Source: Frankiales bacterium (GTDB taxonomy: Bacteria; Actinomycetota; Actinomycetes; Mycobacteriales; SCTD01). Taken from it: a DNA stretch of 35,295 bases. The notes beneath the pieces were generated by a model. It was not told where the DNA came from. It was given only the letters and a program-made list of their open reading frames with translations, and searched no databases. The position numbers were made by a program, and so were the translations under genes. The stretch spans positions 1 through 35,295 of the forward strand of contig JAOPVZ010000269.1 in assembly GCA_025965935.1 (NCBI GenBank). Direction: 5' to 3'. Shown one piece after another: positions 1-35,295 of this stretch (positions within the stretch are counted from its first letter, which is position 1; each line of letters starts with the position of its first letter).

Positions 1-285
1 GGCCACGACCTGGCCAGCAAGCAGATGAAGGCGTACGGCGGGATGGTGAGCTTCCGCCTCGTGGACGGTGAGCCGAAGGCGCTGGACGTCTGCCGCCGTA
101 CCGAGGTCTTCACGCTCGGGGAGTCCCTAGGCGGGGTCGAGTCGCTCATCGAGCACCCCGGCCGGATGACGCACGCGAGCGTCGCCGGGTCGCAGCTGGA
201 GGTGCCGGCCGACCTGGTGCGGCTGTCCGTCGGGATCGAGAGCGCGGACGACCTGCTGGCCGACCTCGAGCGCGCGCTGGCTTGA
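1..285 (+). CDS. Cystathionine gamma-synthase/gamma-lyase family PLP enzyme, C-terminal fragment (5' truncated by window)
   Basis: Frame 1 reads GHDLASKQMKAYGGMVSFRL...SLGGVESLIEHPGRMTHAS...LVRLSVGIESADDLLADLERAL, typical C-terminal Cys/Met metabolism PLP enzyme motifs. Confidence 0.9.
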   Translation, partial: GHDLASKQMKAYGGMVSFRLVDGEPKALDVCRRTEVFTLGESLGGVESLIEHPGRMTHASVAGSQLEVPADLVRLSVGIESADDLLADLERALA

Positions 286-316
286 CCTGCGTCCGATCGA
301 TGCCGAAGGTCGAGAG

Positions 317-1294
317 GTGAAGCGCGCCCCACGCTGGCTGGTCGAGACGGTGGCCTGGAGCGGCGCGCTGGTGATGCTCACGGGCGTCGGGGTCGTGGTG
401 TCGGGCGTGATCGGGACCCAGACCTTGTACGGCGAGACGCCGGTCGTCTCCCTCCCGCTGACCCACCTGACGCAGCAGACCCAGCCGGCGCCGCAGCAGC
501 GCAAGGTCGTGCCGGTGCGCACCCGGGCGAACACCGGGGTGCCGGCGGAGCCGTCGCTGGGCGCGCCGCCCGGCCCGTTCAACGACCCCCGACCGACCGC
601 CTTCGCGGCATCGGAGAACCGGTACGCGTTCCTCGCCGGCGTGACCCACTACCGCAAGCCGACGCACGACACGATCGCAGGCGCGCAGGACGTGCAGTTC
701 ATCCGCTCCTTGCTGCTCGCGAGCGGGTGGCGGGCCGAGAACATCCGGATGGTCACCGACCAGCAGGCGACCGGAGCGGCGGTGCGCGCGGGGCTGCAGT
801 GGCTGGCCGGCAAGAGCACGCCGGGGACGTTCACGCTGTTCCACTTCTCCGGGCACGTGAAGCAGGAGGGCGGCCACGAGAAGCTGTGGCCCTACGACCG
901 CGACTTCGTGACGGACACCTTCCTCGCCCGCACGTTGAACCAGGGCTCCGGCAAGCTGTGGGTCGACATCGCCGGCTGCGAGGCCGGCGGCTTCATGGAG
1001 GACCTGCCGAGCAGCCGGGTGCTGGTGTCGACGAGCTCGAAGGCGTCGCAGAAGTCCTACGAGTTCCCGCAGTGGGGCGAGTCGGTGTGGTCGGGGCTCG
1101 TCTGGGACCTCGGGCTCGCGCAGGGCCAGGCCGACGCCAATCGCAACGGCATCACGACCGTGGGCGAGGCGCTGCGCTGGGGGACGTACTACGCGCAGGC
1201 GATCACGCTGCGGCAGCAGCCGCACGGCCGGCAGACGCCGCAGGTGGCCGGCGACCCGGTGCGGGGCTGGACGCTGGACAACCCACCCGCCTAG
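317..1294 (+). CDS. Caspase-like (peptidase C14 type) protein with N-terminal transmembrane segment
   Basis: GTG start; N-terminal hydrophobic helix; caspase-type dyad motifs HFSGH and DIAGCEAGGF. Confidence 0.8.
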   Translation: MKRAPRWLVETVAWSGALVMLTGVGVVVSGVIGTQTLYGETPVVSLPLTHLTQQTQPAPQQRKVVPVRTRANTGVPAEPSLGAPPGPFNDPRPTAFAASENRYAFLAGVTHYRKPTHDTIAGAQDVQFIRSLLLASGWRAENIRMVTDQQATGAAVRAGLQWLAGKSTPGTFTLFHFSGHVKQEGGHEKLWPYDRDFVTDTFLARTLNQGSGKLWVDIAGCEAGGFMEDLPSSRVLVSTSSKASQKSYEFPQWGESVWSGLVWDLGLAQGQADANRNGITTVGEALRWGTYYAQAITLRQQPHGRQTPQVAGDPVRGWTLDNPPA

Positions 1295-1300
1295 AACCCG

Positions 1301-1738
1301 CTACAGGTCCCGCCACATCACGACGTGCGGCCCGATCTCCGGGTCGACCCAGGGCTCCCCGCGCGTGACGAGGCCGGCCCGCTCGTAGAAGGTGCGCGCT
1401 GGCGTCCGGGCGTTGCACCACAGCAGACCGCCGCCATGCGCGCGGGCCTGCGCCATCAGCGCGTCGAGCACCACCGCCCCGACGCCCTGCCCCCGGTGGC
1501 TCGGTGCGGTCGCCATCCCGCGCAGCCGCCAGGCCGGCGCGCCCGGCGCCCAGGGGGCCGGGTCGACCCGGACGTTGCCGGTCCCGACCAGCTTGTCGCC
1601 GTCGAACACCCCGACGTGGAAGGCCGGGTCCGCGTCGCCGGGCAGCTCGACCGGTCGTCCGCCGCGGAGCACCTGCCGGCGGAGCTCGGCGGTCTCGGCC
1701 GCGGTGACCTCGCGGACCTGCCAGCTCGGGTCGGGCAC
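1301..1738 (-). CDS. GNAT family N-acetyltransferase
   Basis: LRGMATAPSHRGQGVGAVVLDALMAQA acetyl-CoA binding motif; ARTFYERAGLV. Confidence 0.88.
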   Translation of the reverse strand: MPDPSWQVREVTAAETAELRRQVLRGGRPVELPGDADPAFHVGVFDGDKLVGTGNVRVDPAPWAPGAPAWRLRGMATAPSHRGQGVGAVVLDALMAQARAHGGGLLWCNARTPARTFYERAGLVTRGEPWVDPEIGPHVVMWRDL

Positions 1739-1801
1739 ACGCCGGACCGTACTGGACCACCCCCAACCTCCCTTGCCGGTCCCCGCCGGCCGCGGTCATG
1801 A

Positions 1802-1833
1802 TCCGAACGCGTTTCGGACGAGTTCCGGAACTC
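1802..1833. promoter_or_regulatory. Two adjacent palindromes: TCCGAA-CGCGT-TTCGGA (1802-1818) and GAGTTCCGGAACTC (1820-1833)
   Basis: Read directly; perfect 6-bp arms and a perfect 14-bp palindrome in the divergent intergenic region. Confidence 0.5.
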
Positions 1834-1868
1834 AGCAGGAAAGTGATCAGCCGCGGCGAATGAAGACC

Positions 1869-1888
1869 GACCGGCAGTGATGCCGGTC
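1869..1888 (+). promoter_or_regulatory. Perfect 8-bp hairpin with GTGA (GNRA) tetraloop just upstream of the RBS of the 1905 CDS
   Basis: GACCGGCA-GTGA-TGCCGGTC followed by CAGGAGGTC. Confidence 0.5.
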
Positions 1889-1904
1889 ACTCAGGAGGTC
1901 GGCG

Positions 1905-2924
1905 GTGCGGGCAGGGCGGTCAGCGGGGCACGGCGGGATCGCCCTCGCCGTCGTGCTGTGTCCGGTGGTGGGGCTGGCGGCGCCTGCGCACGCCGACTCC
2001 AGCTCCCCGCAGACGGTCAGCGCCGCCTGGTACTGGGCGGAGAAGACGGCAGTCACGCCGGTTACGACGCTGCCCACGCTGCCAGAGCAGGCCAACCCTG
2101 CGTCGGGCGTGCCGGACGGTGACCTGGGGGTCGGCTACGTCACCGACCAGCTCGCCGCCCGGGACAAGACCGCTGCCATCGACCTCGACCTGACCGCGAT
2201 CCCGGTCGGCGCCGTCTTCAGCTCCTTCCAGCTCACCGTGCCGGTCGACGCCGGCGCCGAGAACGTGCAGAGCGGCCCGGCGGACATCTCCGCCTGCGAG
2301 AACATCGACGTCTTCACCGAGTCCGCTGCGCCGCAGGACATCAGCAAGGCACCGCCGTACGCGCAGCCGACCTGCGTGAAGGGGGTCCTCAACGCCGCGA
2401 ACTCCTACGTGTTCGACCTGACCGCCGTCGCCAACGACTGGAGCCAGGGGGCGCCGGCTGACGGCGTCTCGCTCGTTCCCACGCTGCTCGCGGCCGCGGA
2501 CATGCGGCCGTTCAGCATCGCGCTGAAGGGCAAGAACGCGATCACGACCAAGGCGGTCTGGTCGCCGCCGGTCACCGCGCCGGCCCCCCTCCCCCAGCCC
2601 GCGCAGGGCCCGAACGTGCCAGCCGTCGCCCCGCCGCCCCTGATCGGCCAAGGCGGCAACTTGCCCCCCATGCCGGAGGTGCAGGCGCCGCAAGCCCTCC
2701 CGCAGGTCCCGCAGCCGCAGACCAACCCGGCACCGCAGGCGGTCGCGATCCGACCCGCCGCGTTCGCCCCCCGGTCGCTGGTCCCGTCGACGCAGTGGTG
2801 GCTCGCCGGCCTGAGCGTCGCCGTGCTCCTCGGCCTGGCCTGGATCACGCAGAACGACCCGCTCGTGCCGGTCCCCGCCGACCCGCGTCGCACCCGCTTC
2901 GCCCGCGCCGTCCGCAGCTCCTGA
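1905..2924 (+). CDS. Secreted/surface protein with signal peptide, Pro-rich linker and C-terminal transmembrane helix; function unknown
   Basis: GTG start with AGGAGG upstream; signal peptide; Pro/Gln-rich segment; C-terminal WWLAGLSVAVLLGLAWI. Confidence 0.75.
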   Translation: MRAGRSAGHGGIALAVVLCPVVGLAAPAHADSSSPQTVSAAWYWAEKTAVTPVTTLPTLPEQANPASGVPDGDLGVGYVTDQLAARDKTAAIDLDLTAIPVGAVFSSFQLTVPVDAGAENVQSGPADISACENIDVFTESAAPQDISKAPPYAQPTCVKGVLNAANSYVFDLTAVANDWSQGAPADGVSLVPTLLAAADMRPFSIALKGKNAITTKAVWSPPVTAPAPLPQPAQGPNVPAVAPPPLIGQGGNLPPMPEVQAPQALPQVPQPQTNPAPQAVAIRPAAFAPRSLVPSTQWWLAGLSVAVLLGLAWITQNDPLVPVPADPRRTRFARAVRSS

Positions 2925-2972
2925 CCCAGTCCCCCCGCCGTCTCGTCCCGCCCCCACCCCCTGGAGCAGCCC

Positions 2973-4439
2973 GTGCGCCGCCGACCACCGACCGTCCTGG
3001 TCGCCCTCCTCAGCGTCGCTGTCCTGTCCACCGCCTGCGGCCTCAAGCAGGAGCAGTACGACGCTCTCAAGCAGCAGCAGCAGAACGGCACCACCGGGGT
3101 CGACAGCGGCCTGGGCGGCACCACCGGCCTGGCCGGGGACGCCACGACCGGTGGCGCCACCAGCGGCGTCACCGGTATAGGTGGCACGACGTCCGGGACC
3201 ACGTCCGGCACCACGGGCACCAGCGGCACCTCCGGGACCGGCACCTCAGGCACTGGTGCGTCGGGCACCTCCGGTAGCTCGACCACCGGCACTGGCCCGA
3301 CGAGCATCAAGTGCAACACCCTGGGGCAGAACGTCGTCGGCGTGACCCCGACCCAGATCCGGGTCGGCGTGCACGCCCCGCAGACCGGGACCGGTGCGCC
3401 GTTCCCGCCGTCGTTCGAGGCCGCCGTCCCGCTGTACTGGAAGGACCCCGCGCACAAGGTCTGCGGCCGTCAGGTGGTCATCGACTTCCAGGACGACAAG
3501 TACACGCCGCAGACCGCCCGTGACGTGTGCGGCCCGATGAGCCGTCGTGACTTCATCGTCATCGGCGCCGCCGGCACCGACCAGATCCAGTCCTGCGCCA
3601 CCATGCCGGACATCCAGAGCAAGGGCGTGCCCTACCTGTCGGCGGGTGTCACGACCAACGGCCTCAACGGGCTCAAGAACTACTTCGCGCTGACGCTGAC
3701 CTACGCGCAGCAGGCCTCGTTGGTGCTGCAGAACGCGCGCAAGGCCGGCCTGGGGCTGAAGAAGTGGGCGGTCATCACGTCGAACACGAACAACTTCAAG
3801 GACGCCCGTGACGCGATGGAAGGCGTCCTGAAGGCGGCCGGGATCAAGTACGACGACATCCAGGTCGACGCCACCAACGACAACGGCATCCAGGGCCGCG
3901 CGGCCAACACCGGCACCAAGATCGCGACCGGTGGCTACGACACCGTCTTCCTCGACACCAGTCCCGGCTACTTCCTCTACATGAGCGGGACGGCCAGCAA
4001 GCAGGGCTTCAACGGCACCTACACCGGTCCCGGGGTGACGATGACCGAGGTGACGGTGGCGCAGCTCGTGTGCGCGGCGACGGCCGGCGTGGTGAAGGCC
4101 AACTTCCTCGCGCCGTTCCCCGGCATCGACCATGCGACGGCGGACTTCAAGAAGGCCGCGAACAACAGCTACGACGACATCTACTGGTCCATCTGGGGTC
4201 TGAACCAATCGCTGTACTACGCGCTCAGCGCGGCCACCAGCCTGACGCGTCCCGGCTTCATCGACGGGCTGTCCAAGGCCACGCTGACCAACGGCGTCTA
4301 CCCGAAGAGCGTGTTCTCCGGCGGCAACCACTTCGGTGGCACCGGTGCCTGGAGCCAGCGGATGAACTGCAACGAGCGCGAGCCCAACGCCAACCAGAAC
4401 GGCGCCTGGGACACGGCTGGCGGGCCGTACTACAAGTGA
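2973..4439 (+). CDS. ABC transporter substrate-binding lipoprotein, branched-chain amino acid type, with Gly/Thr/Ser-rich linker
   Basis: Lipobox LSTACG; periplasmic-binding-protein fold motifs; directly upstream of livHMGF-like genes. Confidence 0.88.
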   Translation: MRRRPPTVLVALLSVAVLSTACGLKQEQYDALKQQQQNGTTGVDSGLGGTTGLAGDATTGGATSGVTGIGGTTSGTTSGTTGTSGTSGTGTSGTGASGTSGSSTTGTGPTSIKCNTLGQNVVGVTPTQIRVGVHAPQTGTGAPFPPSFEAAVPLYWKDPAHKVCGRQVVIDFQDDKYTPQTARDVCGPMSRRDFIVIGAAGTDQIQSCATMPDIQSKGVPYLSAGVTTNGLNGLKNYFALTLTYAQQASLVLQNARKAGLGLKKWAVITSNTNNFKDARDAMEGVLKAAGIKYDDIQVDATNDNGIQGRAANTGTKIATGGYDTVFLDTSPGYFLYMSGTASKQGFNGTYTGPGVTMTEVTVAQLVCAATAGVVKANFLAPFPGIDHATADFKKAANNSYDDIYWSIWGLNQSLYYALSAATSLTRPGFIDGLSKATLTNGVYPKSVFSGGNHFGGTGAWSQRMNCNEREPNANQNGAWDTAGGPYYK

Positions 4440-5371
4440 CGCTGCTCGCGCTCGACCCGCAGACCCAGCTCGGCCAGCCGCTGGTCCTCGGCATCATCGA
4501 GGGCTCGGTGTACGGGCTGATCGCGCTCGGCCTGGTGCTGCTCTACAAGAGCAACCGCATCTTCAACTTCGCCCAGGCCGAGTTCGGCACGATCGCGGCG
4601 CTGACCGCCTACTTCGGCTACAACGGCAGCCTCTTCGGCATCCCGTGGCACATGCCGTGGCTGGTCGCGGTGTTCGTCGGCATCCTGCTCGGCACGCTGT
4701 CGGCTGTGCTCACGGAGCGGCTCGTCATCAGGCCGCTGTTCCACCAGCCGAAGGTCATCATGGTGGTCGGGACCGTCGGCGTCCTGCTCGCCTCGATAGC
4801 GGTCGAGTACCTGGTGTTCCCCACGAAGGACACCGCCTCGCTGCCGTCGGTGACGGACGTGGGGCTGACGGACCCGGCGTTCCGGGTCGGCTTCGCGGGC
4901 TACAACGTCGCGTGGGAGCAGGTGCTGACGCTGTTCGTGCTGATCGCCATGGCGCTCGGTGCCGCCGCGTTCTTCCGCTACTCGCGGCAGGGCACCGCGA
5001 TCCTCGCGGTCAGCCAGGAGCCGACCGCGGCAGCGACCGTCGGCATCAGCATCAGTCGGGTCTCGCTGCTGACCTGGACGCTGGCCGGCTTCCTCGGATC
5101 GGTCGCGGGCATCGTGTCCATCGGCGGCGCGCCGCTGCTGGTGCCGGGCATCATGACCGGGACGGCGCTGGTCGGCGGCATTACCGCCGCCGTGCTCGGT
5201 GGCGTGACCAGCATGCCGGGAGCCTTCGTCGGTGGGCTGCTCGTCGGCCTCGTGCACCAGTACACGCAGGCCTTCTTCAGCTTCCCCGGCGCCCAGAACG
5301 TCATGGTCGGACTGGTGCTGCTCATCGTGCTGCTCTCCTTCCCGCGCGGCCTGCTCGGGAGCGAGACATGA
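4436..5371 (+). CDS. Branched-chain amino acid ABC transporter permease (LivH-like)
   Basis: GTGA overlap with upstream stop; GIIEGSVYGLIALGLVLLYKSNRIFNFAQAEFG. Confidence 0.93.
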   Translation: MTLLALDPQTQLGQPLVLGIIEGSVYGLIALGLVLLYKSNRIFNFAQAEFGTIAALTAYFGYNGSLFGIPWHMPWLVAVFVGILLGTLSAVLTERLVIRPLFHQPKVIMVVGTVGVLLASIAVEYLVFPTKDTASLPSVTDVGLTDPAFRVGFAGYNVAWEQVLTLFVLIAMALGAAAFFRYSRQGTAILAVSQEPTAAATVGISISRVSLLTWTLAGFLGSVAGIVSIGGAPLLVPGIMTGTALVGGITAAVLGGVTSMPGAFVGGLLVGLVHQYTQAFFSFPGAQNVMVGLVLLIVLLSFPRGLLGSET

Positions 5372-6522
5372 CCGCCGTCGCGCAGGCCGGCACCCAGCCC
5401 GGCACCGAGACCGTCGTCGCCGGGAGCCACTGGCGCCTCTCGGGCACGGGCATCGCCGCGCGCGGCCTCGCCTACCTCGGGCTGGCCGTGGTGCTGTTCC
5501 TGCCCTGGTTCGCGACCGACTTCTCGAAGACCTGCTCGCTCGCGGTGATCTACGCCCTCATGGGGCTCTCCCTCAACATCGTCGTCGGCTACACCGGCCA
5601 GCTGTCGCTCGGCCACCAGGGGTTCCTCGGCCTGGGAGCCCTGGTGACCGCGAACGTGGTCTTCCAGGCACACCTGCCGATCTGGCTGGCGATGGCCTTC
5701 GGGGTGCTCGCGACCACCGCTGTGGCACTGGTCCTCGGCCTGGTGGCGCTGCGCATCACCGGCCTCTACCTGTCGCTCATCACGCTGGTGTTCGGCTCGG
5801 CGATCAGCAGCTCGCTGTTCGCCCTCGCGCGGTTCACCGACAACAACTCGGGTGTGAAGATCAGTCGGCCGTCCTACCTCGCGGACAACGGCGACTGGTA
5901 CCTCGTCTGCGTCGCCGTGCTGCTCGTGATCTTCTACCTCGACTACCGGCTGACGGTGAGCAAGGTCGGGCGGGCGCTGCTCGCGCTCAAGGAGAACGAG
6001 CGGGTCGCGGAGGCGTTCGGCATCGGTGTCACCGCGTACAAGCTGCTGGCGTTCGCGCTGTCCGGTGCCATTGCCGGCCTCGCCGGCGGCCTCTACGCGT
6101 TCCGCGGCGAGCTGTACTCCGAGAAGGACTTCCAGGACCCCAACGGATTCACGCTCGCGCTGCTGTTCGTCGTCATGTGCGTCGTCGGCGGTCTCGGCAA
6201 CCGGCTCGGTGTCGTCGTCGCCGGCCTGTTCTTCGGCCTCATCAACGAGCTGCTCGACGACCTCTTCTACTGGCACGCCGTGCGCTCCTGGATGCAGCAC
6301 GTCCCGCTGCTCGGCAGCTACTACGACTCGGACGTGAAGGCGAGCTACCTCGCCTCCCTCATCGGGGCGCTGCTGCTGCTGCAGACGCTGATCTTCAACC
6401 GTGGTGGCCTGGGCGCGCAGCTGCGCCCGATCGCCCGGTGGATGACGGGGCACCGGTTCGAGCTCCACGACGAAGGCGGCTCCGGCCCTGCTGCGGTGGA
6501 GGGCTCCAGTGTCCGTGCTTGA
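5368..6522 (+). CDS. Branched-chain amino acid ABC transporter permease (LivM-like)
   Basis: ATGA overlap; YALMGLSLNIVVGYTGQLSLGHQGFLGLGA. Confidence 0.93.
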   Translation: MTAVAQAGTQPGTETVVAGSHWRLSGTGIAARGLAYLGLAVVLFLPWFATDFSKTCSLAVIYALMGLSLNIVVGYTGQLSLGHQGFLGLGALVTANVVFQAHLPIWLAMAFGVLATTAVALVLGLVALRITGLYLSLITLVFGSAISSSLFALARFTDNNSGVKISRPSYLADNGDWYLVCVAVLLVIFYLDYRLTVSKVGRALLALKENERVAEAFGIGVTAYKLLAFALSGAIAGLAGGLYAFRGELYSEKDFQDPNGFTLALLFVVMCVVGGLGNRLGVVVAGLFFGLINELLDDLFYWHAVRSWMQHVPLLGSYYDSDVKASYLASLIGALLLLQTLIFNRGGLGAQLRPIARWMTGHRFELHDEGGSGPAAVEGSSVRA

Positions 6523-7441
6523 GGTCTCCGACCTGTCCATCCGCTTCGGCGGCCTGCAGGCGCTGCAGGACCTGACGCTGACCGTCAACGAGTTCGAGAT
6601 CGTCGGCCTCATCGGTCCCAACGGCGCTGGCAAGACGACCGCGTTCAACTGCATCACCGGCTTCTACAAGCCCGACACCGGCCGGGTGGTCTACCGGGGC
6701 ACGGACGTGACGCGCACGCCGCCGCACAAGAAGGCCGCGATGGGCTTCGGCCGGACCTTCCAGAACGTCGGCATGGTGAAGAGCTCCACGGTGCTCGAGA
6801 ACCTCAAGACCGCGCAGCACGCCCGCGTCCGGTACGACGTCGCCTCCGCCCTCCTCGGGGGCAGCCGGGTGGCGACCGAGGAGCGCGCGCTCGCAGCCAA
6901 GGCCGACGCGATCCTCGAGCTGCTCGGGCTGACCGAGGTCCGCGACCTGCGGGTCGGCGGGCTGTCCTACGGCACCTTGAAGCTCCTGGAGCTGGGCTGC
7001 GCTCTCGCCACCGAGCCGGACGTGCTGCTGCTCGACGAGCCGTCCTCCGGCATGGGTCCGGAGGAGTCGCACCAGCTCGGCGAGCGGCTGCTAGACCTGC
7101 GCAAGGCGTTCGGCCTGACCATGCTGCTCATCGAGCACCACGTGCCGCTCGTCCTCAGCGTCTGCGACTACGTCTACGTCCTGAACTTCGGGCGGTTGCT
7201 CGCCGAGGGCAGGCCCTCGGTCATCCAGACCCACCCTGAGGTCGTCGCGGCCTACCTCGGTGGCGAGGCGCCCGAGGCGCTGGCGGCCACGGAGGAGACC
7301 CCCGAGGAGGCGGCGCTGGACGAGGCCACCGCCGTACCTGCCCCCCGGAAGCAGCCCGTGGCGAAGAAGGCAGCCGCGAAGAAGTCTCCCGCCAGCTCAG
7401 CGCCGGCCAAGAAGGCACCAGCAAAGAAGGCGGCCTCCTGA
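6509..7441 (+). CDS. Branched-chain amino acid ABC transporter ATP-binding protein (LivG-like) with Lys/Ala/Pro-rich C-terminal tail
   Basis: GPNGAGKTT Walker A; LLLDEPSSGMGPEE; tail KKAAAKKSPASSAPAKKAPAKKAAS. Confidence 0.93.
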   Translation: MSVLEVSDLSIRFGGLQALQDLTLTVNEFEIVGLIGPNGAGKTTAFNCITGFYKPDTGRVVYRGTDVTRTPPHKKAAMGFGRTFQNVGMVKSSTVLENLKTAQHARVRYDVASALLGGSRVATEERALAAKADAILELLGLTEVRDLRVGGLSYGTLKLLELGCALATEPDVLLLDEPSSGMGPEESHQLGERLLDLRKAFGLTMLLIEHHVPLVLSVCDYVYVLNFGRLLAEGRPSVIQTHPEVVAAYLGGEAPEALAATEETPEEAALDEATAVPAPRKQPVAKKAAAKKSPASSAPAKKAPAKKAAS

Positions 7442-8157
7442 TGGCTCTGCTCGAGGTCGAAGGACTACGCACCGGCTACGGCGCTTTGCCTGTCCTGCAA
7501 GGGATCACGTTCTCCGTCGAGGAGGGCGAGACGGCCGTGCTGTTCGGGCTGAACGGTGCCGGCAAGACCACCACGGTCAACGCCATCGCCGGCCTGCTGC
7601 CGGCCTGGGAGGGACAGGTCCGGCTCGACGGCCAGGCGATCTCCGGGCTCGACGCGCCTCGGGTGGTGGCCGCCGGTGTTGGCCTGTCGCCCGAGGGCCG
7701 CCGGGTCTTCCCGGCGCTCACCGTGCTGACCAACCTCCGGCTCGGGGCCTGGACGCGGAAGCGCGACGGCAAGAAGGCTGTCGAGGAGGCGGTCGAGCAG
7801 GTGTTCAGCTACTTCCCGCGGCTCGAGGAGCGCAAGGACCAGCTGGCCGGGACGATGTCCGGCGGCGAGCAGCAGATGCTCGCGATCGGGCGCGCCGTCA
7901 TGAGCCGGCCGCGGGTGCTGCTCATCGACGAGGCCTCGCTGGGCCTGTCGCCCAAGCTCGCGCAGACGGTCTTCGAGGTCGTCAGCAAGATCAACGACGA
8001 CGGCACCACGGTGCTCATCGTCGAGCAGAACGTCGGTGTCCTGCCCTACGCCGACCAGGCCCTGATCATGGAGAAGGGCACGCTCACCTACGACGGCCGG
8101 GGGGCCGAGCTCGAGAAGTCCGGCGACCTCCGCAAGACCTACCTCGGCACGTCCTGA
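7441..8157 (+). CDS. Branched-chain amino acid ABC transporter ATP-binding protein (LivF-like)
   Basis: GLNGAGKTTT; LSPEGRRVFPALTVLTNL; MSGGEQQMLAIGRA. Confidence 0.94.
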   Translation: MALLEVEGLRTGYGALPVLQGITFSVEEGETAVLFGLNGAGKTTTVNAIAGLLPAWEGQVRLDGQAISGLDAPRVVAAGVGLSPEGRRVFPALTVLTNLRLGAWTRKRDGKKAVEEAVEQVFSYFPRLEERKDQLAGTMSGGEQQMLAIGRAVMSRPRVLLIDEASLGLSPKLAQTVFEVVSKINDDGTTVLIVEQNVGVLPYADQALIMEKGTLTYDGRGAELEKSGDLRKTYLGTS

Positions 8158-8199
8158 CCACGGCCAACCACGGCAGCTCGGCACTGAAGGAGAAGCGCA

Positions 8200-8649
8200 A
8201 TGCAGACCCCTGGCAACTACGGCCGCGCCCTCGGCTACCTCATCGCGGTGCTCGGGTTCGTGGTCATCGGCCTCGGCTACAACGGCATCGCGGGGTCGCT
8301 GCTCGACACCCGCGCCCAGCTCCCGTACCTCATCTCGGGTGGCTTCCTCGGTCTCGCCGTCGTCATCTTCGGCGTGGGGCTCATCGTCAACTCCAGTGCC
8401 CGTGAGGACCGCTCACGGCTGGAGGGCGTGATGCTCCAGCTGCTCGAGGCGCAGCAGGCCAGTAGCGGGACGCGGGTCCCGGCCGACGCGAACGGGCTGT
8501 TCGCCGCCGGCGCGGCCAGCTACCACCGCCCGGACTGCCGCCTGGTCGACGGTCGCGAGGAGGTCACGTACGTCACGGCCGGCGAGGCCGCGTCGCGCTC
8601 CCTGTCTCCGTGCCGCGTCTGCAAGCCCGAGGCCGCCGCCGTCTCCTGA
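8200..8649 (+). CDS. Small membrane protein with C-terminal His/Cys motif; function unknown
   Basis: AAGGAG RBS; two hydrophobic helices; YHRPDCRLV...SPCRVCKPE. Confidence 0.8.
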   Translation: MQTPGNYGRALGYLIAVLGFVVIGLGYNGIAGSLLDTRAQLPYLISGGFLGLAVVIFGVGLIVNSSAREDRSRLEGVMLQLLEAQQASSGTRVPADANGLFAAGAASYHRPDCRLVDGREEVTYVTAGEAASRSLSPCRVCKPEAAAVS

Positions 8650-8661
8650 CCGGGCAGGCCG

Positions 8662-10623
8662 TCAGGCTCGCTGACGTCCCCGTCGGGCCCGCAGGTAGTC
8701 GCTGACCACGAACTCGCCCAGCTTCGCCGGGTCGGGGGAGAAGACCCGGCCGCCGTTGCGCTGGGCCAGGTGCTCGACGAAGGAGATGAGCCGCGGCTCG
8801 TCGTCGAGCATGAAGACGTTGATCGTCGCGCCCCGCCTGGTGATGCGCTCGACCTCGGCCATCGTCAGCTCGAGGGTCTCGGGCAGCGGCGGCCAGCAGA
8901 AGTCGGCGTACCCGTCGCGGGTGAGGTGCGCGGTCGGCTCGCCGTCGGTGACGATGAGGACCACCGGCTCCGCGCCCGGGTGCTTGCCGAGGAAGCGCCC
9001 CGCCAGCATCAGCGCATGCTGCAGGTTGGTGCCCTGCACGCGCTGCGGGTCGAGCCCGGCGAGCTGCTCGGGCTTGAGGACCTGCGCGTAGTCGCTGAAC
9101 CCGATGACCTCGATGGCGTCCTGCGGGAACTGCGTGGTGACGAGCGAGTGCAGCGCCATCGTCGTCTGCTTGGCGACGCCCCAGGTGCCGCGCAGCTCCA
9201 TCGAGAACGACAGGTCCACCAGCAGCGCGACCGCAGCCGACGTGCGGCGCTCGGTCTCGACGACCTCGAAGTCGTCGACCTGCAGCTTCAGCCGGGCTGA
9301 CGTTCCGGCAGTGCGCGAGTTGCTGCGGAGCACCGCATTGCGCACGGTCCGGACCACGTCGATCGGTTGCTCGTCGCCGAACTGCCAGGCGCGCGAGGCG
9401 CCGGTGATGTCGCCTGCGGCGCCGGCATCGCGGACGTCGTGCCCGCCGCGCCCCTTGGAGTCGAGCTGGGAGAAGACCTTGCGCAGCGCGGTGGCGCCGA
9501 GCCTGCGGACGGCCCGCGGGGACAGCTCAAGGCGGCCGTGCGCGTCCCGGGTGAGGTAGCCCTGCGCCTGCAGCTCGCGCTCGATCCGCTGCAGCGCCCG
9601 CAGGTCGTCGACGGCACTGCGGCCGAGGGCCCGCTGCACGGCCGCCTCGTCGATGTCGTCAAGAGCGGCGCCGGGGTAGTCCTGGCCGAGCACCGAATCG
9701 AGGTCATCGAGATCGGCCAGCTCCTGCAGGGCGCTGGTCGCGTCGCCCAGCCCCATCCCCTGCTCGCCGCTCATCCGCTCGCGACCGCCCCACTGCAGCT
9801 CGGGACGGGCCGCCCGCAGGGCGTCGCCGAGCTGCGCCATCTGCGACTGCATGTCCATGTCCATCGCGCCGTCCATGAGCTCGGACAGCTCCTGGCGCTG
9901 CTGCGGCGTCAGCGAGTCCATCAGCCGCTGGGCAGCGGCGGCCCGCCGGGCCAGCTCGTCGACGAGCTCCTCGAGGTTCTGCGGCTGGGACGGGAAGAAC
10001 TCGCCGTGCTTGGCCATGAACGCGTCGAACTGCTCCTGCGTGTGCTCGCCGCGCGCGTCCGACTCCAGCATCTGGTTGAGGTCGGCGAGCATGTCCTTGA
10101 CGGCCTGCATCGCCTCGGGGCTGGCGTTCTCCAAGGCGTTCTTCATGCCCTGGAACTGCGAGTCGAGGACCTCACGGCGCAGCAGGTCGTCGATCTGCTC
10201 GTAGGCCTCCCGGGCCTCGGGGCTGCGCCAGTTGTACGGCTTGAGCTCCTGCACCGCGCGGGCGGTGTCGCTGGGCAACCCGTCGAGCTCCATCTCCGCC
10301 ATCCGGGCGCTGTCCGACGGGTCCGGGAACAGCGCTGAGCGCTCGAGCTCCAGGGCCTTGTCGAGCAGCTCCCGCACCTCCTGGAGGGTGCCGTCCAGCC
10401 GACCCTGCTTGCGCAGCTCGCGCTGCCGGATCGCCGCCTGGCGGCGCAGGTCCTCCAGGCCGCGCAGCCCGTCCGTGCCGCGGCGCAGCAGGTCGCGCAG
10501 CGCCTGCCGCACCGAGTCGCCGGCCATCACGCGCTCGCCGATCTCGTCGACCGCCTCCGCGACGTCGAACGGCGACTCGAGCGGGTCGCGACCTCCGGCC
10601 CAGGCGCCGTACCGGAAAGTCAT
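8662..10623 (-). CDS. VWA-domain protein (Mg-chelatase/CoxE-like partner)
   Basis: MIDAS motif VDLSFSM; MTFRYGAWAGGRDPLESPFD start chosen by ATGA overlap with upstream gene. Confidence 0.85.
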   Translation of the reverse strand: MTFRYGAWAGGRDPLESPFDVAEAVDEIGERVMAGDSVRQALRDLLRRGTDGLRGLEDLRRQAAIRQRELRKQGRLDGTLQEVRELLDKALELERSALFPDPSDSARMAEMELDGLPSDTARAVQELKPYNWRSPEAREAYEQIDDLLRREVLDSQFQGMKNALENASPEAMQAVKDMLADLNQMLESDARGEHTQEQFDAFMAKHGEFFPSQPQNLEELVDELARRAAAAQRLMDSLTPQQRQELSELMDGAMDMDMQSQMAQLGDALRAARPELQWGGRERMSGEQGMGLGDATSALQELADLDDLDSVLGQDYPGAALDDIDEAAVQRALGRSAVDDLRALQRIERELQAQGYLTRDAHGRLELSPRAVRRLGATALRKVFSQLDSKGRGGHDVRDAGAAGDITGASRAWQFGDEQPIDVVRTVRNAVLRSNSRTAGTSARLKLQVDDFEVVETERRTSAAVALLVDLSFSMELRGTWGVAKQTTMALHSLVTTQFPQDAIEVIGFSDYAQVLKPEQLAGLDPQRVQGTNLQHALMLAGRFLGKHPGAEPVVLIVTDGEPTAHLTRDGYADFCWPPLPETLELTMAEVERITRRGATINVFMLDDEPRLISFVEHLAQRNGGRVFSPDPAKLGEFVVSDYLRARRGRQRA

Positions 10624-10889
10624 TTCTTGTTCTTCTCCTTCTCCGCCAGGTAGGCGGAGTAGGCGAGCCGCCGGCGCAGCCGGATCGCCTCGCGGACCGG
10701 GCGCATCATCGGCCGGAGGACCGCCAGGTAGACGATCGCCAGCCCGATCAGCAGCCACGCGTCGGCGACCTCGAGCCAGGCGACGAACCAGCCGAGGGCA
10801 AGGAACAGCACGAGGCCGACGGCGGCGGTCAGCAGCACCCGCCGACGCAGCGCGTAGGTGTCCGGGACACCGAGGCTCGGGTCGCCCAT
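10620..10889 (-). CDS. Small two-helix membrane protein
   Basis: 89 aa MGDPSLGVPDTYALRRRVLLTAAVGLVLFLALGWFVAW...EKEKNKK; overlapping start/stop with both neighbours. Confidence 0.75.
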   Translation of the reverse strand: MGDPSLGVPDTYALRRRVLLTAAVGLVLFLALGWFVAWLEVADAWLLIGLAIVYLAVLRPMMRPVREAIRLRRRLAYSAYLAEKEKNKK

Positions 10890-12286
10890 CAGCGTCCGTA
10901 CACCGTGCGGTGGCCGACCGAGTCCTTGGAGAGCCGGCGGTTGAGGTGCAGGCCCTCCATGGCGAACTCGAGGCCCGCGGCCGCGAGCCCCGGCGACTCC
11001 TCCTCTACGCCCAGCCGCTGCAGCAGCTGCGACAGGCCAGGCACGGTGCCGAGGTCGGCGAGCAGCTGTGCGGCCGGCACCAGGTCGCCGGTCTCCAGGA
11101 TGCCGCCATCCTCGAAGCGGCCCTGCAACCCCGACAGGTCGAGGCCTGCCAGGTTCGCGCGGAAGGTGTCGGCGGTCGCCTTGCGCAGCAGGTGGTCCAG
11201 CACCTCCAGCTCGCGGCCCTCCTCGGCGGCCTCGAACTCGACCTTGCCGCGGCTCGCCGGCACGACGCTCGGCAGGTCGCAGACCCGCGCGACAGCGGAC
11301 TCGCCGGTGACGGCGGCCCGGCGTACGGCGGAAGCGGAGATCGTCTCGGCGGCGGCGATCGCGAACCGGGCACTGACCCCGGAGCGCTGGTCGACCTGCG
11401 GGGACTCGCGGACCAGCCGGGTCCAGCGGGCCACGATCTCGAGCAGGTGGTCGGGGACCACGACCGGTGTGCTCTCCCACTGCAGCAGCGCTTCCTGCCG
11501 GATCAGGTCGAGCTCGTGCGACAGGTCGATCGGGTAGTGGGTGCGGACCTCCGCGCCGAAGCGGTCCTTGAGCGGCGTGATGATCCGGCCGCGGTTCGTG
11601 TAGTCCTCGGGGTTGGCGCTTGCGATGAGCAGCAGGTCCAGCGGCAGCCGCAGCGTGTAGCCGCGGACCTGGATGTCGCGTTCCTCGAGCACGTTGAGGA
11701 GGGCGACCTGGTTCCGCTCGGCGAGGTCGGGCAGCTCGTTGACGCTGAAGACGCCGCGGTTGGTCCGCGGCACCAGGCCGTAGTGGACCGTCTCGGGGTC
11801 GCCCAGGGTCCGGCCCTCTGCGACCTTGATCGGGTCGACATCGCCGATGAGGTCGCCGACCGACGTGTCGGGCGTGGCCAGCTTCTCGCCGTACCGCTCG
11901 CTGCGGTGCTTCCAGGAGACCGGCGTCTGCTCGCCCTGCGCCGCGACCACCTGCTTGCAGCGGACGCAGACCGGGGCATACGGGTGGTCGTTGATCTCGC
12001 AGCCGGTGATGACCGGGGTCCACTCGTCGAGCAGCCCGGTGATCGTGCGGATCATGCGGGTCTTGCCCTGCCCGCGCTCGCCGAGCAGGACGAGGTCGTG
12101 GCCGGCGAGCAGGGCACGTTCCACCTCGGGCACGACGGTCTCCTCGTAGCCGAGGATGCCGGGGAACGACGGTTCGCCGGAGGCCAGCCGGACCAGCAGG
12201 TTGTCCCGGATCTCGGCCTTCACGGTCTTGTGGAGGTGGCCGCTCTCGCGGAGGGCGGCGAGGGTGTTGGTCTCTGGTGCGCTCAC
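10889..12286 (-). CDS. MoxR/Mg-chelatase ChlI-like AAA+ ATPase with CxxC insertion
   Basis: Walker A GERGQGKT; VNELPDLAERNQVALLNVLEERDIQVRG; C-x(11)-CVRC. Confidence 0.88.
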   Translation of the reverse strand: MSAPETNTLAALRESGHLHKTVKAEIRDNLLVRLASGEPSFPGILGYEETVVPEVERALLAGHDLVLLGERGQGKTRMIRTITGLLDEWTPVITGCEINDHPYAPVCVRCKQVVAAQGEQTPVSWKHRSERYGEKLATPDTSVGDLIGDVDPIKVAEGRTLGDPETVHYGLVPRTNRGVFSVNELPDLAERNQVALLNVLEERDIQVRGYTLRLPLDLLLIASANPEDYTNRGRIITPLKDRFGAEVRTHYPIDLSHELDLIRQEALLQWESTPVVVPDHLLEIVARWTRLVRESPQVDQRSGVSARFAIAAAETISASAVRRAAVTGESAVARVCDLPSVVPASRGKVEFEAAEEGRELEVLDHLLRKATADTFRANLAGLDLSGLQGRFEDGGILETGDLVPAAQLLADLGTVPGLSQLLQRLGVEEESPGLAAAGLEFAMEGLHLNRRLSKDSVGHRTVYGR

Positions 12287-12339
12287 CCCTTCACGCTACG
12301 TCGAGGCTGGAGATCGCGCATCCTGCAAGGATCTGGGCC

Positions 12340-13479
12340 GTGGGGCGCTTCGGGGACGGCATCGGCGTCTCCTCCGACCTTGTCGAGGCGGCGGAGACGG
12401 CGGTCGGCGCTGCGCTCGCGCCGCTGGGCGGCCGCACCCCCGACCTGGCGCTGGTGTTCGCGTCCGGCCCTGACCCCACAGCGGCCGGCGAGCGCGCGCT
12501 GGCGCTGACCGGCGCGAGCGCGACCCTCGGCTGCAGCGCCGGCGGGGTCATCGGTGGGGGTGTCGGGGTCGAGGGCCAGTCGGCGGTCAGCGTCTGGGTG
12601 GCGGTACTGCCGGGAGCGAGGCTGCGCACGTTCCACCTCGAGGTGATGCCCTCGGACGACCGGGCGGCCGTGATCGGGATGCCCGAGGTGGGGGAGTCCG
12701 GCGACGAGGTCGCGGTGCTGCTGGTCGACCCCTACAGCTTCCCGGTGGAGGGCTTCGTCGGGCAGGCCGGGTCGGCGCTGCCGGGGCTGCGGTTCGTCGG
12801 TGGTGTCGCGCACGGCCCGGGTGGACCGGGGTCGACGCGGCTGTGGGTCGACGGGCGGACGGTGGACCGCGGCGCGGTCGGCGTGCTCGTCGACGGTGCG
12901 TCCGCGCAGCCGCTGGTGTCGCAGGGCTGCCGGCCGATCGGCCCCGCGATGACCGTGACGTCTGCGGCCGGCAACGTCGTGCACGGGCTGGCGGGGATGC
13001 CCGCCCTCGACAAGCTGCGCGCGGTGCTGTCGACGCTTCCGCCGCCGGAGCAGGCGATGGCCTCGTCCGGGCTGCAGCTCGGGATTGCCGCGGACGAGTA
13101 CACCGACGACCACGAGTACCTGGTCCGCGCCCTGCTCGGCACGGAGGGCTCCGCCCTGGTCATCGGCGACCTCGTGCAGACCGGCCAGACGGTGCGACTG
13201 CAGGTGCGCGACGCCGAGGCCGCAGACGCTGACCTGCGTGCCGCGCTCGCTCGCTGCCCGGGTCAGCCGGGCAGCGGCGCGTTGCTCTTCTCCTGCAACG
13301 GCAGGGGTTCCGCGCTGTTCGGGCCGACGTACGGAGGCGCCGCGCACGACGTCACCGCGGTGCGCGACGGGCTGGCGGCGGATGCGGTGGCCGGCTTCTT
13401 CGCGGACGGGGAGATCGGTCCGGTCGCCGGCCGCTCGCACCTGCACGGCTTCACGGCGTCCATGGTGATCTTCCCATGA
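12340..13479 (+). CDS. FIST-domain signal transduction protein
   Basis: GTG start; TLGCSAGGVIGGG...; C-terminal GALLFSCNGRGSALFG motif typical of FIST_C. Confidence 0.85.
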   Translation: MGRFGDGIGVSSDLVEAAETAVGAALAPLGGRTPDLALVFASGPDPTAAGERALALTGASATLGCSAGGVIGGGVGVEGQSAVSVWVAVLPGARLRTFHLEVMPSDDRAAVIGMPEVGESGDEVAVLLVDPYSFPVEGFVGQAGSALPGLRFVGGVAHGPGGPGSTRLWVDGRTVDRGAVGVLVDGASAQPLVSQGCRPIGPAMTVTSAAGNVVHGLAGMPALDKLRAVLSTLPPPEQAMASSGLQLGIAADEYTDDHEYLVRALLGTEGSALVIGDLVQTGQTVRLQVRDAEAADADLRAALARCPGQPGSGALLFSCNGRGSALFGPTYGGAAHDVTAVRDGLAADAVAGFFADGEIGPVAGRSHLHGFTASMVIFP

Positions 13480-14351
13480 GGGTCCTGTGCCTCGACGTCG
13501 GCGGGACGAAGGTCGCGGCGGCGGTGTACGACGGGACACTGGCCGAGCCGGTGCACCGCCGACCCACGGGTGCGGACCCGTGGGAGACCATCACGGAGCT
13601 GCTCGACCCGCTGGCGGCGGGCGTGGACGGCCTCGGGGTGGCGTGCGGCGGCCCGATGGAGTGGCCGGCAGGCGTGGTCGCCCCGCTGAACGTGCCCGCG
13701 TGGGTCGGCGGCTTCCCACTGCGAGACCGGCTGGCCGAGCGGTACGCCGTGCCGGTCCGGGTCCACAACGACGCCGTCTGCGTCGCCGCGGCCGAGCACT
13801 GGAAGGGCGGCTGGGGCACCGACGACCTGCTCGGGATGGTCGTGTCGACGGGCGTCGGTGGTGGGCTCGTGCTCGGTGGCCGGCTCGTCGACGGCGGCAC
13901 CGGCAACGCCGGCCACGTCGGGCACATCGTGGTCGACCCGGTCGGTCCGCTCTGCCCCTGCGGCGGGCGCGGCTGCCTGGAGGCCGTGGCTCGCGGGCCG
14001 GCGCTGGTCGAGTGGGCGCGAGCGCGAGGTTCGCAGGCCGTCAACGGCGTCGAGCTCGGACGGCTGGCTGCGCACGGCGACACCGTGGCGCTGCACGCGT
14101 TCGCTCGTGCCGGTCGCGCGCTCGGCGTCGGCATCGCCTCGGCCATCCACCTGCTCGACGTCCGGGCGGTCGCGGTCGGCGGCGGGATCTCGCAGGTCCC
14201 GTCGGTGTGGCCGACTCTCCGCCGTACCTTGGCCGAGCACGCCAAGCTCTCCTTCGCGAGGGATGTCCGCGTCGAACCCGCGCACCTGGGTCAGGAAGCC
14301 GGCCTCCTCGGCGCCGCCGCCCTCTTCGACCCCCGCTACTGGAGCGCGTGA
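13476..14351 (+). CDS. ROK family sugar kinase (glucokinase-like)
   Basis: LDVGGTKVAAAVYDG; STGVGGGLVLGG; GHIVVDPVGPLCPCGGRGCLE. Confidence 0.92.
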   Translation: MRVLCLDVGGTKVAAAVYDGTLAEPVHRRPTGADPWETITELLDPLAAGVDGLGVACGGPMEWPAGVVAPLNVPAWVGGFPLRDRLAERYAVPVRVHNDAVCVAAAEHWKGGWGTDDLLGMVVSTGVGGGLVLGGRLVDGGTGNAGHVGHIVVDPVGPLCPCGGRGCLEAVARGPALVEWARARGSQAVNGVELGRLAAHGDTVALHAFARAGRALGVGIASAIHLLDVRAVAVGGGISQVPSVWPTLRRTLAEHAKLSFARDVRVEPAHLGQEAGLLGAAALFDPRYWSA

Positions 14352-14409
14352 AGGGATACTGCGCTGCTGTCCTGAGCCCTGGAAGCGCAGCGCTGTATCC
14401 GTTCACGCG
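14345..14409 (+). repeat. Long imperfect inverted repeat (23-bp arms, 2 mismatches, 19-nt loop)
   Basis: CGCGTGAAGGGATACTGCGCTGC ... GCAGCGCTGTATCCGTTCACGCG. Confidence 0.8.
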
Positions 14410-14427
14410 GGGAGGGAGACTGGGACT

Positions 14428-15651
14428 GTGACCTCTCTGGACATCCCGCTGGTCGGGCTCGAGGACATCGAGGCCGCCCGACAGCTGCTCGACGGCGTTG
14501 CCCGGACGACCCCGCTCGAGGGCAGCCGGGCGCTGGCCGAGCGTGTCGGCGGCCCCGTGTGGCTGAAGTGCGAGAACCTCCAGCGCACCGGTTCGTTCAA
14601 GATCCGCGGGGCCTATGTGCGGATCGCCCGGCTCAGCGACGCGGAGCGAGCGTGCGGCGTCGTCGCCGCGAGCGCCGGCAACCACGCGCAGGGCGTCGCC
14701 CTCGCCGCAAGGCTGCTCGGCTGCTCGGCGACGGTGTTCATGCCGACCGGCGCGCCCATCCCGAAGGTCCAGGCCACCAAGGCGTACGGCGCGACGGTGC
14801 AGCTGCACGGGGCGACCGTGGACGAGGCGCTCCAGGCCGCCGCTGCCTTCGCGGCCGAGACCGGCGCCGTGCTCATCCACCCCTTCGACCACTCCGACGT
14901 GATCGCCGGCCAGGGCACCGTCGGCCTCGAGCTGCTCGAGCAGTGCCCGGACGTGCGCACCGTGGTGGTCTGCACCGGGGGCGGTGGTCTGGTCTCGGGC
15001 ATCGCCGCGGCCGTGAAGGCCCTCCGCCCCGACGTCGAGGTGGTCGCTGCCCAGGCCGCGGGCGCCGCCGCTTTCCCGCAGTCGCTGGCCGCCGGCCGGC
15101 CCACCCCGCTGCTGTCGATGGGCACGATGGCGGACGGCATCGCAGTCGGCTGCCCGGGCGACGTGACCTTCCGGCACGTCCGCGACCTGGTCGACCGGGT
15201 CGTCACCGTGGACGACGACGCGCTGTCGCGCGCTCTGCTGCTGTCGCTCGAGCGGGCCAAGCTGGTCGTCGAACCGGCCGGCGCGGCCGGCCTGGCCGCG
15301 GTCATGGAGGACCCGACGGCGTTCGCACCGCCGGTCGTCGTGGTGCTCAGCGGCGGCAACATCGACCCGCTGCTGCTGTCGAAGGTCATCCGGCACGGCC
15401 TCATCGCCGCTGGCCGGTTCCTGTCGATGAGCGTGCGCATCCCCGACCGTCCCGGTGAGCTCGCCCTGCTGCTCGGCGTGCTGGCCGAGGCCGGCGCCAA
15501 CGTGCTGGACGTCGAGCACCAGCGCACCGGCAAGGAGCTGCACCTCGACGAGGTCGAGGTCGAGCTGCAGCTCGAGACCCACGGCGCCGAGCACGCGGAC
15601 GCCGTCGTCACCGCGCTCCGCCAGGCGTCCTACTCCGTGCGCCCCAGCTGA
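14428..15651 (+). CDS. ilvA: Threonine ammonia-lyase (threonine deaminase), with C-terminal ACT-like domain
   Basis: KCENLQRTGSFKIRGAY PLP-lysine motif; SAGNHAQGVA; C-terminal RIPDRPGELALLLGVLAEAGANVLDVEHQR. Confidence 0.93.
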   Translation: MTSLDIPLVGLEDIEAARQLLDGVARTTPLEGSRALAERVGGPVWLKCENLQRTGSFKIRGAYVRIARLSDAERACGVVAASAGNHAQGVALAARLLGCSATVFMPTGAPIPKVQATKAYGATVQLHGATVDEALQAAAAFAAETGAVLIHPFDHSDVIAGQGTVGLELLEQCPDVRTVVVCTGGGGLVSGIAAAVKALRPDVEVVAAQAAGAAAFPQSLAAGRPTPLLSMGTMADGIAVGCPGDVTFRHVRDLVDRVVTVDDDALSRALLLSLERAKLVVEPAGAAGLAAVMEDPTAFAPPVVVVLSGGNIDPLLLSKVIRHGLIAAGRFLSMSVRIPDRPGELALLLGVLAEAGANVLDVEHQRTGKELHLDEVEVELQLETHGAEHADAVVTALRQASYSVRPS

Positions 15652-15676
15652 TCACCGGGTCGCCCTGGCGGACAAG

Positions 15677-15712
15677 GTGAGTTCCACCGGGTCCTCACGC
15701 GGTGGAGCTCAC
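15677..15712. terminator. Candidate bidirectional terminator hairpin between convergent ilvA and greA
   Basis: GTGAGTTCCACCG-10 nt-CGGTGGAGCTCAC (13-bp arms, one mismatch, G-U compatible on one strand). Confidence 0.65.
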
Positions 15713-15735
15713 ATCGTCGTGGGCGGCCTGGCGGG

Positions 15736-16242
15736 TCAGGCGGTGTAGGGCTCGATCGAGGTGATGGTGACCGTGATCGAGCGCGGACCGAAGGTGACCT
15801 GGTCGCCGGCCTTGTGGCCGAGGATGGCCTGCCCGATGGGGGACTCCGGCGAGTAGACGTCGACGGCCCCGATCTTGCCGCCCTCGTCGGTCGCGTTCTC
15901 CCGCGAGGCGAACAGGAACGTCTCGGCGTCAGCGTCGCCGTAGTCGACGGTCACGAGGCAGCCCTCCTCGACGACGTCGCCGGTCGGCGTCTCCCCGACG
16001 CGGACGTCGCGGAGCAGCGCGGTCAGCTGGCGGATCCGGGCCTCGAGCTTGCCCTGCTCGTCCTTGGCGGCGTGGTAGCCACCGTTCTCCTTGAGGTCGC
16101 CCTCCTCGCGGGCCGCCTCGATGCGGCCAACGATGTGGGCGCGCTGCGGGCCTGTCATGTCCTCGAGGTCGGCGACCAGTCGCGCGTGCGCCTCCGCGGT
16201 GAGCCAGGTGCTCGCGGTCGGGGCAGTGCTGTCGGTGGTCAC
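15736..16242 (-). CDS. greA: Transcription elongation factor GreA
   Basis: WLTAEAHARLVADLEDM...ARE EGDLKENGGYHAAKDEQGKLEARI; SPIGQAILGHKAGD. Confidence 0.95.
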   Translation of the reverse strand: MTTDSTAPTASTWLTAEAHARLVADLEDMTGPQRAHIVGRIEAAREEGDLKENGGYHAAKDEQGKLEARIRQLTALLRDVRVGETPTGDVVEEGCLVTVDYGDADAETFLFASRENATDEGGKIGAVDVYSPESPIGQAILGHKAGDQVTFGPRSITVTITSIEPYTA

Positions 16243-16286
16243 GGTCGCTCTCCTCGGGATCGGGGTCTGTCCATGCTAGGGCCGCG

Positions 16287-16688
16287 TCAGCCGACGGGGC
16301 GGCACGACAGGACCTCGCCGGCGACGGCCGGGCGCGAGGTCGGCACGAAGGAGCTCTTCGTGACCGCGCCGCTGCCCTCGGGCCCGATCGTCACCACGAG
16401 GCTGCCCACCTCGACGTTGTTGCGGTCGCGCGCCTGGAGCACGCACTCGACCTTCTTGCCCGCGCCCTTGACCACCTGAAACCGCACCGCAACGCCCGTG
16501 TCGCTGACCTGGTAGCCCAGGTCGCTGAACTCCACCCGGGTGCTCGCGTAGTGCTGGTAGGCCACGAAGGCGAAGCCCATGAGGGCAGCCACCAGCAGCG
16601 CGGCACCGCCGAGGAGGACGGGTCGGGTCAGCGGTCGTGGCTCGTCGTACCGGCCGGGGGGCCGGCGCAGGCCGGTAGGAGTGCTCAT
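16287..16688 (-). CDS. DUF4307-like membrane-anchored protein
   Basis: Single TM; GYQVSDTGVAVRFQVVKGAGKKVECVLQARDRNNVEVG; adjacent to mca as commonly seen in actinobacteria. Confidence 0.75.
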   Translation of the reverse strand: MSTPTGLRRPPGRYDEPRPLTRPVLLGGAALLVAALMGFAFVAYQHYASTRVEFSDLGYQVSDTGVAVRFQVVKGAGKKVECVLQARDRNNVEVGSLVVTIGPEGSGAVTKSSFVPTSRPAVAGEVLSCRPVG

Positions 16689-16704
16689 CGGTGACAATGA
16701 TGCC

Positions 16705-17574
16705 GTGAACTCAGGTGAGCAGCTCCGCTTGGTGTGCGTGCACGCGCACCCCGACGACGAGTCCAGCAAGGGCGCCGCGACGATGGCGCGTTACGTCCGC
16801 GAGGGCGTGGACGTCCTGGTCCTCACGTTGACCGACGGCTCGCGGGGCTCCGTGCTCAACCCGGCACTCGACACCCCGGAGACGCAGGCCAACATCACCG
16901 AGATCCGCGCGAAGGAGATGGACACCGCGCGCGACATCCTCGGCGTCCGCCAGCTGTTCATGGGCTGGGTCGACAGCGGCCTCCCGGAGGGTGACCCGCT
17001 GCCGCCGCTGCCGGAGGGCTGCTTCGCCCTCGGCGACCTCGAGGAGCAGACCGCGGCGCTCGTCGAGGTCTTCCGCAAGGAGCGGCCGCACGTCGTGACG
17101 ACCTACGACGAGAACGGCGGTTACCCGCACCCGGACCACATCCGCTGCCACGAGGTGACGATCGCGGCGTTCGAGGCCGCCGGCGACCCGGACCGCTTCC
17201 CCGAGGCGGGGGAGCCGTGGCAACCGCTGAAGCTCTACTACAACCACACCTTCCACAAGGACCGGCTGGTGGCGCTCAACGACGCGATGATCGAGGCCGG
17301 CCTCGAATCGCCGTACGCAGAGTGGCTGGCGAACTGGGAGGACAAGCCCGAGGACGCGGACCGCCTGACGACCCGCGTCCCGTGCGGCGAGTACTTCGGG
17401 ACCCGGGACGCCGCCCTCATCGCGCACGCCACCCAGGTGGACCCGAACGGCCGCTGGTTCAGCGTGCCGCTCGACCTGCAGCAGCGGGTGTGGCCGACCG
17501 AGGACTTCCAGCTCGCGCGCAGCCACGTCGCGTCGACGCTGCCCGAGGACGACCTGTTCGCAGGCGTCCGATGA
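16705..17574 (+). CDS. mca: Mycothiol S-conjugate amidase
   Basis: VHAHPDDESSKGA; VTTYDENGGYPHPDHIRCHEVT. Confidence 0.93.
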   Translation: MNSGEQLRLVCVHAHPDDESSKGAATMARYVREGVDVLVLTLTDGSRGSVLNPALDTPETQANITEIRAKEMDTARDILGVRQLFMGWVDSGLPEGDPLPPLPEGCFALGDLEEQTAALVEVFRKERPHVVTTYDENGGYPHPDHIRCHEVTIAAFEAAGDPDRFPEAGEPWQPLKLYYNHTFHKDRLVALNDAMIEAGLESPYAEWLANWEDKPEDADRLTTRVPCGEYFGTRDAALIAHATQVDPNGRWFSVPLDLQQRVWPTEDFQLARSHVASTLPEDDLFAGVR

Positions 17575-17753
17575 CCCTCGCGGACGGCGTCAACGGCGTG
17601 AGCGCCGGCTGGCTGGGCTTCCTCATCGTGATCCTGCTCGGCGTCGTGACCGCGCTGCTCATCCGCAACATGAACTCGCGGATCAAGCGCCTTCCCGACC
17701 GCTTCCCCCCGGACGACGACGAAGACGCTTCAGGTCCGAGCGCTGGCGCTTGA
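17571..17753 (+). CDS. Small single-TM protein
   Basis: ATGA overlap with mca stop; MTLADGVNGVSAGWLGFLIVILLGVVTALLIRNMNSRIKRLPDRFP. Confidence 0.75.
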   Translation: MTLADGVNGVSAGWLGFLIVILLGVVTALLIRNMNSRIKRLPDRFPPDDDEDASGPSAGA

Positions 17754-18105
17754 CGTCCAGCCGCCGCTGCTTGCTGGCGCGGGACGGCCTGCTTGGCCGC
17801 CGGGGGGCCGGCGGCGGCGCGATCGCCTGCCGGATCAGCTCAGCCATCCGCTCGGCGGCGACGGCCCGGTTCTGCAGCTGGCTGCGCTGCTCGCTGGACT
17901 GCGTGGTGAGCACGGCGGGACCGCGGGCCAGGGCTCGTTCCAGCAGGTGCTCAGGGAGCACTCGTGACAGGTCGACGGTGAGCTCGGCCCGGCTGTCGGT
18001 GGTGTTCACGCTCTGACCGCCGGGGCCGGAGGACCGCGAGAAGCGCCACGACAGCTCGGCGTCGGGGACGAGCAGCCCGGGAAGGACCTGTAGCGGCACG
18101 CGCAC
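17683..18105 (-). CDS. arfB: Alternative ribosome rescue peptidyl-tRNA hydrolase ArfB (YaeJ/ICT1-like)
   Basis: RSSGPGGQSVNTTDSRAEL GGQ motif and basic C-terminal tail. Confidence 0.92.
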   Translation of the reverse strand: MRVPLQVLPGLLVPDAELSWRFSRSSGPGGQSVNTTDSRAELTVDLSRVLPEHLLERALARGPAVLTTQSSEQRSQLQNRAVAAERMAELIRQAIAPPPAPRRPSRPSRASKQRRLDVKRQRSDLKRLRRRPGGSGREGA

Positions 18106-18223
18106 AGAATGTCACCCGAACAGCCCCGTTTGGCGTCGAGCACAGCCGGGAACCGACCGGCTGGCGCCGTAGCACACTGCGCCACGACGTCGTGCGCGGA
18201 GCACGGCGAGGGAGGGGGTCGTC

Positions 18224-19921
18224 GTGCGTCGTGCACTCTTCGCGCTCGGGGTCGCGTTGGCACTGGTCACCGGCGCGGCGGCCACCGCTGCCCCGGCGCC
18301 CCAGCGCCAGCACCGGGTGATCGTCCAGGGCTCCTCGAGTGCTGCCGCGGCGACTGCCGTGCAGCGCGCGGGTGGCGAGGTCCTTCGGCGCCTCGACGTG
18401 GTCGGCGGCGTCGCCGCGGAGCTGCCTGCCGATGCGTCCGTGCCGGGCTTCACCGTCACCCCTGACCAGCCGCTGCGACCGCAGTCCCTGGACACCGGCG
18501 ACAGCGGCGGCAGCGGCACAGCCGGCAACGTCTACCGCCAGGAGACCGGCGCCACCGGCCTGCCACCGGCCCAGCGGCACTCGACGGTCGCCCTCATCGA
18601 CACCGGCGTCAGCGACGTGGGAGGCCTCGGGGCGAAGACCCTCACGGTCCCCGACCCGGTCACGGGCGAGCCGGCGCCCTGCGCCAACTTCTCCTCGGAG
18701 GCGGGCGACTGCGCCGACAACTACGGGCACGGCACTTTCCTGGCCGGTCTCATCGCCGGTGGTGGCGACTACCCCGGCATGGACCCGGACGCCCGGCTGG
18801 TCAGCGTCAAGATCGCCGGTCGTAGTGGAGCGGCTGACACGAGCTCGGTGCTCGCCGCGATCCAGTGGGTCGTGTCGTTCAAGGACCAGCTCGGCATCGA
18901 CGTCCTGAACCTGTCGCTCGGCACGGACAGCAACCACGACTTCCGCAAGGACCCGCTCAACCGCGCGGTCGAGCGGGCCTGGCGCGCCGGTCTCGTCGTG
19001 GTGGTCGCGGCCAGCAACCGCGGACCTGCCCAGGGCACCATCAGCAAGCCCGCCGACGACCCGCTCGTGGTCACCGTCGGCGCCGTCGACGACCAGGGCA
19101 CGTCCACCGCAGCTGACGACACGGTGGCGCCCTTCAGCGGACGTGGCCCGGTCCGCGAGGGGACTCCCGACGACCCGGTCACCGTCCGCAAGCCCGACGT
19201 CGTCGCGCCCGGTGTCGGGCTGGTGTCACTGACCGTCCCAGGCAGCCACATCGAGCAGACCGCACCCCCCAGCAGCGTCGGCGTGGCCGGCTACCGCCGG
19301 GGCAGCGGGACGTCGCAGGCGACCGCTGTCGTGTCCGGTGCGGTGGCGCTGCTGCTGGAGCGCCGCACCCTCACTCCGGACGAGGTGAAGGCGGCGCTCT
19401 ACGTCGGCGCGCACCACATGTGGTCGCAGCCGTTCTCGTCGGTCGGGGCCGGCATCGTCGACGTCGCCGACAGCCTGGACGCTGACGTGCACGGGTTCGC
19501 CCAGCCCGACCCGCGGCAGGACGCCTTCGACGGGCTCGACCTGAGCCGTGGCACCGAGCAGGTCACCAGCTTCAGCTGCGGCACGCTGCGCGCGCAGCTC
19601 GACAAGGACGCGGGCTGCACTGTCGTCTCCGGTCAGCTCACGGCGCTGGCGACCAAGAAGGGGGTGCTCGCGCAGCCCTACCTCGACGCCTTCGACGCGA
19701 CCGCCTACGGCACCGGCACCTGGGACGGGCAGAGCTGGTACGCCGGCCAGTGGGTGCAGGGGCAGAGCTGGTACGGGCAGTCCTGGTACGGCCAGAGCTG
19801 GTACGGCCAGAGCTGGTACGAGGACGGCAGCGCCCAACCCAGCACCGCGCCGAGCGAGGGCACCTCCACCGATTTCGGAACGGTGCTGGCAGGCTCCGCC
19901 TGGTACGGGGTCTGGAGGTAG
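18224..19921 (+). CDS. S8 family subtilisin-like serine protease with C-terminal (Q)SWYG repeats
   Basis: Signal peptide; catalytic motifs ALIDTGVSD, NYGHGTFLAG, GSGTSQATAVVSGAVALL. Confidence 0.93.
   Translation: MRRALFALGVALALVTGAAATAAPAPQRQHRVIVQGSSSAAAATAVQRAGGEVLRRLDVVGGVAAELPADASVPGFTVTPDQPLRPQSLDTGDSGGSGTAGNVYRQETGATGLPPAQRHSTVALIDTGVSDVGGLGAKTLTVPDPVTGEPAPCANFSSEAGDCADNYGHGTFLAGLIAGGGDYPGMDPDARLVSVKIAGRSGAADTSSVLAAIQWVVSFKDQLGIDVLNLSLGTDSNHDFRKDPLNRAVERAWRAGLVVVVAASNRGPAQGTISKPADDPLVVTVGAVDDQGTSTAADDTVAPFSGRGPVREGTPDDPVTVRKPDVVAPGVGLVSLTVPGSHIEQTAPPSSVGVAGYRRGSGTSQATAVVSGAVALLLERRTLTPDEVKAALYVGAHHMWSQPFSSVGAGIVDVADSLDADVHGFAQPDPRQDAFDGLDLSRGTEQVTSFSCGTLRAQLDKDAGCTVVSGQLTALATKKGVLAQPYLDAFDATAYGTGTWDGQSWYAGQWVQGQSWYGQSWYGQSWYGQSWYEDGSAQPSTAPSEGTSTDFGTVLAGSAWYGVWR
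19730..19822 (+). repeat. Tandem 15-nt coding repeat CAGAGCTGGTACGGC (QSWYG)
   Basis: Copies at 19730, 19763, 19778, 19793, 19808. Confidence 0.9.
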
Positions 19922-19923
19922 GG

Positions 19924-22644
19924 GTGACGCCAGGGGGGCGCTTTCGGGTCGGAACTCTCAGCGCGCTGCTGCTCGCCGGCGCGCTGGCCCTCGTCCCGGT
20001 GCTGCCGGCCCCGCACCCGTCGCGCGCGGACGCACTGCTGCTGCCGGCGCTGGCCGTGCTGGTCGGTGCCGCGGAGTTCCTGCAGGTGCGCTTCCGGGTC
20101 GGCAACCAGGTCGACGGCAGCAACCTCGTCGAGGCGGTCCTCACCCCGCTCATCGTCGTGGCCCCGAACGCCGCGGGCTTGGTAGCGGTCGCAGCAGGGC
20201 AGCTGCTCGCCGGCGTCCTGCGCCGCAACGCCCCGCTGAAGGTCGCCTTCAACACCGCCCAGTGGACGCTGGCGACGGCGATCGGCGCCGAGGTCTGGCT
20301 GGCCACCCCGGGACAGGACCCGACGACCTGGAACGGCGTCGGCACCCTGGTGCTCGCCGTGCTCGCGGTCGGTGTCGTCAACCTGGCGGCCTTCAGCGGG
20401 GTGCTGCTGCTCACGGGCAGCGACCTGCGTGTCCTGCGTCCGATGCTCGGCATCGGCTGGTCCGCCGGGCTGGCCGTCAACATCGCGCTCGGTGTCCTGT
20501 TCACCCTGGCGCACGCCGCCACCCCGTACGCGCTGCTGCTCGTCCCCGTCCCGCTCGTCGTCCTGCACCTGGCCTACCGAGGGGTCGCGGCCGCGCGCGC
20601 CGACCGCGCCCGGCTGGCCGGTATGCACCGCGCCGCCTCGCTGCTCGCGGAGCCACTTGACCCGCGCCCGGTCATCCCGGACTTCCTCCGGGCGACCGCC
20701 GAGGTCTTCGACACCCGGCGCGCGACGCTCGTCCTCAAGGTCGAGGGCGGCCGCGAGGTGCACCGCATCGACCTCGACCGCGGTGGCGGGGAGGAGGTGC
20801 ACGTCGAGGCTGAGGACACCGCGACCCTCGAGGCAGCGCTCGCCGCCCAGCTCGGTGCGGTGCGCATCCAGGCCAACGACACCAGCCCGCTCGGTCTGGC
20901 CCTGCGGGCCGCGGGTCACCAGGACTGCCTCGCTGCGCCGATGCTCGAGGGCGGCCGCGCCCTCGGCGCCCTGCTGCTCCTCGACCAGAGCGGCCTCGAG
21001 GCTGCCCCCGCCGGCCAGCTCTCGGTGCTGGAGGCGCTGGCCCGCGAGGTCGCGGCCGCGCTCACCAAGGGCCGGCTGCTCGACTCGGTCCTGGAGGAGC
21101 GCCGCAAGCTCTCGACCGTCATCGGCGCGACGTCCGACGGCATCGCCTCCTTCGACGAGGACGGCACGGTCCGCTCCTGGAACCCCGCCCTGGAGCAGAT
21201 CACCGGCCTCGCCGCCGCCGCCGTGCTGGGCCGCGCCGACGTGCTGTCCCGTCTCGACCCGCGCACACCGCAGGGCGAGCCGGTGCTGCTCTCCGACGGT
21301 CCGCTCCCTCCCGAGCTCTCGGTACGGCGGAAGGGCGGCGGGCGACGTCGGCTCGCCTGCAGCTGGAGCCGGGCCGACGACGGGGACGGTCAGCTGCTCG
21401 TCCTCGTCGCCCGCGACGTCACTCCGGTGCAGGAGTTCGAGGCGCTGCGCGCCGAGTTCGGACGACTGGTCGAACAGGAGGCCGCGCGCCGTCTCGTCGT
21501 CGAGCAGCTGCAAGCCGCGGTGGTCCCGGCCACGCCGGTCGTCGACGGGCTCGAGCTGGCCGTGAACTACGTCGCCTCCGACCCGAAGGAGCCCACCGGC
21601 GGCGACCTGTGGGACTGGCACCTGCTGCCGAGCGGCGAGCTGCACCTGGCGGTGGTCGACGTCCTCGGCCACGGCGTGGCCGCGACCAAGTCGGCCCTCG
21701 CGGTGGTGCACACCCTGCGGTCGCTCGCCCTCGACGACACCCCGCTCGAGGACATCGTCGGGCGAGCGGCGTACCTGCTCGAGCGGCAGGACACCGAGCT
21801 GGTCGCCACCGTCGTGCTCGGACGGCTGGACCCGCGCACCGGCCGGCTGCGCATCGTCTCCGGGGGGCACCCGCCCGCCCTGGTCGCCTCGGCCGACGGC
21901 ACGGTCCGGCAGGTGATGGCCACGGGCGGCGCGATCGGCTGGCCGGGCGCGGGCACCGACGGTGTGGAGGAGCTGGTCCTCGCTCCCGGCGACACCCTGC
22001 TGCTCTACACCGACGGTCTCGTCGAGGCCCGCAAGGACATCGTCGAGGGGCTCGACAGCCTCTCGCGCGACCTGGCGTCCGTCGCGGCGCTGCCGGTCGC
22101 GACGATGACCGACGAGCTGGTGCGCCGCGCCCTCGCCGGAGCCGACCGGCGCGACGACACGCTCGCCCTCGGCGTGCGGCTCGGTGACGTGCCGGTCGCG
22201 ACCGCGAGCCACCCCGTTCCGTCGAACCACTGGGAGATCCCGGCCGACCCGCACGCCGTCCCCCAGCTGCGGCGGGAGGCGGTGCGCTGGGTCGCCGACC
22301 AGGGACTGGCCGCCGGCGACCTGGCACTGATCGTCGCGGAGCTGCTCGCCAACGCGGTGCGCGCGGCCGCGAGCCGCGTCACCCTCGAGCTCGCCCTCGG
22401 GGTGGACGGGCTCGACGTCCGGGTGAGGGACGACGGTGCGGGCCTCGACGTGCTGCCCGACGACGGCGTTCCCGACCTTGACGCCGAGGGCAGCCGTGGC
22501 CTGTTCCTGGTGCGCCGGCTGGCCACCGACCTGCAGCTGCTGCCGTCCGAGAGCGGCACGACCGTGCGCTGCCGACTCCCGCTCGAGCAGGTCCCCGACG
22601 TGCCGGACCAGGTGCGCAGGGACGTGGCCGAGCCCATCCTCTAG
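19924..22644 (+). CDS. Membrane SpoIIE-type PP2C phosphatase with GAF-like and PAS-like sensors and C-terminal RsbW-type HATPase domain
   Basis: N-terminal multi-TM; VGGDLWDWHLLPSGELHLAVVDVLGHGVAA; LLYTDGLVEAR; ELLANAVRAA...VRDDGAG...GLFLVRRLA. Confidence 0.9.
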   Translation: MTPGGRFRVGTLSALLLAGALALVPVLPAPHPSRADALLLPALAVLVGAAEFLQVRFRVGNQVDGSNLVEAVLTPLIVVAPNAAGLVAVAAGQLLAGVLRRNAPLKVAFNTAQWTLATAIGAEVWLATPGQDPTTWNGVGTLVLAVLAVGVVNLAAFSGVLLLTGSDLRVLRPMLGIGWSAGLAVNIALGVLFTLAHAATPYALLLVPVPLVVLHLAYRGVAAARADRARLAGMHRAASLLAEPLDPRPVIPDFLRATAEVFDTRRATLVLKVEGGREVHRIDLDRGGGEEVHVEAEDTATLEAALAAQLGAVRIQANDTSPLGLALRAAGHQDCLAAPMLEGGRALGALLLLDQSGLEAAPAGQLSVLEALAREVAAALTKGRLLDSVLEERRKLSTVIGATSDGIASFDEDGTVRSWNPALEQITGLAAAAVLGRADVLSRLDPRTPQGEPVLLSDGPLPPELSVRRKGGGRRRLACSWSRADDGDGQLLVLVARDVTPVQEFEALRAEFGRLVEQEAARRLVVEQLQAAVVPATPVVDGLELAVNYVASDPKEPTGGDLWDWHLLPSGELHLAVVDVLGHGVAATKSALAVVHTLRSLALDDTPLEDIVGRAAYLLERQDTELVATVVLGRLDPRTGRLRIVSGGHPPALVASADGTVRQVMATGGAIGWPGAGTDGVEELVLAPGDTLLLYTDGLVEARKDIVEGLDSLSRDLASVAALPVATMTDELVRRALAGADRRDDTLALGVRLGDVPVATASHPVPSNHWEIPADPHAVPQLRREAVRWVADQGLAAGDLALIVAELLANAVRAAASRVTLELALGVDGLDVRVRDDGAGLDVLPDDGVPDLDAEGSRGLFLVRRLATDLQLLPSESGTTVRCRLPLEQVPDVPDQVRRDVAEPIL

Positions 22645-23585
22645 CGGATCAGCGAGCGCCGCACCGCCTGCCGCACGAGCCCGTCGGCGGTCAGCACGCC
22701 CAGCGACCGGTCGCCGTCGCGCACCTCGACCCGGCCCCCTCCCGCGAGCAGCGCGACCAGCGCACGGCCGAGGTCAACGTCGGAGGAGACGGCCGCTTCC
22801 GCCGTACCCGGCTCGAGGTCGTCAGTGGCCAACGGCATCACCGACAGCGCCTTGACCATCCGGTCCGAGCCGACGAAGCCCGCCACGAAGTCGGTGGCCG
22901 GCGCGGTGAGGAGCTCGGCGGGCGGCGCGTACTGCTCCAGGTGGCCGCCCTCGCGAAGGATCGCGACGCGGGTGCCGAGCCGGACCGCCTCGTCGATGTC
23001 GTGGGTGACGAGCACGACGGTCGTACCGACCTCGGCGTGCACCCGCAGGAACTCGATCTGCAGCCGCTCGCGGGCGACCGGGTCGACGGCGCTGAACGGC
23101 TCGTCCATGAGCAGCACGACGGGATCGGCCGCCAGCGCCCGGGCGACCCCCACCCGTTGCCGCTGGCCGCCGGAGAGCTGTGCCGGGTAGCGGTTGCCGT
23201 GCACCACCGGGTCGAGCCCCACGAGCTCGAGCAGCTCATCGGCGCGGCTACGGGCGCGCTTGCGGTCCCACCCGAGCAGCCGGGGAACCGTCATGACGTT
23301 GTCGCGCACCCGCTGGTGCGGGAACAGGCCGACGTTCTGGATGACGTAGCCGATCCGCCGGCGCAGCTCGGTGGGGTTGGTGGCGGCGACGTCCTGCCCG
23401 TCGACGAGCACCGATCCCGAGGTCGGGTCGATCAGCCGGTTGATCATCTTCATCGTGGTGGTCTTGCCACAACCGCTCGGTCCGACCAGCACGCAGATCT
23501 CACCGCGACCGACATCTAGGGACAGGTCGGCAACGGCTGCCGTGCCGTCGGCGTAGGTCTTGCTCACGCTGTCGAGCCGGATCAT
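22641..23585 (-). CDS. Osmoprotectant (glycine betaine/proline/choline) ABC transporter ATP-binding protein, OpuCA/ProV-like; start may be GTG at 23600
   Basis: GPSGCGKTTTMKMINRLIDPTSGSVLVDGQDV; YVIQNVGLFPHQRV; LSGGQRQRVGVARALA; C-terminal CBS-like segment. Confidence 0.93.
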   Translation of the reverse strand: MIRLDSVSKTYADGTAAVADLSLDVGRGEICVLVGPSGCGKTTTMKMINRLIDPTSGSVLVDGQDVAATNPTELRRRIGYVIQNVGLFPHQRVRDNVMTVPRLLGWDRKRARSRADELLELVGLDPVVHGNRYPAQLSGGQRQRVGVARALAADPVVLLMDEPFSAVDPVARERLQIEFLRVHAEVGTTVVLVTHDIDEAVRLGTRVAILREGGHLEQYAPPAELLTAPATDFVAGFVGSDRMVKALSVMPLATDDLEPGTAEAAVSSDVDLGRALVALLAGGGRVEVRDGDRSLGVLTADGLVRQAVRRSLIR

Positions 23586-23600
23586 GGCATCGTCAGGCAC

Positions 23601-24284
23601 GTGCAGGTCCTCTCGAGTGTGGTGGCTCATCTTGACGCACCCAACCCGTGGATCAGCGTCGACTACGTCCGGCAGAACGCGGACGCGCTGCGAGCCGCTA
23701 CCAAGGAGCACGTCGAGCTGGTGCTGCTCAGCGTCGGTTTCGGGCTGCTGCTGTCGGTGCCGCTCGCGGTCCTCGTCAGGGGTCACCGCCGGCTGTCGAG
23801 CCTGCTGCTCGGTGCCACGGGCGTCATCTACACGATCCCCTCGCTGGCGCTGTTCGCCCTGCTGGCACCGGTGACCGGCCTGACCCTCACGACTGCGGTC
23901 ATCGGCCTGACGGCGTACACGCTGCTCATCCTCGTCCGCAACGTCCTGACCGGACTCGAGGGCGTCTCGCAGGAGGTCCTGGAGTCGGCGCGCGGGATGG
24001 GCATGGGACGCACCCGGATGCTGCTGCGGGTCGAGCTGCCGCTGGCGATGCCGACGATCCTCGCCGGTGTCCGGGTGGCGACGGTCTCGAACGTGGCGCT
24101 GGCGACCGTCGGTGTCGTGGTCAGCCACGGCGGGCTCGGCCAGATCATCTTCCTGGGGTTCCGCAGCAACTTCTACCGGGCCGAGATCCTCACGGGTACG
24201 GCGTTGTGCTTGCTGCTGGCCGCGATCGCCGAGGTCGTCTTCCTCGGGCTGGAGCGGCTCACGACGCCCTGGGCACGACGGTGA
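23601..24284 (+). CDS. Osmoprotectant ABC transporter permease (OpuCB-like)
   Basis: GVIYTIPSLALFALL; VLESARGMGMGRTRMLLRVELPLAMPTILAGVR. Confidence 0.92.
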   Translation: MQVLSSVVAHLDAPNPWISVDYVRQNADALRAATKEHVELVLLSVGFGLLLSVPLAVLVRGHRRLSSLLLGATGVIYTIPSLALFALLAPVTGLTLTTAVIGLTAYTLLILVRNVLTGLEGVSQEVLESARGMGMGRTRMLLRVELPLAMPTILAGVRVATVSNVALATVGVVVSHGGLGQIIFLGFRSNFYRAEILTGTALCLLLAAIAEVVFLGLERLTTPWARR

Positions 24285-24291
24285 TCGCGGC

Positions 24292-24963
24292 ATGAGCCTC
24301 GTCGCGGACACCGCCCAGTGGCTGCTGGACGGCGCGCACTGGAGCGGACCGGAGGGCGTGCCGCACCGGCTGCTCGTGCACCTCGGGATCAGCGCGGCCG
24401 CGGTCGGGCTCGCGGCCCTGATCGCGCTGCCGCCGGCGGTGCTGCTGGGGCACGCCCGCTCGCGCTGGGGGAACGTCCTGGTCGCCGTGTCGAACGTGAC
24501 GCGCGCGCTTCCGGTCTTCGGCGTGCTCATCATCCTGGCGTCCACGTCGCTGGGCCTGAGCACCCGCTCGACCGTGCTCGCGCTGACGCTGTTCGCGATC
24601 CCGCCCCTGCTCACCAACGCCTTCCTCGGCGTCCGTGACGTCGACACCGACGTCGTGGAGGCGGCGCGTGGCAACGGCATGTCGGGGCTGCAGGTGCTGC
24701 GCTCCGTCGAGCTGCCGTTGGCCCTGCCGCTCATCGCGGCCGGCTTCCGCACCTCCGCGGTGCAGGTCGTGGCGACGGCGACCCTCGCCGCCTACGTCGG
24801 TGGTGGCGGCCTCGGGCAGTTCATCAACGAGGGCTTCGCGCGCGGCGACCAACCGGAGACCGCTGCCGGCGGCGTGCTCGTCGCGTTGCTCGCGCTCCTC
24901 GTCGAGGTGGTGCTTGCGCTGGTCCAGCGCAGGGTCCAGCCGCCCGCCGAAACCAGACTGTGA
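24292..24963 (+). CDS. Osmoprotectant ABC transporter permease (OpuCD-like)
   Basis: RALPVFGVLIILA; EAARGNGMSGLQVLRSVELPLALPLIAAGFRT. Confidence 0.92.
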   Translation: MSLVADTAQWLLDGAHWSGPEGVPHRLLVHLGISAAAVGLAALIALPPAVLLGHARSRWGNVLVAVSNVTRALPVFGVLIILASTSLGLSTRSTVLALTLFAIPPLLTNAFLGVRDVDTDVVEAARGNGMSGLQVLRSVELPLALPLIAAGFRTSAVQVVATATLAAYVGGGGLGQFINEGFARGDQPETAAGGVLVALLALLVEVVLALVQRRVQPPAETRL

Positions 24964-25067
24964 CAGTCGTCGGCTGGTGGGCCGGCTGCGGGTCTGGTTA
25001 GGTCGTCGTAGCGGGATGCACACCCGCCCAGACACGCGGCCGTTCGGCCGGGACACAGGAGGCGGCC

Positions 25068-26015
25068 ATGCGCGCTCGTCATGCACTTGCCCTGGCCGTG
25101 GTGCCGATGCTCCTCACGGGCTGCGGCGGTTCGAGCAGCAGCAAGCTGTCGTCGGGTCCCGACAACAGCAAGGTGCTGGTGGTCCTCGCCGATGACCTCA
25201 AGCTGCAGACCGTCGACAACGTCGTGCCGGTGATCCGGACGAAGGTCGCGTCCGCCGCCGCGCAGCAGGCGCTCGACAAGGTCTCCGCGGCGCTGAGCCC
25301 AGAGGCGCTGATCAACCTCAACAAGGCGGTGGACATCGACCGCCAGACGTCGACGACCGCAGCCGAGAAGTTCGTCAAGGACAACGGGCTCGACTCGGGG
25401 GTCTCCGGCGGCTCGGGCAAGCTCGTCGTCGGCGGCGCGAACTTCAGCGAGAGCCAGACCCTGGCCAACGTCTACGCCGACGCGCTCAAGGCCGCCGGGT
25501 TCGACGCGTCGGTCAAGACCGTCGAGAGCCGCGAGGTCTACGAGCCGGCTCTCGAGAAGGGCGACCTCGACGTGTTCCCCGAGTACGTCGGGACGCTGAC
25601 CGAGTTCCTCAACAAGAAGGTCAACGGGCCCAAGGCACCGGCCAAGGCGAGCAACAACCTCGACGCGACGGTGACCGCCCTCAAGGCGCTCGCCGGACCG
25701 CGCGGCCTCACCGTCTACACGCCTGCCCAGGCCGACGACAAGAACGCGTTCGCGGTCACGAAGAAGTTCGCCCTCGACAACGGCCTCACCAAGCTCAGCG
25801 ACCTCAAGAAGGTCAAGGACCTCGTCCTCGGTGGCCCGGCCGAGTGCCCGACGCGACCCTTCTGCGAGCTCGGCCTCGAGAAGACCTACGGCCTGACCTT
25901 CAAGAGCTTCAAGAGCCTCGACACCGGTGGCCCGCTCACGAAGGCGGCCCTGAAGGACGGGACCATCCAGGTCGGTCTCGTCTTCAGCAGCGACGGCTCG
26001 CTGGGCTCCCTGTAG
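25068..26015 (+). CDS. Osmoprotectant-binding lipoprotein (OpuCC/ProX-like), apparent circular permutation
   Basis: Lipobox LLTGCGG; GGANFSESQTLANVYADALKAAGFDA and EVYEPALEKGDLDVFPEYVGTLTEFL typical of the family. Confidence 0.9.
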   Translation: MRARHALALAVVPMLLTGCGGSSSSKLSSGPDNSKVLVVLADDLKLQTVDNVVPVIRTKVASAAAQQALDKVSAALSPEALINLNKAVDIDRQTSTTAAEKFVKDNGLDSGVSGGSGKLVVGGANFSESQTLANVYADALKAAGFDASVKTVESREVYEPALEKGDLDVFPEYVGTLTEFLNKKVNGPKAPAKASNNLDATVTALKALAGPRGLTVYTPAQADDKNAFAVTKKFALDNGLTKLSDLKKVKDLVLGGPAECPTRPFCELGLEKTYGLTFKSFKSLDTGGPLTKAALKDGTIQVGLVFSSDGSLGSL

Positions 26016-26856
26016 TCGCGGTGGCCGTCCGCCGTACGACGGCGGCGCCGGCGAAGATCGCCGTCGCGACCGCCAGGATGGCGAAGCTCGGCGGTGTGCT
26101 CGGGAGGGCGTAGCTGGCACCGAGCCCGATCCACACGGAGGCGACCGCGAGAGCGGCGGACAGGCCCATCGCCCGGAACGGCCGGCTGCTGAGGCGGCTG
26201 GCGGCGGCAGCCGGCGCGGCGATGAGGCCGAGGATGAGCAGGGCACCGACGACCTGCGTGGCCTCGGCTGCGGTCGCGCCGGTGAGTGCGAGGAAGGCGA
26301 GCCCGAGCAGCCGCACCGGCACGCCGGCGGCGCGGGCGACGCGCTCGTCGAGCGTCGCGAGGAGCAACGGTCGAGCGAGTGCGAGCAGCAGCACGATGAC
26401 GCCGACCGCGATCCCGGCGGCCAGCCAGGCACGTGGGCCTGACAGCCCGAGGACCGAGCCGAACAGCACCGCCACCGCACCGTTGCCGTTCGAGCCGCTG
26501 CGCCTGGTGGTGTAGATGCTGAGGAAGAGCACGCCGAGCCCGAGGATCCACGCGAAGACCGCGCCGATGACCGTGTCGTCCGGGCGGCCGCCCTGCCCGA
26601 TCAGCCCCATCGCGATGCCGACGCCGATGGTCAGGACGAACAGGCCCAGCCGGGCGTCGAGCCCGAACGCGAGGGCGGCCAGGGCGCCGGTGAACGCCAC
26701 ATGGCTGAGCGCGTCGGCGGTGAAGACCTGGCCGCGCAGCACGAGGAAGTACCCGATCAGCCCGGCGGCAGCGGCGATCGCGGTGCCGGCCACGAACGCG
26801 TGCTGCATGAAGGGATGGCTCAGCATGTGCGCCAGCCCAGTCCAGGGCGCGGTCAT
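25984..26856 (-). CDS. Metal ABC transporter permease (ZnuB/ABC-3 family)
   Basis: GYFLVLRGQVFTADALSHVAFTGALAA; ARAAGVPVRLLGLAFLALTGATAAEATQVVGALLI. Confidence 0.92.
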   Translation of the reverse strand: MTAPWTGLAHMLSHPFMQHAFVAGTAIAAAAGLIGYFLVLRGQVFTADALSHVAFTGALAALAFGLDARLGLFVLTIGVGIAMGLIGQGGRPDDTVIGAVFAWILGLGVLFLSIYTTRRSGSNGNGAVAVLFGSVLGLSGPRAWLAAGIAVGVIVLLLALARPLLLATLDERVARAAGVPVRLLGLAFLALTGATAAEATQVVGALLILGLIAAPAAAASRLSSRPFRAMGLSAALAVASVWIGLGASYALPSTPPSFAILAVATAIFAGAAVVRRTATATTGSPASRRC

Positions 26857-27710
26857 GCGGGCACCCGGTCGCGGACAGCGCGGGTGGCGCGCGCCAGCAG
26901 GTAGGTGCCGAACGCGATGCTGGAGAGCCAGAAGCCGATCGGGTACGGCGAGTAGTACGCGACTCCGAGGGCGACCCAGGTGACCAGGAGGGCGAGCACC
27001 ACCGAGAGCGCCAGACCCGCCGCCGGCCGGCAGGTGAGCTCGCGGGCCGCGGCAGGGGGAAGCACCAGCAGCGTGAAGACCATGAGGGCACCGGTGATCT
27101 GGACGACCTCAGCGGCGGTCGCTGCGAGCAGCACGAGGAACACGACATCCAGCGCTCGCACTGGGACACCCGACGCGCGTGCCGCCTGCGGGTCCAGCGA
27201 CGCGAACAGCAGCGGCCGTCCGATGGCGGCGAGAACCGCCAGCAGCACGACGGCGAGGACGGCCAGGGTGGTGACCTGACCGGCCGTGACGCCGAGGAAG
27301 CTGCCGAACAGCAGCGCCGTGGTGCCGCCCAGCACACCGTGGTACAGCACGACGAACAGGTAGCCACAGGCGAGCGCGAAGGCCTGGACGGTGCCGACGA
27401 GGGCGTTCTCCTCGCTGAACCTGAGGCGAGCCGAGGATGGTGCGGCCGCGATCGTCAGCGCAGCCGCCACGCAGAAGCCGAAGTACCCGAGGGCGGCGGG
27501 CACGCCGAGCCAGGTGGCGCCGGCCGCGCCTGGGAACCCCACCGCAGACAGGGTGTGCCCGGCGAAGGCCTGCCGTCGGGTCACCATGAGGAAGCCGACC
27601 AGTCCGGCGAGCAGCGCCAGGACGGTGCCGGCGCGGTAGGCGTTCACCATGAACGGCAGGGCCCACATCTGCTGCAGGTCGGCGACCGGGTTCCACCCCG
27701 GCTGGTTCAT
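26853..27710 (-). CDS. Metal ABC transporter permease (ZnuB/ABC-3 family)
   Basis: GFLMVTRRQAFAGHTLSAVGFPGAAGATWLG; ARASGVPVRALDVVFLVLLAATAAEVVQITGALMVF; ATGA overlap with neighbour. Confidence 0.92.
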   Translation of the reverse strand: MNQPGWNPVADLQQMWALPFMVNAYRAGTVLALLAGLVGFLMVTRRQAFAGHTLSAVGFPGAAGATWLGVPAALGYFGFCVAAALTIAAAPSSARLRFSEENALVGTVQAFALACGYLFVVLYHGVLGGTTALLFGSFLGVTAGQVTTLAVLAVVLLAVLAAIGRPLLFASLDPQAARASGVPVRALDVVFLVLLAATAAEVVQITGALMVFTLLVLPPAAARELTCRPAAGLALSVVLALLVTWVALGVAYYSPYPIGFWLSSIAFGTYLLARATRAVRDRVPA

Positions 27711-28558
27711 GGCTGCTCGTGACGGTTGCTGTGGTGCGCGGGTGCGTCGGGCTGGCCGACGACGACCAGCCGCCCGTCGGAGGTGCTCAGCACCTCCATC
27801 GGGATGCCGTAGAGCCGGCTCAGGGTCTCGGTGGGGATGACCTCGGCCGGCGTCCCCGTCGCGGTCCCTGCCGGCGCCAGGTAAGTGACCAGGTCGAGGT
27901 ACGGGAGGATCGGGTTCACGTCGTGCGCGACCATCACCACGGCCACGCCTCGCTCCCGGCAGAGCCGGCTGACCAGGCCGGCGACCGCGCCCTGGTTGGG
28001 CAGGTCGAGGGAGTCCAGCGGCTCGTCGAGCAGCAGCAGCTGCGGGTCCCGGGCGAGGGCCTGCGCGATCAGCAGCCGCTGCTGCTCGCCTCCTGAGAGC
28101 TGCCCGATCGGCCGGCCGGCGTAGGCGGACGCACCCACCAGCTCGACGAGCTCCGCCACCTTGGCCGCCGCCCTTCGGGATCCGGTGCCGGGGAGCGGGA
28201 GCCCCCACCGATGTCCGTCGAGCCCGAGGCGGACGACGTCCAGGCCGCGGACCCGGACCGAGGAGTCGAAGGTCCGTCGCTGTGGGAGGAAGCCGATCCG
28301 TTCGTTGGTCTCGCCAGGAGGTCGGCCCAGGACGCTGACCTCGCCCGCGCTGACCTTCAGCAGTCCGAGGACCACCTGGAGAAGGGTGGACTTGCCGACG
28401 CCGTTCGGGCCGAGCACGGCGACGAACTCGCCAGGCTGCACGCGCAACGAGACGTGCGACCAGACCTGCCGGCCGCCGAGCCGGACCTGCGCGTCCCGGA
28501 TGTCGACCGCCTCCGCAAGGGCGCGCCCGGGAGCTTGGTCCGGCACTGCCACGGTCAC
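27707..28558 (-). CDS. Metal ABC transporter ATP-binding protein (ZnuC-like)
   Basis: GPNGVGKSTLLQVVLGLL; LSGGEQQRLLIAQALARDPQLLLLDEP; GTG start overlapping upstream stop. Confidence 0.92.
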   Translation of the reverse strand: MTVAVPDQAPGRALAEAVDIRDAQVRLGGRQVWSHVSLRVQPGEFVAVLGPNGVGKSTLLQVVLGLLKVSAGEVSVLGRPPGETNERIGFLPQRRTFDSSVRVRGLDVVRLGLDGHRWGLPLPGTGSRRAAAKVAELVELVGASAYAGRPIGQLSGGEQQRLLIAQALARDPQLLLLDEPLDSLDLPNQGAVAGLVSRLCRERGVAVVMVAHDVNPILPYLDLVTYLAPAGTATGTPAEVIPTETLSRLYGIPMEVLSTSDGRLVVVGQPDAPAHHSNRHEQP

Positions 28559-29478
28559 TTGCCGGTCGCCTGGGCGAGCGCTGCCTGCAGGCTGGTCAGC
28601 TGCCGCACCTGCCAGTCCTGGAACGACGCGCCGGCCGGCGTGAGGGTCTCGGTCACCGTCGTGACGGGGATGCCGGCCTTGCGGGCCGCGCTGACCTGGG
28701 CCTGGACGTCCGGCGTGGCGTTCTGGCTGTTGTAGACGTACAGCTTGATGCGGTGGTCCGTGATCTGCGCGTCGATGAGGGTCTTGTCCCGGGCTGTCGG
28801 GTCGGTGCCCTCGCTGATCGCGTCCAGGAAGGACTCCGGGGTCAGCAGCGTGAGGCCGAGGCCCTGCGCCAGCGGGGCGAAGATCGACTCGGACGCCCCC
28901 ACGGGTGTCCCGGCGTAGCGGGCTTTGATGGCCGCGATCTCGTCGAAGTAGCCCTTGAGGCTCACGGTGAGGACCTGCGTGCGCTGCGCCTCGAAGTAGC
29001 TGCGGTCCGCGGGGTCGAGCTTGCTGAAGTCGGCGGTCAGGGTGTCGATCACCGTGCGGACGTCGGCCGGTGAGTACCAGCGGTGCGGGTTGCCGTTCGT
29101 GGGGACGCCGACCAGCGCACCGACGGTCAGGTCGGTACGGGCTGGGCTCGGGTTGGCCGCGATCAGCTTGGACGCCCAGGTGTCGTACCCGACGCCGTTC
29201 ACGATCGCGAGGTCGGCCCCGGCGATCGCCCGCCCGTCGGAGGCAGTCGGCTCGTAGTCGTGGGGGTCCGCGTCGGGGCTGTTGATGATCGAGGTGACGT
29301 GGGCGTGCGTACCGCCGAGCTGACTCGCCAGGCTGCCCCAGAAGTTCTCCGCCGCGACGACCTCGAGCCGGTGGCTGCCCGTCGTCGAGGCGGCCTTGGT
29401 CGGCGAGGTCGCGCAGCCGCTCGCCAGCAGCAGGGCCCCCAGCCCGATCGCGGCGAGGGTCGTGGGCAGCCGTGTCAT
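28555..29478 (-). CDS. Metal ABC transporter substrate-binding lipoprotein (ZnuA-like)
   Basis: Lipobox LLASGCA; DADPHDYEPTASD; NPHRWYSPADV; position in znu-like operon. Confidence 0.9.
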   Translation of the reverse strand: MTRLPTTLAAIGLGALLLASGCATSPTKAASTTGSHRLEVVAAENFWGSLASQLGGTHAHVTSIINSPDADPHDYEPTASDGRAIAGADLAIVNGVGYDTWASKLIAANPSPARTDLTVGALVGVPTNGNPHRWYSPADVRTVIDTLTADFSKLDPADRSYFEAQRTQVLTVSLKGYFDEIAAIKARYAGTPVGASESIFAPLAQGLGLTLLTPESFLDAISEGTDPTARDKTLIDAQITDHRIKLYVYNSQNATPDVQAQVSAARKAGIPVTTVTETLTPAGASFQDWQVRQLTSLQAALAQATGK

Positions 29479-29505
29479 GTGATCCCTTATCCGTAATAGT
29501 TTCGG

Positions 29506-29526
29506 TTACTGTGTTGATCACGGTAA
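29506..29526. promoter_or_regulatory. Candidate metalloregulator operator in the znuA-zur divergent region
   Basis: TTACTGTGTTGATCACGGTAA, 21-nt imperfect palindrome (8/10 arm matches) in a locally AT-rich stretch; second GTAA-n9-TTAC at 29493-29509. Confidence 0.5.
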
Positions 29527-29591
29527 TGAGGATCGGGAGCGACGACTAATGCAGGAACGCGCATGCGGGATGACGACGCCATGACGACGCG

Positions 29592-30008
29592 ATGACGACG
29601 CCCAGCCGTGATCGCTCCCCGCACAGGATCCGGATCACCCGACAGGCGGTGCTCGTCGACGAGGCGCTGGCAGGGTCGACGGACTTCCGCACCGCGCAGG
29701 ACCTCTACGCCCAGCTGCGCGCCGCCGGGGCGCGGATCGGTCAGACGACGGTCTACCGGCACCTGCAGCTGCTCGCGGATCAGGGCGCCGTCGACGTGAT
29801 CCGCACTGCGCAGGGAGAGTCGGCGTACCGATCGTGCGCCGGCACCGAGCACCACCACCACCTGATCTGTCGCTGCTGCTCGCGAACCGTCGAGCTGGCG
29901 GGACCCGAGGTCGAGCGCTGGCTGAGCCAGGTCACGGCGAAGGCCGGCTTCACCGACATCTCCCACACCCTCGAGATCCTCGGGACCTGCAGCAGCTGCA
30001 CCCGATGA
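29592..30008 (+). CDS. zur: Fur family metalloregulator (Zur-like)
   Basis: QDLYAQLRAAGARIGQTTVYRHLQLLADQGAVD; HHHHLICRCC...CSSC; divergent from znu-like operon. Confidence 0.88.
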   Translation: MTTPSRDRSPHRIRITRQAVLVDEALAGSTDFRTAQDLYAQLRAAGARIGQTTVYRHLQLLADQGAVDVIRTAQGESAYRSCAGTEHHHHLICRCCSRTVELAGPEVERWLSQVTAKAGFTDISHTLEILGTCSSCTR

Positions 30009-30355
30009 GCCACGAGCAGTCGTCCGCCGAGCCGCTCGAGGAGGTGTCGCTGGCCGACTTCGCCCGTTCGGCTGAGCTGCTCAGGGCGCTCGGCGCCCCC
30101 GTGCGGCTGGCACTGCTCCACCTGCTGGCACCGGCACCGCGGTGCGTCCACGAGCTGGTGGACGCGCTCGGCATCCCCCAGCCCCTGGTGTCCCAGCACC
30201 TCAGGACGCTGCGGAAGGCCGACCTCGTGGTCGCCGCGCGCGACGGGCGCGAGGTCCGGTACCAGCTGGCGGACCAGCACGTCGCGCACATCGTCCAAGA
30301 TGCCCTGGTTCACGCCGGAGAGGACCGGGTGAGCGACACCGCCGGCGGGTCGTGA
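30005..30355 (+). CDS. ArsR/SmtB family metalloregulator with apparent alpha-5 zinc site
   Basis: ATGA overlap with zur; LGIPQPLVSQHLRTLRKADLV HTH; DQHVAHIVQDALVHAGE matches D-x-H-x10-H-x2-E. Confidence 0.9.
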   Translation: MSHEQSSAEPLEEVSLADFARSAELLRALGAPVRLALLHLLAPAPRCVHELVDALGIPQPLVSQHLRTLRKADLVVAARDGREVRYQLADQHVAHIVQDALVHAGEDRVSDTAGGS

Positions 30356-30356
30356 G

Positions 30357-31001
30357 TCATCCCTCCCGCGTGTCTCCCGCGAGCAGATCAAGGACCTCCT
30401 GATCGCTCGTCTGGTCGAAGTTGTCGTACCAATGACCCACGGCGAGGAAGTTCCTCGGCGTGCCGAGGCAGATCACCTCATCAGCCAACGACCGGAGTCG
30501 GTTGCGGGTCCCCGCGGCACAGACCGGCGTAGCCAGGAGCAGACGCTGCGGTTCGTGGCGTCTGAGGGACCGCAGCGCGGCCTCGGCCGTGATGCCGGTC
30601 GCGAGCCCGTCGTCGACCAAGATCACCGTCCTTCCCGTCAGCTCCGGCAGCTCCCGGCCCCGGCGGTAGGTCTCGACCCGAGTCCGGAGCTCGCGGCTGG
30701 CTCGCGCGGCGAGCGCTTGCATCTGCTCGGGTCCGACCCCCGCTCGCTGCGCGCTCTCCGACACCAGCACCTCCTCGGAGTCCTCGGCCACGGCACCGAT
30801 GCCGAACTCCTCGTGGCCCGGCGCGCCGATCTTGCGAGAGACGAACACCTCCAAGGGGGCCCGCAGTGCACGGGCGACCTCCGCCGCGACCGGAATGCCG
30901 CCTCGGGGGAGGCCCAGCACCAGGACCGGCTCGGGTAGCTGTTCCTGGAGGAGACGGTGCGCGAGCTGCCGACCGGCGTCAGCCCGATCCCGGAACCTCA
31001 C
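30357..31001 (-). CDS. Phosphoribosyltransferase family protein
   Basis: GLPRGGIPVAAEVA; VILVDDGLATGITAEAALRSLR PRPP-binding motif. Confidence 0.9.
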   Translation of the reverse strand: MRFRDRADAGRQLAHRLLQEQLPEPVLVLGLPRGGIPVAAEVARALRAPLEVFVSRKIGAPGHEEFGIGAVAEDSEEVLVSESAQRAGVGPEQMQALAARASRELRTRVETYRRGRELPELTGRTVILVDDGLATGITAEAALRSLRRHEPQRLLLATPVCAAGTRNRLRSLADEVICLGTPRNFLAVGHWYDNFDQTSDQEVLDLLAGDTREG

Positions 31002-31079
31002 GGCGGGACCTCTCGCGCCGGCGGGGCGCCACCGATCCCCGCCGTAGGGTCGTGGTAGTCCTCGACGTCCATGCGCTCA

Positions 31080-31328
31080 TCAGGCCTGCAGGTCGACGCG
31101 GTCCCGCATCGCCTCGGCACCGGTCGCCGCCCGAGCGCAGTGCGCACAGCAGAAGAACTGCCCGTCGACCTCGGTGCCGTGGCCGAGCACCTTGCACTGG
31201 CAGTGCTCGCAGATCGGCGCGAGGCGGTGGATCGCGCACTCGAAGCTGTCGAAGGTGTGCCGCACGCCTGCGGCAACCACCTCGAAGGACTTGTCGTACT
31301 CATTACCGCAGACCTCGCACGTGGCCAT
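31080..31328 (-). CDS. Small Cys/His-rich protein; SmtA-like metallothionein module plus N-terminal zinc-finger-like module
   Basis: MATCEVCGNEYDKSFEV...DSFECAIH...CEHCQCKVLGHGTEVDGQFFCCAHCARA; ATG 31328 preceded by GAGGTGAG RBS. Confidence 0.75.
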   Translation of the reverse strand: MATCEVCGNEYDKSFEVVAAGVRHTFDSFECAIHRLAPICEHCQCKVLGHGTEVDGQFFCCAHCARAATGAEAMRDRVDLQA

Positions 31329-31359
31329 GCTCACCTCGAAAGGGCTCGGACGGGACTCG

Positions 31360-31485
31360 TCACGGCTCCGGCGTCGGCTCCGGATCGGTGGGTGTCGGCC
31401 CCTCCGGTGATGGCCCGGGCAGTGGTTCCACCGGGTCGTCGGGCCAGGGGGCGGTGCCCGGGGTCAGGACGCTGCTGGTCCTCAT
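31360..31485 (-). CDS. Possible 41-aa Pro-rich peptide (not in the supplied track)
   Basis: MRTSSVLTPGTAPWPDDPVEPLPGPSPEGPTPTDPEPTPEP; AGGAGG upstream, but spacing is long. Confidence 0.3.
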   Translation of the reverse strand: MRTSSVLTPGTAPWPDDPVEPLPGPSPEGPTPTDPEPTPEP

Positions 31486-31567
31486 GCGCTGCGCTTACCC
31501 CCTCCTGGGCGGGTGATGCGCCTTCGTGGACCCGGCACACCCTCACGGCGGATCTGATCAGCAAGCA

Positions 31568-31580
31568 CTAGGTCACCTAG
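31568..31580. promoter_or_regulatory. Perfect 6-bp-arm palindrome CTAGGT-C-ACCTAG
   Basis: Read directly in the intergenic region between divergent genes. Confidence 0.4.
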
Positions 31581-31678
31581 CCACGAGCTCCCGGTTGATG
31601 CCGTCCCTCGTGGTGGTTTCTTGCTGCAACCTTTCAGTGGCCTCCCTCGGCACCCCGAAGTCCCAGTGCGTCCGACAC

Positions 31679-31718
31679 GCGGGCAGCTGCCGATCGCCTT
31701 GGAGGAGGCAGCTCCCGC
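31679..31718 (+). promoter_or_regulatory. Leader hairpin upstream of PAS-GGDEF-EAL gene
   Basis: GCGGGcAGCTGCC-15 nt-GGCAGCTCCCGC, 12 bp with one bulge. Confidence 0.5.
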
Positions 31719-31760
31719 ACTGATGGGCGCGTCCGCACCGGCGAAAGGCTGACTCAGGAC

Positions 31761-34700
31761 GTGGCAACCCCGGACTTCCCCTCGGCCGAGCAACGCGTTC
31801 AGCGTCTGGCGGGAGTCATCGACGGCGCAGACGTCGGCGTGCTCGACACCCTCACCGACGGCCGGGTCGCGGCGGGAAACCCGGCGGCTGAGCGGATCTT
31901 CGGCGTCCCGGCGGGCAGCCTGGTCGGGCGGGACGTCCGCACGCTGTTCCCGGACTCCTGCTGGCCCGAGGTGTCGGAGGCCGGGGCCCTGGTGCACTCC
32001 GGCAAGAAGGTCGAGGTGGTGCGGACCACCGCCTTCGGTCCGGGGCAGAGCCTGGTGGACGTGACGCTGCGCCTCGCGCCGGTCCGAGACGCCGCCGGGA
32101 CGATCATCGGCGTCAGCGCGTTCATCCGCGACGTGACGGAGGAGATGCGCGCGCGCCGTGAGCTGGAGGCCAGCGAGCGCCGGTTCCGCGCGCGCTACGA
32201 CGAGTCGCCGATGCCCCAGGCGATGCTCGCCCTGGACGGGCGGATCACCAGTGCCAACGCCGCGATGCGTCAGCTGCTGGGCCGGGACGACGTGGAGGGG
32301 ATGTCGATCCTCGCGCTCCGGCACCCGCAGGACGCTGCTGCACCGCAGAAGTGGGTCAGCTGGCTGGGCAAGGACTGGTACGGCGGCAGTTCCGAAAGGG
32401 TGGTCGTGCTGTCCGACGGGACGGCGCTGCCCCTGCTCGTCCATGGCGCGGCGCTGCGGGCGGCCAACGGGTCCGTGACCGGCCTTGCCGTGTTCGCGCA
32501 GGACCTGACGAAGTTGCGCCAGGCGGAACGCGCGGCGAACCGGGCGGCCGCGGTGGCCCAGGCAATCGGCAACGCCGCCAGCGACTGGGCGGTCATCCTC
32601 GACAGCGCTGGTCGCATGTCCTACGTGTCGCCTGGTGCCCAGGCCGTGATGGGCTACGACCCGATGGTGGTCACGGGCGACAGCGCCTACGGCTACGCCC
32701 ACCCGGAGGACGTGGCCGCCGCCCGCGCCGCCGCCGAAGACGTCATCAAGGACCCGCAGGTGCGCCGCCGGTTCCTGCTGCGGCTGCGGCACGCGGACGG
32801 TCACTGGCTCTGGACCGAGCAGCTGCTGACGAACCGCCTCGACGACCCGGATATCGCCGGTGTCGTCTGCAACGTGCGTGACGTGACCGAGCGGATCGAG
32901 GCCGAGCAGGCCCTGGAGCGGTCGGAGTCCCGGTTCCGGGCGATCGCCGAGACCGCGCACGAGGGCATCTGGGCGGTCGACCCGGAGGGACGCACCCTGT
33001 ACGGCAACGCGCGACTGCTGGACATCCTCGGCGTGGACCTCGCGACGGTCTACACGACCCCCGCCCCCCGGCTGCTGGCTCCCCAGGACGAGAAGCTCAT
33101 CACCGAGCGGCTGCGGCAACGGCAGGCGGTTGGATCAGAGCGGTACGAGGTGACCTACCCGCATCCCGACGGACGGTCCCGGGTCCTGTCGCTGAGCGTG
33201 AGCCCGCTCGCCGACGATCACGGACCGGTGGGCTCGCTCGCCATGATCTCGGACGTCACGGACGAGCGCCGGGCTGACGAGGAGCTCCGTCGCCGCGCGC
33301 TGCACGACGACCTGACCGGGCTGCCCAACCGCACCCTGCTCACCGACCGGCTGGGCCAGGCACTGGTGCGCCAGGAGCGGCTCGGCTCGGGACCCGTCGC
33401 GCTGCTGTTCGCCGACCTGGACCAGTTCAAGCTCGTGAACGACAGCTGGGGCCACGACTGCGGCGACGAGCTGCTGGTCGCGGTGGCCCAGCGGCTGGCA
33501 GCGGCCGTCGGCCCCGGTGACACGGTTGCCCGCTTCGGCGGCGACGAGTTCGTGGTCCTGTCCGAGGGCACCGACGAAGCGTCAGCCAAGGAGCTCGCCG
33601 ATCACCTGCTCGCACAGCTCGCCGAGCCGTTCGAGATCTCCGGTCGACGCGCCTACCTCTCGGCGAGCATCGGCATCTCGATGGCGCCGCCGGCAGAGCC
33701 GGACGAGATGCTCCGGCACGCCGACGCGGCGATGTACAAGGCGAAGGCCTCCGGACGAGGGCGGGTGGCGGTGTTCGACCGCGCACTCGCCGGCGACGCG
33801 GCCGAGCGCCTGCAGCTCGGGAACGACCTGCGTGAGGCACTGGCAGCTGACCGGCTCGAGCTGCACTACCAGCCGATCGTGGAGCTCAGCACCGGGCGGG
33901 TGCTGGGCGTCGAGGCGCTCGCGCGGTGGCAGCACCCGGAGCGGGGCGACGTGCCGCCGTCGCGGTTCGTCGCGGTCGCTGAGTCGGTGGGGCTCGCGCC
34001 GCAGCTGGACCGCTGGGCGCTGGCTCGCGCCCGCCGTGACCTCGGCCGGATCAGGCAGCAGCTCGGTGCCGACGTCAAGGTGAACGTGAACATCTCGGCT
34101 CGGCACCTCATCGAGGGCGACCTCGAGGCAGCCGTGCGCGACGAGCTCGGCCGCGGCGGCACGCCGCCACAGGGCATCGTGCTGGAGCTCACCGAGAGCA
34201 CCGTCATGGGTGACCGTGACGACGCCTGTGCCGTGCTTCAGCGCCTCGTCGACCTCGGCGTGACAGTCGCCGTGGACGACTTCGGCACCGGCTACAGCTC
34301 GCTGAGCTACCTCAGCCGGCTGCCCGTCTCCACCCTGAAGATCGACCGCAGCTTCATCCAGGCGATGACCCGCGACGCCGACTCGCTCGCCATCGCCGCG
34401 TCCGTCGTCGACCTCGGCAAGACGCTGCGCATGACGACCGTCGCCGAGGGCGTCGAGACCAGCGAGCAGCTGGAGCTGCTGCAGACGCTCGGCTGCTCAG
34501 CCGGCCAGGGATACCTCTGGGCCCCGCCGCTCCCGCTCGAGGAGCTCGCCGCCGCGATGAAGGAGCTGCCGGTCGGCCGCTTCGACACGTCCTCCAGTGC
34601 GCAGGGGAAGCGGCCCGCCGTCCGTCAGGAGGTCGTCACCGCCGAGCACGGCCTCACCCGGCTCGCCGCGCTGCACCGCGACGGTGCCTCGCTGTCGACG

Positions 34701-34820
34701 ATCGCCGCGGCGCTCAACGCCGAGGGCTACCGGACCCCCACCGGGATGCGCTGGCACCGCGCACGGGTGGCGCGCGCCATCAGCGACCTGGCCTACCCGA
34801 ACCTCTGGCAGACCGGCTGA
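31761..34820 (+). CDS. Multi-PAS GGDEF-EAL c-di-GMP turnover protein with recombinase-like C-terminal tail
   Basis: Four PAS-like segments; HDDLTGLPNRTLL...RFGGDEFVVL; VEALARWQHP...NISARH...LELTES...VDDFGTGYSSLSYL...AEGVET. Confidence 0.95.
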   Translation: MATPDFPSAEQRVQRLAGVIDGADVGVLDTLTDGRVAAGNPAAERIFGVPAGSLVGRDVRTLFPDSCWPEVSEAGALVHSGKKVEVVRTTAFGPGQSLVDVTLRLAPVRDAAGTIIGVSAFIRDVTEEMRARRELEASERRFRARYDESPMPQAMLALDGRITSANAAMRQLLGRDDVEGMSILALRHPQDAAAPQKWVSWLGKDWYGGSSERVVVLSDGTALPLLVHGAALRAANGSVTGLAVFAQDLTKLRQAERAANRAAAVAQAIGNAASDWAVILDSAGRMSYVSPGAQAVMGYDPMVVTGDSAYGYAHPEDVAAARAAAEDVIKDPQVRRRFLLRLRHADGHWLWTEQLLTNRLDDPDIAGVVCNVRDVTERIEAEQALERSESRFRAIAETAHEGIWAVDPEGRTLYGNARLLDILGVDLATVYTTPAPRLLAPQDEKLITERLRQRQAVGSERYEVTYPHPDGRSRVLSLSVSPLADDHGPVGSLAMISDVTDERRADEELRRRALHDDLTGLPNRTLLTDRLGQALVRQERLGSGPVALLFADLDQFKLVNDSWGHDCGDELLVAVAQRLAAAVGPGDTVARFGGDEFVVLSEGTDEASAKELADHLLAQLAEPFEISGRRAYLSASIGISMAPPAEPDEMLRHADAAMYKAKASGRGRVAVFDRALAGDAAERLQLGNDLREALAADRLELHYQPIVELSTGRVLGVEALARWQHPERGDVPPSRFVAVAESVGLAPQLDRWALARARRDLGRIRQQLGADVKVNVNISARHLIEGDLEAAVRDELGRGGTPPQGIVLELTESTVMGDRDDACAVLQRLVDLGVTVAVDDFGTGYSSLSYLSRLPVSTLKIDRSFIQAMTRDADSLAIAASVVDLGKTLRMTTVAEGVETSEQLELLQTLGCSAGQGYLWAPPLPLEELAAAMKELPVGRFDTSSSAQGKRPAVRQEVVTAEHGLTRLAALHRDGASLSTIAAALNAEGYRTPTGMRWHRARVARAISDLAYPNLWQTG

Positions 34821-34870
34821 CCCGGTCCCCTGCGGGCTGCCAGCCGGTCGCCCTCTTGCCCCTGTCCCGA

Positions 34871-34888
34871 AACGTCTCCCAAGACGTT
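34871..34888. terminator. Short perfect hairpin downstream of the GGDEF-EAL gene
   Basis: AACGTCT-CCCA-AGACGTT; no U-tract, so terminator function is uncertain. Confidence 0.35.
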
Positions 34889-35169
34889 GTGGCGACGCTC
34901 AGCTCTCCTGACGTTGTGCGGCGACCCGCCGAGCCCCCAATGCGTTGTGGCGGCTTAGTCGCCATCCGCCAGGGACCGGACTGCTCCCTCGGCGGACAGC
35001 CGCACCTGTCTTCTCCGCAAGGGCGGCGGCGTCGCACGCCGACAGGTTGGCCGCGAAGGGCACAGGTCATGCAGTGCCGATGGGTGGCTCAACTAGTCAC
35101 CGCGGGCCGTTCTCTGGGCCTTTGCGACGTTTTGCTTGAGTTCGGAAGCCGGTCTGGCCGAAGCACGGA

Positions 35170-35250
35170 GCATCCACGAAAACGGCAAACCCGGTGCAAG
35201 TCGGGGACGCAAAGCCACGGGACCCGTCGGGTCGGCCGGGCTACCGAACA
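35170..35250 (+). ncRNA. GEMM-I (cyclic di-GMP-I) riboswitch
   Basis: CACGAAAACGGCAAACCCGGTGCAAGTCGGGGACGCAAAGCCACGGGACCCGTCGGGTCGGCCGGGCTACCGA; conserved GGCAAACC, GNRA loop (GCAA), GGGACGCAAAGCC, and terminal CCGGGCTACCGA. Confidence 0.92.
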
Positions 35251-35266
35251 GGAAGAGGAACACGTC

Positions 35267-35295
35267 ATGCGCAAGTCCAGCAAGCTCATCGGGGC
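35267..35295 (+). CDS. N-terminus of a CDS cut by the window end (MRKSSKLIG...), downstream of the riboswitch
   Basis: ATG preceded by GGAAGAGG; basic N-terminus suggests a possible signal peptide. Confidence 0.7.

Follow-up and report, generated by a model that had tools for sequence, protein, structure and literature searches.

Riboswitches of the GEMM-I class have mostly been discussed in Proteobacteria and Clostridia. Besides the parent family RF01051 of clan CL00126, the relevant RNA families include RF03167 (c-di-GMP-I-GGC), whose "GGC" subtype name presumably refers to the variant G in GCGAAGCC, and the cGAMP-selective GEMM-Ib riboswitches of Geobacter, which share the scaffold of the element described here and have an A where Vc2 has G20. 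One described type of target is the type IV pilin, in which case a c-di-GMP riboswitch precedes the gene of a surface structure. Among protein systems, the closest is the tapA-sipW-tasA operon of Bacillus subtilis, which is controlled by SinR and pairs a small exported beta protein, TasA, with the signal peptidase SipW. TasA polymerises via its N-terminal strand, and its signal peptide is cleaved off by SipW (PMC9674648). In the literature that we searched, with subscription journals mostly outside its coverage, we found no report of a secretion operon of the SipW/Sec11 type linked to a c-di-GMP riboswitch and no papers on the DUF5305 domain; the search for c-di-GMP riboswitches in Actinoplanes likewise retrieved nothing relevant.

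The window analyzed here, 35,295 nt in length, is the whole of contig C92 in the draft genome of a soil actinobacterium (3.07 Mb, 85% completeness). Across the whole window, cmscan yielded a single RNA match above cutoff, to RF03167, at positions 35175-35249 of the forward strand, with a score of 63.2 bits over the full length (gathering cutoff 59; E 7.8e-13). The comparison with RF01051 by Infernal, which the initial annotation had proposed as a check on its call of a GEMM-I riboswitch, gave a significant match of 68.1 bits (cutoff 35) spanning model positions 1-87. All the landmarks on which that call had been based are present, GGCAAACC starting at position 35184, the GNRA loop (GCAA) at 35196, GGGACGCAAAGCC at 35204 and CCGGGCTACCGA at 35236. 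Furthermore, in an alignment of 24 rows, comprising the window and 23 relatives, compensatory changes in P2/P3 are found, at 10 of the 17 consensus pairs. The element is a genuine full-length GEMM-I (c-di-GMP-I) riboswitch aptamer, unexceptional within its well-known class; of the 24 genomes of the window's family analyzed, 20 carry such sites, 42 in total.

The binding site was inspected with regard to the ligand. Position 35185, equivalent to the ligand-contacting G20 of Vc2, is a G, as had been judged by eye, and is invariant in all 24 rows of the alignment. The equivalents of A46/A47 are A-A (35211-35212), the canonical c-di-GMP-I state in the cmscan alignment rather than the G of the RF03167 consensus, and that of C92 is a C (35244); all these bases lie on the forward strand, and their Vc2 numbering is what we take to be the convention for this riboswitch class. 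The fact that the Rfam model with the lowest E-value is RF03167 could point to a variant cyclic dinucleotide as the ligand, either cGAMP or an unknown compound recognised by the "GGC" subtype. However, at the diagnostic site, where the RF03167 consensus reads GCGAAGCC, the window has GCAAAGCC, the first A of which is invariant across the 24 rows, so that the G distinguishing the variant is replaced by an A in the window and in every aligned relative. The "GGC" label therefore stems from the score, the diagnostic base (A35211) being a mismatch, and we rejected the filing of the aptamer under RF03167. The cGAMP-selective GEMM-Ib riboswitches differ from the window at the position-20 equivalent, where the G favours c-di-GMP over cGAMP, in agreement with the initial annotation. 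Recognition of a variant ligand thus appears highly improbable, and the canonical bases of the site read as those of an aptamer with c-di-GMP, rather than cGAMP, as the expected ligand.

The genes located downstream of the 42 family sites encode type IV pilins, various exported proteins and hydrolases, and, at eight sites including the window, the products of an operon that we denote SAFT-peptidase. Its first gene encodes a small exported protein of ~125-135 aa, the hydrophobic N-terminus of which terminates in a (G)SAFT motif; the name SAFT was coined in this analysis after this conserved motif. In relatives with sufficient sequence, the next gene encodes a signal peptidase of ~500 aa. Within the order but outside the window's family, the riboswitch also precedes this operon, or at least the first of its genes, at seven further sites. 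When the peptidase alignment was used to scan named genomes, 80 loci were identified in Actinomycetota and Chloroflexota, and these were searched with a covariance model derived from the aptamers of the window and its relatives. In 19 of the 80 loci, a strong riboswitch is found 400-700 nt ahead of the peptidase; these include six Actinoplanes species, Arthrobacter sp. Soil762, Nakamurella endophytica, two Acidimicrobiales, a metagenome-assembled genome (MAG) labelled Mycobacterium and MAGs of Frankiales/Pseudonocardiales. Rfam models agreed in four of 11 such loci scanned independently. Collectively, the combination of riboswitch, SAFT protein and peptidase recurs across Actinomycetota. Elsewhere, as in Blastococcus and Sinomonas, the operon lacks the riboswitch, and a genome of the window's own genus (locus L111) has the operon with no detectable riboswitch. 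At two loci, degraded aptamers were observed ahead of the same operon (L185:2030-2118, 34.3 bits; L191:5321-5408, 28.6 bits), with the 3' half kept and GGCAAACC lost, suggesting loss of riboswitch control in some lineages. Loci with a degraded riboswitch, or with none, thus show that the operon can do without this control.

Other GEMM-I sites of the family have different targets. Thirteen of the 42 lie behind a pilC-like gene and ahead of one for a type IV pilin (L070, L076, L079, L083, L084, L089, L093, L095-L097, L099, L100, and L102), with a leader of ~70-90 nt from aptamer to pilin start. Five sites (L072, L074, L078, L091, and L094) belong to a long-P3 sub-class of ~88 nt, starting with GGCACCCCC, which precedes a distinct gene set; four of these genes are mutually related. 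Another target type is represented by L106 (G017:C222), where the small exported protein behind the riboswitch is a different one, bearing the SipW-like signal AYAYWTAGGSG, and a second such protein follows.

In the window itself, the Shine-Dalgarno sequence AGGAAGAGG (35250-35258, forward strand) begins at the base next to the 3' end of the aptamer, so that the two do abut, as had been described, and an ATG follows at 35267, leaving a gap of 17 nt between aptamer and start codon. The contig ends 46 nt past the aptamer and only ten codons of the regulated gene, MRKSSKLIGA (35267-35295, forward strand), are visible, which bears out the earlier statement that the downstream gene is unseen. The proposed extension of the contig past 35295 found no continuation, the last 100 bases matching nowhere else in the 85%-complete genome, and neither a SAFT protein nor its peptidase was found in that assembly; the gene was instead assigned via relatives. 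On a profile of SAFT N-termini, the ten residues score 27.2, as compared to 16.3 for the top one of 1,105 unrelated N-termini, and among the known SAFT members one alone scores better. Two near matches are MRKSTKFLAA from a genome of the same order (G100) and MRGTTKLIGA from a genome of the same genus (G008). In addition, at 14 other sites of the order, a SAFT-type gene starts 14-25 nt behind the same riboswitch. With only ten residues visible, and exported proteins being frequent among the GEMM-I targets in the window's family, the gene might encode another exported protein with a similar start. This is very unlikely, however, considering that the profile score, the gene spacing and the aptamer flank all fit the SAFT class and that the nearest unrelated N-terminus lies 11 bits below that of the window. 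Judging from these first residues and from synteny, the truncated gene in all likelihood encodes a small exported SAFT protein belonging to an operon with a SipW/Sec11-type peptidase.

Analysis of the relatives provides a description of both products. The peptidase matches TIGR02228, the archaeal-type signal peptidase I (1.1e-17), as well as SEC11A (1.4e-9; SEC11A/C by family), and S35-M36 and H73-R74 are invariant in the alignment. The second gene of the operon thus has the catalytic Ser and the His in place of Lys that characterize S26B (Sec11/SipW-type) peptidases, and in seven of nine members the C-terminal half matches DUF5305. By these matches, the protein is predicted to be a Sec11/SipW-type signal peptidase with a Ser-His pair, joined to a DUF5305 domain. 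In an alignment of 34 sequences of the SAFT protein, two cysteines are invariant, and no family was found for it in Pfam or NCBIfam. Its AlphaFold model contains a fairly confident all-beta domain behind a disordered N-terminal segment (mean pLDDT ~72 overall; 73-91 per ten-residue block of the domain). A Foldseek search with two AlphaFold models produced no PDB match at E<=0.001, the top hits being weak Ig-like sandwiches. We also considered SAFT as a homolog of TasA and discarded this possibility after the profile comparison, the PDB sequence search and Foldseek searches with the two AlphaFold models had produced no significant match. Taking into account the company that it keeps, we infer a role of SAFT in the cell surface or biofilm matrix.

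With regard to the mode of control, binding of c-di-GMP would be expected to stabilise the aptamer together with P1, the closing helix, whose end lies beside the Shine-Dalgarno sequence; this stabilisation would alter the access of ribosomes to the first gene and, in turn, set how much of the exported protein is made. A search for terminator-like hairpins found none. Given the absence of such a hairpin, the position of the aptamer directly before the Shine-Dalgarno sequence and the distance of 17 nt to the ATG, control of ribosome access is the simplest reading, and translational control, as suggested in the initial annotation, is plausible. A conserved alternative pairing that sequesters the Shine-Dalgarno sequence was sought over 15 leaders and not found, complementarity being no greater than that in shuffled sequences (mean z -0.02). 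The window does contain a GUUCGG (35140) complementary to CCGAAC (35244), which is used in the minimum-energy fold; as a conserved sequestering arm, this pairing was rejected in view of the complementarity values across the 15 leaders (z -1.5 for the window). Predictions of Shine-Dalgarno accessibility with and without the imposed aptamer gave no consistent direction, ON or OFF. The missing sequestering pairing, together with the fact that the gene runs past the contig end, placing any later elements out of view, would also fit an aptamer that acts on transcription instead of ribosome access, for example, via Rho or a terminator inside the coding sequence. We consider this unlikely in view of the short distance of 17 nt from aptamer to ATG, the lack of a terminator-like hairpin, and the close spacing of the Shine-Dalgarno sequence behind the aptamer in the SAFT-class relatives. 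The reading that we regard as very probable is that the riboswitch is located in the 5' leader of an operon encoding SAFT and a Sec11/SipW-type peptidase-DUF5305 protein and that it controls the output of the exported protein via ribosome access.

Upstream of the aptamer lies a gene on the forward strand (31761-34820) for a protein of 1019 aa with four PAS domains, GGDEF, EAL and a recombinase-like helix-turn-helix (HTH), as identified by Pfam (EAL, 6.6e-76; GGDEF, 9.1e-47). It had been noted as ending about 350 nt away; it does end 355 nt ahead of the aptamer, and its GGDEF and EAL catalytic motifs are both intact. This C-terminal HTH, located in the window at 34600-34820 and scoring 20.3 bits against PF07508, just under the cutoff, is shared with EAL proteins in L071, L078, L094, L106, and L107; it is possibly a DNA-binding tail on c-di-GMP enzymes. 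The region between this gene and the riboswitch contains three imperfect 16-nt direct repeats (CTCCCAAGACGTTGTG) at 34876-34949, spaced by 27 and 31.

The initial annotation had proposed that the enzyme and the riboswitch form a local circuit. In such a feedback, the PAS-GGDEF-EAL protein would sense a cue and shift the local c-di-GMP pool, which the adjacent riboswitch would mainly read to control the exported protein. Besides the intact motifs of the window protein, this proposal draws on the genomic neighborhoods. According to gene calls made with our own codon-usage script, a GGDEF/EAL gene is the immediate 5' neighbor of five of the eight SAFT-class sites versus two of the 34 other GEMM-I sites of the family (Fisher p 0.0012, or 0.0045 when the window is excluded); the genomes counted are related and thus do not represent independent samples. 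As a conservative background, ~2-3% of genes would be expected to be such neighbors; this rate was used because the density of GGDEF/EAL genes in random regions (2.5 per Mb) was dropped as a control for being biased to genomes poor in these genes. The neighbors differ in orientation and architecture between the loci, and in one Pseudonocardiales genus and one family member an EAL gene is found downstream of the peptidase. Against the proposal, no GGDEF/EAL neighbor accompanies the operon in Actinoplanes, Arthrobacter, and Nakamurella. Moreover, at least 37 regions of the window's 3-Mb genome, distributed over many contigs, match the GGDEF-EAL protein, suggesting that its source is an unusually c-di-GMP-rich actinobacterium, and global c-di-GMP is therefore probably set by many enzymes. 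The association between GGDEF/EAL genes and the riboswitch is thus supported for the clade, and the upstream protein is a possible, if unproven, source of the signal. Considering the lack of the neighbor in other lineages and the numerous genomic matches, the private circuit is plausible and unproven, and we put it forward only tentatively.

The value of the finding resides in the recurrent, unnamed target operon. One GEMM-I class repeatedly guards the same operon for an exported protein and its peptidase across Actinomycetota, including the culturable Actinoplanes, Arthrobacter, and Nakamurella, which suggests that c-di-GMP governs a component of the cell surface or biofilm through this operon. 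If so, this would name a direct c-di-GMP output in actinobacteria and provide the first functional handle on the SAFT protein family and on DUF5305. A more far-reaching scenario, which we regard as possible but doubtful, is that c-di-GMP directly controls, through the GEMM-I riboswitch, an unrecognised actinobacterial surface-fibre or matrix system. In that scenario, a disulfide-bonded beta protein would be cut by its own Sec11/SipW-type peptidase-DUF5305 and polymerise through the freed N-terminal strand; in this clade, with its own c-di-GMP enzyme alongside, the locus would represent a self-contained sense-and-attach cassette.

Compared with the known systems, the window shares with RF01051 and clan CL00126 the sequence, the structure, the binding-site bases and the place before a gene for an exported protein, with no essential difference; the riboswitch class is known, whereas the operon under its control appears to be undescribed in the literature and libraries searched. 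As in the systems controlling type IV pilins, with which 13 of the 42 family sites are associated, the riboswitch stands before the gene of a putative surface structure, although here it targets a small exported protein that is unrelated to pilins and has a peptidase of its own. The SAFT operon also recalls tapA-sipW-tasA in combining a small exported beta protein with a SipW/Sec11-type peptidase, and an Ala-Phe follows the hydrophobic segment of SAFT, as at the start of mature TasA. However, no match in sequence family or fold was found between the two proteins, the SAFT operon has no tapA and its peptidase carries a DUF5305 domain, and a c-di-GMP riboswitch takes the place of SinR. The resemblance to tapA-sipW-tasA is best viewed as an analogy rather than as demonstrated homology.
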